Shown here: piece by piece, positions 1 to 64,000 of the stretch
How the letters are laid out: every line of letters starts with the position of its first letter
How positions within the stretch are numbered: position 1 is the first letter of the stretch
Assembly: GCF_004376845.1 (NCBI RefSeq)
Contig: NZ_SNUW01000002.1
Coordinates: 1 to 64,000 of the forward strand
Source of the DNA: Psychromonas algarum
GTDB taxonomy: Bacteria; Pseudomonadota; Gammaproteobacteria; Enterobacterales; Psychromonadaceae
Length of the DNA stretch: 64,000 nt
Reading direction: 5' to 3'
Notes under the pieces: model-generated
What the model was told of the DNA's origin: nothing
Databases searched by the model: none
The model's input: the letters and a program-made list of their open reading frames with translations, nothing else
Program-made: the position numbers and the translations under genes

Positions 1-338
1 GGAGTGACAGTTGTTTTAGTTATAACATAACCACCCGGAATTTTAATTTTCTGACCAATCGCTAATGACGTTGAACGCAACTTATTAAAAGACTTTAATT
101 GAGCACTGGTTTTATTATATTTTTGCGCAATCACAGATAATGATTCACCACGTTGCACAACATGCACAGATGGTTGAGTATTATGAGATTGAACAACTTT
201 TGGAGTGACAGTTGTTTTAGTTATAACATAACCACCCGGAATTTTAATTTTCTGACCAATCGCTAATGACGTTGAACGCAACTTATTAAAAGACTTTAAT
301 TGAGCACTGGTTTTATTATATTTTTGCGCAATCACAGA
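1..338. repeat. Tandem LysM-module duplication, 201-bp period
   Basis: Bases 1-137 are identical to bases 202-338, a 201-bp (67-codon) offset inside amiB. The copy may extend past the left edge. The frame is kept, so the repeat adds one LysM unit plus a linker beginning GGYVITKTTVT. A third unit further upstream in the protein is related but diverged. Confidence 0.95.
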
Positions 339-1997
339 GAGAGACTCTCCACGCTTAACAATATGTAACTTGTCTTTTTGTTTCACTTTTTTGGTAATGA
401 TTTTAGGCGCGGATTTAATCGGTTGAATTGGACTAATGTAAACACCTGGAATTTTTATTTTTTGTCCAATCGCTAATGATGTTGAGCGTAATTTGTTATG
501 GGATTTTAACTGTGCTGCTGTTTTATTATATTTACTAGCAATAACAGATAATGACTCACCACGCTGCACTGTATGTACAATTGCTCTTTGAGGTTCAGTA
601 GGTGTTGCGTAATGTTTAACAGGCTCTGATTTAACAACCACATGATAATTAGGTGGAATATTTAAAACTTGTCCAATACGTAGAGAGTTAGATTTTAACT
701 CATTATATTTTTTTAAATTTGCACTACTTACACTATAACGCTTAGCTAATATCGAAAGAGACTCGCCACTACGCACAGTATGTTTAATAATTCGTTTTTT
801 CTGTGCAAACAAAGTACCCTGCGGAGGCGTTTGAATAAAGTGCTTATATATACCTTTATAAACAGCACCTGCAATTTTATTTTGGAAAGCAGGTTGATTT
901 AATAGGCGCTCTTCTGTGCGGTTAGTAATAAAACCAGCCTCAACTAAAATCGAAGGAATATCAGGAGACTTTAAAACCGCTAAGCTTGCATGCACTGGTT
1001 TTTTCTTATGCATATAAGTAACTTTAGACAACTCTTTAGACACTAAACTACCAATTGCATAACCAACATCCATGGTATTCCCCATGGACATATCAAGTAA
1101 CATTTTATTTAAAAATGGAACACTATCAGAGTCTTGGATAATATCACCCGCCCCCCCTAATAACTCAGAATGCGCTTCATGCCTTTCCATCCAGCGGCCT
1201 AATTCCGACGTTGCTCGGCGGTTTGATAGCACCCAAACTGAAGCTCCTCTAGGTCGACTAGAAGTGAAACCATCAGCATGAATTGAAACTAGAAAATCAG
1301 CTTTTCCTTTACGAGCTATCACGGATCTTTTATTTAAATTAACAAAATAATCCCCTGTTCTGACGAGAAATGCGCGCATTCCTTTTTCTGCATCTATTTT
1401 AGTTTTTAAACGTTTAGCGATTTCTAAGGTTACTTTTTTCTCATAGGTATACTTACCTAGCGCACCGGGGTCATCCCCACCGTGTCCCGCATCAATTGCA
1501 ATAATAAGATCACGACCTACAAATTTTGGTTGTGCCACGGCAATACTAGCCGGCACTTGAGCCACTTCCTTATGAGGAATATCAATAACTAAACGATGTC
1601 CATAAGGTTTTGCGGGTGGCAAGCTAAAGATTTTGGCCTGACTCGCTTGCTTTAAGTCGACGACTAAACGGAACGTATTCGCTTGACCAGTTGCGCTGCT
1701 TCTTATTTTTTTAACAATAGCACTATCGGCAGTAATCTTATTCAAATCAGCTTTATTAATCGTTGAATTTAAATCAATTACCAAACGATCTGGTTTAGTT
1801 AAATAGTGAGTTTTATAATGTGGTTTCTGAGAAAGATCTAATACAATTCTAGTATTATCAGGAGAAGGCCAAGCACGAATGCCTTCAAGTTTATTTTGCT
1901 GAGCAGCAAAAACACTGAAACTGATGCTTTGTAAAATAAAAACAAAACATAAAAAACGTATTGTAGATTTAAATAATGAATTTACTAAAATTGCCAT
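1..1997 (-). CDS. amiB: N-acetylmuramoyl-L-alanine amidase AmiB with C-terminal LysM repeats (3' end outside window)
   Basis: Periplasmic amidase that cuts the amide bond between MurNAc and the stem peptide and helps daughter-cell separation. The open frame runs off the left edge; 665 residues are visible. Order: signal peptide (about 1-32), AMIN domain (about 35-140), Amidase_3 domain (about 163-390), then at least four LysM modules starting near 404, 474, 545 and 612. Expected zinc ligands are His172 (AGHGGDDPG), Glu186 and His240 (SIHADG), with catalytic Glu353 (VEAGFITN). The chosen ATG follows AGGAG closely; two in-frame ATGs upstream (2010-2012, 2013-2015) overlap the tsaE stop and could be used through coupling. 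The gene lies directly downstream of tsaE, as in many gammaproteobacteria. The last two visible LysM modules are almost identical in DNA. Confidence 0.93.
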   Translation of the reverse strand, partial: MAILVNSLFKSTIRFLCFVFILQSISFSVFAAQQNKLEGIRAWPSPDNTRIVLDLSQKPHYKTHYLTKPDRLVIDLNSTINKADLNKITADSAIVKKIRSSATGQANTFRLVVDLKQASQAKIFSLPPAKPYGHRLVIDIPHKEVAQVPASIAVAQPKFVGRDLIIAIDAGHGGDDPGALGKYTYEKKVTLEIAKRLKTKIDAEKGMRAFLVRTGDYFVNLNKRSVIARKGKADFLVSIHADGFTSSRPRGASVWVLSNRRATSELGRWMERHEAHSELLGGAGDIIQDSDSVPFLNKMLLDMSMGNTMDVGYAIGSLVSKELSKVTYMHKKKPVHASLAVLKSPDIPSILVEAGFITNRTEERLLNQPAFQNKIAGAVYKGIYKHFIQTPPQGTLFAQKKRIIKHTVRSGESLSILAKRYSVSSANLKKYNELKSNSLRIGQVLNIPPNYHVVVKSEPVKHYATPTEPQRAIVHTVQRGESLSVIASKYNKTAAQLKSHNKLRSTSLAIGQKIKIPGVYISPIQPIKSAPKIITKKVKQKDKLHIVKRGESLSVIAQKYNKTSAQLKSFNKLRSTSLAIGQKIKIPGGYVITKTTVTPKVVQSHNTQPSVHVVQRGESLSVIAQKYNKTSAQLKSFNKLRSTSLAIGQKIKIPGGYVITKTTVT

Positions 1998-2011
1998 CTT
2001 CTCCTGAACCA

Positions 2012-2470
2012 TCATAATTTTTTCAATACTCTTAAACCAACCACAGTATTTGCTTGTAAAGTAATTTCACGCTGCTCGCCTACATACGTTAATGTTAAAT
2101 CGATATCGGGAGGCGGTAAAAAACCAATACCACGTTCAGGCCATTCCACTAAACAATGACTTGTTTCACCAAAATAATCACGGATCCCCATAAACTCTAA
2201 TTCTTCAGGATCTGACAAACGATATAAATCAAAATGGTAAACCTGCCAATCAGCTAACTCATAAGGTTCAACTAAGGTATAAGTAGGACTTTTTACATTA
2301 CCAACATGTCCCAAACCTTGAATAAAGCCACGAGTTAATGTTGTTTTTCCTGCACCTAAATCACCATGTAAATAAACACAAGTAGCGAGTTCACAAGCTT
2401 CACTTAAACGCTTTCCAAACAAAACGGTTTGCTCTGCATTATGTAGTTTTTCTTTTAATATATTAGACAT
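2012..2470 (-). CDS. tsaE: tRNA threonylcarbamoyladenosine biosynthesis ATPase TsaE
   Basis: Cytoplasmic P-loop ATPase of the TsaB-TsaD-TsaE complex that makes t6A37 on ANN-decoding tRNAs. At 152 residues it is the usual family length. The Walker A motif HGDLGAGKTTLTRG lies near residues 35-48, followed by the family motifs SPTYTLVEPY and LVEWPERG. Its stop codon overlaps candidate upstream starts of amiB, so the two are probably co-transcribed. In enterics nnr (yjeF) sits between queG and tsaE; here it is absent. The partner gene tsaD is about 3 kb away on the same strand. Confidence 0.95.
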   Translation of the reverse strand: MSNILKEKLHNAEQTVLFGKRLSEACELATCVYLHGDLGAGKTTLTRGFIQGLGHVGNVKSPTYTLVEPYELADWQVYHFDLYRLSDPEELEFMGIRDYFGETSHCLVEWPERGIGFLPPPDIDLTLTYVGEQREITLQANTVVGLRVLKKL

Positions 2471-2868
2471 GAATTTTACTAACTTCCGATATAAATAAAT
2501 GGTTTTTATAGAGAATAAATAGCATTTTGTTATTTATTTAAAAAATGAACATAATACTACCAGAAAGCACATGATTCATACTACCTCTAGTATTATTAGC
2601 AGTAGTAAGTTAATCGATAACAGCTTCTTTTTATCCAATAAGATGTCTCAGTTATTTTAATGTGATTGGTATAGACACATATAACGTATTAAAGTGCATT
2701 AATTAAAACTGGAAAATAACATATTTTATTGTGTTAATTCCATATGAAAACATATTTGTGAGTACACATCGCTACCTAAAATAGTACTTTAATATGATAA
2801 ACTGACTAAAATGACATTAAGATAAATTTTTACTATCAACATTCCCCAATAATCACTAAAAGTTAATC
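2471..2868. other. Intergenic region between divergent tsaE and queG
   Basis: 398 bp, very AT-rich, between divergently transcribed tsaE and queG. It must carry both promoters. I see no convincing gene, RNA or remnant of nnr (yjeF), which occupies this place in enteric bacteria. Confidence 0.6.
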
Positions 2869-4041
2869 ATGGAAAATAACCAGCAATTAAAGACCTCAAA
2901 TAACCCAACGTTATCTGAACACGGATTACAGGAACTTGCTCAAAAAATAAAAGAGTGGGGAAAAGTTCTCGGTTTTCAAAAAGTAGGAATTAGCGATATC
3001 AATCTCATTGATCACGAAGTAAACCTACAAAAATGGTTAGATAATAATTATCACGGTGAAATGGATTATATGGCTAAGCATGGTATGAAACGTGCTCGTC
3101 CTAACGAATTATTGCCTGGTACATTGCGTGTCATTTCAGCACGTATGGATTATTTACCAGAAGATGCTCAATTTGCTTCTAATTTAGAAAATAAAGATCT
3201 CGCTTATATTAGCCGTTATGCTTTAGGTCGAGATTACCACAAAGTACTACGTAAAAAATTGAAGCAATTAGGAGACAAGATCCAACATGAAGTAAGTGAA
3301 TTTGGCTTCCGCCCTTTTGTAGATAGTGCCCCCGTATTAGAACGCCCACTAGCAGAAAAAGCAGGCCTAGGCTGGATTGGGAAGCACTCATTACTATTAG
3401 ATAAAACGGCAGGATCTTGGTTTTTTATTGGTGAACTCTTAGTTGATTTACCTTTACCTGTTGATCAAGCACAAACGAATCAATGTGGGCAATGTGTTGC
3501 ATGTATAAAAATTTGTCCAACTCAGGCGATTGTTAGTCCTTATGTGGTTGATGGTAGACGTTGTATCTCTTATCTCACCATTGAATTACAAGGAACAATT
3601 CCGTTAGAATTTAGAAAAGCCATCGGCAACCGTATTTATGGCTGTGATGATTGCCAGTTAATTTGCCCATGGAATCGTTTCGCAGAAATAACACAAGAGT
3701 CAGACTATCAAGCAAAATATTTTTTACAAAACCAATCTTTAATCACTCTATTTAATTGGTCTGAAGAAACTTTTTTAAAAAACACTGAAGGATCCCCGAT
3801 CCGTAGAATTGGTTATCAGCGTTGGTTAAGAAATATTGCCATTGCACTCGGTAATGCTCCGAGTAGTCTAGAAACGATTACCGCCTTGCAGGACAAACTT
3901 GCAATTAACGAAGATGAAATCATTAATGAACATATTCAATGGGCTTTAGCAGAACAACAGTTAAAATTACCCATCAATGTTGATCGTTTAAATCAGCGTT
4001 TAATTAAAGCAGTCATAAAAGGTTTACCTAGAGATGCTTAA
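2869..4041 (+). CDS. queG: Epoxyqueuosine reductase QueG
   Basis: Cobalamin-dependent iron-sulfur enzyme that reduces epoxyqueuosine to queuosine in tRNA, the last step of Q synthesis. 390 residues. Two [4Fe-4S] motifs are seen: Cys206/209/212/216 (CGQCVACIKICP) and Cys259/262/266 (CDDCQLICP), plus Cys232. The conserved acid is in FVDSAPVLERPLAEKAG (Asp152). A C-terminal HEAT-like helical part follows. Gene is divergent from tsaE and ends at a strong bidirectional terminator. The enzyme needs cobalamin as cofactor, which fits the B12 locus at the other end of the window. The ribosome site before the ATG is weak, so the exact start is less certain. Confidence 0.95.
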   Translation: MENNQQLKTSNNPTLSEHGLQELAQKIKEWGKVLGFQKVGISDINLIDHEVNLQKWLDNNYHGEMDYMAKHGMKRARPNELLPGTLRVISARMDYLPEDAQFASNLENKDLAYISRYALGRDYHKVLRKKLKQLGDKIQHEVSEFGFRPFVDSAPVLERPLAEKAGLGWIGKHSLLLDKTAGSWFFIGELLVDLPLPVDQAQTNQCGQCVACIKICPTQAIVSPYVVDGRRCISYLTIELQGTIPLEFRKAIGNRIYGCDDCQLICPWNRFAEITQESDYQAKYFLQNQSLITLFNWSEETFLKNTEGSPIRRIGYQRWLRNIAIALGNAPSSLETITALQDKLAINEDEIINEHIQWALAEQQLKLPINVDRLNQRLIKAVIKGLPRDA

Positions 4042-4061
4042 TGATAGCAATCACAAAAGAT

Positions 4062-4099
4062 AGACAATAAAAAACCGCATAAGCGGTTTTTTATTGTCT
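4062..4099. terminator. Bidirectional terminator between queG and wzz-like gene
   Basis: Perfect 17-bp inverted repeat with an ATAA loop; GC-rich core ACCGC/GCGGT flanked by A and T runs on both sides. It serves two convergent genes, queG (+) and the Wzz-like gene (-). Confidence 0.92.
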
Positions 4100-4120
4100 T
4101 CAGAACATGAAATCAGTTGA

Positions 4121-5305
4121 TTAACTTTCTTGTTTAATTACAGGCTTTCTAACCATATAAAAATGAACCAATGCAATGAAAATAGATACCATACCTGCTA
4201 ACAGCGTTGCTAAAACAACAATTAAAGCTCGCTTAGGAGCAGCACGATTAAGTGGCGGCTCTACATTTTCTAAATAACGATAAGGTGTAAAAGACTGGTT
4301 ATTTACATTATGTAGATCTTTTAACGTATTTAACGTTATTTTCATTTTTGCAATATTAGGATCTAGAATACTCAAGTCTTTAATTGATTTTAATACTTCA
4401 ACTTTAGACTTTAATGCTTTAGCCCCTAAGTTAATTTGAAATAAATCCTCTTCAACATTAAGGTTAGGTTTGTAATCATTCATTCCCGATTGTGAAGCAA
4501 TTTTATAAGCTAACTCTGTTTTTTTCAGTAACACTTGAAGCTCTAATTTTACGCGAGCTTCAGACATCGCAATAGCAACCTCTAATTCATTTTGAGATGA
4601 GTCAACAAATAAAGAAAACTTCTCTAATTGATTTTCTTTTACTTTATTAGCAATAAAATCAATATATTTATTCAAAAGATCCGAAGAACTATGCTTACCA
4701 TCCGTACGAAAAGATAGGGTTGCTTCTTTTGTTTTAGGATCTTGTGATGCATTAATTTCCTGTAACCAACCATTTAAAGTTGTTTGGTAAGTTTGACGTA
4801 CTAATTGGTTTTCAGCAGTCGTTTCATTAGTAGGCAATTCAATTTTATGATATTTCAAAAAAGCTAAAAAGACAGGATTGCTTTCTAAGAATTCTTTTTT
4901 ATTAATTGACGAATTAAATGTATTAATAAAGTTTGCAAATAAAACATGAGGTTCGAATAAATTAGAAAAAGAAACAGGTATATTTGCTTCTCCATTATCT
5001 AATTCACCTTTTAACTCTCCTGCTTTTAAAACAGCCTTAACTCTTTCAGTTTGAGAATATAATTCAGCAACATCATTTAACTGAGGTTGAATCACTTTAC
5101 CTTTAGCAACCCACCACTCTTGTGCATTTAAAGCATAAAAAACAGAGCCCACAATAGCCAGCACACACATAACAGCAGTTAGCCATTTATAATCCCAGAT
5201 CACTTTGATTAACTCACGTAGGTCAATCTCATCATCTTCTATCTGTTGATATACCGGCATATTTAAATGCCCTTGATGAAATGACTCATTATTTTGTGAC
5301 TTCAT
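4121..5305 (-). CDS. Wzz/FepE-like polysaccharide chain-length determinant
   Basis: Inner-membrane polysaccharide co-polymerase, a family that sets the chain length of O-antigen or related glycans. 394 residues with the typical topology: short cytoplasmic N-terminus (EIDLRELIKVIW), transmembrane segment near 38-58, a long helical periplasmic domain, and a second transmembrane segment near 360-382, preceded by the Pro-rich motif PPLNRAAPKRAL typical of Wzz. No polymerase, flippase or glycosyltransferase genes are nearby, so it is an isolated copy. It lies 44 bp downstream of tsaD on the same strand. A second in-frame ATG (MPVYQQIEDD) is a possible alternative start. Confidence 0.85.
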   Translation of the reverse strand: MKSQNNESFHQGHLNMPVYQQIEDDEIDLRELIKVIWDYKWLTAVMCVLAIVGSVFYALNAQEWWVAKGKVIQPQLNDVAELYSQTERVKAVLKAGELKGELDNGEANIPVSFSNLFEPHVLFANFINTFNSSINKKEFLESNPVFLAFLKYHKIELPTNETTAENQLVRQTYQTTLNGWLQEINASQDPKTKEATLSFRTDGKHSSSDLLNKYIDFIANKVKENQLEKFSLFVDSSQNELEVAIAMSEARVKLELQVLLKKTELAYKIASQSGMNDYKPNLNVEEDLFQINLGAKALKSKVEVLKSIKDLSILDPNIAKMKITLNTLKDLHNVNNQSFTPYRYLENVEPPLNRAAPKRALIVVLATLLAGMVSIFIALVHFYMVRKPVIKQES

Positions 5306-5349
5306 AAACCCTCTTTAATAAACATTTAAATATAAATAAACTATTTGGT

Positions 5350-6369
5350 TTAACTATTAACACTCGGTAAATCTTGCAATGGCCAACGCGGTTTTGCTTG
5401 TATTTTAAGATCTTGAGTATGTCCCGCTTTTAAACGTTGCATGCCCGCATAAGCAATCATGGCACCATTATCAGTACAAAACTCATTACGAGGGTAAAAT
5501 ACTTCACCACCTAATTTTTTCATCGTATTTTCTAATTGTTCACGTAAAGCTGTGTTAGCACTTACTCCACCAGCAACCACTAAACGTTTTAAACCCGTTT
5601 GTTTTAATGCTCTTTTACATTTAATCGCAATAGTATCAATAACAGCTTCTTGAAAAGCATAAGCGATATCAGCTTGCGTTTGATCGTCTTTACCTTCTCT
5701 TGCAATGGTCACAGCAGCAGAGGTTTTTAAGCCACTGAAACTAAAGTCTAAACCAGGTCTGTCTGTCATCGGGCGTGGGAACTTAAAACGTCCTGCAGCA
5801 CCTTGCTCTGCCATTTTAGCTAAACGAGGACCACCAGGATAATCTAACCCGAGTAGTTTAGCTGTTTTATCAAAAGCTTCACCTGCGGCATCGTCGATAC
5901 TTTCCCCTAATAATGTATATTCACCAATAGCATCAACTTGTACTAATAATGTATGTCCACCAGAAACAAGTAAAGCAACAAAAGGAAAGTCTGGTTTACT
6001 TTCTTCTAACATTGGGGCTAATAGATGACCTTCCATGTGATGGACTGCAATCGCAGGCTTTCCCCAAGCATAGGCTAAACTACGCCCAATACACGAGCCC
6101 ACCAATAATGCGCCAACAAGCCCTGGACCTGCTGTATAAGCAATCGCATCAATATCATCTTTTGTACAACCAGCAAGTTTAAGTGCATCTTTAATCAAGG
6201 GAATTGTTTTACGTACATGATCTCGAGATGCTAACTCAGGCACAACACCACCATAATCTGCATGTAATTTAACCTGACTATATAATTGATGTGATAGCAA
6301 ACCTTGCTGATCATCATAAACGGCAATGCCCGTTTCATCACATGATGTTTCAATGCCTAAAATTCGCAT
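5350..6369 (-). CDS. tsaD: tRNA N6-threonylcarbamoyladenosine transferase TsaD
   Basis: Catalytic subunit that moves the threonylcarbamoyl group to A37 of tRNA. With the ATG chosen here the protein is 339 residues, close to the enterobacterial 337, and starts [14 protein letters not shown] as in homologues. An in-frame TTG nine bases upstream is rejected because AAGG lies nine bases before this ATG. Metal-binding His111 and His115 are in [10 protein letters not shown]. The ASKHA motif [11 protein letters not shown] is also present. It is divergent from rpsU, the common gammaproteobacterial arrangement. Confidence 0.96.
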
Positions 6370-6494
6370 AATAAACAACCTTATAACAGTTAAAGTTGAC
6401 TAAAATGAGTAGTCAAACTTAGTTAAATAAAAAATTAAAAGCATTCTAGCGGAAAAGTACAACAAACACTGATTTTTTTATCTATCTTGATTAT

Positions 6495-6537
6495 AAAAAA
6501 GCAGATCTAAAGATCATTAGGATCTTTATGCTTTTTT
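6495..6537. terminator. Terminator-like hairpin between divergent tsaD and rpsU
   Basis: Outer arms AAAAAAGCA/TGCTTTTTT and inner arms AAAGATC/GATCTTT, with T runs on both strands. It sits between two divergent genes, upstream of the predicted rpsU promoter, so it is not a leader attenuator. It may insulate the two transcription units. Confidence 0.55.
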
Positions 6538-6560
6538 AACTAAAATTAATACGGAATTTC

Positions 6561-6590
6561 TTTACATTATCCCCCAAATAGGATTAAAAT
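6561..6590 (+). promoter_or_regulatory. Predicted sigma-70 promoter of the rpsU operon
   Basis: -35 TTTACA at 6561-6566, 18-bp spacer, -10 TAAAAT at 6585-6590, about 60 bp upstream of the rpsU ATG. Match to consensus is fair. Confidence 0.55.
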
Positions 6591-6650
6591 CTCGCACCAA
6601 TTTAAATGCACTGGTCAATTTACGACCGTAACCATAAAGGTAATAGGCAT

Positions 6651-6866
6651 ATGCCAGTAATTAAACTTCGTGAAAACGAACCATTTGACGTAGCACTACG
6701 TCGTTTTAAACGTTCTTGTGAAAAAGCAGGTATCTTAGCAGAAACACGTAAACGTGAATTCTTCGAAAAACCTACTACAGTTCGCAAACGTGCTAAAGCA
6801 GCAGCTGTTAAACGTCACTTGAAAAAACTTTCTCGTGATAACGCTCGTCGCGTTCGTCTTTACTAG
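6651..6866 (+). CDS. rpsU: 30S ribosomal protein bS21
   Basis: Small basic ribosomal protein of the 30S platform needed for initiation on natural mRNAs. 71 residues, the universal length, starting [20 protein letters not shown]. An upstream in-frame ATG would add 15 residues with no family support, so the internal ATG is used. It is the first gene of the macromolecular synthesis operon rpsU-yqeY-dnaG-rpoD, which links translation, replication and transcription. Rich in Lys and Arg throughout. Confidence 0.98.
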
Positions 6867-6884
6867 AATAGATAAAGGTTCTCG

Positions 6885-7328
6885 ATGTCTTTAAAAACAA
6901 GATTACAAGAAGAACAAAAGCTTGCAATGCGCGCAAAGGATAAAGTCCGTTTAGTGACAATCCGCTCATTAATTGCTGCTGTAAAACAAATTGAAATCGA
7001 TGACAAAGTGGAACTGGATAACGATGCTGTTACAGCAGTACTTGTTAAGTCAGTAAAACAACGTAAAGATTCAATTACTCAGTTTGAAAAAGCTGATAGA
7101 CATGATCTTGCTGATATTGAAAAAAAAGAACTTGCTATTTTAGAAGAGTTTTTACCTCAAGCACTGACTTCGGAAGAAATCGATGCGCATATTAAACAAG
7201 CCATTGCATCAGTAAATGCAAAAGGTATGCAAGATATGGGTAAAGTGATGGGAATACTCCAAAAAGACATTCAAGGTCGAGCAGATATGGCTCAAGTAAG
7301 TGGACTCGTAAGAAAAAACTTAATGTAA
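6885..7328 (+). CDS. yqeY: GatB/YqeY domain protein
   Basis: 147-residue YqeY family protein. The fold resembles the tRNA-binding tail of the GatB amidotransferase subunit; the cellular role is not settled. It begins 18 bp after rpsU behind an AAAGG ribosome site. The insertion of yqeY between rpsU and dnaG is normal in many non-enteric gammaproteobacteria. Family features seen: KTRLQEEQKLAMRAKDK at the start, LPQALTSEEI in the middle and the glycine-rich KGMQDMGKVMGIL near the end. A terminator follows before dnaG. Confidence 0.93.
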   Translation: MSLKTRLQEEQKLAMRAKDKVRLVTIRSLIAAVKQIEIDDKVELDNDAVTAVLVKSVKQRKDSITQFEKADRHDLADIEKKELAILEEFLPQALTSEEIDAHIKQAIASVNAKGMQDMGKVMGILQKDIQGRADMAQVSGLVRKNLM

Positions 7329-7350
7329 GCAATATCACTCGTCATTGATT

Positions 7351-7386
7351 AAAAAGCCCCAGCTTAATTTAAGTCTGGGGCTTTTT
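7351..7386 (+). terminator. Intra-operon terminator before dnaG
   Basis: Arms AAAAAGCCCCAG and CTGGGGCTTTTTT around a short self-complementary loop. It lies between yqeY and dnaG. A terminator ahead of dnaG is known in E. coli, where it helps keep primase levels low; the same function is inferred here. Confidence 0.88.
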
Positions 7387-7425
7387 TGTTTTATACTCTT
7401 GATTTTCTCATAATAGGATCCAAAC

Positions 7426-9171
7426 ATGGCCGGCCGCATTCCTAAAAATTTCATCGATGATTTAATTGCACGTACTGATATCGTTGATGTGATTGATAGC
7501 CGCGTAAAGTTGAGAAAAAAAGGTAAGGATTACCGTGCTTGTTGTCCTTTTCATAACGGGAGTAATAACTCATCATTTTCAGTCAGTTCGGATAAACAAT
7601 TCTATCATTGCTTTAACTGTGGAGTAAGTGGAAATGTTGTATCATTCCTCATGGATTATGACGGCATAGAGTTTGTTGACGCAGTTGAAGTATTAGCGGA
7701 GCAACTGTCTATTGAAGTTCCTCGCGAAGATGGCGGACAACAACAAACAACCAGTTATGTTGATAGAAAAGATCTTTATCAACTAATGAGCGATATCACA
7801 CGTTTTTATCAGCAACAATTACGCTCACATAAAAACAGCGAAAAAGTCATCAACTACCTTAAAAGCCGAGGTTTATCAGGACAAACAGCCAAATACTTTC
7901 AAATTGGTTATGCCCCGGATGGTTGGGATGAAGTTCGTAAAAAATTTGCAGTCAACAAACAAACAGAGCAACAACTAATCGACGCCGGTATGCTCATTAG
8001 TAAGGATAGTGGCGGCAGCTATGATCGTTTTCGTGACCGACTCATGTTCCCTATTATTGATCGCCGAGGTCGAGTCATTGGTTTTGGCGGTAGAGTCTTT
8101 GATGACACAACACCCAAATATTTAAACTCTCCAGAGACACCTATCTTCCATAAAGGCAAGGAACTCTATGGTTTATATCAAGTAAAGCAAGCTGAAAAAG
8201 ATGTTAAACGCATTCTAGTAGTTGAAGGTTATATGGATGTTGTTGCTTTAGGGCAATTTGATATCAACTATGCAGTCGCTTCATTAGGCACAGCAACAAC
8301 GCCAGATCATATTCAGTTATTATTTAGACAAACCAGTGAAGTTATCTGTTGTTTTGACGGTGATAGTGCCGGTAGAACTGCTGCATGGAGAGCACTTGAA
8401 AATGCCTTACCCTCTATTCAAGATGGTCGAACATTACGCTTTATGTTTTTACCCGATGGTGAAGATCCAGATAGCTTAGTGCAAAAAGAGGGTAAAGATT
8501 TTTTTGAAAAGTTAGTTGATCAAGCAATGCCTTTATCTGATTTTTTATATCAACAATTGCTTTCACAAGTAGATATGACCAGTGCAGATAGCAAATCAAA
8601 ATTAGCACAATTAGCTATTCCATTATTAACTAAACTACCTGATTCAGTATTTAGACAGATGATGGAAACTCGTTTAATCAGCTTACTAGGTATTGAAAAA
8701 GAAGGGTTGAAAAAATTATTGCCAGCTCCTCAAGTAATAGATAAACAAAAAAAATCACAAAAAATAACGCCTATGCGTTTGGCTATTTCTTTATTATTAC
8801 AACAGCCGCAAATGGCTTATCAACTACCAGAGATCCCTGAATTTAAAGAAATGCAGATACCTGGGTTAACTCTTTTAAATACATTACTTGAAATTTGCAG
8901 AGAGACACCCCATCTCTCTACAGGTCTACTATTAGAACATTGGCGAAATCAGCCAGAAGAAAAGCAATTAATCACCTTAGCAACTTGGAAAAACCAAGTG
9001 CAAGAAGATAAATATGAGCAAGTATTTTTTGATATATTAGATAATTTTTTATCATTACATCTCACACAACGCATTGAATTTTTAAAACAAAAATCAAGAC
9101 AAGGTGAGGTTTTAACAACAGAAGAAACGGTGCAATTAGCACAACTTCTAAAAGAACAAAAACAGTATTAA
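7426..9171 (+). CDS. dnaG: DNA primase
   Basis: Synthesises RNA primers at the replication fork with DnaB helicase. 581 residues, the normal length. N-terminal CHC2 zinc finger with Cys40, His43, Cys62 and Cys65 (CPFHN and CFNC). The catalytic core has the TOPRIM motifs VVEGYMDVVAL and CFDGDSAG. The C-terminal helical helicase-binding domain (about 440-581) is present. Located between yqeY and rpoD, with a terminator upstream and a rpoD promoter just after its stop. Confidence 0.98.
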   Translation: MAGRIPKNFIDDLIARTDIVDVIDSRVKLRKKGKDYRACCPFHNGSNNSSFSVSSDKQFYHCFNCGVSGNVVSFLMDYDGIEFVDAVEVLAEQLSIEVPREDGGQQQTTSYVDRKDLYQLMSDITRFYQQQLRSHKNSEKVINYLKSRGLSGQTAKYFQIGYAPDGWDEVRKKFAVNKQTEQQLIDAGMLISKDSGGSYDRFRDRLMFPIIDRRGRVIGFGGRVFDDTTPKYLNSPETPIFHKGKELYGLYQVKQAEKDVKRILVVEGYMDVVALGQFDINYAVASLGTATTPDHIQLLFRQTSEVICCFDGDSAGRTAAWRALENALPSIQDGRTLRFMFLPDGEDPDSLVQKEGKDFFEKLVDQAMPLSDFLYQQLLSQVDMTSADSKSKLAQLAIPLLTKLPDSVFRQMMETRLISLLGIEKEGLKKLLPAPQVIDKQKKSQKITPMRLAISLLLQQPQMAYQLPEIPEFKEMQIPGLTLLNTLLEICRETPHLSTGLLLEHWRNQPEEKQLITLATWKNQVQEDKYEQVFFDILDNFLSLHLTQRIEFLKQKSRQGEVLTTEETVQLAQLLKEQKQY

Positions 9172-9176
9172 TGGGA

Positions 9177-9206
9177 TTGGCATAAAATTCAATTTAAGCG
9201 TATAAT
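9177..9206 (+). promoter_or_regulatory. Predicted sigma-70 promoter of rpoD
   Basis: -35 TTGGCA (9177-9182), 18-bp spacer, -10 TATAAT (9201-9206), immediately after the dnaG stop. It would let rpoD be transcribed apart from the upstream operon genes. Confidence 0.7.
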
Positions 9207-9269
9207 CGAGCGCTTACATTTTTTCCCGTTTATACCGCATTTCACGACTAATTTTTTTGGATGGTACCT

Positions 9270-11114
9270 ATGGCGCAAACACCTCAATCACAGCTTAAAG
9301 AGCTGATCATTAAAGGTAAAGAAAATGGTTTCTTAACCTTCGCAGAAGTGAATGACCACCTTCCGCAAGATATCGTTGAATCAGAACAAATTGAAGATAT
9401 CATTCAAATGATAAATGATATGGGGATACGTGTTGTTGAAACTGCACCTGATGCTGACGATCTTATCCTATCTGGTACAGACAATGATGAACCTGATGAA
9501 GACGCAGTAGAAGCGGCAGCGCAAGTATTAGCAACCGTTGAATCAGAGATCGGTCGCACAACTGACCCTGTACGTATGTATATGCGTGAAATGGGTACAG
9601 TAGAGCTACTAACGCGTGAAGGCGAGATTGTTATCGCTAAACGTATCGAAGAAGGCATCAAAGAAGTACAAAATTCAGTATCTGAATATCCAGCGACTAT
9701 TCGTAACTTATTAGATAATTACGATAGCTATGAAGCAGAAGAATTAAAATTAACAGACTTAATCAGTGGTTTTATCGATCCTAATGACGATATGACGCAA
9801 GCCGTCAGCGCAACTAACATCGGTTCAGAACTATCAGAAAAAGAATTAGAAGATGACGATGAAGATGCTGAAGACGTAGAAGAAGAGGAAGAAGGCCCTA
9901 AAGGCCCTTGTCCTGAAGAAGCTGCTGAAAAGTTTGCTGAATTACGTCGTTTAAATAACATCGTTGAAAAATCAATTACTAAAAATGGTCGTAAACACGC
10001 AGATACACTTTCTGCAATTGACGAACAAGCTGAATATTTCCAACAGTTTAAACTTATTCCAAAACAATTTGATCGTATGGTTAAATTGATCCGTGGCAAC
10101 ATGAGCGCGGCACGTGTACAAGAGCGTTTAATCTTAAAAATCTGTGTTGAACAATGCAAAATGCCTAAAGCTGAATTTATTAAGCTATTTAAAGGTAATG
10201 AAACTAACAGCGCATGGTTAGAAAAATTATTATCAGGCAACGAACCTTATGTAGCAGGCATTAAAGAAGCAACGGAAGATCTAGAGCGTTGTATTCGTAA
10301 AATGTTAGCAATTGAAGTGGAAAGTGCACTAACAATTACTAATCTAAAAGAAATCTCTCGTGCAATGAGTATTGGTGAAACCAAAGCTCGTCGAGCAAAA
10401 AAAGAGATGGTTGAAGCTAACTTACGTCTTGTAATATCAATTGCTAAAAAATACACCAACCGTGGTTTACAGTTCTTAGATTTAATCCAAGAAGGTAATA
10501 TAGGTCTAATGAAAGCCGTTGATAAATTTGAATACCGTCGCGGTTACAAATTCTCAACTTACGCAACATGGTGGATCCGTCAAGCAATTACACGTTCAAT
10601 CGCTGACCAAGCACGTACAATTCGCATCCCCGTACACATGATTGAAACGATTAATAAACTTAACCGTATCTCTCGTCAAATGCTACAAGAAATGGGGCGT
10701 GAGCCTCAGCCAGAAGAGCTAGCTGAACGCATGATGATGCCAGAAGATAAAATTCGTAAGGTATTAAAAATTGCTAAAGAGCCAATTTCAATGGAAACAC
10801 CAATCGGTGATGATGAAGATTCGCACTTAGGTGATTTCATTGAAGATACAACGATTGCACTGCCAGTTGATAGCGCAACAAGTGAAAGCCTTAAAAATGC
10901 AACAAATGATGTATTAGAAGGCCTAACTGCTCGTGAAGCGAAAGTACTGCGCATGCGTTTTGGTATTGATATGAATACAGACCATACCCTAGAAGAAGTG
11001 GGTAAGCAGTTTGACGTGACACGTGAGCGTATTCGTCAAATCGAAGCTAAAGCATTACGTAAACTACGTCATCCAAGCCGTAGTGAGCAACTACGAAGCT
11101 TCTTAGATGAATAG
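9270..11114 (+). CDS. rpoD: RNA polymerase sigma factor RpoD (sigma-70)
   Basis: Primary sigma factor. 614 residues from the ATG used here, next to 613 in E. coli; another ATG nine bases upstream is less well spaced from GGA. Region 1.1 is at the N-terminus, followed by region 1.2 ([20 protein letters not shown]). A very acidic stretch (about residues 193-208) precedes the non-conserved region. Region 2 holds [20 protein letters not shown] and [20 protein letters not shown]. Region 4.2 holds [20 protein letters not shown]. The last 65 bp before the stop are repeated downstream at 11199-11263. Confidence 0.98.
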
Positions 11115-11123
11115 ATAGCTGCT

Positions 11124-11150
11124 AAAAATCCTACTTCGGTAGGATTTTTT
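11124..11150 (+). terminator. rpoD terminator
   Basis: AAAAATCCTAC, TTCG tetraloop, GTAGGATTTTTT. It directly follows rpoD. Confidence 0.92.
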
Positions 11151-11198
11151 GTTTAAACACTTCGAACTGCACCTCACAGAAAACGTGAACGTGCAACT

Positions 11199-11263
11199 GA
11201 AGCTAAAGCATTACGTAAACTACGTCATCCAAGCCGTAGTGAGCAACTACGAAGCTTCTTAGA
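11199..11263 (+). repeat. Duplicated 3' end of rpoD (pseudogene fragment)
   Basis: These 65 bases are identical to 11043-11107 inside rpoD, 156 bp away and beyond the rpoD terminator. The copy encodes the last residues of sigma region 4.2 (ending [10 protein letters not shown], then TAA) instead of [10 protein letters not shown]. Upstream of 11199 only patchy similarity to rpoD remains, and no start codon or ribosome site is seen. It looks like a recombination or duplication scar, not a gene. Confidence 0.93.
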
Positions 11264-11355
11264 AAAGTAAAAAAGTACATGAAGGTAATATTATTAATTA
11301 ATCTTAAAAATGTTACCTTTAACGCTGATTAAATAAGCAATCAATCAGGATATGC

Positions 11356-11384
11356 TAGACAGTTAAAAATCTAGCTTATATAAT
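11356..11384 (+). promoter_or_regulatory. Predicted tRNA promoter
   Basis: -35 TAGACA (11356-11361), 17-bp spacer, -10 TATAAT (11379-11384), followed by a GC-containing discriminator (CAGCGC), as is usual for stable-RNA promoters. It ends 14 bp before the tRNA. Confidence 0.75.
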
Positions 11385-11398
11385 CAGCGCACAAATTA

Positions 11399-11475
11399 GG
11401 CCCTTTAGCTCAGTTGGTTAGAGCATACGACTCATAATCGTCAGGTCCCCCGTTCGAGTCGGGGAAGGGCCACCA
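11399..11475 (+). tRNA. tRNA with CAU anticodon, probably tRNA-Ile2 (lysidine type)
   Basis: 77 nt with encoded CCA. The acceptor stem GGCCCTT/AAGGGCC pairs fully; D-arm GCTC/GAGC, anticodon loop CTCATAA and a TTCGAGT T-loop are all visible. The CAU anticodon could read Met or, after C34 is changed to lysidine, AUA Ile. The acceptor stem is close to E. coli ileX (GGCCCC...) and unlike elongator Met (GGCTACG), which favours tRNA-Ile2. The outermost anticodon-stem pair (27-43) is mismatched. Confidence 0.9.
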
Positions 11476-11487
11476 TATTAAACATCA

Positions 11488-11511
11488 AAGACGCTTTTTA
11501 GCGTCTTTTTT
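11488..11511 (+). terminator. tRNA terminator
   Basis: Hairpin AAAGACGC/GCGTCTTT with a run of six T, 12 bp downstream of the tRNA. Confidence 0.9.
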
Positions 11512-11621
11512 GCTTTCTAAGCCCCCGTAAATACTAGGATTAGCATTCAACTACGTTCCATAGCTATTTATACCAATTCCAATAATGTTGTGATCTAATA
11601 TAACCTCATAAAGGAGCTGTT

Positions 11622-11681
11622 ATGGATCATGATTTAACTAGATTAATTACATCGACATCTAACACCATTCCGCTTAATTAG
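11622..11681 (+). pseudogene. Possible truncated 5' end of an unknown gene
   Basis: A strong ribosome site (AAAGGAG) precedes an ATG that opens only 19 codons (MDHDLTRLITSTS, then five more) before TAG. The frame stops exactly where the IS630 fragment on the other strand begins. This suggests a gene start cut off by an insertion or deletion. I do not recognise the peptide. Confidence 0.35.
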
Positions 11682-12004
11682 TTGATCAGACTCATCCAAT
11701 CTATAGTGCCTGTTTTCTTTACTCTTTTAACATCACTTACAAACTCATTCCAAGCAATACAGATGGCATTAACAATATCTTCGTAACCGTTAAAACACCG
11801 ATTCGCTAAATGATACTGACGTAGCCAGCTCCACACTTGCTCTATTGCATTTAGCTCTGGTGAATAGGGAGGAAGTTTAATACAACTCAAGTTATTAAAG
11901 TCAGTGTCAATATCTTCTGTATGCCATCCAGCTCCATCCATAATGACAACTGCATGTCGACCTTCAACTGTACTTGTGGATATTTGTTCAAGATGTGCGT
12001 GCAT
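11678..12004 (-). mobile_element. IS630-family transposase, 3' fragment
   Basis: 108 residues matching the C-terminal half of an IS630/Tc1-type DDE transposase. The second catalytic block is VVIMDGAGWHTED and the third is LPPYSPELNAIEQVWSWLRQ. The N-terminal DNA-binding part and first Asp are absent, so it cannot act alone. No full inverted-repeat ends could be defined. It forms part of a degraded insertion region between the tRNA and the BNR gene. Confidence 0.85.
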
Positions 12005-12063
12005 AATATCTTTATGGTCTTAATGAATTAAATGAAAAGCCTCATTCTGGGAGGCCATCTCGA

Positions 12064-12267
12064 TTGACCCACGAACAATTAAGTCCGATTGAACAAGTAT
12101 GGAATTGGTTACGTCAGAATGAAGTAGCCAATCGTTGTTTTAAAGACTATAACGACATAGTTGATAAACATCTCGAATCTAATGTACCAAAACGACAGTG
12201 CCTTATAGAAAAAACAATCACTCCATTAAACAACTCGAAGATTAAGTATCCTACCTCTTTTTTTTAA
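12064..12267 (+). mobile_element. Second IS630-family transposase fragment, opposite orientation
   Basis: Only about 40 residues are recognisable (SPIEQVWNWLRQNEVANRC, then a DYNDIV-like stretch); the rest of the frame is unrelated. It matches the same C-terminal block as the fragment on the minus strand, with clear divergence, so the two come from different IS630 copies and not from one inverted duplication. It is non-functional. Confidence 0.7.
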
Positions 12268-12268
12268 G

Positions 12269-12317
12269 AAAAAGCCTCTAACAACTGAACTAACCGTTCA
12301 ATTATTAGAGGCTTTTT
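12269..12317. terminator. Bidirectional terminator downstream of the BNR gene
   Basis: 13-bp arms AAAAAGCCTCTAA/TTAGAGGCTTTTT around a loop that has its own small TGAAC/GTTCA hairpin. T runs lie on both strands. It would end the BNR-protein transcript on the minus strand. Confidence 0.85.
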
Positions 12318-12338
12318 ATTTATAATATTATGTCTCTA

Positions 12339-13706
12339 CTATTCTTTAATAATATAGGTATTGTATTTACCCGAAGTATCTCTTTCTTTCCAATCTGCTT
12401 GGAGCCCTAAAAATTTCACTTCTGGGTGGTAATTTTCTATCAAGCCTACTTTATTTAAGTTTTTAATTTGAGTATCTATAACATGATCTCTTGACCATGA
12501 AATGGCTCCATCAGTTGTTTTATAAGCAACAATTTTACCCCCTGACTTATGGTATGCAATGAAATCATTTACTCCAATTTTTTCAATATCCATTAAACTT
12601 GAGCCCTTTGTAATATTCACTACAGCCCATTCACTTCCTGTCCAACGTGCACTATTCAAGTATTTTTTACCACCCTTTTTATCTGCATATAATAAGACAG
12701 GTTTACCGTCGTCAGTATAAGAAGCTGCAAAATAATAATCGATAGCTTGTTTATTGTTGCTATCAAGTTCTCCACTATCAACAACAAGACAATGATTAAT
12801 TTCATGTTCATCGATACTACTTCCTAAATCAGTACCTGCGGCATCAGTCCAAGTGTCTGTTTCGGGGTAAAAATAAGCAAAATAAGCATTTTTATGATAC
12901 AGGTTATGCTTATTAATCGGTCCCCCACCTGCCATTGTCCAGCCTACTAAAAATCGCTCTGGAATTGCTCCGTGCGCAGGTTCATGACGAAAACCATCAT
13001 TGTAAACTTCATTCATATTAGAAGGCATCGCATCATGAGTATCAATTATTCGAACAGGCTCTGAAAATGTTAAACCATTATCCGTTGATTTAATCATTTC
13101 TAATGGGCGATAATCCGTTGGTGCACCTGTTGTATAACGATAAAAAATATAAATATCCCCGTTAGTTGCTTTATTAATTAAAGGGTAAGTTGCTTTGATG
13201 GGATCATCTCCATTTTTTATTTCTTGGTAATGAGTAGCGTCCCACCCTTCTACGGAGTTTTCTAAAGGAGAGGTAGATTTATACAGTCGACTATTATGAG
13301 CAGAATAAACAACCATTAATTTTCCATCATTTGTTTGTATCATTTTTGGATAATTATGATGATCTCTTTTTTGTTCTGACCAAGTATATTGTGAAAAATA
13401 AGTATCAGGTATTTGCCCAACTATTTTTGAATCAGACCAAAGATGAGTAGTATGATCATATTCTCGCACATATGTATTCATATTCTCACCAGCCCAAGTG
13501 ACCCATGTTTTATTAACCCTTTCATTATAAACGCCAAACCCGGTTCCTCTATCTGAGCTTAAATTATGATTAGATGCAATTTGAACAACTTGAGGATTTG
13601 ATGTTTCCTGTACAGGTATAGATAAACTCATGCTAGATTGCTTACTTGTTGTCGTACATGCAGTTAATAATGTAATAGACATAAAAGTCATCAGAACTAA
13701 TTTCAT
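12339..13706 (-). CDS. BNR-repeat (BNR_4-like) lipoprotein, candidate ulvan lyase (PL24/PL25 type)
   Basis: 455 residues from an ATG with AGAGG eight bases upstream; two ATGs further upstream have no ribosome site. A lipobox (LLTAC, Cys17) predicts an outer-membrane lipoprotein. The body looks like a BNR-type beta-propeller (motifs KSTDNGLTFSEPV and KTTDGAISWS). The propeller carries DHHNYPKM (His116, His117) and YSAHNSRLY (His137), the His pattern of the BNR_4 group that includes ulvan lyases of families PL24 and PL25. Tyr/Arg candidates (YRY at 189-191, Tyr199-Arg200) follow. The substrate is inferred, not shown; a sialidase-like or other polysaccharide-binding role is possible. There is no polysaccharide-utilisation cluster around it, and it lies beside IS fragments, which suggests acquisition. 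Confidence 0.7.
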   Translation of the reverse strand: MKLVLMTFMSITLLTACTTTSKQSSMSLSIPVQETSNPQVVQIASNHNLSSDRGTGFGVYNERVNKTWVTWAGENMNTYVREYDHTTHLWSDSKIVGQIPDTYFSQYTWSEQKRDHHNYPKMIQTNDGKLMVVYSAHNSRLYKSTSPLENSVEGWDATHYQEIKNGDDPIKATYPLINKATNGDIYIFYRYTTGAPTDYRPLEMIKSTDNGLTFSEPVRIIDTHDAMPSNMNEVYNDGFRHEPAHGAIPERFLVGWTMAGGGPINKHNLYHKNAYFAYFYPETDTWTDAAGTDLGSSIDEHEINHCLVVDSGELDSNNKQAIDYYFAASYTDDGKPVLLYADKKGGKKYLNSARWTGSEWAVVNITKGSSLMDIEKIGVNDFIAYHKSGGKIVAYKTTDGAISWSRDHVIDTQIKNLNKVGLIENYHPEVKFLGLQADWKERDTSGKYNTYIIKE

Positions 13707-13900
13707 TAATGGTGCCTCTATTTGCATCATGGCTAAAGTCTTAAAAATAGCACTGATTGTGAGAATACACTGCGAAGCAGTTAAATAAGTTTATGATAAA
13801 GCAACTTATTATTAATAAATTAGAGTTAGAAACACTAGTAAAATAGAGTATTTACTTTAAGCTAATACATTATTTAGTAAACAATAAAACAGGACAAGCC

Positions 13901-14284
13901 ATGAGCGAGTTATCTGCACAACGTATAAAAGAAATTCTAAAGTACGATCAACACCAGCGTTTTCAATACCTTTGTAAAGAAGTAAATAAACAACAAGAAA
14001 TTTGGTTATTAATTGACGAGCACGGTTGTGTCATGCTCAATACTGAAGATGAAGATTGTGTTCCAGTATGGCCAAATGAAGAATTTGCTAAAGACTGGGC
14101 AACGGAAGAATGGTCACATTGTAAAGCAGAAGCAATTACTTTAGAAACATGGCGTAACCGTTGGACTCAAGGTTTACAAGAAGATGAATTATCAATTGTA
14201 GTTTTTCCAGATAAAGATCTTAGTGGAATGATTTTATTCCCTGATGAATTTGAACATGAACTAACGTTACAAGCTAAAAAATAA
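13901..14284 (+). CDS. DUF2750 family protein
   Basis: 127-residue cytoplasmic protein with the DUF2750 hallmarks DEHGCVMLNTEDEDCVPVWP and WATEEWSHCKAEAI. The family is small, acidic and of unknown function. The gene has a reasonable start (ACAGGACAAGCC before ATG) and stands about 40 bp ahead of the DUF1007 gene on the same strand, so the two may be co-transcribed. Confidence 0.85.
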   Translation: MSELSAQRIKEILKYDQHQRFQYLCKEVNKQQEIWLLIDEHGCVMLNTEDEDCVPVWPNEEFAKDWATEEWSHCKAEAITLETWRNRWTQGLQEDELSIVVFPDKDLSGMILFPDEFEHELTLQAKK

Positions 14285-14320
14285 TCGTTTAATCACATAA
14301 GTCCATAAAGAAGAATTTAT

Positions 14321-14977
14321 ATGCGTATCACGGCCCTTTTATTTATGCCTTTTTCATTAAAAAAAATAATACCATTATTTATTCTACTTTTGCCCGTTAT
14401 GGTATCAGCACATCCTCATTCATGGGTTGATACTAATACTTATATCGATAGCGATGACACTCATATTACTTCATTACATATGACTTGGACTTTTGATGTC
14501 GACACCTCACATTACATGTTACAAGGTGAGGATATTAGCCCAGAGAATATAAAAAAAACACTACAAGCACTTGCCGATAGCGTTACGAATAACATGTATA
14601 ACGAGCACTACTTCACTTATTTATACGATGCTAGTCAACCTGTTCGTTATAAAGCAGCCCGCTATCCTCAATTGATACAAGACAAAGATAAATTAGTATT
14701 AAGTTTTGAAATCCCATTATCCAAACCAATCGCCTTTAAAGGCAAAGAACTTCAATTATATATATACGATTCAACTTATTACGTTGATATGTCATGGATT
14801 AATCCAGAAGATGTGCAGTTATCGGAAAACCTTAATAAACATTGCACAGGCAAGATAGTAGAACCTAATGTCACTGATGCTCAACGAGCTTATACTTTGA
14901 CTCTCGCTGAAGATATAGCGTCAAATAATGAGCTTGGACGATTCTTTTCTCAACAGTACAAGCTACACTGTAAATAA
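14321..14977 (+). CDS. DUF1007 family periplasmic protein
   Basis: 218 residues with a long signal peptide (about 1-30). The mature part begins HPHSWVDTNTYI, the defining DUF1007 motif, which could bind metal. Family members are often found next to nickel/cobalt efflux permeases, but none is seen here. The conserved block MTWTFDVDTSHYML follows. Function is unknown; a metal-related periplasmic role is a guess from the family's usual neighbours. Confidence 0.8.
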   Translation: MRITALLFMPFSLKKIIPLFILLLPVMVSAHPHSWVDTNTYIDSDDTHITSLHMTWTFDVDTSHYMLQGEDISPENIKKTLQALADSVTNNMYNEHYFTYLYDASQPVRYKAARYPQLIQDKDKLVLSFEIPLSKPIAFKGKELQLYIYDSTYYVDMSWINPEDVQLSENLNKHCTGKIVEPNVTDAQRAYTLTLAEDIASNNELGRFFSQQYKLHCK

Positions 14978-14982
14978 CCTTA

Positions 14983-15081
14983 TTTCCGGAGAAGGAAATC
15001 GATATAGTTCTATTATCCAGAACTGAGGTTAAATCGTTATTTTACGCTAACTCCGAAAACTTTTCCGCCTACTGTTAGGAA
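14983..15081 (+). promoter_or_regulatory. Structured leader of the serine dehydratase gene (candidate)
   Basis: Two local hairpins: ATTTCC/GGAAAT at 14983-15000 and AGTTCT/AGAACT just after. The GGAGAAG loop of the first could instead pair with a distal CTTTTCC (about 15059-15065), near the ribosome site. It does not match the glycine riboswitch consensus. Confidence 0.3.
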
Positions 15082-15087
15082 ATGCAC

Positions 15088-16455
15088 ATGCTTTCAATTT
15101 TTGATATTTATAAAATAGGTATCGGCCCTTCAAGCTCACATACTAGCGGCCCCATGCTAGCGGCTTATTTATTTGCCAATGATAACCAAATCTTCATTTC
15201 AAAAATAACTCATATTAAAATTCAGTTATTTGGCTCTTTATCTTTAACCGGTAAAGGACATCATACAGACAGAGCTATCATGTTAGGCTTGATGGGATTT
15301 AAGCCTGATACAGTAAAAAGTAATGCCGCAAATAAGTTATTATCCGCCATTTCAGAAAATAAAAAACTACCTTTTTTAAACCAACATAATATTAAGTTTG
15401 ATCCTGCTAGCGATATAGTATTTTGCCAAACTAGCTTACCTTTGCATGAAAATGGATTACGATTAACCGCCTACCAAGAAGATAAGTTACTGAATACTCA
15501 AACTTATTATTCAACAGGTGGGGGATTTATTAGCACAGAGGATCAATTATTAAATCCAATTAAAACAGCCAACAATAAAGTGCCTTTTCCCTTTAATTCT
15601 GCAGAAAGTTTATTAAATCAAGCAGATAAAAACGGCCTGAGTATTGGCGGTTTGGCGTTAAAAAATGAACTCAGTTTTTGTAGTGAACAACAACTCAATG
15701 AAATGACTACTAAAATTTGGGATGTGATGAATCGCTGTCTTGAACGGGGCTTAAAAACAGAAGGTATTTTAGAAGGTGGTTTACATGTAATACGTCGAGC
15801 TCCAGCCTTATTAAAAACCTTACAAGCAAATGAAGGCATTGAAAATGATCCCATGAGTATTTTAGATTGGGTTAATTTATATGCTTTTGCTGTTAGTGAA
15901 GAAAATGCAGCGGGAGGACAAGTTGTTACATCGCCGACTAACGGGGCTGCAGGTGTTATTCCCTCTGTACTTATGTATTACAACAAATACATACGAGAAA
16001 TTGATAACAAGCAACTCAAGGACTTCTTAGCCGTCTCTGCCGCTATCGGCATGTTATATAAAATGAATGCATCCATCTCTGGCGCAGAAGTCGGATGCCA
16101 AGGAGAGATCGGAGTGTCTTCATCTATGGCAGCTGCCGGTTTAACAGCCATCAGAGGTGGGAGTAATGAACAAATTTGTATCGCAGCTGAGATTGCAATG
16201 GAGCACTCTTTAGGTATGACCTGTGATCCAATCGGCGGCTTAGTACAGATACCTTGTATCGAACGTAATGCAATGGGGGCAATGAAAGCAATTAACGCTT
16301 CTAGAATGGCACTAAAGCGTAATAGCAAATCATTAATCTCATTAGATAAAGTGATCGCTACCATGTATCAAACAGGTAAAGATATGAACAAGAAATATCG
16401 AGAAACTTCACAGGGAGGGTTAGCGATTATTCACTTAGCACCACCTTGTGAATAA
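15088..16455 (+). CDS. sdaA: L-serine dehydratase, single-chain iron-sulfur type
   Basis: Deaminates L-serine to pyruvate and ammonia using an oxygen-sensitive [4Fe-4S] cluster. 455 residues from the ATG whose AGG site is eight bases away; an ATG six bases upstream is too close to it. N-terminal beta domain starts LSIFDIYKIGIGPSSSHTSG, as in SdaA. The alpha domain holds the conserved block SPTNGAAGVIPSVLMYY, then GAEVGCQGEIG and MTCDPIGGLVQIPCIERNA with the cluster cysteines. The protein ends in PPCE, a near-terminal Cys as known for this family. It has a potentially structured leader and a terminator after it. Confidence 0.95.
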   Translation: MLSIFDIYKIGIGPSSSHTSGPMLAAYLFANDNQIFISKITHIKIQLFGSLSLTGKGHHTDRAIMLGLMGFKPDTVKSNAANKLLSAISENKKLPFLNQHNIKFDPASDIVFCQTSLPLHENGLRLTAYQEDKLLNTQTYYSTGGGFISTEDQLLNPIKTANNKVPFPFNSAESLLNQADKNGLSIGGLALKNELSFCSEQQLNEMTTKIWDVMNRCLERGLKTEGILEGGLHVIRRAPALLKTLQANEGIENDPMSILDWVNLYAFAVSEENAAGGQVVTSPTNGAAGVIPSVLMYYNKYIREIDNKQLKDFLAVSAAIGMLYKMNASISGAEVGCQGEIGVSSSMAAAGLTAIRGGSNEQICIAAEIAMEHSLGMTCDPIGGLVQIPCIERNAMGAMKAINASRMALKRNSKSLISLDKVIATMYQTGKDMNKKYRETSQGGLAIIHLAPPCE

Positions 16456-16475
16456 AAACTTAGACGGTCAAAAAC

Positions 16476-16502
16476 AAAACCTCTCATGTACAGAGAGGTT
16501 TT
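16476..16502. terminator. Bidirectional terminator between sdaA and FKBP gene
   Basis: 10-bp stem AAAACCTCTC/GAGAGGTTTT with a seven-base loop between convergent genes. Confidence 0.88.
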
Positions 16503-16546
16503 TAAAATACAATATTAGCTAACAGTATTTTTTATTTTCTACTTAA

Positions 16547-17023
16547 TTACAGTCTATTAATTTTTAATAATTCAACTTCGAAAATTAATAATGAACCACC
16601 CGGAATTTTTCCTACACCTCGATTGCCATAAGCTAATTTACTTGGAATATAAAAGCGGAACTTATCACCTTCAACCATCAATTGTACACCTTCAGTCCAA
16701 CCAGGAATAACTTGGTTCAGGCCAAAGCTAATTGGTTTATCACGTTCAACTGAGCTATCAAAAACAGTACCATCAATTAATGTTCCATGGTAATGCACTT
16801 GTACGTTACTTTTTGCAGTTGGATGCACTGTGCCTTCACCTTTCTTTAAAATAACATATTGCATACCAGAATCCGTGCTCATCACACCTTCCTGGGTAGC
16901 ATTTGAAGCTAAAAAGGCTTCGCCTAATTGAATATTTTCAGGGGCGTTTTTGCCTGCGTTAAGGCGTTGAAAAATAAAAAATGCCACGACTAACACAATG
17001 ACAACTAAAATAAATTTACTCAT
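16547..17023 (-). CDS. FKBP-type peptidyl-prolyl cis-trans isomerase, membrane-anchored
   Basis: 158 residues. An N-terminal hydrophobic segment (about 3-20) with no clear cleavage site predicts an inner-membrane anchor facing the periplasm. One FKBP domain follows (about 55-156), with family motifs VQVHYHGTLIDGTVFDSS, VIPGWTEGVQLM and YIPSKLAYG. It lacks the long dimerisation domain of FkpA or Mip. It likely assists folding of exported proteins. Single gene, convergent with sdaA. Confidence 0.9.
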   Translation of the reverse strand: MSKFILVVIVLVVAFFIFQRLNAGKNAPENIQLGEAFLASNATQEGVMSTDSGMQYVILKKGEGTVHPTAKSNVQVHYHGTLIDGTVFDSSVERDKPISFGLNQVIPGWTEGVQLMVEGDKFRFYIPSKLAYGNRGVGKIPGGSLLIFEVELLKINRL

Positions 17024-17248
17024 GATGATTACCTGTTTATTAATATAAAAATAATGCTGACTGTACTAGATTTTTCATAGTTATTTAAGGCTTAGTTTTC
17101 TTAACTCTTGCTTTCATCATTAATTTGAAAGATAAAAAAGTAAATTAAACAATTCTTTCCATAATGGTCTATTACCCTGCATACTTGTTGCAAACAGAAC
17201 TTATTAGACTATTTCACTAAATAACAATTATTTAGTTAAGGAAGATTA

Positions 17249-18169
17249 ATGCGTTTATTATATACCGCTATATTATTGCCTTTTATTATATCTATCCCTA
17301 AAAGTGAAGCTTCTATTTCCCCTCTTACTGCACCACAATGCCAAGAAATGCGAGACAAAAACATTATCAGTCAAACTGCGCCGATTCCTTGTAAGCGCCT
17401 AAAGGTGATTACTTTTCAACATATTAATTTTAAAGGGGAGCAGAAACAGGGCAAGTTAATGGTTCTAGATGCAGTTGCTCCATATGTTGATAACATCATG
17501 CAACAACTATATGCAATGAAATTCCCAATCCATCAAGCAAAGTTAATACAGCACTTTCAAGGGGATGATGAACTATCAATGACAGCCAATAATACCTCGG
17601 CTTTTAATTACCGAAAAATAGCAGGCAAAAAATCAGTTTCATTACATGCCTATGGTGTTGCAATAGACATAAATCCATTACAAAACCCTTTTGTCAGCTT
17701 CACAAGTTGGGGCACAGCAACCTTTAAACCTCTACTAGGCTACCAATATTTAAATCGCAAACAATACCGCTTAGGTAAAGCAGCGTCAGAAGGATTTGCA
17801 GAACAGGTAATTGATGTTTTTGCACAAAATGGTTTTAGAGTATGGGGAGGTGATTGGAATAGCCCAATTGATTTTCAACACTTTCAAACAACACGAGAAA
17901 TGGCAATATTAATGGCTAAATTAAGCTCAAAGAATTCACAAATATTATTTAAGAATCATGTAGATTGGTATCAACAATGCCTGACTTACAGCAAAAATAG
18001 ACAGCAAACCTTAACTATTAGAGATTACAGTTCACAATTAAAAGCAGATTTAAAAAAGCTGAATATAAATAGCAGAAATTTATCGCACGCTTATCAACAA
18101 GCTCCAACTGATTTTATAAAAGTCATTAAACATCCTGAAAAAGCAAACTTAACGCTTTGTTTTAATTAG
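17249..18169 (+). CDS. M15-family D-Ala-D-Ala carboxypeptidase-like metallopeptidase
   Basis: 306-residue exported protein (signal peptide about 1-22) with an M15C/extensin-like peptidase domain. Zinc ligands predicted from the family are His133 and Asp140 (SLHAYGVAIDINP) and His211 (DFQHFQ). WGGDWNSPID precedes the last His, as in this family. It probably trims peptidoglycan peptides in the periplasm. The ATG has a good AAGGAAG site. Convergent with the RND permease gene, sharing a perfect hairpin between the stops. Confidence 0.85.
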   Translation: MRLLYTAILLPFIISIPKSEASISPLTAPQCQEMRDKNIISQTAPIPCKRLKVITFQHINFKGEQKQGKLMVLDAVAPYVDNIMQQLYAMKFPIHQAKLIQHFQGDDELSMTANNTSAFNYRKIAGKKSVSLHAYGVAIDINPLQNPFVSFTSWGTATFKPLLGYQYLNRKQYRLGKAASEGFAEQVIDVFAQNGFRVWGGDWNSPIDFQHFQTTREMAILMAKLSSKNSQILFKNHVDWYQQCLTYSKNRQQTLTIRDYSSQLKADLKKLNINSRNLSHAYQQAPTDFIKVIKHPEKANLTLCFN

Positions 18170-18202
18170 TAGTTAAAGCGAGATCCTCTCTCGCTTTAAC
18201 TA
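18170..18202. terminator. Bidirectional hairpin between M15 peptidase and RND permease genes
   Basis: Perfect 14-bp arms TAGTTAAAGCGAGA/TCTCGCTTTAACTA with a five-base loop between convergent stop codons. No long T run. Confidence 0.75.
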
Positions 18203-18207
18203 TAAAA

Positions 18208-21200
18208 CTAGTCCATGGTTGATGACGTTTTACTAGCATCTAAGCGTAACTCTTCATTCAATAGTTGCTCTACATAACCAGGTGAATGTGTATTACCGGA
18301 AATAAGGCGATACATAGCAGGAATGACAAATAAAGTAACAATCGTCGCAAATGCCATACCAAAAAAGACCACTGTGCCCACTGCGATACGACTTTCAGAT
18401 CCTGCACCCGTTGATGTAATTAACGGAATTGAACCTGCTAACGTGGTGAATGCAGTCATTAAAATAGGACGTAAACGACGCGCAGATGCATCCATAATTG
18501 CCATGTCTAAGGAACTACCTTTGTCACGTAATTGGTTGGCAAACTCAACAATTAAAATACCGTTTTTAGTTACCATACCAATCAACATGATCATACCGAT
18601 CTGGCTATATATATTTAAGCCTTGATGCATAAAGAACATACCAAGGAAACCACCTAACACTCCCATAGGCACGGTAAACATAACCACCAATGGATTAATA
18701 AAGCTTTCAAACTGTGCCGCTAGTACTAAATAAGCAACTAATAATGCAAGTCCAAAAACAATTAATACGCTACTACGGTTTTCTTTATATTGCTTCGATT
18801 CACCGCTATAAGAAATAGTAATATCTTTTGGCAATAGCTCAATTGCTTTCGCGTCTAGATAATCTAACACTTGTCCTAATGACTTACCTTCAGCGGCACT
18901 ACCACCTAAAGTAATAGATTTTTGCTTATTATAATGCGATAGACGATTAGCAGAAGCGACCTCTTCTACTGAAGCAATTGTATCTAATGTAATTAAATCA
19001 CCTTTATTAGAACGCATATAAATTTGGCTTAAATCACGTGCATTATTGAAACTATTTTCATCACCACGTAAATAAACATCGTACTCTTCACCTCGTTCGA
19101 CATAAGTTGTTTCACTTTTACCGCCCAGCATAACCTCTAAGGTTTGTGATAAATCATCCAAGCTAACTCCTAATTCAGCTGCTCGTTGTTTATTTAATGT
19201 CACAACAAGCTCAGGTGTTTTTTCTGAATAATCTAAATCACCGTCAAACAGCATGCCATCTTGCTCTGCGTGTTGTTTTAATAATTCAGCAGATTTTTCT
19301 AATTCTGAATAATCAGAACCACCTAAGACAAATCCAACGGGGTCACTGGAACCACCTCTAAACCCTGGTAATAAAGGACGGACACGTACATCTGGTAAAT
19401 CTTTTAATGCATTTTTAACTAATCCTAGAGCCGCAGAAGCAGAAACTGTCCTATCATTCCAATCCTCTAAAATCATAATTACAAAACCAGTTTGGTCACC
19501 CGCATTACCACCAAAAGCAGGAGCTTGAGTACTAAAAGATTTGATCACCCCTTGCCCAAGTAATGGCATGATACGCTCTTGTACTAAATCCATATTAGCA
19601 GTCATACGGTTATAACTTGTACCTTCAGCTCCTTTTACAAAGGCAAAAATAACTCCTCGATCTTCTTTAGGAGCAAGTTGAGAAGGCACTTGTTGCATCA
19701 AGAAATAACTACCAGCAATACAAGCAAGAATGACAAAAGGGCCAGCCCAACGTAATTTAATGGCAAACTGCAAGCAACTGCGGTAACAACCTTCTAAACG
19801 AGAGAATTGTTTATCTACCCATTGGTTAAATCTATTTTGTTGCTGATGCTCTTTTAATAATTTACTCGCTAATACCGGTGTCAGAGTTAATGCAATAATA
19901 GAAGAGAAAATAACAGAGACAGATAATAAAACTGAGAACTCAGTAAATAATAACCCTACCATGCCATCCATAAATGAGATTGGTAAAAATACCATAACCA
20001 GTACCATGGTCGTCGCAATAACAGCAAAACCAACTTCTCTTGTTCCTTTATAAGCAGCCATCAAAGGTTTTTCACCGCGCTCTAAATGATGAAAAATATT
20101 TTCAACCACAACAATAGCATCATCTACCACCAAACCAATGGACAAAATAAGTGCCATTAAGGTAATTAAGTTAATAGAAAAACCAAAATAATACGCTGCA
20201 ATAAAAGCTGAAATTAATGAAACAGGAACGGTAATAGCGGGAATGATCGTTGCTCTAACTTGCCCAATAAAGATATATAGCACCAAGATAACTAATCCCC
20301 CCGTTAACATTAACGTGGTGTAAACCTCTTCAATGGAGCGATCAATAAAGACAGTGGAATCATAATCAACAGTAAGGTTAGTATTTGGGGGTAGAAAGGC
20401 TTGAATATCATCTACTTGTTTGTGTACAGCCGCTGCAACTTGTAATGGGTTTGCATCTGATTGAGGTACAATACCTAAACTTAGGTTAACCACTCCATTA
20501 CTTTTAAAAGAAGAGTTTTCATTCTCAGCGCCCACGTAAACTTTAGCGACATCTTTTAAGTAGATAGGTGTGCCATCATTAGCAGTACGTACAACTAAAT
20601 AATCAAAATCTTGAGGTTCTGCATATAATCGAGCAGTTCTTACCGACATGACCGTGGTGTCATTACGCACTTCACCACCAGGATTCTCAACATTTTCTGT
20701 TTTTAATGCATTAATAATATCACTGGTGGTAACCGAACGTCCGGCCATCAAATCAGGAGATAATTTAACGTACATGACTTGATATAAACCGCCCGATAAA
20801 TTAACTGAGCTCACACCACTCACTAAACTAAATCTATCAACTAACGTACGTTGCGCATAATCGGTAAGTTGGGTTCTATCCATGGTGCTGGAATTAAGAT
20901 TGATATAAATAGAGGGTTCACCCGAACCATTATTTTTAGAAACAATAGGTTCATCAATTTGGTCAGGTAAACGACGTTCTGCTTTAGCAACAGCATCTCG
21001 AATATCACTAACCCCCTCCGTAAGGTCCCAACCTAGATTAAAAGTAATTGTGATTCGAGACATACCATTACGCGTTACTGATTTAATATCATCAATACCA
21101 CTAATACCAGTTATCTGATCTTCAATAATAGCCGTAACTTGGCTTTCCATAATAGTTGCACTAGCACCTGCATATCGAGTCATGACAGTAACAACAGGAC

Positions 21201-21324
21201 TTTCCACATCAGGCATTTCACGTACAGCAAGCTTGCTAAATGAAACGGCACCAAATACACATAATAATAGGCTTAATACTATCGCCATTACCGGTCGTTT
21301 TACGGAAACATCAGATAACCACAT
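18208..21324 (-). CDS. RND efflux transporter permease (HAE1/AcrB-like)
   Basis: Proton-driven inner-membrane drug efflux pump of 1038 residues, the usual AcrB-family length, with twelve predicted membrane helices and two large periplasmic loops. The proton-relay motif SIGLVVDDAIVVVEN lies near residue 400. Start region MWLSDVSVKRPVMAIVLSLL is typical of the MexW/VexH-like group, whose members often differ in substrate from AcrB. It overlaps the stop of the adaptor gene by one base (TAATG), so translation is coupled. No outer-membrane channel gene is present; a TolC elsewhere is presumed. Confidence 0.93.
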   Translation of the reverse strand: MWLSDVSVKRPVMAIVLSLLLCVFGAVSFSKLAVREMPDVESPVVTVMTRYAGASATIMESQVTAIIEDQITGISGIDDIKSVTRNGMSRITITFNLGWDLTEGVSDIRDAVAKAERRLPDQIDEPIVSKNNGSGEPSIYINLNSSTMDRTQLTDYAQRTLVDRFSLVSGVSSVNLSGGLYQVMYVKLSPDLMAGRSVTTSDIINALKTENVENPGGEVRNDTTVMSVRTARLYAEPQDFDYLVVRTANDGTPIYLKDVAKVYVGAENENSSFKSNGVVNLSLGIVPQSDANPLQVAAAVHKQVDDIQAFLPPNTNLTVDYDSTVFIDRSIEEVYTTLMLTGGLVILVLYIFIGQVRATIIPAITVPVSLISAFIAAYYFGFSINLITLMALILSIGLVVDDAIVVVENIFHHLERGEKPLMAAYKGTREVGFAVIATTMVLVMVFLPISFMDGMVGLLFTEFSVLLSVSVIFSSIIALTLTPVLASKLLKEHQQQNRFNQWVDKQFSRLEGCYRSCLQFAIKLRWAGPFVILACIAGSYFLMQQVPSQLAPKEDRGVIFAFVKGAEGTSYNRMTANMDLVQERIMPLLGQGVIKSFSTQAPAFGGNAGDQTGFVIMILEDWNDRTVSASAALGLVKNALKDLPDVRVRPLLPGFRGGSSDPVGFVLGGSDYSELEKSAELLKQHAEQDGMLFDGDLDYSEKTPELVVTLNKQRAAELGVSLDDLSQTLEVMLGGKSETTYVERGEEYDVYLRGDENSFNNARDLSQIYMRSNKGDLITLDTIASVEEVASANRLSHYNKQKSITLGGSAAEGKSLGQVLDYLDAKAIELLPKDITISYSGESKQYKENRSSVLIVFGLALLVAYLVLAAQFESFINPLVVMFTVPMGVLGGFLGMFFMHQGLNIYSQIGMIMLIGMVTKNGILIVEFANQLRDKGSSLDMAIMDASARRLRPILMTAFTTLAGSIPLITSTGAGSESRIAVGTVVFFGMAFATIVTLFVIPAMYRLISGNTHSPGYVEQLLNEELRLDASKTSSTMD

Positions 21325-22403
21325 TACTTGTTATCCTTTTTAGCTTTATTTTTTGCTTTAGTTGGCACCACGTTTTCTCCACCAACTTCCCCTAAATCTT
21401 TAACCTTTAATCCGTCACGCATATTAACTAAACCTTGAACAACAATGCGTTCACCAATCTCTAAGCCTGATTCAATTAATGCTTCATCTCGAATACGCGC
21501 ACCTAATATAACTTCTCTTCGTTCTACTTTACTGTCTTTATTAATCACGTAAACAAAACGTTTTGTTCCAGAATATTCTAATGCTTGTACTGCAATAATA
21601 GGCTCATTCACTTCATCAAATACCAACTGAGATGACATCATCATACCTGGCTTTAATTTGTTATCTTTATTATCAAATAACAAACGAACACGTAAATTTA
21701 ACGTATCTGGATTAATACGAGAATCTATAGCCATCACCTTGCCTGAAAAGGTAGTACCATTCCACGCTCTACTTGTTGCAGTGACATTCATTCCAATATT
21801 TAACATCGACAAATAGCGTTCAGGAACGGCTAAATCTAAAGTCATTTGCGATAGATTATCTAATGTTAATAAGGCTTCTCCAGCAGAAACTATTTTACCT
21901 TGGCTAAAATCAATCAAACCAATCGTACCTGCAAATGGAGCAACAAGGCGATGATTCTCAACAAACACTTTCGCTGCTAATAAACGTGCTTTAGCAATTT
22001 CAACAGTAGCAACTTGTCCGTCATATTGAGTTTGAGTTATTGCTTGTTTTTTAATAAGAGGTTCATATTCTTTTAATTTTCTTTGCTCATCTAATAAAAA
22101 TGCATTTGCCTCAGTTAATAACGCTCTCGCTTTACCATTATCCAACTGCACCAACAACTGCCCTTTTTTAACATGCTGATTCGCCTTTACTGCAATACGT
22201 GTTACTTTGGCTGTGACTTCTGAAGTGATATTAACAAACTGTTTGGACTGTAGTTTTCCTATTAAAGATAATGATTGCGATACACCATGTGTTTCTACCA
22301 CATCACTATATACAGAAACCGCAGGTGCAGAGGGTTTAGCCGAAGAGAGGCTACTAAAGGTGGCTAACAATAAAACAGTAAAAACAGACTTTAATTTATT
22401 CAT
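21324..22403 (-). CDS. RND efflux periplasmic adaptor (membrane fusion protein)
   Basis: 359 residues from MNKLKSVFTVLLLATF, which gives a normal signal peptide; an ORF start 22 codons upstream adds a Cys-rich leader with no family support. Contains the lipoyl/HlyD domain (VKKGQLLVQLDN and VAPFAGTIGL halves), a short coiled-coil hairpin and beta-barrel domain. It links the RND pump to an outer-membrane channel. The C-terminal tail is lysine-rich. First gene of a two-gene operon with the permease. Confidence 0.92.
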   Translation of the reverse strand: MNKLKSVFTVLLLATFSSLSSAKPSAPAVSVYSDVVETHGVSQSLSLIGKLQSKQFVNITSEVTAKVTRIAVKANQHVKKGQLLVQLDNGKARALLTEANAFLLDEQRKLKEYEPLIKKQAITQTQYDGQVATVEIAKARLLAAKVFVENHRLVAPFAGTIGLIDFSQGKIVSAGEALLTLDNLSQMTLDLAVPERYLSMLNIGMNVTATSRAWNGTTFSGKVMAIDSRINPDTLNLRVRLLFDNKDNKLKPGMMMSSQLVFDEVNEPIIAVQALEYSGTKRFVYVINKDSKVERREVILGARIRDEALIESGLEIGERIVVQGLVNMRDGLKVKDLGEVGGENVVPTKAKNKAKKDNK

Positions 22404-22718
22404 TATTTTTTCTTCTAATAGATGAGTAGAACAATAGAGATAGCAACAAGAAGACAAAGCTGATGCCATTAAACGCTATAATAAAGTAAAATAACGAAAA
22501 GATTGTGGAGAAAATATGAATTTTTTTACATAAAAGACAAATTTAAGCGATCTATTCAACATAATTCACTTGAATACAACACAAGCGGCATAACCCAACA
22601 TTTATATCCAATCGCATACTAATATTACGGCATCAAAACTCTCACAGTTACCATCATATTTGACAAGATTCACTTTATCGAAAATGCTTAAGCAACAATA
22701 ATGAAATGGGAGAAACAT
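22404..22718. other. Intergenic region between efflux operon and ABM-domain gene
   Basis: About 315 bp, AT-rich, between divergent genes. It should hold the efflux operon promoter. No regulator gene, clear operator or RNA was recognised. Confidence 0.5.
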
Positions 22719-23027
22719 ATGATAGTGGTATTATTTCACTGGAAAATAAATCCTCAATATGAAAAAACCTTCAAAGAAGGTTGGTCTGAATTAGTACAAC
22801 GTAATATTGAAAAATATGGCGCTCTCGGCTCTAAACTACATAAAACCAAAGACAACCAATGGGTTTCTTACAGTCAATGGATCAGTGAAGAACATTATAT
22901 TAATGCACAGAACTTAGAAGATAAGCATGAAGTAGCTAGAGTCAAAATGCTCCAAGCCATTATTAGTACTGAAAAACCATTAATTCTAGTGCCCGTTTTA
23001 GATCATTTAATGGCGCATAAGGTTTAA
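22719..23027 (+). CDS. Antibiotic biosynthesis monooxygenase (ABM)-domain protein
   Basis: 102-residue ferredoxin-like small protein. It starts MIVVLFHWKINP from an ATG six bases after GGGAG; an ATG 18 bases upstream lacks a site. ABM proteins are dimeric and include quinol or heme monooxygenases, but many are of unknown substrate. The pattern of WSELVQRN, GALGSKLHK and WVSYSQWIS fits the family. Single gene between the efflux operon and a nitroreductase. The function is not known. Confidence 0.7.
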   Translation: MIVVLFHWKINPQYEKTFKEGWSELVQRNIEKYGALGSKLHKTKDNQWVSYSQWISEEHYINAQNLEDKHEVARVKMLQAIISTEKPLILVPVLDHLMAHKV

Positions 23028-23043
23028 AAATAAAACAATAAAA

Positions 23044-23080
23044 AAGCTGATTAAAAGTACATGAGACCTTTAATCAGCTT
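23044..23080. terminator. Bidirectional terminator
   Basis: 12-bp arms AAGCTGATTAAA/TTTAATCAGCTT between convergent genes. On the minus strand the stem is followed by a T run, ending the nitroreductase transcript. Confidence 0.82.
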
Positions 23081-23112
23081 ACTGTTTTAACAACAAAACA
23101 AACCAAATATTA

Positions 23113-23775
23113 TTAAAGAACGGTTAACACATCTTTCATTGCTAAACGAGATTTTGCTAGTTTGTTATTGTAATCTTCCGCCTCATCATGGTAACCGATT
23201 GCTAATGCTACATGACACTGATAACCACCTAACTCTTCTGCAAAAATTTCGCTGATCAGCTCACTATCAACCCCTTCCATTGGCGTCGAATCTATTTTTA
23301 AACGAGCTAACGTATGCATTGCATTACCTAACGCGATATAAGTTTGTGATTTAGTCCATGCTTCATTTATTCCTTGCTCATCTGTATTAATTTCAGCAAA
23401 GACATAACCACCAAAAGCACTCTCTTTATCTTCTAATTTAGTGCGTTTATCAGCAATCCCCTTATCCACTACTTTTTCATAATCATTACGAGTGTAGGCT
23501 GGGTTATGAGCAAATAAAATAATATGAGAACAGGTAAAAACATGAGGTTGATTAAACTGGAATTTATTAGCAAAAGAATCATGCATTCTTTGTTTAGCAG
23601 CATCACTTTCAATAACAATAAACTTCCAAGGCTGAGAGTTAATTGAAGAAGGTGAAAGGCGCAATGCCTCATACAATACGTTTAAATCTTTTTGTGGAAC
23701 TTTTTTAGTTTTATCATACTTTTTAGTTGTATAACGTGATTCTAAATCATTAATAATATGTTCATGAGTTGTCAT
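23113..23775 (-). CDS. NfsB-like NAD(P)H-dependent nitroreductase
   Basis: 220-residue FMN flavoprotein of the nitroreductase family, close in layout to E. coli NfsB. FMN-binding and family motifs seen: SRYTTKKYD, RLSPSSINSQPWKF and EGVDSELI. These enzymes reduce nitro compounds or quinones by two electrons. It is divergent from a LysR regulator 150 bp away, which probably controls it; that is an inference from arrangement only. Confidence 0.9.
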   Translation of the reverse strand: MTTHEHIINDLESRYTTKKYDKTKKVPQKDLNVLYEALRLSPSSINSQPWKFIVIESDAAKQRMHDSFANKFQFNQPHVFTCSHIILFAHNPAYTRNDYEKVVDKGIADKRTKLEDKESAFGGYVFAEINTDEQGINEAWTKSQTYIALGNAMHTLARLKIDSTPMEGVDSELISEIFAEELGGYQCHVALAIGYHDEAEDYNNKLAKSRLAMKDVLTVL

Positions 23776-23932
23776 TAGTTCAGCTCCCGTTCTTTGTTAT
23801 TTACACTTAATATCCGTTAGTAATAGTGATAAAAATAATACACATCAGATAATTTATAAAAGCATTGTACACTTGATTTTTTTATTTGATAATAAACCTT
23901 AAATTTGAATTACTTTAAAATTATTTTTGAAT

Positions 23933-24844
23933 ATGTATCATTTAAATGACCTTAAACTCGCCATCAGAATAGCAGATTTACAAAATATCTCTGCAGCAAG
24001 CCGCGAGTTAAATTTAACTCCAGCGGCTGCAAGTGCTGCATTAAAACGTATCGAGCAGAGATTAAATTGCCAACTATTTGTACGTTCAACTCGTAATATG
24101 CAATTAACCGAGGAAGGTCAGCTATTTATTGAAAGTAGTCGAGAAGCGATCAACATTTTAGAACTCGCAAGTAATTCATTAAACATAAATAACGATCTAT
24201 TAACCGGAGACTTAGGTTTAAGTATGCCTTCAGATCTAGGTAGAAATATCGTCAGTAATTGGTTAGATGAATTTTTAGCAGAAACACCTTCAATTACATT
24301 AACGTTATATTTAAGTGATCATATGAGTGATTTAATGGAACAAAAAATCCAATTAGCACTGCGTTATGGTCATTTAGCCGATTCATCATTAAAGCGTCGT
24401 TACCTAACCTCTTCACCTCGCTATGTTGTCGCCTCTCCCGCTTACATTGAAAAATATGGAGAGCCAAATAGTCCAGCAGAATTACAACAACATAAATTAT
24501 TAAATTGGAACTTAGGTAATAAAAGCCATCAGCAATGGTCTTTTAATAAAGATAACCAACCATTAGACATTATGATTTCCCCTATCAAAACAACCAACGA
24601 TGGCGCTCTATTAAGAGAATGGGCTATTGCAGGACACGGTATTGCTTATAAAAACTGGATTGATATTGCCGAAGATGTTGAGCAAGGTCGTTTAAAGGTG
24701 CTATTGACTGATTATGTAACTGAAGATATTCCCTTACAGTTAGTGTATCTACAAACAGACTATCCTAGAAAACAATTACGTATGATCATTGATTTTCTAC
24801 AGCATAAATTTAATGAATTTAGTGAAAGATATCCAGCACCTTGA
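23933..24844 (+). CDS. LysR-family transcriptional regulator
   Basis: 303 residues. The N-terminal winged helix-turn-helix (LNDLKLAIRIADLQNISAAS, then LTPAAASAALKRIEQRL) is followed by a LysR substrate-binding domain (about 88-300). The ATG is preferred to an in-frame TTG six bases upstream; neither has a clear ribosome site, so low expression is likely. The divergent nitroreductase gene is the probable target, as is common for LysR regulators. The effector is unknown. Confidence 0.9.
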   Translation: MYHLNDLKLAIRIADLQNISAASRELNLTPAAASAALKRIEQRLNCQLFVRSTRNMQLTEEGQLFIESSREAINILELASNSLNINNDLLTGDLGLSMPSDLGRNIVSNWLDEFLAETPSITLTLYLSDHMSDLMEQKIQLALRYGHLADSSLKRRYLTSSPRYVVASPAYIEKYGEPNSPAELQQHKLLNWNLGNKSHQQWSFNKDNQPLDIMISPIKTTNDGALLREWAIAGHGIAYKNWIDIAEDVEQGRLKVLLTDYVTEDIPLQLVYLQTDYPRKQLRMIIDFLQHKFNEFSERYPAP

Positions 24845-24851
24845 TAAATAA

Positions 24852-24883
24852 CAGTGTCACTAAACTAGTGATTAATGACACTG
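24852..24883. terminator. Hairpin between convergent LysR and D-lactate dehydrogenase genes
   Basis: CAGTGTCA/TGACACTG arms, extended by further partial pairing, in the 49-bp gap between convergent stops. No T run. Confidence 0.55.
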
Positions 24884-24893
24884 CACATAAATA

Positions 24894-27734
24894 TTACACG
24901 CTGACTTCATCCATAAGATACAAAATAGATTGATAGATAATACCGCTATGATGCGATAAACCTATCTCACAAGTGCGGCTATTACTATAGCCTCGAGTGC
25001 AACCTTCCGGCACCTGTGACTTTAATGGCAAAAGCGCAGCGGCATTTAATTCAGGTGTCGTAAAGCCTTTATCCCCAGCCCAACCACAACATTCTATATG
25101 TTCAGGAACAATCACTTTAGCTGCACAACGTTGCGCTAGTTGTAGCATTTTTTTATCTAAAGCCAGCCGCCTTGTACTACAGGTAATATGTAGCATGACG
25201 GTTTCTTGTAAGGTCTTAATAGTTAAATGGTCAAGTAGATATTCAATGACAAATTGACTTGGTTCAAAAATTTGCAGTGGCTGAGAAAACTTTTCAATAC
25301 TACGTTTAACACACGGGCTTGTATCAATTAATACCGGCCATTTTCCATTCTCACTTACAGCCCATAAGGCATTTTCTAATTGTGCCGTTTTGAGCGTCGC
25401 AATATCACTAAAACCTTTGCTTTCATGTGGCTGACCACAGCATAACTCATCAATGCGCTCAGGAGTAATCACCTCAAACCCAGCTTTATTCAACAAAGAA
25501 AGCGTCACTTCAGGTAATGTTCGATGATCCTTATTATCAACTTGAGGACCCATGATACGACTAGCGCAAGAAGCAAAGTATACGACTTTTTTATCTGCTG
25601 CATTGATCTCTGAATGTGTTTTTAAAGGAATATTTTTAAGCTGATAAGTACTCGATGTGGGCATTTGTGGTGACCAATGTTGTACCTTATGTTTAGATAA
25701 TTTAGCAAGCTGATGACTTACTTTATTAAGTCGTTTAATCCCTACTATTTTCTGAGTAAGCTGATTTGTTTTTAATCCTAAATTAAGCAGTTTATTGGTA
25801 TAACTAAAGTGATCCGCAGTCCAACGTGCAATGGGTGTAAATTTTTCATATTTAGCACCTCGTAGTTTTTTAACTAAATCGCCAGTATTAATTCCTACAG
25901 GGCAACGCTCTGCACAAAGCCCTGTTGTCGCGCAAGTATCTACACCTTGATATTGAAAAGTTTTAGTTAATGCTTTTGTATAAGCTGTCTCAGCAAATTT
26001 TTCACTACGTTTCATTTCTCGATACAGCACAATGCGTTGACGAGGAGATAAAGTTAAAGAGCGAGATGGGCAAACAGGCTCACAGAATCCACATTCAATA
26101 CAACGATCAATTAAATCATCTGCAGCCGGCATCGGTTTCAGGTTTTCGATATGCGCTTTTGCATTATCATTAATGATAACACCGGGATTTAATAGCCCTG
26201 TTGGGTCAAATAAAGCTTTAATTTCCTGCATCAAAGCATAACCTGTTTTCCCCCATTCAAGCTCCACATAAGGAGCCATATTTCTCCCTGTACCATGCTC
26301 TGCTTTTAACGAGCCTGAATGTTTAACAGCAACTAACTCTGTTAACCCATCCATAAAATCACTATAACGCTTTATTTCATCATCTGATTCAAAGCTTTGC
26401 GTAAATACAAAATGTAAATTCCCATCTAATGCATGACCAAAAATAATCGCTTCGTTATAGTTAAATTGATCGAATAAGTGCTGTAAATCACGCACACCTG
26501 CAGCTAAATTTTCAACAGGAAATGCGACATCTTCAATAATAACTGTTGTACCAACATTTCTGACAGCACCCACCGCAGGAAATAAGCCTTTACGAATTGC
26601 CCAAAGACTTTCAACTACTTCAACATCACGCGTAAATGCAATGGATTCAACAACGGGAAAAGTGACTATTTTCTCTATCACGCTAGCACATTGCTGATTT
26701 AACGTATCAAGATCACTTGCTCTAGATTCAATTAACAAGGTTCCTACATCAAGATCTAATTGCTTGATAAAACTAGGCATACCAGGTTTATCAGCAATTG
26801 ATTGCATCGCCCTACCATCCATCATCTCCACTGCTGCAACAGGTAGTTTAGCTAATTCAGAAACAACTTGGCAGGCAACCTCAATCGTTTCAAATACAAT
26901 TAATGCTGAGGCTCGATATTGATGTTCAATAACAGTGTTGTAAGTAATTTCGTTAATAAAACCTAACGTCCCTTCTGAACCAATCATTAAATGTTCAATA
27001 ACATCAATTGGATCTTGATAATCAACTAACGCATTTAAAGAGTAACCAGTCGTATTTTTAAGACGATATTTATGTTTAATTAATTCAGTTAAATCACTGT
27101 CATTTTTTACTTGTTCTACTAATTTTTTAATTCCTTCAATAAGCGACACATGGTTAACTTTAAAATTCTTAATACTCTCAATACTCGCTGTATCAAGTTG
27201 TGTTCCATCTGCAAAGACTAATTTCATACTATCAAGAGTACGGTAAGAATTTTGAGCAGTCCCACAGCACATACCACTCGCATTATTGGCTGCAATACCT
27301 CCAATTTTACAAGCGTTAATAGAAGCAGGATCAGGCCCTATTTTTCGTCCAAATGGTTGTAAATATTTGTTAGCATCGGCACCAATAACTCCAGGCTGCA
27401 ATTTAATTTTAAGGCCATTATCAATAACTTCATAACCTCGCCAATCATCACTCAAAGTAATCAACACCGCATCAGAAACCGCTTGTCCTGATAAACTTGT
27501 TCCAGCGGCACGAAAAGTACAAGCAATATTGAATAACTGGCACTGTTTAAGGGTAAAAATAACTTCCTCTACATTTTTTAAACGCAACACTATCTTTGGG
27601 ATCAAACGATAAAAGCTAGCATCGGTACCATAAGCCAATAATTGAGCGGGATCGCTATAAATACGTTTTTCATCAATACAGGTTAATAGAGAGGCTTTTA
27701 GTTGTTGATACTTGCTAGAGTGATTAGCTGACAT
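24894..27734 (-). CDS. FAD/iron-sulfur D-lactate dehydrogenase, Dld-II type
   Basis: 946-residue fusion of a FAD-binding oxidoreductase and a CCG iron-sulfur protein, the architecture of the respiratory Dld-II of Shewanella. FAD motif TFRAAGTSLSGQAVSD is near residue 70 and GHALDGNLHF near 430. Two [4Fe-4S] ferredoxin motifs lie near 541-553 (CIECGFCEPVCP) and 598-609 (CATTGLCAERCP). Two CCG motifs lie near 765 (CCGQPHESKG) and 882 (CCGWAGDKG). It likely oxidises D-lactate at the membrane and passes electrons to quinones. AAGGA lies seven bases before the ATG. No lactate permease or LldEFG genes are adjacent. Confidence 0.88.
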   Translation of the reverse strand: MSANHSSKYQQLKASLLTCIDEKRIYSDPAQLLAYGTDASFYRLIPKIVLRLKNVEEVIFTLKQCQLFNIACTFRAAGTSLSGQAVSDAVLITLSDDWRGYEVIDNGLKIKLQPGVIGADANKYLQPFGRKIGPDPASINACKIGGIAANNASGMCCGTAQNSYRTLDSMKLVFADGTQLDTASIESIKNFKVNHVSLIEGIKKLVEQVKNDSDLTELIKHKYRLKNTTGYSLNALVDYQDPIDVIEHLMIGSEGTLGFINEITYNTVIEHQYRASALIVFETIEVACQVVSELAKLPVAAVEMMDGRAMQSIADKPGMPSFIKQLDLDVGTLLIESRASDLDTLNQQCASVIEKIVTFPVVESIAFTRDVEVVESLWAIRKGLFPAVGAVRNVGTTVIIEDVAFPVENLAAGVRDLQHLFDQFNYNEAIIFGHALDGNLHFVFTQSFESDDEIKRYSDFMDGLTELVAVKHSGSLKAEHGTGRNMAPYVELEWGKTGYALMQEIKALFDPTGLLNPGVIINDNAKAHIENLKPMPAADDLIDRCIECGFCEPVCPSRSLTLSPRQRIVLYREMKRSEKFAETAYTKALTKTFQYQGVDTCATTGLCAERCPVGINTGDLVKKLRGAKYEKFTPIARWTADHFSYTNKLLNLGLKTNQLTQKIVGIKRLNKVSHQLAKLSKHKVQHWSPQMPTSSTYQLKNIPLKTHSEINAADKKVVYFASCASRIMGPQVDNKDHRTLPEVTLSLLNKAGFEVITPERIDELCCGQPHESKGFSDIATLKTAQLENALWAVSENGKWPVLIDTSPCVKRSIEKFSQPLQIFEPSQFVIEYLLDHLTIKTLQETVMLHITCSTRRLALDKKMLQLAQRCAAKVIVPEHIECCGWAGDKGFTTPELNAAALLPLKSQVPEGCTRGYSNSRTCEIGLSHHSGIIYQSILYLMDEVSV

Positions 27735-28009
27735 GGATTATCCTTTAACATTAAAAACGTAAAGAGGAGCTCTTGTTATTTGTATCTAAGTTGCATAAAT
27801 AGCTATCGAGCACCTAAAAGAGTTTAGTCAGCCTTCATAAAATTGGGATTAAATGCCCAGATCTAGCGAAGATAATTATCAAACAATGTGACATGTCAGA
27901 CATCAATAAAATTATTTATCGGATTAAAAGGGATATTTACAACGGCTCAGGACATAAAAATATTTTTACTGTAGGGTATATTTAGGTTTTCCAACATGAG
28001 TCCAATTAA

Positions 28010-28306
28010 ATGCAAGATGATATTAAAAACACACGAATAGAATTTGAAAAAGTAACTTTGATGCTCAATGCGATGCAATTTGCACAACTCACTGCTTTTG
28101 CATTAGCTTTACCACAATTATATTTTTGTCGTGAATATCAGCATTTAGAAGACACTGTCATCATCCAACACTGTAAACAGCGTTTATTGAATTTAATTGA
28201 TGATCAACAGATGACGTTGCAACAATTACATCACCTGTTAACAGATAAAGATTATTTTGATGCCTATGAAGCTCGCTTACGTGTTGCCCCAGAGTCGGTA
28301 GAATAA
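28010..28306 (+). CDS. Hypothetical protein, 98 residues
   Basis: I do not recognise this protein. It is predicted soluble, largely helical, Gln/Leu/His-rich, with no signal peptide or membrane segment. Regions LMLNAMQFAQLTAFALALPQ and MTLQQLHHLLTDKDYFDAY suggest amphipathic helices. The start is uncertain because no ribosome site precedes the ATG. It stands alone between the divergent D-lactate dehydrogenase gene and the convergent gltS gene. Codon use looks like that of its neighbours, so it is probably real. Confidence 0.6.
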   Translation: MQDDIKNTRIEFEKVTLMLNAMQFAQLTAFALALPQLYFCREYQHLEDTVIIQHCKQRLLNLIDDQQMTLQQLHHLLTDKDYFDAYEARLRVAPESVE

Positions 28307-28334
28307 ACCAACAGTAAACTCCTAAATAATAATA

Positions 28335-29573
28335 TTAAGCAAAGTGATTTAAGAAAAATGGAATCATCATTGCATTTACTAAATCAATAAAAAATGCACA
28401 GACTAACGGCACAATTATAAAGGCTTGTTTGGAATAACCATATTTCTGTGAAACTGCTGACATATTCGCCATTGCCGTTGGGGTTGCACCAAGCGATATA
28501 CCGCCAAACCCAGCACAGACTACCGCTGCATTATAATTCCTTCCCATAGCAGGAAAAACAATAAATAAATTCACTAAAATGGCGATAATAAATTGTGCCG
28601 CTAATATAGCGAAAATAGGCCCCGCTAAATCAACTAGAGTCCATAACTGCATACTCATTAATGACATAGCTAAAAAAGTACCTAATGCAATATCAGCAAT
28701 CAATGAAATTGCAGGGCTGCCTGTTGGCCAATGGGTTTCTGTAATCGGGCGTTTCTTTTTAGGAAGTGAATTAGTAATCACAATACCCGCAAATAAACAG
28801 GTAACAAATAAAGGGAGTTTTAAGCCCATTTCTGAAATAACTTCATTTAAAATAGAGCCAAAAATAATACAGATATGAATAGCAAAAATAGCATCTAAAA
28901 ACTCAAAACTATTAATGCCTTTTGATGCTACTTTTTCTTGTTTTTCAGAAACCGCTTCAATGGTTTTTTCTGCTTTTAAGTTGTTACGAGTAATTAAATA
29001 TTTAGCAATAGGCCCCCCCATTAAACTTGCTAAAATAAGACCAAAGGTTGCACTTGCAATGGCAATTTCCATCGCATTATGAATACCATATTCTTGAGCA
29101 ATTCGAGGAGACCAAGCGATAGCAGTGCCATGACCACCAATCAATGAAATACTTCCACCTAAAAGACCCACAGCCGGATCTAAAGAAAACAGATGTGCAA
29201 CACTCATACCAGTGAGATTTTGTATGATCATGTAAGCGATTGTAATAAAAAGCAAAATAAGTAAAGGTTTACCGCCACGTAATAAATCCCTAAAACTTGC
29301 ATTAATACCAATTGTGGTAAAAAAGTACACAAGTAAAATATCACGAGCAGTTAAATCAAACTTAATTTCTATATCCATAAATAGAAATAACAGGCTAAAT
29401 ATAATAGAAAACAAAAGGCCGCCAGTCACAGGCTCTGGAATACTGAATTCCTGTAATAACTTCGATGAACGATTTATTCTACGCCCAACAAACAGAACAA
29501 TAATCCCCATCGTGACAGTAAAAAATGAACTTAAATTCAAAACACCATCAACAACTGACAAAGCATGACCCAT
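28335..29573 (-). CDS. gltS: Sodium/glutamate symporter GltS
   Basis: Inner-membrane Na+-coupled glutamate importer of 412 residues with about ten membrane helices. The two inverted halves each carry the reentrant-loop signature: GGSISLIGGHGTAIAWSP in the first and GFGGISLGATPTAMANMSAV in the second. GGAG lies upstream of the ATG. Single gene; about 316 bp separate it from the divergent mnmA. Confidence 0.95.
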   Translation of the reverse strand: MGHALSVVDGVLNLSSFFTVTMGIIVLFVGRRINRSSKLLQEFSIPEPVTGGLLFSIIFSLLFLFMDIEIKFDLTARDILLVYFFTTIGINASFRDLLRGGKPLLILLFITIAYMIIQNLTGMSVAHLFSLDPAVGLLGGSISLIGGHGTAIAWSPRIAQEYGIHNAMEIAIASATFGLILASLMGGPIAKYLITRNNLKAEKTIEAVSEKQEKVASKGINSFEFLDAIFAIHICIIFGSILNEVISEMGLKLPLFVTCLFAGIVITNSLPKKKRPITETHWPTGSPAISLIADIALGTFLAMSLMSMQLWTLVDLAGPIFAILAAQFIIAILVNLFIVFPAMGRNYNAAVVCAGFGGISLGATPTAMANMSAVSQKYGYSKQAFIIVPLVCAFFIDLVNAMMIPFFLNHFA

Positions 29574-29889
29574 TCAAAATCTCCAAGTAATTATTTACAT
29601 CCATTACAACCAACAAAGTATCAACATTAATATAGTATCAGCGAAACTAAGCAATAACTGTCAAGTATGGATATTTTACCTGATCTTGATAAGTCAATTA
29701 AGCCATATTCACCACCTATTTTTTTAATCTCTCAATAGTTTATTCTAGAGTGTTCAAATTCACCGTGACACAGCTTGCTCCTTACAAATATGAGTAATAC
29801 CTTCGCTGTTGTTAGCAAGCTCACATTATTAGTTCAATTGAAGCTAAATTCTGCTAAAATACGCCGCTGAATTCGTTGGAGAATAATTT
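29574..29889. other. Intergenic region between divergent gltS and mnmA
   Basis: 316 bp. Contains an inverted repeat AGCTTGCT (29772-29779)/AGCAAGCT (29814-29821) with a 34-base gap, upstream of mnmA. No gene seen; the repeat could be a hairpin or binding site, without further support. Confidence 0.4.
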
Positions 29890-30993
29890 ATGAAAGACAA
29901 TAGCCAAACTAAAGTGATCGTCGGAATTTCTGGCGGTGTTGATTCCTCTGTATCTGCTTATTTATTACAGCAGCAAGGTTATCAAGTAGAAGGCTTATTC
30001 ATGAAAAACTGGGAAGAAGATGATACCGATGAGTATTGTTCAGCTGCTCAGGATCTTCAAGATGCACAAGCCGTCTGTGATAAATTAGGTATTAAACTGC
30101 ATACCATTAATTTTGCTGCTGAATATTGGGATAATGTATTTGAACATTTTTTAGCTGAATACAAAGCTGGTCGTACCCCAAATCCAGATATCATGTGTAA
30201 TAAAGAAATTAAATTTAAAGCCTTTTTAGAATTTGCTGCTGAAGATCTAGGTGCTGACTTTATCGCAACTGGTCATTACTGTCGTCGCCGAGAAGTTGAT
30301 GGACATGCTCAATTATTACGCGGCTTAGATAGCAATAAAGATCAAAGTTACTTTTTATATGCAGTAGGCGAACAACAAATAGCAAAAACCTTATTCCCTG
30401 TTGGTGAATTAGAAAAACCAGAAGTACGCCGCATCGCAGAAGAGCAAGATCTCATCACACATAACAAAAAAGACAGTACGGGGATTTGTTTTATCGGTGA
30501 ACGTAAATTTACCGATTTTCTACAAACCTACTTACCTGCACAACCAGGTGACATAATCACCCCAGAAAATGAAGTGATTGGCCAACACCAAGGTTTGATG
30601 TATCACACATTAGGTCAACGTAAAGGTTTAGGTATTGGCGGTTTACAAAATTCGAATGAAAATCCGTGGTATGTTGTTGGCAAAGATATGGAAAATAATC
30701 GTTTATTAGTTGCGCAAGGAGCTAATCATCCTGCTTTATTCTCTTATGGTTTAATTGCCAAACAATGCGACTGGGTAGACAGAACACCTAGAAAAGAAAG
30801 CTTTCAATGTACGGTAAAAACTCGCTATCGCCAAACTGATATTGCTTGTACCGTTAATCCTATTGATGACGATACCTTAGAGGTTATTTTTGAACAACCT
30901 CAAGCAGCGGTGACTCCAGGACAATCAGCGGTCTTTTATATCAATGAAGTTTGTTTAGGTGGTGCTATTATCGAGCAACATTTACAACGTTAA
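29890..30993 (+). CDS. mnmA: tRNA-specific 2-thiouridylase MnmA
   Basis: Adds sulfur at U34 of tRNA Glu, Gln and Lys, using sulfur relayed by the Tus proteins. 367 residues. ATP pyrophosphatase P-loop SGGVDSS is at residues 14-20. The catalytic Cys pair is Cys103 ([11 protein letters not shown]) and Cys200 ([11 protein letters not shown]). GGAG precedes the ATG. It starts the conserved mnmA-hflD-purB cluster. Confidence 0.97.
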
Positions 30994-31067
30994 AGATAGA
31001 AAACTGTTATATAGAAAACACGATTAATATTGACCAATATTTATTTAAATGAGAAGTGTAACCATAT

Positions 31068-31697
31068 ATGTCATTCCATACTTTAGAATCTCGTAGTATC
31101 GCTTTTGCAGCTATGTGCCAAGCAGCTTACCTAGTTGATAAAATTGCCAGCAAAGGCATCTGCCCTGATGCAGTTGCTTTTAATGCTTCTTTACGCTCAA
31201 TAGTACGCACAGACAGCGCTTCTCCAATTGATATTTTTGGTGGGCATGAATCATTAAAGCTAGGTTATCAAACAGTAGTAACACAATTAGATAACGCGAG
31301 TGGCAATCGTAATATGCAGGTCACTAAATATGTTGCTGGATTGATGGCATTAGAGCGTAAACTGTCAGCAAATCCAGGCAACTTAAATTTATTAGGTGAA
31401 CGTATTAATCAGGTTAATCGTCAATTAGCACACTTTGAAATTGATGATAGCAATGTACTTAGTAATTTAGATTCAATTTACCGCGATCTTATTAGTACCC
31501 TAGGGCCGCGTATTCAAGTTAATGGTAACCCTGCATACTTGCAACAAGAACATACACAGCATAAAATCCGCGCACTATTATTAGCCGGCGTTCGTGCTGC
31601 AGTATTATGGCGACAAATTGGTGGCAAACGCCGTCAGTTATTATTATCACGTAAAGCCATGGTACACCAAACAAAACAAAATTTACTACGAACTTAA
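31068..31697 (+). CDS. hflD: HflD homologue (lysogenization regulator family)
   Basis: 209-residue, mostly helical, membrane-associated protein of the HflD family. In E. coli HflD interacts with phage lambda CII and affects lysogeny; its normal cellular role is unclear. Recognised by length, by MCQAAYLVDKIASKG near the start, LGPRIQVNGNPAYLQQ and VRAAVLWRQIGGKRRQLLLS near the end, and by its place between mnmA and purB. Confidence 0.93.
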   Translation: MSFHTLESRSIAFAAMCQAAYLVDKIASKGICPDAVAFNASLRSIVRTDSASPIDIFGGHESLKLGYQTVVTQLDNASGNRNMQVTKYVAGLMALERKLSANPGNLNLLGERINQVNRQLAHFEIDDSNVLSNLDSIYRDLISTLGPRIQVNGNPAYLQQEHTQHKIRALLLAGVRAAVLWRQIGGKRRQLLLSRKAMVHQTKQNLLRT

Positions 31698-31763
31698 TCT
31701 TGTATAAAGCGTTTCCGCATAAGGAAATTAAGCAAACTATTTCAACAACCTACATATAATTAG

Positions 31764-33143
<1,380 letters not shown>

Positions 33144-33178
33144 TAACTTTAGTTGCTTAGCAATTAACAGTTATTAAG

Positions 33179-33204
33179 AGGCAATCTTCGGGTTGCCTTT
33201 TTTA
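33179..33204 (+). terminator. purB terminator
   Basis: AGGCAATC, TTCG tetraloop, GGTTGCCT, then six T. The T run overlaps the end of the convergent EamA-family gene. Confidence 0.9.
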
Positions 33205-34107
33205 ATTACCCTGCTTTTTATTTAACCACACTAAAAATGGATGCAGAGCACTGTAACAAGCAATGCCGACAGAACAGAGCAAAATTGAAATCCCCACCTG
33301 CAAACTCATATGTTGATCTAAAAATAACAACGCTAATAACACTGACATTATCGGTACTAAAGCCATAATAGTAGAAGCAGAAACTGCACCCAAACGGTTG
33401 ATTGAGTAGGTCATACAAAATAAAGCAATAATACTCACAACAATACCTTGATAAAAGCCTTGTAAAGCAATTTCATGAATAGGAGCTGCGGCTAAATTAC
33501 TGGGTAAGAAGAACCAAATAGGCGTAAAAAATAAAGCATTAACCAAAGGGACTGAAATCATAATCGTTTTAAGATCTAGCCTCCATATTTTCATTGAGAC
33601 AGAATAAAAAGCGATAGAAAAAGCTGCAATTAATAACCAAATTAACGCACTTAAACTTGCCCCTCCCGAACTAGTAAACAACAACACATTTGCAATTAAA
33701 ATCAATAATATGCCGATATATTGCGGTATGTGTAAGCGATTTTTCTTCCATATAAAAAGAATAGCAGCACACATAATAGGTAATGAGCCATTAATGATAA
33801 CGCCAGTATTAGCCGCATCTGACATTAATAATCCAATTAAACTGGCACAAACATAAAAAGTGCCACAACATAAACTACAGATAATAATAGGTGGCGTAAA
33901 CAGCGCTTTAATCGAGGCTTTACTAAAATAGGCATAAATTAAAACAAAAAATGTGGCTGTCAGAAAACGGATCCCGGTGACATCCCAAACCGTTAACGCA
34001 TGAGAAATTCCCCACTTAGAAATAATGATCCAACCAGACCAAATCATCACCACGGCAAGCCCAGCTAATAACCCAGATATTTTTTCAAACGAGATCCGTT
34101 GTGCCAT
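33202..34107 (-). CDS. EamA-family (DMT) transporter
   Basis: 301-residue inner-membrane protein with about ten helices in two EamA repeats, a family of metabolite exporters. The ATG used has AAGGA seven bases upstream; a start 20 codons earlier has no support. Substrate unknown. It lies between purB and roxA, in the place where phoPQ is found in enteric bacteria, and is transcribed against purB. Confidence 0.88.
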   Translation of the reverse strand: MAQRISFEKISGLLAGLAVVMIWSGWIIISKWGISHALTVWDVTGIRFLTATFFVLIYAYFSKASIKALFTPPIIICSLCCGTFYVCASLIGLLMSDAANTGVIINGSLPIMCAAILFIWKKNRLHIPQYIGILLILIANVLLFTSSGGASLSALIWLLIAAFSIAFYSVSMKIWRLDLKTIMISVPLVNALFFTPIWFFLPSNLAAAPIHEIALQGFYQGIVVSIIALFCMTYSINRLGAVSASTIMALVPIMSVLLALLFLDQHMSLQVGISILLCSVGIACYSALHPFLVWLNKKQGN

Positions 34108-34310
34108 CAAAACGTCCTTATTATTTATAAATATGAGCAGATCACAGTACTGATGAATCAAATACAAAGCAACGCTTTTAAATTCCTTAATGCAGCCATA
34201 AAGTCACTTTACAAGTTCAACTACCGCGACTTTAAATGAACTGTTACACTCCACTCTCTTGACCATGTATATCTCAGTTCACCTATTCCCACAACTAAAG
34301 GCTTTCACCA

Positions 34311-35438
34311 ATGTTTGAACTTAATTTTGAAATAAACCAGTTTTTAGATACCTACTGGCAAAAAAAGCCAATTCTAATCAAACAAGGATTTGTTGATTTC
34401 CAAGATCCCATCGCTGCTGATGAATTAGCCGGTTTAGCAATGGAAGAAGACTTAGAAAGTCGCTTAGTATATCAAGAAGAAGGTGCATGGCAGGCTGAAA
34501 TAGGCCCTTTCAACACCTTTGAACGTTTGGATAATGATGGTGCAACATTGCTTATCCAAGCAGTTGATCATTGGCATCCAGATGCACAACAATTAATACG
34601 CCCATTTCGTTTTTTACCAAATTGGCGCATTGATGATTTAATGATCAGTTACTCAACACCTAAAGGTGGTGTCGGCCCACATATTGATAATTACGATGTA
34701 TTTATTATTCAAGGTCAAGGTAAGCGCCACTGGCGTGTAGGTGAACGCCAAACATTACCTGAATTTGCAGCCCACGGTGCATTAAAACATTGTGCAGAGT
34801 TTGAAGCATCTATTGATGTTGAGATGGAACCGGGTGATATTTTATATATTCCAAGTGGTTGCCCACATGAAGGTTACGCAGTAGAAGCATCAATTAACTA
34901 TAGTGTTGGTTTCAGAGCCCCAGACCAAAATGATTTATTAAGTAGTTTTACTGATTACAATATTGATAACAACGACAATGCATTACGTTACACTGATATT
35001 CCAATGCAAGTACGTGAAAAACCCGGACGTATTGAACAAGCAGAGCTTAATAAATTACACCAAGTGATGTTAGAAAACTGCAAAACACCTGCACATTTGA
35101 TCCCTTGGTTTGGAAAAATGATCAGTGAAGCAAAACATGATTTAGACATAGCACAGCCAGAACATCCCCTACAAACTGAAGATATTCTTGAATTCTTAGA
35201 GGATGGAGCACAATTTACTCGTTTAGGCGGTTTACGTGCAGTCTACTTTGAGCAAGCACCACAGCAAGTATTTATTAATGGTGATGCTTATGATTTTTCA
35301 GGGTTTCTTGAATTAATCTCTTGCTTATGCGATCAAGATGAAACAGCTAGTGAATTGGTTGAAATTTTTCAAAGTTCAGCAGAAGCATTAGCTTTATTTA
35401 CTAAATTAGTTAACTTAGGTTATTGGTACGCAGAATAA
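34311..35438 (+). CDS. roxA: 50S ribosomal protein L16 arginine hydroxylase RoxA
   Basis: JmjC-type 2-oxoglutarate/Fe(II) oxygenase that hydroxylates an arginine of ribosomal protein uL16. 375 residues, compared with 373 in E. coli YcfD. The iron triad is His124 and Asp126 (GVGPHIDNYDVF) and His186 (PSGCPHEGYA), matching the E. coli positions with an offset of one. A C-terminal winged-helix part follows the cupin core. It is part of the region that in enterics reads purB-phoPQ-roxA. Confidence 0.95.
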   Translation: MFELNFEINQFLDTYWQKKPILIKQGFVDFQDPIAADELAGLAMEEDLESRLVYQEEGAWQAEIGPFNTFERLDNDGATLLIQAVDHWHPDAQQLIRPFRFLPNWRIDDLMISYSTPKGGVGPHIDNYDVFIIQGQGKRHWRVGERQTLPEFAAHGALKHCAEFEASIDVEMEPGDILYIPSGCPHEGYAVEASINYSVGFRAPDQNDLLSSFTDYNIDNNDNALRYTDIPMQVREKPGRIEQAELNKLHQVMLENCKTPAHLIPWFGKMISEAKHDLDIAQPEHPLQTEDILEFLEDGAQFTRLGGLRAVYFEQAPQQVFINGDAYDFSGFLELISCLCDQDETASELVEIFQSSAEALALFTKLVNLGYWYAE

Positions 35439-35449
35439 ATATTATTGTC

Positions 35450-35481
35450 GTCCCTGAGAGTGATTAACCATGCTCAGGGAC
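35450..35481. terminator. Hairpin between roxA and the small membrane-protein gene
   Basis: 9-bp arms GTCCCTGAG/CTCAGGGAC in the gap between convergent stop codons. No long T run. Confidence 0.6.
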
Positions 35482-35521
35482 AACGCTTTACATGTAACAA
35501 TATCACTCATCGAATATTCAA

Positions 35522-35938
35522 TTACAACGCCAACTCTTTAAACCATGTCCATAAACCAAAGGAATAATGCGGAAAAATATCAATTCCTAATGCTGACTTT
35601 ATTAAATACAAAATCAATATACCAAGTAACGTACATGATAATAATAAAATAGTGATAATAAGCGCTTTAATGAATAATGACATGCGAGCTTCTTGCCTTG
35701 ATAACTCACGCACATTCTTACCAATAAGAAAAACATAATAAAAACGCCAACTATAAAATGGAATTTTAACAGTACCACGCAAATCCATACTATGCTTAGC
35801 CCAACTACGAGTGCTTACAATGGTAAACAAATGAGTCAATTGCTCTTCACTAAAGCTTTCAGCGACTGATTTTGGCATTTTACTCAGTAGATCCTTAATA
35901 GCTTGTTCATCTTTAATGTTTTTTTTCAAATGACTCAA
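35522..35938 (-). CDS. Small conserved membrane protein, unknown function
   Basis: 138 residues starting at TTG, supported by AAAGGA eight bases upstream. The first half is cytoplasmic with the conserved-looking blocks MPKSVAESFSEEQLTHL and KIPFYSWRFYYVFLIGKNVR; one transmembrane segment follows at about 90-112. Similar small proteins occur in marine gammaproteobacteria, some wrongly named after EPSP synthase, as I recall. No function can be given. It is downstream of the LysE-family gene. Confidence 0.7.
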   Translation of the reverse strand: MSHLKKNIKDEQAIKDLLSKMPKSVAESFSEEQLTHLFTIVSTRSWAKHSMDLRGTVKIPFYSWRFYYVFLIGKNVRELSRQEARMSLFIKALIITILLLSCTLLGILILYLIKSALGIDIFPHYSFGLWTWFKELAL

Positions 35939-35976
35939 TATCTTGTTCCTTTGATATCTTTATTTTTTAGAGCATA

Positions 35977-36576
35977 TTAAGCGATAAGGCTTACAACACC
36001 TAAATACAATGAAATCAAACCAACCAACATCATAAAAATACCCGGTAAATAATATAATATGGGCTGACTTTTCTGATAGCTAAATAGCTTTTTAGCAAGC
36101 CCTGCATAAGCCACCATAATGCCCATATCAATCACAGCCCAAATACCTAAAAAGATAAATGACTGCTCGATAAAAGATTCTCCTGAAACAATAAATGAAG
36201 GTAAAAATGCAAGGAAAAACAAAATGTCTTTAGGGTTTGATAACCCCGCTTTCATGGTGCGCCAAAAACAATCTTTGTGATGAGATTTATTTTTTTCAAT
36301 ATGCACCTTGCTGCGTAAAATAGACAAACCTAAATAAGCTAAATACACACCACCAATCACTCTGCCCCAGTCTAATATATTTTCATCAATCACTAATGCA
36401 AAATGAATCACTACTAATGAAATGGCTAATAATAGAAGTGCAGAAATGGCTCCCCCCCAAATAGTACCTGTCGGCCAACCATGTTTAGAGTCAGAAATAA
36501 CTAATGAGATTATAGGCCCAGGAGAGGAGATCAATAAGGTGATTGAAATTGCAAATGTAAGATATAAAGAGAGCAT
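35977..36576 (-). CDS. LysE/RhtB-family translocator
   Basis: 199-residue inner-membrane exporter of the LysE superfamily, usually for amino acids. The N-terminus LTFAISITLLISSPGPIISL carries the family SPGP motif. The internal ATG is chosen because a start 28 codons earlier would add a basic leader unlike the family; a weak AGG lies ten bases before it. Six membrane segments are visible. Substrate unknown. Confidence 0.88.
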   Translation of the reverse strand: MLSLYLTFAISITLLISSPGPIISLVISDSKHGWPTGTIWGGAISALLLLAISLVVIHFALVIDENILDWGRVIGGVYLAYLGLSILRSKVHIEKNKSHHKDCFWRTMKAGLSNPKDILFFLAFLPSFIVSGESFIEQSFIFLGIWAVIDMGIMVAYAGLAKKLFSYQKSQPILYYLPGIFMMLVGLISLYLGVVSLIA

Positions 36577-36673
36577 GGGAATCAACCTAAATGGTAATAA
36601 AAGAAACATCTTATGCGCTTTCATTTTCAGCTTCAATGCAAACTGATGAATAAAAAACATCTTAAAATAGATT

Positions 36674-37204
36674 TTATTCTTTAATCACTCGGCGAGACTG
36701 CCAATAATGCTTCTTCCAATAAGGGTTAGATAGTTTAGAAATCATAACGCCTCGGCTGGTTGACGCATGAAAAAATTCATTGTTTCCCATATAAATACCA
36801 ACATGACGGGTTCTCCATCCTGTTTTAAAAAAGACTAAATCACCAACTTTTAAATCGCTTTTATTAATTGAATACCCTTTTCGTACCTGATATTCAGTGG
36901 TTCTAGGTAATGTAATATTAAAAGTATTATGGAACACTTGCTGCACTAGGCTTGAGCAATCTATGCCATTTAATGTATTCCCTCCCCACCGATAAGGACT
37001 CCCTTTCCAGTAGCTATATTCGCTCATTAATAGCACATACAATAAATCGTCAGGCTGCATACTTTGTTGAGAATTCTGGTGATGAGTATTTACTACTGGA
37101 GGGGATATTTTTTGATGTTCAGGTTGAGAAGCACACGCCGTTAATAAAAAAATTAACGGCAGTAGTATTAAAGAGGAATAACGATTAAATAAGCATTTAA
37201 ACAC
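36674..37204 (-). CDS. NlpC/P60-family lipoprotein (murein endopeptidase-like)
   Basis: 176 residues. Lipobox FLLTAC (Cys24) predicts a lipid anchor. The C-terminal NlpC/P60 domain has catalytic Cys83 (NGIDCSSLVQQVF), His134 (RTRHVGIY) and His146 (EFFHASTS), as in MepS (Spr), which cuts peptidoglycan cross-links to allow growth. The start codon is GTG without a good ribosome site; it lies five bases from the hemH stop, so coupling to hemH is likely. Confidence 0.9.
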   Translation of the reverse strand: MFKCLFNRYSSLILLPLIFLLTACASQPEHQKISPPVVNTHHQNSQQSMQPDDLLYVLLMSEYSYWKGSPYRWGGNTLNGIDCSSLVQQVFHNTFNITLPRTTEYQVRKGYSINKSDLKVGDLVFFKTGWRTRHVGIYMGNNEFFHASTSRGVMISKLSNPYWKKHYWQSRRVIKE

Positions 37205-37209
37205 TTATT

Positions 37210-38166
37210 TTATGTAACCAAATCTGCAAACAATGCAATCTGAGCATCATTATCATTAGCACAAGGAATATAATGATAAGCCTTACCACCACTAGCTAAA
37301 AAAAGGTCTCTATTTTCAATCGCTAATTCTTCTAAAGTTTCTAAACAATCACATGAAAATGCAGGGCTAATAATATCAATGCTTTCAATTCCTTGTTTAA
37401 CCATATCTGGTAATGAAACATCTAAATAAGGTTTTAACCATTCCTCTCGTCCTACACGAGACTGATAACATAGCTTATATTGACCGGTTTCTAACTGTAG
37501 GCATTCAACCACTAATGAGACTGTTTTTTCACAGTGTTGTTGATAAACATCACCTAAAGTAACGTAACGTTTGGGAATGCCATGAAAAGAAAAAACCAAA
37601 CATTCACTACGGCCATTAATTTCCCAAGAATGTTTAATCGAATCTACCAGTTGTTTTATATAAAGAGGATGATCATGATAATTATGAATAAAGTGCAATT
37701 CAGGGAAATTAAACTGTTGTTTAATTGCATCACTTAATTGATCAAACACAGGCGCGGTAGTTGAAACTGAATATTGCGGGTATAAAGGCAATACAGTTAG
37801 CTGTTCAATCCCATCATGCTCAAACTGTTGTAACTGCTCAGCAATAGAGGGTTTACCATAAGTCATGGCATAGTTAACTTGTATATTTTTATGTGCTAAT
37901 TTTTGAGCCAGTTTTTCAGATTGAGATTGTGTATAAAAACGTAAAGGCGATTCACCGTTAGTCCATATTTTCTGATAAAGCTTAGCTACTTTTACTGAAC
38001 GAATAGGTAAAATAATAAGGTATAAAATAGGTAACCAAATCCAACGAGAAGTATCAACAACCCGTTTATCAGATAAAAAATCACGTAAGAACTCACGCAC
38101 ATGTTTTTTACTTGGTTGTTCAGGTGTGCCTAAATTAACTAACAAAACCCCACATTTTTTACTCAT
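37210..38166 (-). CDS. hemH: Ferrochelatase
   Basis: Inserts Fe(II) into protoporphyrin IX, the last step of heme synthesis. 318 residues. Family motifs seen: GVLLVNLGTPEQPSKKHVR at the start, VFSFHGIPKRYV with the metal-binding His, and the EWLKPY block after CYQSRVG. The neighbouring order htpG-adk-hemH is conserved in gammaproteobacteria. A terminator lies between adk and hemH, so hemH likely has its own promoter or is read at a reduced level. Confidence 0.96.
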   Translation of the reverse strand: MSKKCGVLLVNLGTPEQPSKKHVREFLRDFLSDKRVVDTSRWIWLPILYLIILPIRSVKVAKLYQKIWTNGESPLRFYTQSQSEKLAQKLAHKNIQVNYAMTYGKPSIAEQLQQFEHDGIEQLTVLPLYPQYSVSTTAPVFDQLSDAIKQQFNFPELHFIHNYHDHPLYIKQLVDSIKHSWEINGRSECLVFSFHGIPKRYVTLGDVYQQHCEKTVSLVVECLQLETGQYKLCYQSRVGREEWLKPYLDVSLPDMVKQGIESIDIISPAFSCDCLETLEELAIENRDLFLASGGKAYHYIPCANDNDAQIALFADLVT

Positions 38167-38187
38167 ATCAGTTCCATATTAATACCA

Positions 38188-38210
38188 ATAAAAAAGGGGC
38201 TTACGCCCCT
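38188..38210 (-). terminator. adk terminator
   Basis: On the minus strand: AGGGGC, GTAA loop, GCCCCT, then a run of T. It lies between adk and hemH. Confidence 0.88.
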
Positions 38211-38288
38211 AGTCGCTATCTCTATCACCTACTTTATACATGATAAAATAGGATAATGGATAGCTTAATAATCCAATACGTTAAAAAA

Positions 38289-38942
<654 letters not shown>

Positions 38943-39012
38943 CTATTATTATTAATAAAATTTTATGAGCGAAATTTACACGGTTGTGATCAATTTCTCA
39001 AGATTATCAAGC

Positions 39013-39038
39013 AAAAAGGCCAGCATAAGCCGGCCTTT
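39013..39038 (-). terminator. htpG terminator
   Basis: On the minus strand: AAAGGCCGGC, TTAT loop, GCTGGCCTTTTT. Located 19 bp after the htpG stop. Confidence 0.9.
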
Positions 39039-39056
39039 GGTCTATTTATGAGCAGA

Positions 39057-40961
39057 TTAAGCGATTAATAGCTTATTAATACGTGCTACAAATTCAGACG
39101 GATCATCTAAACTACCTTTTTCAGAAAGTACCGCTTGTTGTAATAACAGCTCAGTCCATTCTGCAAATAATTCTTCATCAGCCATATCGGCTAATTTAGT
39201 GATCATTACATGTTCAGGATTGATTTCAAAGATTGGCTTACTTTCTGGAACAGGTTGTCCCATTTGTGCCATTAGTTTTGCCATCTGAGTACTCATATCA
39301 TCATTGTCAGCAACAATACATGAAGGAGTAGACGTTAAACGCTGTGTTAAACGTACGTCTTTTACTTTATCGCCTAAGACTTTCTTAGTGCGTTCAATAT
39401 AACTAGCAAACTCAGTTTGTTGTTTTTCTTGCTCTTGTTTTTCTTCTTCAGAATCAAGCTTACCTAAGTCTAAATCACCCTGTGTTACGCTAACAAATGT
39501 TTTACCATCATACTCAGGTAAATGATTTAATAACCACTCATCAACACGGTCAGATAATAATAAGACTTCGATACCTTTCTTACGTAATATTTCTAAGTGA
39601 GGGCTATTTTTAGCCGCATTGAAGCTATCTGCAGTAATGTAGTAAATCTTATCTTGCTCTTCACTCATACGAGAGATGTAAGCATCTAAAGAGATAGTTT
39701 GTTCTGCTGAATCAGTTTCAGTTGAAGCAAAACGGAATAGCTTAGCAATTTGCTCTTTATTAGTAGGATCTTCTGCAGGGCCTTCTTTTAATACTTGCCC
39801 AAACTCTTTCCAGAATGCGTTGTATTCTGTTTCATTTTTCTTAGCAAATTTAGTCAGCATAGATAATGCACGCTTAGTACAAGCGCTACGTAACTTAGTT
39901 GTCACACGTGTATCTTGTAGTATTTCACGAGAAACATTTAGCGGTAAATCATTTGAATCTAACACACCTTTCACAAAACGTAAGTATGTTGGCATGAACT
40001 GTTCAGCATCATCCATAATAAATACACGTTGAACGTATAGTTTTAAACCATGTGCTTTTTCACGGTTCCATAAGTCGTATGGAGCACGTTTAGGGATGTA
40101 AAGTAAACTTGTGTACTCTTGTTCACCTTCTACTTTGTTATGAGACCATGTTAGTGGATCCTCAAAATCATTTGCGATGTGCTTGTAGAATTCTTGGTAC
40201 TGTTCATCTTTTAAATCACTTTTAGCACAATTCCATAATGCAGTTGCTTTATTCACAGTTTCCCAAGTTGCTTCAACAGCAGCAACTTTTTCACCATCAG
40301 GACCTTCAGATTCAGGCACCGCATCTTTAAACATTTGCACAGGAATACTAATGTGGTCAGAATATTTAGAAACAACATTACGTAGTTTATAGTCGTTTAA
40401 GAATTCAGTTTCATCATCTCGTAAATGTAGAATAATTTCAGTACCACGCTCTGCTTTTTCAATATCAGCAACCGTGTAATCAGCTTCACCTGAAGACTCC
40501 CAACAAGTACCTTGAGATGCATCTTCGCCCGCTTTACGAGTATTAACAGTTACTTTATCCGCGACAATAAATGCAGAATAGAAACCAACACCGAATTGAC
40601 CGATTAATTGTGAATCTTTAACTTGGTCACCCGATAGTTGTTCAAAGAAGTCACTTGTACCTGACTTAGCAATCGTACCTAAATGCTCGATCACTTCATC
40701 ACGAGTCATACCAATACCGTTATCACTAATAGTGATTGTTTTTGCTTCTTCATTAAAACTCAAACGCACACGTAAATCTGCATCATTTTCAAATAAGCTA
40801 CCATCAGACAAAGCTTTAAAACGTAGTTTGTCTGCTGCATCCGCTGCATTTGAAACAAGTTCACGTAGGAAAATTTCTTTATTTGAATATAAAGAGTGGA
40901 TCATTAATTTTAGAAGTTTACCAGTGTCAGCACTGAAAGCATGGTTTTGTTGATGTTCCAT
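39057..40961 (-). CDS. htpG: Chaperone protein HtpG (Hsp90)
   Basis: Bacterial Hsp90, an ATP-dependent dimeric chaperone. 634 residues. The GHKL ATPase domain shows [33 protein letters not shown] and [11 protein letters not shown]. The middle domain shows [18 protein letters not shown]. The C-terminal dimerisation domain lacks the MEEVD tail of eukaryotic Hsp90, as usual in bacteria. A close match to a heat-shock sigma-32 promoter lies about 65 bp upstream. Confidence 0.98.
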
Positions 40962-41341
40962 TTTTTAGTTCTCTCTTACTCAGATGGTTATTAATTGGGT
41001 GTAATTAAGTTTTCTTTGATAATAGATAGATGGAGGCGGTTAGATCGATTTCAAGAGGAAAAGTGATTTTTTTTAGCGTTCATGTGATGACTGTGATTTT
41101 GCTTTGCATTTTAATGCTTTGCTTTTTATTTTTGGGTTACAAAGCTCATCTAGTCATTTTGAAAGTGACTTAAAAGCCACGCCCCAAATTCAAATTAGAT
41201 TTATTCTACTTTTTCAAACAAAAATAACACGCGGCAAAGGTAGAAAATAAAGTGATAAAGAATCAAACAGGCAGGATAAGCACAGACGAAGTAGATCTCA
41301 ATGTATCTACTTCCACAGTTCAAAACTAGAAGATTATAAAA
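40962..41341. other. Intergenic region between htpG and VOC gene
   Basis: 380 bp upstream of htpG, and downstream of the VOC gene on the same strand. Holds the htpG heat-shock promoter at its left end. I see no further convincing gene or RNA. Confidence 0.6.
41028..41055 (-). promoter_or_regulatory. Sigma-32 (RpoH) heat-shock promoter of htpG
   Basis: On the minus strand: CTTGAAA (41049-41055), 13-bp spacer, CTCCATCT (41028-41035). The RpoH consensus is CTTGAAA, 13-14 bp, CCCCATNT, so only one key base differs. Predicted transcription would start about 60 bp before htpG. Confidence 0.85.
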
Positions 41342-41725
41342 CTAGTCTGCAATAAAATGCGTCGCACAAATTTTATGTCCTGATGGATCACGTAAATAGG
41401 CAAGGTACAAACTTCTTGTTGCACCGACACGCACACCAGGAGCGTCTTCGCAAGTTGTTCCACCATTTGCTAAACCTGCAGCATACCATGCATCTGCCAG
41501 CTCAGGAGTTGAAGCTTTAAATCCAATGGTCATACCGTTTGCAATAGTTGTAGGTTCACCATTAATCGGTACGGTTAATGCAAAAACACCTTCAGGACTA
41601 AAATAAAAACAACGTCCCTTTTCATCAACCACTCCCTCCTCATAACCTAATGTTGCAAGGATCGCATCATAGAATTTTTTTGATTCATCGATATTGTCAG
41701 TACCAATCATTACATGACTAAACAT
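41342..41725 (-). CDS. VOC-family (glyoxalase/dioxygenase fold) protein
   Basis: 127-residue vicinal-oxygen-chelate fold protein. Metal-ligand-like positions are His4 (MFSHVMIGTDNID), the GRCFYF strand and the C-terminal RDPSGHKICATHF block. The family includes glyoxalases, dioxygenases and antibiotic-binding proteins, and the substrate cannot be told from sequence. AAAGGA precedes the ATG. Single gene, same strand as htpG. Confidence 0.85.
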   Translation of the reverse strand: MFSHVMIGTDNIDESKKFYDAILATLGYEEGVVDEKGRCFYFSPEGVFALTVPINGEPTTIANGMTIGFKASTPELADAWYAAGLANGGTTCEDAPGVRVGATRSLYLAYLRDPSGHKICATHFIAD

Positions 41726-41789
41726 TTTTTATCCTTTCTCATTTAACTTTTTGATTTCAATAATAACAAACTGAATAGGAAAATACTGC

Positions 41790-42038
41790 TTATGCCATGA
41801 AGGAAATGATTTGAAAATGCGGATTTTCGACAGTGACTTCTAATACTACAATATCATCTAATAACACTAATTTTTCTATTGCATTGATATTTACTTTTAT
41901 ACACTCTTCACAAGATTCATTTCTCTGAGTATCCAAGGCAATACCATAAATAACAACATCTGATTTTGTTGTTATTTTAATTGGGTATTGATGCATACAT
42001 ACAATTTCTATGTAGTCATAGTGATGGCAACTTATCAT
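41790..42038 (-). CDS. Rho-binding antiterminator (Rof/YaeO-like)
   Basis: 82-residue small acidic protein that fits the Rof pattern. In E. coli Rof (YaeO) binds the RNA-entry site of Rho and inhibits Rho-dependent termination. Here the pattern is ISCHHYDYIEIVCMHQYPIK, then a GIALDTQR turn and final beta-strands, with the YDY-E--C spacing of Rof. Identification rests on this pattern and length only; an Sm-like small protein of other role is possible. Confidence 0.65.
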   Translation of the reverse strand: MISCHHYDYIEIVCMHQYPIKITTKSDVVIYGIALDTQRNESCEECIKVNINAIEKLVLLDDIVVLEVTVENPHFQIISFMA

Positions 42039-42116
42039 ATAATCTATTTATTCCATCGAATTTCAATCGCCTTTATCATTCTTCGATTCAAATAATAAAG
42101 GCGTTAAATAACCGTT

Positions 42117-42569
42117 TTATTTAGAGGCAGTTGCTTTTGTTAAAGCATTTAGAACACCTGTAATCTTATCAAGTATTGGGTCACACCCTTTCACTTCATG
42201 ACGTTGTTTAATGTACTCTGGATTATTGTAAGTTAAAAACACATCATTATTAGAATCTTGCCACACTAGTACTTTTTGCGGTAAATCAATACCAACAAGT
42301 TGTGAACATTGCATTAATGGCGTACCTATTTTAGGGTTACCAAACATGATCACTTCTGTATACCTCAATTCTAAATTAACACTTTTGGCGTTTTCTTGAT
42401 GATCAACGCGAGTAAATAAGGTTAATCCTTTTTTCTCTAAAATAGAGACAAACCTATCCGCTGTTTCTTTAGCTGAAAATTGACTTTTAACAGAGATCAA
42501 AGTGGGAGTCGCATTAGCAAAGCTAGAAAGAAAAAATGATAAAAATACAAATAAAATAACCTTTTTCAT
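42117..42569 (-). CDS. DUF302 domain protein, exported
   Basis: 150 residues with a signal peptide (about 1-20, ending SSFANA). The DUF302 domain covers most of the rest: SAKETADRFVSILEKKGLTL, then MFGNPKIGTPLMQCSQLVG and LPQKVLVWQDSNNDVFLTYN. The family is widespread, forms dimers and has no agreed function. Single gene, periplasmic by prediction. Confidence 0.85.
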   Translation of the reverse strand: MKKVILFVFLSFFLSSFANATPTLISVKSQFSAKETADRFVSILEKKGLTLFTRVDHQENAKSVNLELRYTEVIMFGNPKIGTPLMQCSQLVGIDLPQKVLVWQDSNNDVFLTYNNPEYIKQRHEVKGCDPILDKITGVLNALTKATASK

Positions 42570-42842
42570 AAATATTCCTTTTTATTTTGATTGAAGCTAA
42601 ATAATAGATAATAAATACCATATAACGAGCTAATAATATTGTGTAGAAGTGATTAAACAAGTGTGTGCTCTATCTCAAAAATATAAAAACAATCACTTTA
42701 AACTAACTAATGATATTTCTTTTTTAATACCTTTAAATGGAAAGTCACTTTTTTAATCAAGAGAGTGTTAGTATCAATAATTGTTGAATGAGTTTATTAA
42801 TATCTCCATTTTAGTCAGTATCCGTTATAGGAAGTAACTACC

Positions 42843-43793
42843 ATGAAAGCCATTCTAATTTTAGCTTTATTGACTGTGTTATCTGCTTGTTCAACTCCCT
42901 CTTATATTGCCGAAGAGCAACCTTTACAAAAAGGAAAACTCCCTACTGCAAACACTCAAGTAACCATTCCCGGCTTAGGATCATGTACCGACTCTCAAGA
43001 TCGAACGCTTAAATTTAATTCAAATGAGCCAATCACTATTTTAGTTCATGGTTGTAATGGCTCTGCAGGTAGATTTCGTTCATTAGCACAATTATATGCA
43101 TTCCATGGTCAGCAAACGGCTTGTTATAGCTATGATGATCGAGACAGTTTAATCACCACGGCCAACAAATTAGTCAACGCCATAGAACAACTTTCAGCAG
43201 TGACTAATAATCCTAATATATCTATTATTGGACACAGTATGGGAGGTTTGATCGCTCGCAAAGCAATGGAAACGGAACAACTAGAAACGAATAATAAAAC
43301 GAACATCCAATTAGTTACCGTATCAGCACCTCTATCAGGGATAAAAGCTGCTAACTCATGCAGTAGCAATACGCTAAATTGGTTGAGCTTAGGTGTTGTT
43401 CCTGGGATCTGCTGGGGCATTACGGGTGATAATTGGAATGAAATAACTGCTACATCTTCGTTTATTCGACAAACAAAGCCCCTCTCTTCTTCTGTTCAAC
43501 GTTATTTGAAGGTAGTAACCAATGAAGAGAATACATGTCGTCGAGAAAATGCACTAGGTCAATGTATTGAAAGTGATTATGTATTTGATTTAGTAGAACA
43601 ATCACACCCAATTATTGATAGCTATTCACAAGTGACTAATATTCAAGTTGATGCTGGACATGTAGAGATTGTAGGGGATAAAAATGTGTCGCCGTGGAAA
43701 TTATTAGCAATACTTCAAGAGCAGGAAATACTTGCGGCTACCCCACCAGAAAAACAGCAAGCACTGCAAGATTTATTAGCAAAACTCTATTAA
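42843..43793 (+). CDS. Alpha/beta-hydrolase lipoprotein (lipase-like)
   Basis: 316 residues with a lipobox (VLSAC, Cys16). Hydrolase features: oxyanion-region HG in ILVHGCNGSAG, nucleophile elbow GHSMGG (Ser132), and a likely catalytic His in DAGHVEIVG near 275. The sequence resembles triacylglycerol lipase/esterase-type proteins, and several Cys in the middle could form disulfides in the periplasm. The substrate is unknown. No neighbour helps. Confidence 0.75.
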   Translation: MKAILILALLTVLSACSTPSYIAEEQPLQKGKLPTANTQVTIPGLGSCTDSQDRTLKFNSNEPITILVHGCNGSAGRFRSLAQLYAFHGQQTACYSYDDRDSLITTANKLVNAIEQLSAVTNNPNISIIGHSMGGLIARKAMETEQLETNNKTNIQLVTVSAPLSGIKAANSCSSNTLNWLSLGVVPGICWGITGDNWNEITATSSFIRQTKPLSSSVQRYLKVVTNEENTCRRENALGQCIESDYVFDLVEQSHPIIDSYSQVTNIQVDAGHVEIVGDKNVSPWKLLAILQEQEILAATPPEKQQALQDLLAKLY

Positions 43794-43827
43794 CGACAGA
43801 AGGATCATAAAGTTTACTTAGTCACTA

Positions 43828-44016
43828 TTATTTTATTTTAGCAAGTCCCATAACGATACAAATAGCCCCAACAATCATGCCACCCCATGCTTGAATAGAC
43901 GCATCACCACCTAATGAACGAGTTACCTGAGAACCAACAGAGTCAAAAATGTTATATCCCCACATCACTAAAGCAACACCGACTACTACAAATATAATTC
44001 CCATTAATTTGCTCAT
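43828..44016 (-). CDS. DUF3185 small membrane protein
   Basis: 62 residues with two predicted membrane segments (about 3-21 and 43-60) joined by a short loop containing SVGSQVTRSLGGD, a DUF3185 pattern. GGAATAAAA precedes the ATG. Function unknown. Confidence 0.8.
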   Translation of the reverse strand: MSKLMGIIFVVVGVALVMWGYNIFDSVGSQVTRSLGGDASIQAWGGMIVGAICIVMGLAKIK

Positions 44017-44132
44017 TTTTATTCCTCATATTTATAACAAGATAATTTATAACAACAAAGCCCAGTAATCAGCCTGTCTTGGTTTATTAATATTAACAAT
44101 ACATTAATAACAATAGCTTAAGCAAACCTAGC

Positions 44133-45164
44133 TTATTTTATTTTCGATAATGCTACAGCTAATTGCTGTAATTGGAATTGATCTGCAATAGCAAACCTTA
44201 AAGAATCATTTTCATCTGTTAAGCGCACATAAATTGCCTGTTCACAAAGTTGTTTATAAATACTCGGGGCATTATCAATAAACATAGTAATGAATAGAGA
44301 GTTTGCTTTAATAGATTGATAATGGAAGTGTTCTTTAAGTAAAACCTGTAATGCTTGACTTTGTTTTTTTAATTTAATTTTCTGCTCTTTTTGCCACAAG
44401 GTATCACGTAAGGCTAACTCTGCAATATATAATGCGGGGCCATTAATCGCCCATGGACCAATACTTTGTTTAATCAACTCACACCATTTTTTATTACAGC
44501 AAACAAAACCAATACGTAAACCAGCTAATCCAAAAAACTTACCAAAAGAACGTAAAACCAGAGTGTTATCTTCTTCAACAACTTTGCTGTTATTTAGCTG
44601 CCTAACAAAACTAAATTCTGCCTCAAATATATCTGCAAACGCTTCATCAATAATAAGTAGCGCTTGCTGTTGCTGACAATATAATTGCAATCTGCTTAAT
44701 TGTTCTATAGAAAATATATCTGCTAATGGATTATTAGGATTGATCACCACAACAACACTATTTTTTTCAATATCTGTAGGTAAAGATTGTTGATAAAAAT
44801 GTAATTGATAACCAGCGTTATCCCAAGCTTGTTGATGTTCCTTGTATCCTACTTTAGGTAAATAAACATGTTTCGCTAATTTGCAGTTATCTGCATTAAT
44901 TTTATCATTCCAAAGACTTGGTAGTTTTTCAATTAACTGCTGGCTACCAGCAACAGGCCAGCAATATTCAGCTTGATAATACTGCTTAGCAACATTGATA
45001 AGATCTTGGCTAATATGGGGTAAATCCTGCCAAACTTGACTAGATATATGCGGAATAGGATAACTAAAAGGCGCAATACCCGTTGAAAGATCTAACCACT
45101 TATTTTCGGGGATCTGATATTGTTCAGCGACACGCTTTAATTGCCCGCCATGTAAAATTGCCAT
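44133..45164 (-). CDS. cobD: L-threonine-O-3-phosphate decarboxylase (CobD)
   Basis: PLP enzyme that makes aminopropanol phosphate, the linker for the cobalamin nucleotide loop. 343 residues. The start HGGQLKRVAEQYQIPENKWLDLSTG... is diagnostic of the family; VVVINPNNPLADIFS and the PLP-lysine block LRSFGKFFGLAGLRIGFV follow. Last gene of the bluB-cobC-cbiB-cobD unit, 20 bp after cbiB. Naming follows Salmonella; in Pseudomonas nomenclature it is cobC. Confidence 0.92.
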   Translation of the reverse strand: MAILHGGQLKRVAEQYQIPENKWLDLSTGIAPFSYPIPHISSQVWQDLPHISQDLINVAKQYYQAEYCWPVAGSQQLIEKLPSLWNDKINADNCKLAKHVYLPKVGYKEHQQAWDNAGYQLHFYQQSLPTDIEKNSVVVVINPNNPLADIFSIEQLSRLQLYCQQQQALLIIDEAFADIFEAEFSFVRQLNNSKVVEEDNTLVLRSFGKFFGLAGLRIGFVCCNKKWCELIKQSIGPWAINGPALYIAELALRDTLWQKEQKIKLKKQSQALQVLLKEHFHYQSIKANSLFITMFIDNAPSIYKQLCEQAIYVRLTDENDSLRFAIADQFQLQQLAVALSKIK

Positions 45165-45184
45165 TATTTAACAAACCTTTTTGA

Positions 45185-46108
45185 TTAATATAAATTACAA
45201 ATAAAAACAACAACTAACCAAATTAATACGGCATGCTTAACTAACTCTAAGCTGGCTTTAATATGATGAGGTTGCACAACTTCACCTTGGCCTAACTGCG
45301 GAGAATCTACTGCTTTACCAAAATACACTGCTCGACCGCCCAAACAAACATTCAAAACGCTTGCTCCAGCAGCCATTACCCAACCACCATTATGGCTTTT
45401 ATAAAGTAGGCTTTGTTGATAAGCGTTCACTAACGCTTGTTTAGCGCGACAATTAAAAAGCCCAATAACAACAAATAATAATGCAGTAATTTTTGCACTT
45501 ATAAAACCTAATAGGTCATCCATTCGCGCACTAAATTTTCCAAAGTAATTAAACTCTTGATTACGGTATCCCCACATAGCATCCAAAGTATTACTTAAGC
45601 GATGCATGATAACTAAAGGTGCGCCACCAATCACAAAATAGATCAACGTCCCCAGCACTGCATCATGTCCATTTTCCAATGTTGATTCAGTCGTCGCTCG
45701 ACTAATTGCTTGGGCGTCTAACTCACTCGTATCACGACTAACAATATAAGAACAATAATGTTGTGCTTGTTGTAAATTATTGTCCTGCAATGGTTGGTAA
45801 ATTTGCATAGCATGTAAATTTAAACTATTTAATGCAACAGCCCAGTAAACAATATAAACATTAAGGATAAATAAAATACTGTTAGGTAAAACAAGTAATA
45901 ACCAACAATAGAGCAAAGGTAAAGGAAGCACTAAGCAGCACCAACTAATAATGCCATTAAAAAAACGTCTTTTATCACTACCTTTATTTAATTTTTGTTC
46001 AAATTTTTTGGCAAGATTTCCAAATAAAACTAAAGGATGAAAACGATTAGGTTCACCAATAAAATGGTCAATAATCAGGGCAATAAGTAAGGTAAAAAAA
46101 ACTATCAT
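45185..46108 (-). CDS. cbiB: Adenosylcobinamide-phosphate synthase CbiB
   Basis: Membrane enzyme that attaches aminopropanol phosphate to adenosylcobyric acid. 307 residues, four to five hydrophobic segments. Family motifs: ALIIDHFIGEPNRFHPLVLFG at the start, YIVSRDTSELDAQAISRATT in the middle and HNGGWVMAAGASVLNVCLGG near the end. It overlaps the cobC stop by four bases and is followed by cobD, which supplies its substrate. Called CobD in the Pseudomonas system. Confidence 0.95.
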   Translation of the reverse strand: MIVFFTLLIALIIDHFIGEPNRFHPLVLFGNLAKKFEQKLNKGSDKRRFFNGIISWCCLVLPLPLLYCWLLLVLPNSILFILNVYIVYWAVALNSLNLHAMQIYQPLQDNNLQQAQHYCSYIVSRDTSELDAQAISRATTESTLENGHDAVLGTLIYFVIGGAPLVIMHRLSNTLDAMWGYRNQEFNYFGKFSARMDDLLGFISAKITALLFVVIGLFNCRAKQALVNAYQQSLLYKSHNGGWVMAAGASVLNVCLGGRAVYFGKAVDSPQLGQGEVVQPHHIKASLELVKHAVLIWLVVVFICNLY

Positions 46109-46689
46109 AAGCTTGTAAACACACCTGTTTCTTGGTCATAACTGATTGTATTTAACTGACCATTTTTATAATCATAACCTGTTTGGGATTGTTTACTCTG
46201 TACTAACTTAGCCATGAAGCAACGTAAAATATCTCCATGGATAATAATTAAGAGAGTCTCATTTGGTTTTGTTTTTAATTCATTTTTTAAGGCATTCTCA
46301 AAACGAGTTAACAGCTGTTTCGCACTCTCACCTTGTTCAGGTTTACAGTCGGTTATTTGTGAAGTGATTTCAGTGTAATCAGGATGAGATTGCATTTGCT
46401 GCGTTAATTTACCTTGCCATACACCAAAATGTCGCTCTTCAAAACCAGCTACAACTCTAGGGGTAAGTTGCAATTGTTCGCCGCAAATTGTTGCCGTTTG
46501 TATTGCTCGTCCAAGTGACGATGTTAATATTTGTGAAATATTTAAAGTTTTACACAAGAAGGATAAATGCAAAGCTTGTTTAATACCTTGTGCTGTTAAT
46601 ACACTATCCAATTGCCCTTGAATACGGTGCTCTACATTCCATTCTGTTTGACCATGGCGAGCGAGGTAGAAAATAGTTTTTTTATTCAA
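46105..46689 (-). CDS. cobC: Alpha-ribazole phosphatase (histidine phosphatase family)
   Basis: 194 residues with the phosphoglycerate-mutase-like motif FYLARHGQTEWN, the RAIQTA block and the second His in LIIIHGDILR. In this operon the expected job is removing phosphate from alpha-ribazole-5'-phosphate or from adenosylcobalamin phosphate. The start is TTG with a weak site. It lies between bluB and cbiB. Other phosphatases share these motifs, so the role depends on the context. Confidence 0.85.
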   Translation of the reverse strand: MNKKTIFYLARHGQTEWNVEHRIQGQLDSVLTAQGIKQALHLSFLCKTLNISQILTSSLGRAIQTATICGEQLQLTPRVVAGFEERHFGVWQGKLTQQMQSHPDYTEITSQITDCKPEQGESAKQLLTRFENALKNELKTKPNETLLIIIHGDILRCFMAKLVQSKQSQTGYDYKNGQLNTISYDQETGVFTSL

Positions 46690-46776
46690 AGTAAGCTCAT
46701 ATGTTAATAAAGATCATTTTGATTGGATTTAGGTAGATTATCAATTTAAACCTAAATTTATAACAAATACAATAAG

Positions 46777-47424
46777 TTACTTAACCCAAGTATTTTCAAA
46801 TAAAAACCTTTCAATCTCTTCTGGTTGAATCCAATTTTGTTCAACTAACATTGGTTTTTCATAAAATTTATCCACATGTCCAATACACAAAATAGCAATA
46901 GGACGACTGCCTTCTGGCATATTTAATAAAGTTGCAAGCTGTAATGGCTCAAATAATGAAACCCAACCTAATCCAATACCTTCAGCACGTGCAGCGAGCC
47001 ACATATTTTGAATTGCACAAGCGACAGACGCAAGATCCATATCCGGCATGGTACGACGACCAAACACATGATTTTCTCGACCTTCGGGTAACGCCACAAC
47101 AATCAGTTCAGCACATTCTAAAATGCCTTCTACTTTTAATTTTAAAAACTCATTTTTACGCTCATCCAATAGATCAGCTGTAATATTACGTTCAGTTTCA
47201 ACTAATGTTTTAATCGCTATTCTTATACTGTTATCCGTGATCCGAATAAAGCGCCATGGTTGCATTAGTCCTACACTTGGTGCTTGATTAGCAACGGTTA
47301 ATAAACGAGCTAATACTCCGTCTTCAAGAGATTCATGGCTAAAATGACGCATATCACGACGTTCTTTAATCGCACGATAAACTGCATTTTTTTCCACTTC
47401 AGTATAACTATGCTTACTTTCCAT
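46777..47424 (-). CDS. bluB: 5,6-dimethylbenzimidazole synthase BluB
   Basis: Oxygen-dependent enzyme that breaks down reduced FMN to DMB, the lower ligand of cobalamin. 215 residues of the nitroreductase fold; BluB features are KERRDMRHFSHESLEDGVL, ANQAPSVGLMQPWRFIRI and AEGIGLGWVSLFEP. Because it uses O2, the organism can finish B12 in air even though the ring pathway is of the anaerobic type. First gene of the unit; no B12 riboswitch is visible upstream. Confidence 0.93.
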   Translation of the reverse strand: MESKHSYTEVEKNAVYRAIKERRDMRHFSHESLEDGVLARLLTVANQAPSVGLMQPWRFIRITDNSIRIAIKTLVETERNITADLLDERKNEFLKLKVEGILECAELIVVALPEGRENHVFGRRTMPDMDLASVACAIQNMWLAARAEGIGLGWVSLFEPLQLATLLNMPEGSRPIAILCIGHVDKFYEKPMLVEQNWIQPEEIERFLFENTWVK

Positions 47425-47919
47425 TTTTTGACTCGCTTGTAATTGATATCAGTAACAGCCATTCATTACTTTTTTAAGATAAACAACACTTTATCAAGCA
47501 TAACAATTTAATCAATCAGTTATACCTCACTTGATACCATCAACTTAAAAACAATCAATAATAGAGCCTCAAAAAGTTAAATACTCCCATTAAAGATATA
47601 TAGGTATAGAATATTTAACGTAACATCTAAATTAACTCACTTACATTTTGTTAAATAATATAAAATGTCATTAAGTTCAAAATACACTCAGCGAATTATT
47701 CATATTTAAGATTTTCTAGATAATGGAACTACATAGTTATTAAATATCAATAGCTTAGTAGGTATATTACACAGAATTGTTAGTTCTGTGTAGTTCAAGG
47801 AAAATTTTCTTACAGCAACAGGTGATTGTAAGATAACTTAACTTAAAAATACGTGGAAATAGCGGCCCTACTGTATTGGTGTTAGCTTATCCGAAATTGA
47901 GATTATTGAAGGAAAACAC
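47425..47919. promoter_or_regulatory. Divergent intergenic region between bluB and the LTA-synthase-like gene
   Basis: 495 bp, AT-rich. Close to the plus-strand gene lie two hairpins: ACACAGAA/TTCTGTGT (47769-47791) and TCTTACA/TGTAAGA (47808-47833). They may belong to a 5' untranslated leader. No cobalamin riboswitch consensus was found on the bluB side. Confidence 0.4.
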
Positions 47920-49884
47920 ATGCTAGATAACGCTAAGCAATTACTTGGAGTTTTATTTCCTGTAGTTGCAGTCTTTTTGTTAGGGTTAATTATTTTAACT
48001 ATTTCTCGTGCTGCACTTTGTACCTGGCAAGCACAAAGAGTCAAAAAAGCCCAAGGTCTTAAAACCATATTTATTTCTGGATTAAGAATGGACATAGTGA
48101 CCTTGTCTTATCTTTTAGTTTTACCAGGTTTACTAAGCTGTTTATTAACAGGTATCGATGTCATCAACGGAGTATGGTTAGTCATATTGCAAATATGGTT
48201 GATCGCCAGTATTTGGTTATTGATCTACATGGAAGTGTCTTCCCCTACTTTTATAAAAGAATATGACGTTCGCCCTAACCGCTTTTTTATTGAGTACCTC
48301 ATTTACCCTAAAGAAGTGATCAGCATGCTTTGGACAGGATATAAATTAGAACTATTTATTAGCTTAGTGGCTTCATTAGCAACCTTATATTTTGGCTGGA
48401 TATTCAGCAGTTATTTAGTCAGTGACCTTGGTACTCTTAGCTGGTACTGGCGTTTACCTTTAGGTTTATTAGTGATTGCATTATGTTTATTAGGCGCACG
48501 TTCTAGTTTTGGACATCGTGGAATTAATCCATCAATGATTGCTTTTTCCAATGATAATTTAATGAACGATTTAGCATTAAACTCAAGCTACTCTGTTTTA
48601 TATGCACTAAAATTAATGCAAAGTGAAGAGGATTCATTTACTTATTATCCAAAAATGGAAAAGGATAAGATCGTTGATCTTATTCAAAAATCAACTCACA
48701 TAACTCAAGCTGATTATATTTATCCAGAGTTGCCCACCTTAGTTAAACGTCCTGCAACGCATCAAGGCAAACCTAAAAATCTAGTTATTTTATTACAAGA
48801 AAGCTTAGGCTCTAGATTTGTAGGTGGTTTAGGTGGGTTACCATTAACCCCTAACTTAGATGAAATAATTAAAGAGAGTTGGCACTTCACTCGTTTATAT
48901 GCCACAGGAACTCGTTCTATTCGAGGCATTGAAGCCGTCACCAGTGGTTTTTCACCAACTCCTGCTAATGCAGTCGTCAAGCTATCAAAGAGTCAAAGCG
49001 ACTTTTATACTATTGCTCAAACTTTACATCATCAAGGTTACCATACCCAATTTGTTTATGGTGGTGAAAGCCATTTTGATAATATGAAAGGTTTTTTCTT
49101 AGGTAATGGTTTTTGCGATATTCAAGATTTACCCACTTTCATAAAACCACAATTTGTGGGTTCATGGGGCGCTTGTGATGAAGATTTATATGATAAAGCT
49201 CATCAACAATTTACTATGTTACAAGAAAAAGAGCAGCCATTTTTTAGTTTAGTATTCACAACAACGAACCACTCACCTTATGAGTATCCAGAAGGGAAAA
49301 TTGAACAATATAATAGCCCAGCTGCAACACGTGAAAATACCGTTAAATACTCGGACTTTGCTTTTGGTGAATTTATAAAACAAGCAAAAGCATCTGATTA
49401 TTGGGATGAAACAGTCTTTGTTGTGGTAGCAGATCATGATTCACGCGTTTATGGCGATCAAGCTATCCCTATTGAGTTATTTAACATCCCAGCAATTATT
49501 TTTGGTGGTGGTATTGAAGCTAAAAAAGATGAAAGAATTGCGAGTCAACTTGATTTGCCACCCACATTACTGTCGTTAATTGGTGTTGATAATTATGGTC
49601 CAATGATTGGACATGATTTAACTCAAGATATAGCACCTGAAAAATTACGCGCTATGATGCAGTTCCATAAAACATATGCTTGGGTAAACAATGACAATGA
49701 TGCAGTAGTATTCCAAGCAAATAAAGCAGTGGAAACTTATCATTATGATAGTGGTAGTCATCAATTACATCCCGTTACATTACCGCAGAAACTCATCGAG
49801 ACTGCGAATGCTAATGCCTTGTGGGGTAGCCTAGCTTATAAAAATGATTACTACCGTTGGAGTAGTATTAAAGCGACTATGTAA
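47920..49884 (+). CDS. LTA synthase-like sulfatase-superfamily membrane protein
   Basis: 654 residues: about five N-terminal membrane helices (to about 210) and a periplasmic sulfatase-fold domain (about 285-600). Metal and nucleophile motifs as in LtaS: VILLQESLG (Glu near 292), ATGTRSIRGIEA (Thr near 329) and VVVADHDSR (near 504). Gram-negative members are phosphoglycerol transferases acting on glucans or lipids, or related transferases. The gene stands alone between the two cobalamin blocks, transcribed the other way, and has no evident link to B12. Confidence 0.88.
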   Translation: MLDNAKQLLGVLFPVVAVFLLGLIILTISRAALCTWQAQRVKKAQGLKTIFISGLRMDIVTLSYLLVLPGLLSCLLTGIDVINGVWLVILQIWLIASIWLLIYMEVSSPTFIKEYDVRPNRFFIEYLIYPKEVISMLWTGYKLELFISLVASLATLYFGWIFSSYLVSDLGTLSWYWRLPLGLLVIALCLLGARSSFGHRGINPSMIAFSNDNLMNDLALNSSYSVLYALKLMQSEEDSFTYYPKMEKDKIVDLIQKSTHITQADYIYPELPTLVKRPATHQGKPKNLVILLQESLGSRFVGGLGGLPLTPNLDEIIKESWHFTRLYATGTRSIRGIEAVTSGFSPTPANAVVKLSKSQSDFYTIAQTLHHQGYHTQFVYGGESHFDNMKGFFLGNGFCDIQDLPTFIKPQFVGSWGACDEDLYDKAHQQFTMLQEKEQPFFSLVFTTTNHSPYEYPEGKIEQYNSPAATRENTVKYSDFAFGEFIKQAKASDYWDETVFVVVADHDSRVYGDQAIPIELFNIPAIIFGGGIEAKKDERIASQLDLPPTLLSLIGVDNYGPMIGHDLTQDIAPEKLRAMMQFHKTYAWVNNDNDAVVFQANKAVETYHYDSGSHQLHPVTLPQKLIETANANALWGSLAYKNDYYRWSSIKATM

Positions 49885-49910
49885 TAGATATCAAGAATAA
49901 AACCTAATAA

Positions 49911-49942
49911 AAAGGAGGAACAGTCCAGACTGTTCCTCCTTT
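49911..49942. terminator. Bidirectional terminator ending the cbiX operon and the LTA-synthase-like gene
   Basis: Perfect 14-bp stem AAAGGAGGAACAGT/ACTGTTCCTCCTTT with a CCAG loop between convergent genes, with T-rich sequence on the plus-strand side. Confidence 0.93.
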
Positions 49943-49953
49943 TGTTTTTAACA

Positions 49954-51102
49954 CTATTTTCGATGTGCTAATGCTTCACCTTGAACGCCATTTTCAATAC
50001 GCTCTTTTTCTTCATCTAATAATTCTTGAGGAAATTGGCTCATGAAACAATTACAAATACCTTCACCAATCATAGTTCTTGGACCTAGTGGGTGGGCAAT
50101 ATGCTTATAAACACCGTGGCTATGTGGCTCAACATTTTCGTGAGAATGCTCATGAGAGTGAGAATGTCCGTGTGCATGGCTATGGTCATGAGAATGTTCA
50201 TGTGAGTGGCTGTGTCCGTGAGACTCAGGATCTTGGAACTCCGCATGGTGATGATGAACATCTATCTCCCCCGCAGCTAAACGACGTTTAAAAATAGACA
50301 TCAGATCTTCTGGATCAGTTTGATCATGCTCCATAATATCGCGAACACGGATTTCAAACGCATCAATCACTTTATCATGGTCACGTAAATAAGGTGTATT
50401 GATAAACTCAACCTCAGGATTTTCTTTTGCCACTTTATCAATATAACCAGTGATACGTTTAATTAAACGTCCAGTGAAAAGGAAATAAGGTGCAACAACA
50501 ATGCGCTTGTAACCGAGTTTTAATAACTTTTCTAAACCAACACCAACAGAAGGGTAAGTAACACCAGAATAAACCGTATCAGCCCAACCAAAGCCCATAT
50601 CCTCACTCACCAGACGAGTTAATTTAGCCGCTTCAGCATTTGCTTCTGTATCAGATGTACCACGGCCAACCACAACTAGCATGGTATCGTATAATTCCGC
50701 TGGCGGATTATCAGCATCCAAACCTAGTGATTCATAAATACGTGCTTCAAAGGCTTTGATCATTGGATCTTGTAAACCTAACTCTTTGCCATAAGTGACT
50801 TGCAAACCTTCATTTTTTTCTTCAAAAGTTGTTAATACAGAAGGAATATCATTTTTAGCATGCGTTGCCGCAAATAGCATACCGGGTACCGCATAAATAT
50901 GGTTAACACCTTGGTCGATTAAGCTATTTAATCCCATATGAATATTCGGTGCTGAATACTCTAAAAAACCATATTCAACCGGGATTTCAGGAAAGCGTTT
51001 TTTTAACCCTTCCGCGACTAATGCAAACTCAACTTCTGCATCTTTATCTCGACTGCCATGTCCACAAATCATGATCCCTTTTTTAACTGCTTTATTATTC
51101 AT
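49954..51102 (-). CDS. cbiX: Sirohydrochlorin cobaltochelatase CbiX, long form with His-rich insert
   Basis: Inserts Co2+ early, into sirohydrochlorin, in the anaerobic B12 route. 382 residues with two CbiX repeats. The first keeps the catalytic histidines His15 (ICGHGSRD) and His81 (ATHAKNDIP). The second has Arg in place of the first His (VGRGTSD). Residues about 283-334 are extremely His-rich (mostly alternating H-S/H-E/H-D), followed by a conserved-looking tail with Cys350 and Cys352 (GICNCF). CbiX long forms with a His region and C-terminal Fe-S motif are known; here only two Cys are seen. Last gene of the main cobalamin block, 110 bp after cobN. Confidence 0.92.
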   Translation of the reverse strand: MNNKAVKKGIMICGHGSRDKDAEVEFALVAEGLKKRFPEIPVEYGFLEYSAPNIHMGLNSLIDQGVNHIYAVPGMLFAATHAKNDIPSVLTTFEEKNEGLQVTYGKELGLQDPMIKAFEARIYESLGLDADNPPAELYDTMLVVVGRGTSDTEANAEAAKLTRLVSEDMGFGWADTVYSGVTYPSVGVGLEKLLKLGYKRIVVAPYFLFTGRLIKRITGYIDKVAKENPEVEFINTPYLRDHDKVIDAFEIRVRDIMEHDQTDPEDLMSIFKRRLAAGEIDVHHHHAEFQDPESHGHSHSHEHSHDHSHAHGHSHSHEHSHENVEPHSHGVYKHIAHPLGPRTMIGEGICNCFMSQFPQELLDEEKERIENGVQGEALAHRK

Positions 51103-51212
51103 GTTAAATCTCTTTTATATATTATATTTAAGTTTTATTCGTATTTTTAATAATGATTTCAGGGTGTTATAACGAGTAGAATTTGTCATTACTTACTTGT
51201 TACTCCCTCCTT

Positions 51213-54200
51213 TTATTTAGACTCTTGCATTTCATCGCACTGCAATAGCAGATCCTGTAATTTTTCTTTATATTCGTCAGGTGCTTGCCACAAGCCACGT
51301 TGCGCTGCCTCCATTAAACGCTCAGCCATCTCTTCCATGATTTGTGGATTATTATCTTTTAAAAATTGTTGATTAACTTGATCAAACAATAGCGTGTTAG
51401 TTACTTGTTCGTATTGATAATCCGCAATCAAATCTGTGGTTGCATCATAAGCAAACAGATAATCCACCGTTGCGCCCATTTCAAAGGCACCTTTGTAACC
51501 ATGCTCTCGCATCCCTTCAATCCATTTAGGGTTTAAAACACGCGAACGGATCACGCGATTCAATTCTTCTTTTAAAGTACGGATCACCGGCTTACTTGGA
51601 TTACTATGGTCACTATGATAAATCGTTGGTGCTTTACCAGAATACACTTGTGCCGCGTTACTCATACCACCTTGGAACTGGTAATAATCGTCTGAATCTA
51701 ATAAATCATGTTCACGGTTATCTTGATTTTGCACCACCACTTCGATGTTACTCAATTGATGTAAAAAGGCATCTTTTGCTTGCACACCATCTTTATCACT
51801 GTTGCCGTAAGCGTAACCGCCCCAATTCAGATAAGCTTCTGCTAAATCACTTTTCTCTTCCCAACAACGCTCATCAATCAAACCTTGTAAACCTGCGCCA
51901 TAAGCACCGGGCTTTGAGCCAAATACACGATAACTGGCTTCGCGTTTAGCTTCACCAATTGCCATGCCATCGGCAATCAATTGAGCTTCTCGTTGTTGAA
52001 TATTTTGTTGGATTAAATTGCCATTACCCGGTTCGTTGAGTTCGCTAATGGCAACAACAGCCGCATCAAACAATGCCATCACGTTAGCAAAAGCATCACG
52101 GAAAAAACCAGAGACTCTTAAGGTCACATCCACTCTTGGGCGATTCAATAATTGGAATGGGATAATTTCAAAATCCACCACGCGATTACTGCCTTGTGCC
52201 CAAATTGGCTTAACGCCCATTAATGCAAAGGCTTGTGCGATATCATCACCGCCAGTACGCATGGTTGCCGTTCCCCACACCGATAAACCCAGTTGTTTCG
52301 GGTAGTCGCCATGCTCTTGTAAATGGCGATGAATCAATGCTTGCGCCGATTGCTGACCTAATACCCACGCGGCTTTCGATGGAATGGCTCGATTATCAAC
52401 CGAATAAAAATTTCGTCCTGTTGGTAAGGTATCTAAACGACCACGCGTTGGTGCACCACTGGGCCCTGCTTCAATAAACTTTCCATCTAAACCATCAATA
52501 ATGGCGCTTAATTCATTGTTAACACTCTGATTTAACGCGGCCTGAATCGTTGATTTTGCATAGGTTAATAACGCTTGTGTTGCTGGGTAAAAATTAAGCT
52601 CAATAAGATCATTATCATTAAGTAAAAAGTATTCGACCCACTCCAGTGCTAACAGCTCTAAACGTTCACGCGTATCCGCATGCGTTCGCCATAGGGTGTC
52701 GCTAACGTTCATTAATAGCTCTGATTTTTCACCACACCATTGTTCACGAGTCGCTTCTAAAGGATCAAAAGATTGCCCGTCTACCATTAGAGAAAAATCA
52801 CTCACTAATGCGTGTAAAATACCTTGGTTTATAACACCTTCGCCACGGGGTAAACGTAATAAAGCAATCAGCGTATTGGCCACTTTATGAGGTTCAGGTA
52901 ATTGCCCAAGAATATGTAAACCATGACGAATTTGTGCTTCTTTAATATCACAAAGATAAGTATCTAACTCTTCTAATACTTGGTTATCGTCTTCACGCGC
53001 AGCTTCATTTAATTCATCGAGAATATGGGTATCTTGTACTTTCTCTAATATTTGCTCGCGTAACCATACTTCACGACGTACATCTAAACCTTGTGCTTGG
53101 TAATACTCATCCACCAGCCCTTCCAACTCAGCCAACTCACCATAAGTTTCAGCGCGAGTCATTGGTGGCATTAAGTGGTCAATAATTACAGCTTGAGTAC
53201 GGCGTTTAGCTTGCGCGCCTTCGCCGGGATCATTAACTATAAAAGGATAAAAATGTGGCATTGGACCTAAGACAGCATCTGGCCAACATTCGTTAGAAAG
53301 TGCGAGACCTTTGCCCGGTAACCATTCTAAATTGCCGTGCTTACCCACATGAATAATCGCGTTTACTTGATAAGTAAAACGTAGCCAAAAATAGAAGGCT
53401 AAATAATTGTGTGGAGGCACTAAATCGGGATCATGGTAGTTAGCGAGTAAATCGATATTAAAACCACGTGCAGGTTGAATGCCGACAAAGGTTTCACCTA
53501 AGCGGATCCCCGATATCATTAAACGTCCATCTCGGCATTTAATATCATCTTCCGGTTTTCCCCAACGCTCAGTAATGGCTTGTTGGCTAACGAGTGGCAA
53601 ATTAGCAAAGGCTTTTTTGTAATCACTTAACGACAAACTCTGCCAACAGGGTAAATGGTGTAAGGTATTAGGATTGTTAGTCACTGATTCTAATAAGATT
53701 TCAATCAGTTGGTTGCCGTTTTCAGGCACGCTATCAATGGGATAACCAGCGTCCTTTAAAGCATTTAAGATATTGACTGTGGAATTAGGTGTATCTAATC
53801 CAACACCGTTGCCGATGCGTCCATCTTTGGTTGGATAGTTCGCTAAAATTAACGCAATACGTTTGTTTTTATTTTCAAGCGTTGAAAGCTGAATATATTT
53901 TTTAGCCAACTCAATCACAAACAAAGCGCGCTCGTGATGTAATTGATATTGTACTAATGAAATTTGTGTTTTTTCATCAAAAAAGGCTTCGGTTTTAAAG
54001 CTAATAGCGCGGGTTAATACTTTGCCATCCATTTCAGGCAAGACCACCTGCATAGCAATATCACGGCTTCGCAAACCTTGTTTGTAATCAGTCCAATCCT
54101 CTAACGTACTACTAGAAAGTACTAGCTGTAAAATAGGAATATCAACGGAAAATAAACGCTTAAAACTATTAGGTTGAGAACTTAATCCAGGACTACTGAC

Positions 54201-55007
54201 TGTGTTTGCAGCAAATCCAGTGCTGTTTAAAATCAAACGGCAATCATGCTCACTTAAAAGTTTATTCACCACACTCATGGCTTGTTCATCTTTTAACGAA
54301 CTAATGACTATCGGTAATGGATTTAAACCGTTCGCAGACATTAATTCAATCAACTGGTCGAACATTTCACAGTTGGCGGATTGTAAATGGCTACGATAAA
54401 AGATCAGCGCAACAACACTTTGATCTTTTCTCCATTTTTCACTGATTGGTTGTTGGTTATAAAACTGCGCAACAGGCAAAAACTGTGGATCATTAGCTTC
54501 AAATTCTGCTTCAAAGTAAAGTTGATTCAAATAAGTAAAAAGTTGTGCGCTGTTATCAAGTCCACCAGCACGACAATAGCGCCAAACTTGATGTTGGATT
54601 TGTTCGGATACAGTTGATAACTCAATTAACTCAGGGTCAACATTATCATCACCGGGGACTAAAATAAGGGTTCGATTCGGTTTTGCTTTTGACCAACGAA
54701 CTAGGCCTTCTACGCCATATTGCCAGTAGACTTTTCCGCCTAATAACGACACAACAACCACTTCCGCTTGCTCTAAGACTTTATCTTCATAAAGATCAAA
54801 AGCTGCGGGTTTTAATAAGTTGGTCCAATTCACTAAACGCGTTTCAACAAGTCCATTACGTTCATTTATTTGTTGAAAACCAGCAGAAAGCGCCGTTAAT
54901 TGGCTATCAGCAGCACTAAATATAACTAAAGGAGCTGGCGATTGTGCTAAATCGACAATGCCCTCTTCTTCAATAAATCCACCCGGTTGTGCCGCTAATA
55001 GATGCAT
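51213..55007 (-). CDS. cobN: Cobaltochelatase subunit CobN
   Basis: Large porphyrin-binding subunit, related to magnesium chelatase BchH/ChlH, of the ATP-dependent CobNST enzyme that inserts cobalt into hydrogenobyrinic acid diamide in the aerobic route. 1264 residues, the usual length. The family block GKHGNLEWLPGKGLALS is near residue 554, with SVWGTATMRTGGDDIAQAF towards the C-terminal third. It starts six bases after cobW. No cobS or cobT is in the window, so a ChlI/ChlD-like AAA partner elsewhere would be needed. Its presence in a block with cbiX, cbiD and cbiG is odd. Confidence 0.95.
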   Translation of the reverse strand: MHLLAAQPGGFIEEEGIVDLAQSPAPLVIFSAADSQLTALSAGFQQINERNGLVETRLVNWTNLLKPAAFDLYEDKVLEQAEVVVVSLLGGKVYWQYGVEGLVRWSKAKPNRTLILVPGDDNVDPELIELSTVSEQIQHQVWRYCRAGGLDNSAQLFTYLNQLYFEAEFEANDPQFLPVAQFYNQQPISEKWRKDQSVVALIFYRSHLQSANCEMFDQLIELMSANGLNPLPIVISSLKDEQAMSVVNKLLSEHDCRLILNSTGFAANTVSSPGLSSQPNSFKRLFSVDIPILQLVLSSSTLEDWTDYKQGLRSRDIAMQVVLPEMDGKVLTRAISFKTEAFFDEKTQISLVQYQLHHERALFVIELAKKYIQLSTLENKNKRIALILANYPTKDGRIGNGVGLDTPNSTVNILNALKDAGYPIDSVPENGNQLIEILLESVTNNPNTLHHLPCWQSLSLSDYKKAFANLPLVSQQAITERWGKPEDDIKCRDGRLMISGIRLGETFVGIQPARGFNIDLLANYHDPDLVPPHNYLAFYFWLRFTYQVNAIIHVGKHGNLEWLPGKGLALSNECWPDAVLGPMPHFYPFIVNDPGEGAQAKRRTQAVIIDHLMPPMTRAETYGELAELEGLVDEYYQAQGLDVRREVWLREQILEKVQDTHILDELNEAAREDDNQVLEELDTYLCDIKEAQIRHGLHILGQLPEPHKVANTLIALLRLPRGEGVINQGILHALVSDFSLMVDGQSFDPLEATREQWCGEKSELLMNVSDTLWRTHADTRERLELLALEWVEYFLLNDNDLIELNFYPATQALLTYAKSTIQAALNQSVNNELSAIIDGLDGKFIEAGPSGAPTRGRLDTLPTGRNFYSVDNRAIPSKAAWVLGQQSAQALIHRHLQEHGDYPKQLGLSVWGTATMRTGGDDIAQAFALMGVKPIWAQGSNRVVDFEIIPFQLLNRPRVDVTLRVSGFFRDAFANVMALFDAAVVAISELNEPGNGNLIQQNIQQREAQLIADGMAIGEAKREASYRVFGSKPGAYGAGLQGLIDERCWEEKSDLAEAYLNWGGYAYGNSDKDGVQAKDAFLHQLSNIEVVVQNQDNREHDLLDSDDYYQFQGGMSNAAQVYSGKAPTIYHSDHSNPSKPVIRTLKEELNRVIRSRVLNPKWIEGMREHGYKGAFEMGATVDYLFAYDATTDLIADYQYEQVTNTLLFDQVNQQFLKDNNPQIMEEMAERLMEAAQRGLWQAPDEYKEKLQDLLLQCDEMQESK

Positions 55008-55013
55008 CTTTTA

Positions 55014-56111
55014 TTAAACCTCTGCGCTTTTTAGAATCGCAGTCACTGCAGCTTCATCTAAGCCTTTACCAATTAACACTAGTTCTGTTTTTGGTGTTTC
55101 ACTTGCTTCCCATAAACGATCGAAATGCACGTCTAAACGTTTACCAACGGCTTGTAATACTTGACGCATTGGCTTATTTTCAACAGCAGCAAACCCTTTG
55201 ATACGGAATAAGTTAAATTCGTTTAATAATTTTTCAACGCTTACTTTTAACTTGTCTGCATCAACAGTACCCAAACTAATCACCATTGAATCGAAATGGT
55301 CATGAGCATGGTCGTGATGTGCACCGTGAGCATGATGATGATCGTGATGGTTATGGACTTTATCAATAGTTTTTTCAGTGCCTGCATTAATACCGATTAA
55401 TACTTCAAGTGGCACATCACCATTATTGATATAAGCGGTTTTCACCGAGCTTTGTAAGCGTTTTTGCACAACAGCTTTAACGCGAGCTTGTTCTTCTTCG
55501 TTCAGTAAATCACTTTTACTTACTACCACTAAATCAGCAGAGTTAAGTTGGTCATCTAATAACTCTTGTAAGCTTGGGTCGTGATCTAAGCTTTCATCTG
55601 CAGCACGTTGCTTTAATACTTTATCTTCATCTGCCGCAAAGCGACCTGCAGCAATGGCAGGGCCATCAACCACAGTGATCACTGCATCGACAGTGCAATA
55701 TTCTTTAATACCTGGCCAGTTAAATGCTTGTACTAACGGTTTTGGTAATGCCAAACCTGATGTTTCAATTAAGATATGGTCAATTTGATCACGACGTTCA
55801 ACCAGTTTTTCCATCACAGGTAAAAACTCTTCCTCTACCGTACAACAAATACAACCATTCGCTAATTCGTAGATACCGTCTTCACCGCCGACTAATTCTG
55901 CCGCTTCGTCTTCACATTCAAGTGGACAACTACGTAGCAATTCTGAATCGATATCTAACTCACCAAATTCATTCATGATCACGGCAATACGTTTGCCTTT
56001 GGCTTTTTTAAGCAAGTTCGCTAATAAGGTTGTTTTACCACTACCAAGAAAACCAGTAACAACCGTGGTTGGAATTTTATTTAATGAAACGTTCTTATTT
56101 AATGTTGTCAT
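55014..56111 (-). CDS. cobW: CobW, COG0523-family GTPase (cobalt chaperone)
   Basis: 365-residue G3E P-loop GTPase. Walker A GFLGSGKT at 20-27, metal motif CICC at 87-90 within NGCICCTVEEEF, base-recognition SKSD near 198-201, and a His-rich metal-binding loop at about 253-272. CobW proteins are thought to deliver Co2+ to the CobN chelatase. The gene directly precedes cobN (six-base gap) and overlaps the end of cobM, which supports that role here. Confidence 0.95.
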   Translation of the reverse strand: MTTLNKNVSLNKIPTTVVTGFLGSGKTTLLANLLKKAKGKRIAVIMNEFGELDIDSELLRSCPLECEDEAAELVGGEDGIYELANGCICCTVEEEFLPVMEKLVERRDQIDHILIETSGLALPKPLVQAFNWPGIKEYCTVDAVITVVDGPAIAAGRFAADEDKVLKQRAADESLDHDPSLQELLDDQLNSADLVVVSKSDLLNEEEQARVKAVVQKRLQSSVKTAYINNGDVPLEVLIGINAGTEKTIDKVHNHHDHHHAHGAHHDHAHDHFDSMVISLGTVDADKLKVSVEKLLNEFNLFRIKGFAAVENKPMRQVLQAVGKRLDVHFDRLWEASETPKTELVLIGKGLDEAAVTAILKSAEV

Positions 56112-56901
56112 TGTTGACCTCTAATTCTTCGATTGAAAGTGTATTTTTACGACGACGGAAAATGTTGGGTTTATCTTTTTTGTACAGATACGAATCTTCA
56201 AAGTTAGTGGTATCTAATACGTGACCAACCAAAATAAGTGCCGTTAACTTAAAGCCTTTTACTTCTACTTTTTCAGCAATATCAGCTAATGTGCCAGTGA
56301 CTTTATCTTGGTCAGGCCATGAACTGCGGTAACAAACAGCAACTGGACAATCTTCACCATAATGCGGAATCAATTCAGCCACAATTTTACGGATCTTAGT
56401 GATACCTAAATGGATCGCTAAGGTTGCACCGCTTTGCGCAAGTTGCGGTAAGCGTTCTCGCTCAGGGAAAGGTGTTTTACCTTCATAACGCGTCATTATC
56501 AGCGTTTGTGAAACACCAGACAGTGTTAGCTCTTTACCTAGATACGCAGCTGACGCAGCCGTTGCACTTACTCCAGGAATCACTTCATAGTCGATACCAT
56601 GCTTATCTAAACGGCGAATTTGCTCAGCAATCGCGCCATATAATGCAGGGTCACCACACTGTAAACGCGCCACATCTTTGCCCGCTTTTGATGCTTCAAC
56701 AAAATAGGCTTCCATCTCATCCAAATTGATTTTCGCAGTATCCACAATCAACTCAGCACTATCTTCAACATCTTGTAATGTTTGACGCGGAATCAATGAA
56801 CCAGCATACAACACAACAGGACACTGCTTTAATAAACGCGCCCCTTTAATGGTCATCAACTCAGGATCACCCGGCCCTGCGCCAATAAAATAAACTTTCA
56901 T
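56095..56901 (-). CDS. cobM: (Cobalt-)precorrin-4 C11-methyltransferase
   Basis: SAM-dependent methylase that acts at C11 of the corrin ring. 268 residues; start VYFIGAGPGDPELMTIKGARL, then LYAGSLIPRQTL and LQCGDPALYGAI, which are class III methyltransferase motifs specific to this step. The C-terminal extension KKDKPNIFRRRKNTLSIEE is basic. Equivalent to cbiF. AAGGAATCATT precedes the ATG. It overlaps cobW by 17 bases and is separated from cobJ by a 230-bp repeat region. Confidence 0.95.
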   Translation of the reverse strand: MKVYFIGAGPGDPELMTIKGARLLKQCPVVLYAGSLIPRQTLQDVEDSAELIVDTAKINLDEMEAYFVEASKAGKDVARLQCGDPALYGAIAEQIRRLDKHGIDYEVIPGVSATAASAAYLGKELTLSGVSQTLIMTRYEGKTPFPERERLPQLAQSGATLAIHLGITKIRKIVAELIPHYGEDCPVAVCYRSSWPDQDKVTGTLADIAEKVEVKGFKLTALILVGHVLDTTNFEDSYLYKKDKPNIFRRRKNTLSIEELEVNNDNIK

Positions 56902-57131
56902 AATGATTCCTTTACAATTATTTCAATTTTTAATGTCATTCATAAAAATGTTTTATAGCTAAGTAATTCACGCGAGTTCAAGACGAAAGCACGGAGCTAG
57001 CTTTACCTAGTGAGTACTTTCAACGCAGAAATAGCTTGAAGTGCAACGCGATAATTCATTTTTCAAGCGCTGAGCGCAGTTTCTAAGTGAGCACTACCAA
57101 CGCAGAAATTGTGTGAATTTCAACGCTATGA
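56902..57131. repeat. Palindromic intergenic repeat inside the cobalamin operon
   Basis: The 230-bp gap between cobM and cobJ contains two related units: about 57007-57054 and 57083-57131, each of the form CTA-GTGAG-ACT--CAACGCAGAAAT followed by a CAACGC end. In addition, CGCGAGTTCAAG near 56971-56982 faces CTTGAAGTGCAACGCG near 57035-57050, making an imperfect long hairpin. It looks like a member of a dispersed intergenic repeat family, but other copies cannot be checked here. Confidence 0.7.
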
Positions 57132-57917
57132 CTATAATTTTTTCTTATAGCCTCGAGGTGTATAGACCCAGTCTTTATCGCCGTTAATGATATGACGCGA
57201 CTCACTGTTCCCCACGCTCACTAAGGTAAACATATCCACGTCTTTTGCATCTAACTCATCTAAACGGATAATACGGATGGTTTCATCTTCACGGGTCAAC
57301 TGACGACCTAATAAAACTGGCGTTGATGCTGGGCGATATTTTAGTAACACATCACGCGCATGGTTTAACTGCCAATCACGCTTTTTAGACACTGGATTAT
57401 AGAAAGAGATAACAAAGTCACCTTCACCAGCGCTATGAATACGTTTATCAATGGTTTCCCAAGGTGTTAATAGATCCGATAAACTCACGGTACAAAAATC
57501 ATGACCTAACATTGCACCAATACGGCTTGCACCTGCTTGCATCGCAGAAATACCCGGTACGACATCTATCTCAACATCTAACCATTCAGGATGGTCTTCA
57601 AGCCCTTGAAGTTGTCTATCAAGCAATTCAAACACGAGTGTTGCCATGGCATAAATACCGATATCACCACTTGAAATTAGTGACGTCGTTTTACCGCTTG
57701 CTGCTAGATCTAAGGCTAAACGAGCACGACCAATCTCTTCACCTAATGGCAAATCGTGATGTACTTTGTTGTTGCACGGCTCTCCTAACAGATCTAAATA
57801 GAGACCATAAGCCACTAAATCAGTACTTTCTTGCACTGCTTTTAATGCTTTTGGTGCGACTAAATCAGCATTACCTGGTCCCATACCAACAACAAAAAGT
57901 TGTTTTTTATTACTCAT
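57132..57917 (-). CDS. cobJ: Precorrin-3B C17-methyltransferase CobJ/CbiH
   Basis: Ring-contracting SAM methylase. 261 residues with FVVGMGPGNADLVAPKALKA at the start, LISSGDIGIYAMATLVFEL and the family block VVPGISAMQAGASRIGAMLG, then FVISFYNPVSKKRDWQL. In the anaerobic-type pathway suggested by cbiD and cbiG the substrate would be cobalt-factor III. Strong AAGGA before the ATG. 28 bp downstream of cbiG. Confidence 0.95.
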   Translation of the reverse strand: MSNKKQLFVVGMGPGNADLVAPKALKAVQESTDLVAYGLYLDLLGEPCNNKVHHDLPLGEEIGRARLALDLAASGKTTSLISSGDIGIYAMATLVFELLDRQLQGLEDHPEWLDVEIDVVPGISAMQAGASRIGAMLGHDFCTVSLSDLLTPWETIDKRIHSAGEGDFVISFYNPVSKKRDWQLNHARDVLLKYRPASTPVLLGRQLTREDETIRIIRLDELDAKDVDMFTLVSVGNSESRHIINGDKDWVYTPRGYKKKL

Positions 57918-57945
57918 TTTATTCCTTATTTATTCTTTAATTTTA

Positions 57946-58716
57946 TTACGCATAAGAACGTGCGATTGCACATGTCGCCTGCTTATTCTTATGTTTATTC
58001 AGCAATAGCTCACTGCTGTTATTGGTTATCTGCTGTGCTTGATATAAAGCTGCTGATTCAGCGACCCCATATACGCCAACAGTTTTAAAAATATAATCAG
58101 ACTTAGTTGATAAACGGTTTTCCATTTCACCTAAGTCTTTTGCGTCGAAGGTTAAAAAGGGTTTATCTAGTGACTTAGCTAATGCCATTAATCCCACTTC
58201 ATCGGCTTTAATATCAATACTGCAAATCGCACTAATATCATCGAATGTTAAACCAGCTTTTAATAAACACTCATCTAACAATGTTTGTAAAACCGTTTCA
58301 GGACAATTGCGTTCGCACCCCATACCAACGACATAAACAGGTTTTAAATAACTATTCGCTGTCGTTATCACCAACTGGCTTTCAAGTAAGTCAGAAACTT
58401 GTCGAGCAAACTCATTGGCACCGCCTTCATGGCCCGACAACAGAGGAATAACAAACTTACCCATTTCATCTAAGACTAATACAGCTGGATCCTTGAGTTT
58501 ATCTTGGATCACAGGTGCTAAGGTTCGCATTACAATGCCTGTGGCACAGATAAAAATAAGTCGATCGCCTTGTTTGAAAAAGCTTTGTACTGTTTCGCTA
58601 AATGAGTTTGGTTTAAAACAAACGTTAACGGATTTAGCTTTATTCGCTATTAACGCATTTTGCAAACACCTTGCTAACTGCAAACCAACGTCTGTTAAAC
58701 AAATGATTCTAATCAC
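57946..58716 (-). CDS. cbiG: Cobalt-precorrin-5A hydrolase CbiG, short form
   Basis: Opens the delta-lactone of cobalt-precorrin-5A and releases acetaldehyde. 256 residues, shorter than the roughly 350 of Salmonella. The N-terminal domain (ICATGIVMRTLAPVIQDK, VLDEMGKFVIPLLSGHEGGAN) leads from LVITTAN directly into the C-terminal domain (VVGMGCERNCPETVLQTLL). The usual middle domain appears to be missing. It overlaps cobI by four bases. CbiG marks the anaerobic pathway. Confidence 0.92.
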   Translation of the reverse strand: MIRIICLTDVGLQLARCLQNALIANKAKSVNVCFKPNSFSETVQSFFKQGDRLIFICATGIVMRTLAPVIQDKLKDPAVLVLDEMGKFVIPLLSGHEGGANEFARQVSDLLESQLVITTANSYLKPVYVVGMGCERNCPETVLQTLLDECLLKAGLTFDDISAICSIDIKADEVGLMALAKSLDKPFLTFDAKDLGEMENRLSTKSDYIFKTVGVYGVAESAALYQAQQITNNSSELLLNKHKNKQATCAIARSYA

Positions 58717-59465
58717 GCGCTTAACTCTTCTCGTGTGATCAGAAACAATGAAAAATAAGGACCAGCCTTATCTTCTAATTGATTTAAATCGGTGATAACT
58801 TTCTGATTATCACGGCTTATATACTCAAGATAGTTAGCATCATCAAAGCGGTTTGTTGCTTTTAATAACGCCAATAAACGTGGTCTTTCAATGCCTGCTT
58901 TCATGATCACAATGGCATCATGCTCTCGTAGTGCAGCTTTAATTTTTTCATCACTATGGCGACCAGTTATTACTGCAAAAGATTGTTTTAATACCGTTAA
59001 AGGTAATTGTAATTCTGCTGTTGCGGCAATAAAGGCAGGGAGTCCAGGAATCACTTGCGATCTATATTGGCTGTCTAATCGCTCTAATAGGTAAGTGAAC
59101 GAACCAAAAAATAAGGGATCACCTTCACATAGGAATACAACATTTTTACCTAATGCAAGTTGAGCATGTATTTGTTCTATCGCATTATCATAAGCAAGAT
59201 TGGCTTTTGCACGATCTCGTTCAAAAGCCATATTGAACCCAAGATATAATTGAGTTTTAACAGGCTCAGCCAAGGCTTCAATTGCAATATTACGTGATTG
59301 AGACTCGCCAGATTCATTTTCTAAAAAACAGACAACATCAGCCTGTTTAATCGCACGATATGCTTTTAATGTTAATAATTCAGGATCACCAGGGCCTACC
59401 CCAACACCGATAAAAACACCATGATCAACGGACTGTTTTAGTACTGTAGATTCAACTTTACTCAC
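58713..59465 (-). CDS. cobI: Precorrin-2 C20-methyltransferase CobI/CbiL
   Basis: SAM-dependent methylase acting at C20 of (cobalt-)precorrin-2. 250 residues. Motifs GVGVGPGDPELLTLKAYRAI, LCEGDPLFFGSFTYLLERL and VIPGLPAFIAATAELQLPL fit this class. It starts within the end of cbiET (eight-base overlap), so translation is coupled. Whether it takes the metal-free or cobalt form depends on which chelatase works in vivo. Confidence 0.94.
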   Translation of the reverse strand: MSKVESTVLKQSVDHGVFIGVGVGPGDPELLTLKAYRAIKQADVVCFLENESGESQSRNIAIEALAEPVKTQLYLGFNMAFERDRAKANLAYDNAIEQIHAQLALGKNVVFLCEGDPLFFGSFTYLLERLDSQYRSQVIPGLPAFIAATAELQLPLTVLKQSFAVITGRHSDEKIKAALREHDAIVIMKAGIERPRLLALLKATNRFDDANYLEYISRDNQKVITDLNQLEDKAGPYFSLFLITREELSA

Positions 59466-60894
59466 CTGAATGTCCTTTTTGAGTATTACTTTTAATAAAG
59501 CTAAATAAACTCACCGGTAATGCAGGTTTATAAGCAAGTTGACCCGCTAAGCTTTTGCTTTTATTAACAGCAACTTGTAACGTTTCTAACTCAGCATCTT
59601 TTAATTCCGCACGTTTATTATAAAAATCCAATAATTGTGATTTAGTATTTTCCATCACTGCTGAAACAACAATTTGTCCATCTTCAGGTAGTGTTGTCCA
59701 AAGTTTTTCAAGTAATTTTGGAAGCTCGCCATCACTCCCGCCAATAAAGATTTTATTTGCTTTTGGTAAACCCATTAACACTTCTGGTGCACGTCCAAAT
59801 TTTGTATTTAAATTATTCACCACACCAAACTTTTGGGTATTTTGCAATAAACAATCGAATCGTGCTTGGTTATGCTCAATTGCATACACCTTTGCTTTTG
59901 GTTGCCAATAGGCCATTTCAACAGATACACCACCACAACCCGCACCTATATCCCAAATAACATCTTTTCTACTTGGTTGTAATAGAGACAAAATAGCTAA
60001 ACGTACTTCGCGTTTGCTGATCATACCTTTACTGCCTAGCTCGCCTGTTTCAAAGTGACTATCTTTAATACCAGGGAATTGAGGTAGATAACCTTTGTTT
60101 GCACCACAAAGAATGAAAGAAACATGTAAAGTATCAAAACGTTGTAACTTACCTTCAGACTCCGCTTTTAATAAATCTTGAACGGTAAATCGAGATATTT
60201 TTTGCTCTGTATAACCCAGACGCTCACATACAATAATTTCAGCTTCTGTAAATCCTGTTTGTAAACAAACAGCAGCAAGATGATGTGGCAAACTGTCTTT
60301 ATCTGTTAACAATAATAAAGTTTGCTGTGCTTTTAAGGCAACTTTTAATTTAGCTAATGGACGACCATGCAGACTAACAACATTTACGTCTTGCTGGGCA
60401 ATTGACAGACTATGACAAGCTTGTGTAATACTAGAAACAGCAGGAAAAAAACGTACCGTCGCATTATGAAAATGTTTGCTGATCCAAGTACCAATACCGT
60501 AATAGAGAGGATCACCAGAGCCTAAAACAACCACTTTATTTTCAGTTTCGATTAGCGCTTTTAATTCTTTTAATTTAGGAAAAATTTCAGTTCTAGGCGG
60601 TAAACTGCCTATTTGAGATTCAATTTTCTGCTGCTCACCTTCATGCAAGTTTTCTATCTTAGGCTGAACTGCAAGGTGCTTTTCTAGAGTTCTTAATTGA
60701 CGTTCAGATCCAATCACCAAATCGGCCGATTGTAATGCAACTAACGCAGCTTCACTGAGCATGGCATTTTCAGCGACACCTAAGCCAATAACCGCAATAT
60801 CACGAGCAGATTTAGATGAAGATCTCGTTCTGCTCTTAATGCTCAATCCAAGATTAGAGCCAAATTTATCTATTAATTTATTAATTAACTTCAT
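59458..60894 (-). CDS. cbiET: Fused precorrin-6B/7 methyltransferase-decarboxylase CbiET (CobL-type)
   Basis: 478 residues in two parts. The N-terminal CbiE tetrapyrrole methylase (about 33-255) has VIGLGVAENAMLSEAALVAL and VVLGSGDPLYYGIG. The C-terminal CbiT Rossmann methylase (about 285-470) has VIWDIGAGCGGVSVEMAYW near 316. Together they methylate C5 and C15 and decarboxylate the C12 acetate. The fusion is known as CobL in the aerobic system and CbiET in others. A basic 30-residue leader precedes the first domain. Starts in a TAATG overlap with cbiC. Confidence 0.94.
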   Translation of the reverse strand: MKLINKLIDKFGSNLGLSIKSRTRSSSKSARDIAVIGLGVAENAMLSEAALVALQSADLVIGSERQLRTLEKHLAVQPKIENLHEGEQQKIESQIGSLPPRTEIFPKLKELKALIETENKVVVLGSGDPLYYGIGTWISKHFHNATVRFFPAVSSITQACHSLSIAQQDVNVVSLHGRPLAKLKVALKAQQTLLLLTDKDSLPHHLAAVCLQTGFTEAEIIVCERLGYTEQKISRFTVQDLLKAESEGKLQRFDTLHVSFILCGANKGYLPQFPGIKDSHFETGELGSKGMISKREVRLAILSLLQPSRKDVIWDIGAGCGGVSVEMAYWQPKAKVYAIEHNQARFDCLLQNTQKFGVVNNLNTKFGRAPEVLMGLPKANKIFIGGSDGELPKLLEKLWTTLPEDGQIVVSAVMENTKSQLLDFYNKRAELKDAELETLQVAVNKSKSLAGQLAYKPALPVSLFSFIKSNTQKGHSGE

Positions 60895-61535
60895 TAATAC
60901 AGTTCACCTTTAATACAACGTAATAAAGCATTGCAAGTTGCACTAGACACTGCACTGCCACCTTCTCGACCTAATAATGTAATACACTCAATGCCTAACG
61001 TTTGATGCACATCCCATAATGCTTGCTTTGATTCAGCAGCTCCAACAAAACCAACCGGCATACCGATAATTAAAGCGGGTTTTGCTGCACCTTGAGCAAT
61101 CATTTCCAACAACCGAAACAACGCAGTAGGTGCATTACCAATCACTACAACACTACCTTCTAAATAAGGTAGCCAAGACGTTAATGCCGCCATGGTACGT
61201 GTTTCCCCTGTTTGTTTGGCAAGTTCAGGAACACCCGACGCATTTAAGAAACACAGCGGTTCAGTTTTGATCATGCGTTTAGTAATACCTTGCTTAACCA
61301 TTTCCACATCACAGAGAATCGCAGCACCTTTTTTTAAGGCTTCGATACCAGATTGACACGCATTTTCACTTAGCTTCACTTGTGTTGCGACTGAAGGGAT
61401 CCCCACACTATGCACAACACGCATAACCACTTGTTGCGCTTCTATGGATAAATGTTCAAGTTCAGTTAATGTTCTGATTTGACGAAAACTTTCTTGTTCA
61501 ATTAATTTGGGATCGTGAATATATTCAAACTTCAT
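60894..61535 (-). CDS. cbiC: Precorrin-8X methylmutase CbiC/CobH
   Basis: Moves the C11 methyl group to C12, giving (cobyrinate/hydrogenobyrinate) the corrin chromophore. 213 residues. Family sequences: AQQVVMRVVHSVGIPSVATQ, AILCDVEMVKQGITKRM, VIGNAPTALFRLLEM and GMPVGFVGAAESKQAL. The catalytic His is in RVVHSVG. Overlaps cobK by 11 bases. Confidence 0.96.
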   Translation of the reverse strand: MKFEYIHDPKLIEQESFRQIRTLTELEHLSIEAQQVVMRVVHSVGIPSVATQVKLSENACQSGIEALKKGAAILCDVEMVKQGITKRMIKTEPLCFLNASGVPELAKQTGETRTMAALTSWLPYLEGSVVVIGNAPTALFRLLEMIAQGAAKPALIIGMPVGFVGAAESKQALWDVHQTLGIECITLLGREGGSAVSSATCNALLRCIKGELY

Positions 61536-62280
61536 GTTGTAAGCTCATTTTAAATTTTTGCAAAAGTGTTACGCAGCCAACTTGCTCATCACACTCATAA
61601 GTTAAAGGGCGCAACTCCGGGCGTTTAAACTGATAAACAGGAATACCTGCTTCTGCCGCCGCTTGTATTTTTGCGTAAGTGGCTTCACCGCCACTATTTT
61701 TACTGATAATGGCGTCAATTTTATATTCTGCTAATAATGCTGTTTCATCTGCTAGCAAAAAAGGGCCAATGGCTTTTAACCACAAGACATTCTCTGGTAG
61801 CTCTACTTTTGCAGGCATTGCAGTGCGTAAAAGCACCTGCTTTGCTTTTTTTGCTAATGCATCGATAACCGTCTGCTCTATTTGTCCAGCAGTAATAAAA
61901 AGTGATAGTTGCTCCGGTAGTTGTTCAATAACCTCAGGCCAATCTAATACTTCAATCCAGTGATCTTGTTCTGTTTTAGGCCATTGTTGTCGATGAAATC
62001 TAATAGCTGGGATTGATAATTTTTCACTGACGTCTGCAATAGTCTCACTCATTTTCTGAGCAAAAGGATGCGTCGCATCGACAATATGGGTAATATTTTG
62101 AGCCGTTACATATTTTGCCAAACCACCAAATTGTGAAAAACCTCCGCTAATGCTAGTACAAGGTACCATGGCTTTACGAACAATCCCTGCAATGCTATAT
62201 ATCAGATCGAAACCTAATTCAAACAGCTGCGTTGCCAGTCGACGACCATCGGCAGTTCCCCCTACCACTAATACTTTCAT
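61525..62280 (-). CDS. cobK: Precorrin-6A reductase CobK/CbiJ
   Basis: NADPH-dependent reductase of precorrin-6A (or the cobalt form). 251 residues; starts VLVVGGTADGRRLATQLFEL and carries HIVDATHPFAQKMSETIAD and ISKNSGGEATYAKIQAAAEA, which are family marks. Overlaps cbiD by four bases. The symbol is generic, since CobK and CbiJ are the same family. Confidence 0.94.
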   Translation of the reverse strand: MKVLVVGGTADGRRLATQLFELGFDLIYSIAGIVRKAMVPCTSISGGFSQFGGLAKYVTAQNITHIVDATHPFAQKMSETIADVSEKLSIPAIRFHRQQWPKTEQDHWIEVLDWPEVIEQLPEQLSLFITAGQIEQTVIDALAKKAKQVLLRTAMPAKVELPENVLWLKAIGPFLLADETALLAEYKIDAIISKNSGGEATYAKIQAAAEAGIPVYQFKRPELRPLTYECDEQVGCVTLLQKFKMSLQHEV

Positions 62281-63416
62281 TTTTTAAATCTCCCTAAATG
62301 ATCACCTATGCTATTGCCTACAAACTGTCCTTTTCTATCTACCGCCCATACTTCCACTTCGATAGATTCATGCACGATACCTTGCGCAACTTTTAACGCG
62401 TCTTTGCAAATCACGGTGGCAATATCAAGCTCTGCAGCTTGCGTTTTATTAAACACTTCAATAGTCGTGTTAGCATCGAGTATCTCTTGCTGTAACTGCG
62501 CCGTCGCACCTAGTGATTTAGCAATATTAGCTAGCTGCTGAAAATCGATACTTGATTGACGACTATTTAAATCTAAATGTCCGTTCGCTAATTTAGTTAA
62601 CTTGCCAAAACCACCACTGATACTAAGTTTGGTAATTTTATTGCCGGTTTTTTTATCTGTTTTTTCTCGGCGTAAATATTTCAACATTGCCCCAACAAAA
62701 TCGCCCATTTCAATCAAGCTCACTTCATCCATTTGATAATGCTCTTTAATAGCATGTTCACTAGCGATACCTGTTGATGCAGCTATATGGGTAAAACCAT
62801 TCGCAAGCGCAACATCAATACCTTGATGTATGGAGGCAATATAAGCAGCACAAGAATAAGGGCGAACAATACCCGTAGTACCTAAAATAGATAATCCACC
62901 AAGAATACCTAACCGACTATTCATAGTGTTAAGCGAAATTTTCTCACCATTCTCAACCCCAACGGACACTTCAAAACCACCTTGATATTGATAAACCAAA
63001 GCATAATGTTGCAAATGACTAGTGATCATTTTACGCGGTACGGGATTAATGGCCGGCTCGCCAATAGCCAGTACTAAACCATCTCGCGTTACCGTACCAA
63101 CACCTTCAGCAGCTTTAAAAACAATGCCTTGCTCAGCTGTTAAACGTAATTCAACAAACAATGTTGCACCGTGTGTGGCATCGGGATCGTCCCCTGCATC
63201 TTTGATGGTTGCTGTGCGTATACCGTTATCAATAATTTGATAATCAATAATATCCAGATCCACCTTTTCTCCACGAGGCAAAGTGATCTCTACAGTTGCA
63301 GGTTGTTTATTTGCCAGTAATGCACGAACAGCTGCTACACAGCAAGCAGTTGCACAACTTCCTGTAGTTAATCCATTACGTAATGGTTGCTCTGTTTCGT
63401 TCGATTCTGGCCACAT
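62277..63416 (-). CDS. cbiD: Cobalt-precorrin-5B C1-methyltransferase CbiD
   Basis: Methylates C1 in the anaerobic pathway, a step the aerobic route does with CobF. 379 residues. The N-terminal block LRNGLTTGSCATACCVAAVRAL is the CbiD signature; IKDAGDDPDATHGA and GTTGIVRPYS follow. Begins five bases after the cbiA stop. Together with CbiG, it is the best evidence that the early-cobalt pathway is the one encoded. Confidence 0.96.
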   Translation of the reverse strand: MWPESNETEQPLRNGLTTGSCATACCVAAVRALLANKQPATVEITLPRGEKVDLDIIDYQIIDNGIRTATIKDAGDDPDATHGATLFVELRLTAEQGIVFKAAEGVGTVTRDGLVLAIGEPAINPVPRKMITSHLQHYALVYQYQGGFEVSVGVENGEKISLNTMNSRLGILGGLSILGTTGIVRPYSCAAYIASIHQGIDVALANGFTHIAASTGIASEHAIKEHYQMDEVSLIEMGDFVGAMLKYLRREKTDKKTGNKITKLSISGGFGKLTKLANGHLDLNSRQSSIDFQQLANIAKSLGATAQLQQEILDANTTIEVFNKTQAAELDIATVICKDALKVAQGIVHESIEVEVWAVDRKGQFVGNSIGDHLGRFKK

Positions 63417-63421
63417 AGGTA

Positions 63422-64000
63422 TTACTCACCAACAAGATTAGGTTTAGATTGGGTTTGAGACTGCTCTTTAGGTGTAGACTGATAATTTTCCCAAGCCGTT
63501 AGCTTGTCTTTATCTTCCGCTTTTAATTGACCAGTAAATAGATCCGCAATCAAACGCGGGTTAGATGGAAAAAACAGATGTAAATAACTCGCCGTTAATT
63601 TTTTATCTCGATAAATCGCTTCACCGGGCGCGGGATGACGTTGGCGCTGTCCATATCCCATTGCGTCTATTTGCATAATTGCCCGAGATCTATGATGCGC
63701 ATGCCCATGAATTTCACCTTCAGGTAGTATCGCTTTTTGCATTCCCTGACAACCTCGTTTACCCGACATACTGCCTTGACCATTTAATAGGCCAAGCATT
63801 TTATGATGTTGATCTTCTAGATCCACCAGCTCATTTAAGCAATAAAGAAAACCACCACATTCTGCTAACACAGGTTTTCCAGCTTCATAAAACTCAACAA
63901 TTTGTGCTCGTAATGCACTGTTAGCAGCTAATTTCCCTGCATATAACTCAGGATATCCCCCCGGTAACCAAAGCGCATCGGCATCGGGTAGTTCAGTATC
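63422..64000 (-). CDS. cbiA: Cobyrinic acid a,c-diamide synthase CbiA/CobB (5' part outside window)
   Basis: Only the C-terminal 192 residues are in the window; the frame is open through the right edge, so the real start is outside. This is the class I glutamine amidotransferase part: ALWLPGGYPELYAGKLA, then the nucleophile Cys in VLAECGGFLYCL, and a C-terminal His in the YLHLFFPSNPRL block. The enzyme amidates side chains a and c of cobyrinic acid using glutamine and ATP. First visible gene of the minus-strand cobalamin block. Confidence 0.94.
   Translation of the reverse strand, partial: DTELPDADALWLPGGYPELYAGKLAANSALRAQIVEFYEAGKPVLAECGGFLYCLNELVDLEDQHHKMLGLLNGQGSMSGKRGCQGMQKAILPEGEIHGHAHHRSRAIMQIDAMGYGQRQRHPAPGEAIYRDKKLTASYLHLFFPSNPRLIADLFTGQLKAEDKDKLTAWENYQSTPKEQSQTQSKPNLVGE

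Follow-up and report, generated by a model that had tools for sequence, protein, structure and literature searches.

The window, by which we mean the whole 64,000-nucleotide stretch of Psychromonas algarum DNA analyzed here, carries a gene that an initial annotation, made from the sequence alone, described as an isolated BNR-propeller lipoprotein and a possible ulvan lyase. This raises the question of what the protein does and whether it merits that name. The coordinates proposed for the gene (12339..13706) proved exact, and the coding strand is the minus strand: on translation, the minus-strand frame from 13706 to 12339 is free of stops and encodes 455 amino acids, and stops interrupt the plus strand throughout. 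There is an alternative in-frame ATG at 13730. We placed the start at 13706 because a Shine-Dalgarno-like AGAGG (13715..13719, minus strand) lies 8 bases upstream of this position and the resulting protein has a clean lipobox, LTAC17 (residues 14 to 17; 13656..13667, minus strand). By the lipobox rule, this sequence suggests that the protein is anchored in a membrane, and as a lipid-anchored envelope protein it may be exposed at the cell surface. The protein contains an Asp-box (BNR) motif, STDNGLTF (residues 207 to 214; 13065..13088, minus strand), and a second Asp-box-like motif, TTDGAISW (residues 397 to 404; 12495..12518, minus strand). The two motifs singled out initially, DHHNY and SAHNS, are present at residues 115 to 119 and 135 to 139, and the second His of the pair, His117, lies exactly 20 residues from His137, as had been noted. 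Just past the stop codon is a 30+30-nt inverted repeat (12261..12325) that likely serves as a bidirectional terminator; it is absent from the list produced by a consensus terminator scan.

We then compared the protein with known families. Pfam assigned it to BNR_4 (PF15892) with an E value of 1.9e-17 and a score of 63.9 bits against a cutoff of 27.3, a match far beyond chance that bears out the BNR-type lipoprotein first described. BNR_2 scored below its own cutoff, and no NCBIfam model scored above its cutoff. In a single-sequence search of the PDB, the PL25 ulvan lyase 5uam (E 1.6e-10) and its variant 5uas (E 1.4e-9) were the top matches, and the remaining five of the seven rows had E values of 0.25 or worse. 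Close relatives of the protein are few. In one scan of 84,980 species genomes, the sole close relative came from an uncultured Paraglaciecola (L002:10001-11407, plus strand), 65% identical over the full length and identical in the pocket residues described below. Among 72,556 plasmid records there were nine matches, the strongest being a Haladaptatus protein with 34% identity. A profile built from these three sequences matched 5uam with an E value of 1e-18 over residues 66 to 385, and BACINT_00347 (E 0.0025) and BACCELL_00856 (E 0.006), both named members of GH145 in PMC8377490, weakly.

The distribution of the gene is correspondingly sparse. Among 41 relatives scanned, the window protein found a match in its own genome only, and across the genus a gene of this type is present in 1 genome out of 24. 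Five of 394 genomes of the order matched, the four besides its own at just 25 to 31% identity; in the family to which the Paraglaciecola relative belongs, 23 of 295 genomes matched, exceeding 85 bits only in the homologue's own genome; and 4 of 398 genomes of the phylum matched, the window's own genome alone exceeding 85 bits. Searches of viral contigs with the window protein, the three-row profile or a PL25 protein as the query returned no relatives, and no relative of the window protein was found in phage records. The best reading is that the gene is a patchily distributed orphan. The literature that we searched, whose coverage did not extend to CAZy or most subscription papers, yielded no paper describing the three-member clade and no activity data for any of its members.

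The surroundings of the gene agree with this isolation. Of the 53 window open reading frames of at least 120 amino acids, the ten others given to Pfam contained no match to a carbohydrate enzyme, and the initial annotation's description of the gene as isolated holds. The IS remnants that it placed next to the gene are also there: a 108-amino-acid DDE_3 fragment (11678..12004, minus strand; Pfam E 5.3e-15), which we take to be the remnant of an IS630-type transposase, is followed by a second, homologous fragment in the opposite orientation (~12019..12165, plus strand), recognized by eye in translation. Third-position GC is 0.215 in the lyase gene versus 0.231 to 0.319 in nine other window genes, which is low but not decisive as a sign of recent acquisition. 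Upstream of the neighboring DUF2750 gene, genus relatives align with the window only back to ~13802 (6 of 20 loci with a blastn match), and the up to 1.5 kb compared ahead of DUF2750 in the 20 relative loci contained nothing that matched rpoD. There is therefore probably a rearrangement junction between the lyase gene and DUF2750, at ~13802. The lyase gene may be of horizontal origin. A 74-nt copy (11190-11263) of the rpoD 3′ end (11034-11107), 95% identical to it, lies 156 bases downstream, before a tRNA-Met gene, and appears to be left over from a partial duplication of rpoD or from recombination.

To place the protein among the BNR_4 lyases, we built a tree from 54 BNR_4 sequences by maximum likelihood. 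The window, Paraglaciecola and Haladaptatus proteins grouped together at 100/99, and this clade joined a 34-row PL25 group at 99/95, the PL25 group without the clade standing at 84/99; the deep forks of the tree are unsure, several branches, including that of the Haladaptatus protein, being long. In profile-profile comparison, the three-member clade matched 30 PL25-type proteins with a probability of 99.86% (E 4e-31, 345 columns) and, in hhalign, PL42-like proteins with a probability of 97.4%; against eight PL24-type rows there was no significant match (probability 1.1%, E 0.047), and three unrelated control proteins from the Paraglaciecola locus (GH43, GH88 and a sulfatase) scored below 1%. 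The tree and the profile comparison together put the window protein nearest to PL25 yet, on these data, outside it. Its identity to PL25 proteins is ~25%, whereas the yardstick for membership in the family is roughly 40% or more. An AlphaFold2 model made from only two sequences, those of the window protein and its Paraglaciecola homologue, had a mean pLDDT of 34.5; the seven-bladed propeller is a putative fold, predicted from the collinear profile alignment.

With the characterized PL25 lyases (PLSV_3936, 5uam/5uas, and ULA-3), the window protein thus shares the BNR_4 domain and collinearity over 345 profile columns. It also shares the domain with PL42, formerly GH145 (FoRham1, 7esk, and BT3686-type proteins), and by eye its HN...HN and TYP motifs are closer to those of PL42 than to those of PL25; however, the PL42 match is weaker than the PL25 match and the protein falls outside the PL42-like group in the tree, so we rejected membership in PL42. 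PL24 (LOR_107, 6byp, and Uly1, 7czh) is a seven-bladed propeller family with a His/His/Tyr/Arg set, according to PMC8377490. Plain membership in PL24 was likewise rejected, on the profile probability and on the position of the protein outside the PL24 group in the tree; a PL24 gene does neighbor the Paraglaciecola relative. We also dropped the ulvan oligosaccharide dehydratase P29_PDnc as a candidate BNR_4 protein, as neither "propeller" nor "BNR" occurs in the text of PMC8511951.

We next aligned the window, Paraglaciecola and Haladaptatus proteins with 30 PL25-type proteins, among them ULA-3 (WP_129740764.1), a characterized PL25 lyase (PMC13193363), and took residue roles from PMC13193363, PMC8377490 and PMC11395424. 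All five pocket residues of PL25 have counterparts in the window protein, each encoded on the minus strand: His117 (13356..13358) aligns with the catalytic His123, His137 (13296..13298) with the second active-site histidine, His143, Tyr174 (13185..13187) with the catalytic Tyr188, Arg190 (13137..13139) with the neutralizer Arg204, and Tyr235 (13002..13004) with the substrate-binding Tyr246. The 20-residue spacing of the two histidines is common to both as well. None of the 30 PL25-type rows departs from these five PL25 residues, and neither does any of the three clade members. The initial annotation had held that a lack of any PL24- or PL25-type match, or of the catalytic Tyr and Arg, would refute it; the match to 5uam and both Tyr174 and Arg190 were found. 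Overall, the window protein keeps 34 of 87 PL25-invariant columns, all five pocket residues among them. The hypergeometric probability of keeping all five by chance is 0.0075, or 0.0022 for all three members, values that serve only as a guide because columns are treated as exchangeable.

Other hallmarks of PL25 are missing. Only one of the four zinc ligands is kept (His278, corresponding to His267); the columns of His208, His264 and Cys266 hold a gap, Leu253 and Gly255 in the window protein. The substrate-binding Asn122 is replaced by His116 and Lys125 by Tyr119, positions that vary within the 30 PL25-type rows to the extent of Ser at 122 in 8 and Arg at 125 in 1. In the review PMC11395424, zinc is reported to be necessary for the stability and activity of PL25, and His264 to be key for catalysis; in our alignment the window protein has no equivalent of His264. 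On these grounds, together with the ~25% identity and the separate, supported clade in the tree, we rejected plain membership in PL25.

The reading that we favor, with a probability of about 70%, is that the gene encodes a membrane-anchored BNR_4 propeller lyase that would act by β-elimination on a uronic-acid-containing poly- or oligosaccharide and belong to a small, uncharacterized clade beside PL25. On translation, profiles and tree, we therefore annotate 12339..13706 (minus strand) as a 455-amino-acid BNR_4 lipoprotein and a proposed uronate-cleaving polysaccharide lyase. As in PL25, Tyr174 and His117 would form the base/acid pair; the order of acid and base is borrowed from PL25, and assignments differ between families in the papers. 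Arg190 would neutralize the uronate carboxylate, and His137 and Tyr235 would line the pocket. The zinc site and the Asn122/Lys125 contacts of PL25 have disappeared from the clade or were never there, and its fine substrate specificity therefore probably differs from that of PL25. The predicted lyase chemistry is fairly secure, and we infer a lyase activity for the protein. Unsaturated uronates released by it could enter the existing uronate pathways of an alginate-degrading host.

We looked across the protein's own genome for enzymes that would fit a substrate, in a survey that covered BNR_4, PL7, heparinase II/III, GH88, RhaA and sulfatase-fold proteins. The profile search found one BNR_4 match in all. 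There were 10 PL7 domain matches, by position in about eight open frames, and five heparinase II/III-type matches, two of which are PL17-like and adjacent on one contig; the one of these that was compared with the PDB had PL17 7bjt as its best match. A third heparinase II/III-type match adjoins UxaC. The single GH88 protein most closely resembled unsaturated glucuronyl hydrolases, 3wiw among them. Rhamnose isomerase (RhaA) was absent from this genome, and of the 24 genus genomes 1 had it. Six sulfatase-fold matches fell in five open reading frames, none of which had the C-x-[PA]-x-R sulfatase motif that is present in the Paraglaciecola control sulfatase. The bacterium thus appears specialized on brown-algal alginate. 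Contigs C3, C12, C32, C33, C34, C38, C22 and C35 carry an alginate-lyase load that is heavy for a 3.07-Mb genome, together with the heparinase II/III-type genes other than the PL17-like pair that adjoin UxaC or an SSF transporter gene.

The neighborhood of the Paraglaciecola homologue is different, since that copy sits in a polysaccharide-utilization region whereas the window copy is an orphan. Its plus strand carries genes for a TonB-dependent receptor, a GH43 protein, an IS200-like fragment, a PL6, a DUF1961 protein and the lyase homologue, and its minus strand carries those for a sulfatase with CTPSR, a GH88/105 protein and a second BNR_4 protein. The latter is of the PL24 type (781 bits to Uly1, 7czh) and lies 3.9 kb from the lyase homologue. 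The best solved match of the GH88/105 protein was 4ce7, an unsaturated 3S-rhamnoglycuronyl hydrolase, and it shares 59% identity with the protein of the GH88 family encoded next to ULA-3 on the Alteromonas sp. 76-1 plasmid pAlt76. The PL6 protein (Chondroitinas_B) is closest to the alginate lyase AlyGC, and its gene is split over two overlapping frames (L002:7420-8788, plus strand), so that it must be a pseudogene or else misassembled. With both ulvan-type and alginate-type genes in the locus, the neighborhood points to both substrates at once. DUF1961 was considered as an ulvan marker and set aside, the Paraglaciecola DUF1961 and GH43 proteins being unmatched at an E value of 1e-6 in the part of the Alteromonas 76-1 plasmid compared. 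The Paraglaciecola relative's genome has 14 BNR_4 matches.

How far, then, does the name proposed initially hold? In its strict form, the protein would be a functional equivalent of PL25 that cuts GlcA/IdoA-Rha3S and was inherited from a Paraglaciecola-like ulvan locus. PL25 is indeed the nearest characterized and solved family, the catalytic set is conserved and the 65% relative lies close to the PL24 gene and an ulvan-type GH105. These points favor the claim; the step to the assignment itself is weaker, given the replaced Asn122 and Lys125, the zinc site reduced to one ligand of four, the position outside PL25 and the lack of a PL24 profile match. The protein's own genome, rich in alginate lyases, has no visible ulvan locus, with neither RhaA, nor a motif-bearing sulfatase (0 of 5), nor another BNR_4 protein. 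The Paraglaciecola homologue lies on the strand opposite the ulvan-type genes and behind the alginate-type PL6, and the Haladaptatus plasmid stretch has no sulfatase or GH88 by name among 11 features in an incomplete gene table. A true ulvan lyase is therefore a doubtful reading. An accessory lyase that cuts alginate or a different uronate polymer of brown algae would suit a genome with so many PL7, PL17-like and heparinase II/III matches, and AlyGC-like PL6 is among the same-strand upstream genes in Paraglaciecola. That PL6 is split over two frames, however, and ulvan-type genes are equally near the lyase homologue; the window gene is not adjacent to its own genome's alginate-lyase matches, and we know of no alginate lyase of the BNR_4 fold. 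We hold this reading to be less probable still.

The absent zinc site, the transposase remnants beside an orphan gene and its presence in a single genus genome would also suit a protein that only binds, or an inactive relic, in which the pocket of the BNR_4 propeller survives without catalysis and the gene is being lost from the genome. As Bacteroides GH145/PL42 members illustrate (PMC8377490), a BNR_4 protein can retain lyase-like residues and yet display no lyase activity, a point that also weighs against the lyase reading favored above. The binding or relic reading is nonetheless unlikely, because the 455-amino-acid frame, its start, lipobox and terminator-like repeat are all in place, and because the five pocket residues are kept in all three members despite the modest number of PL25-invariant columns that the window protein retains. 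A sialidase-like glycoside hydrolase, as the name BNR suggests, would account for the Asp boxes and for the weak matches that the PDB search gave to sialidases and to proteins with BNR/Asp boxes (9db6 at E 0.0071, the rest at E values of at least 0.035). We rejected it as very improbable, since those matches are short and confined to the surroundings of the Asp box (residues ~180 to 231), whereas the PL25 match spans residues 66 to 385, and the lyase pocket residues are kept.

We thus return to a lyase of a clade beside PL25. Its substrate could be ulvan or a similar GlcA-rhamnan, or with equal likelihood something other than an ulvan-like or brown-algal uronan, each short of an even chance; alginate or another brown-algal uronan is somewhat less likely than either. 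That the three proteins found a new, zinc-independent BNR_4 lyase family beside PL25, with a nonulvan substrate and spread over marine gammaproteobacteria and haloarchaea, is a tentative suggestion. The gene is a real but divergent relative of PL25, over-named as an ulvan lyase: with several PL25 hallmark residues missing, the name is premature, and the His/Tyr/Arg set is insufficient for naming a BNR_4 protein an ulvan lyase, as relatives in PL24, PL25 and PL42 share it and differ in their substrates. If active, the protein would be a lyase outside the characterized ulvan lyases, with a PL25-type active site working without the zinc site reported to be needed for PL25 stability.

Two minor observations concern other BNR_4 genes. 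The alignment of the Haladaptatus protein (L004:7761-9062) ends at about residues 375 to 385 and is followed by a Pro/Arg/Ser-rich C terminus, which suggests a frameshift in that record. Another genome of the genus (G023:C11:102531-110798) encodes a BNR_4 protein that is larger than this one and distinct from it, with a weak GH88 match ~8 kb away.
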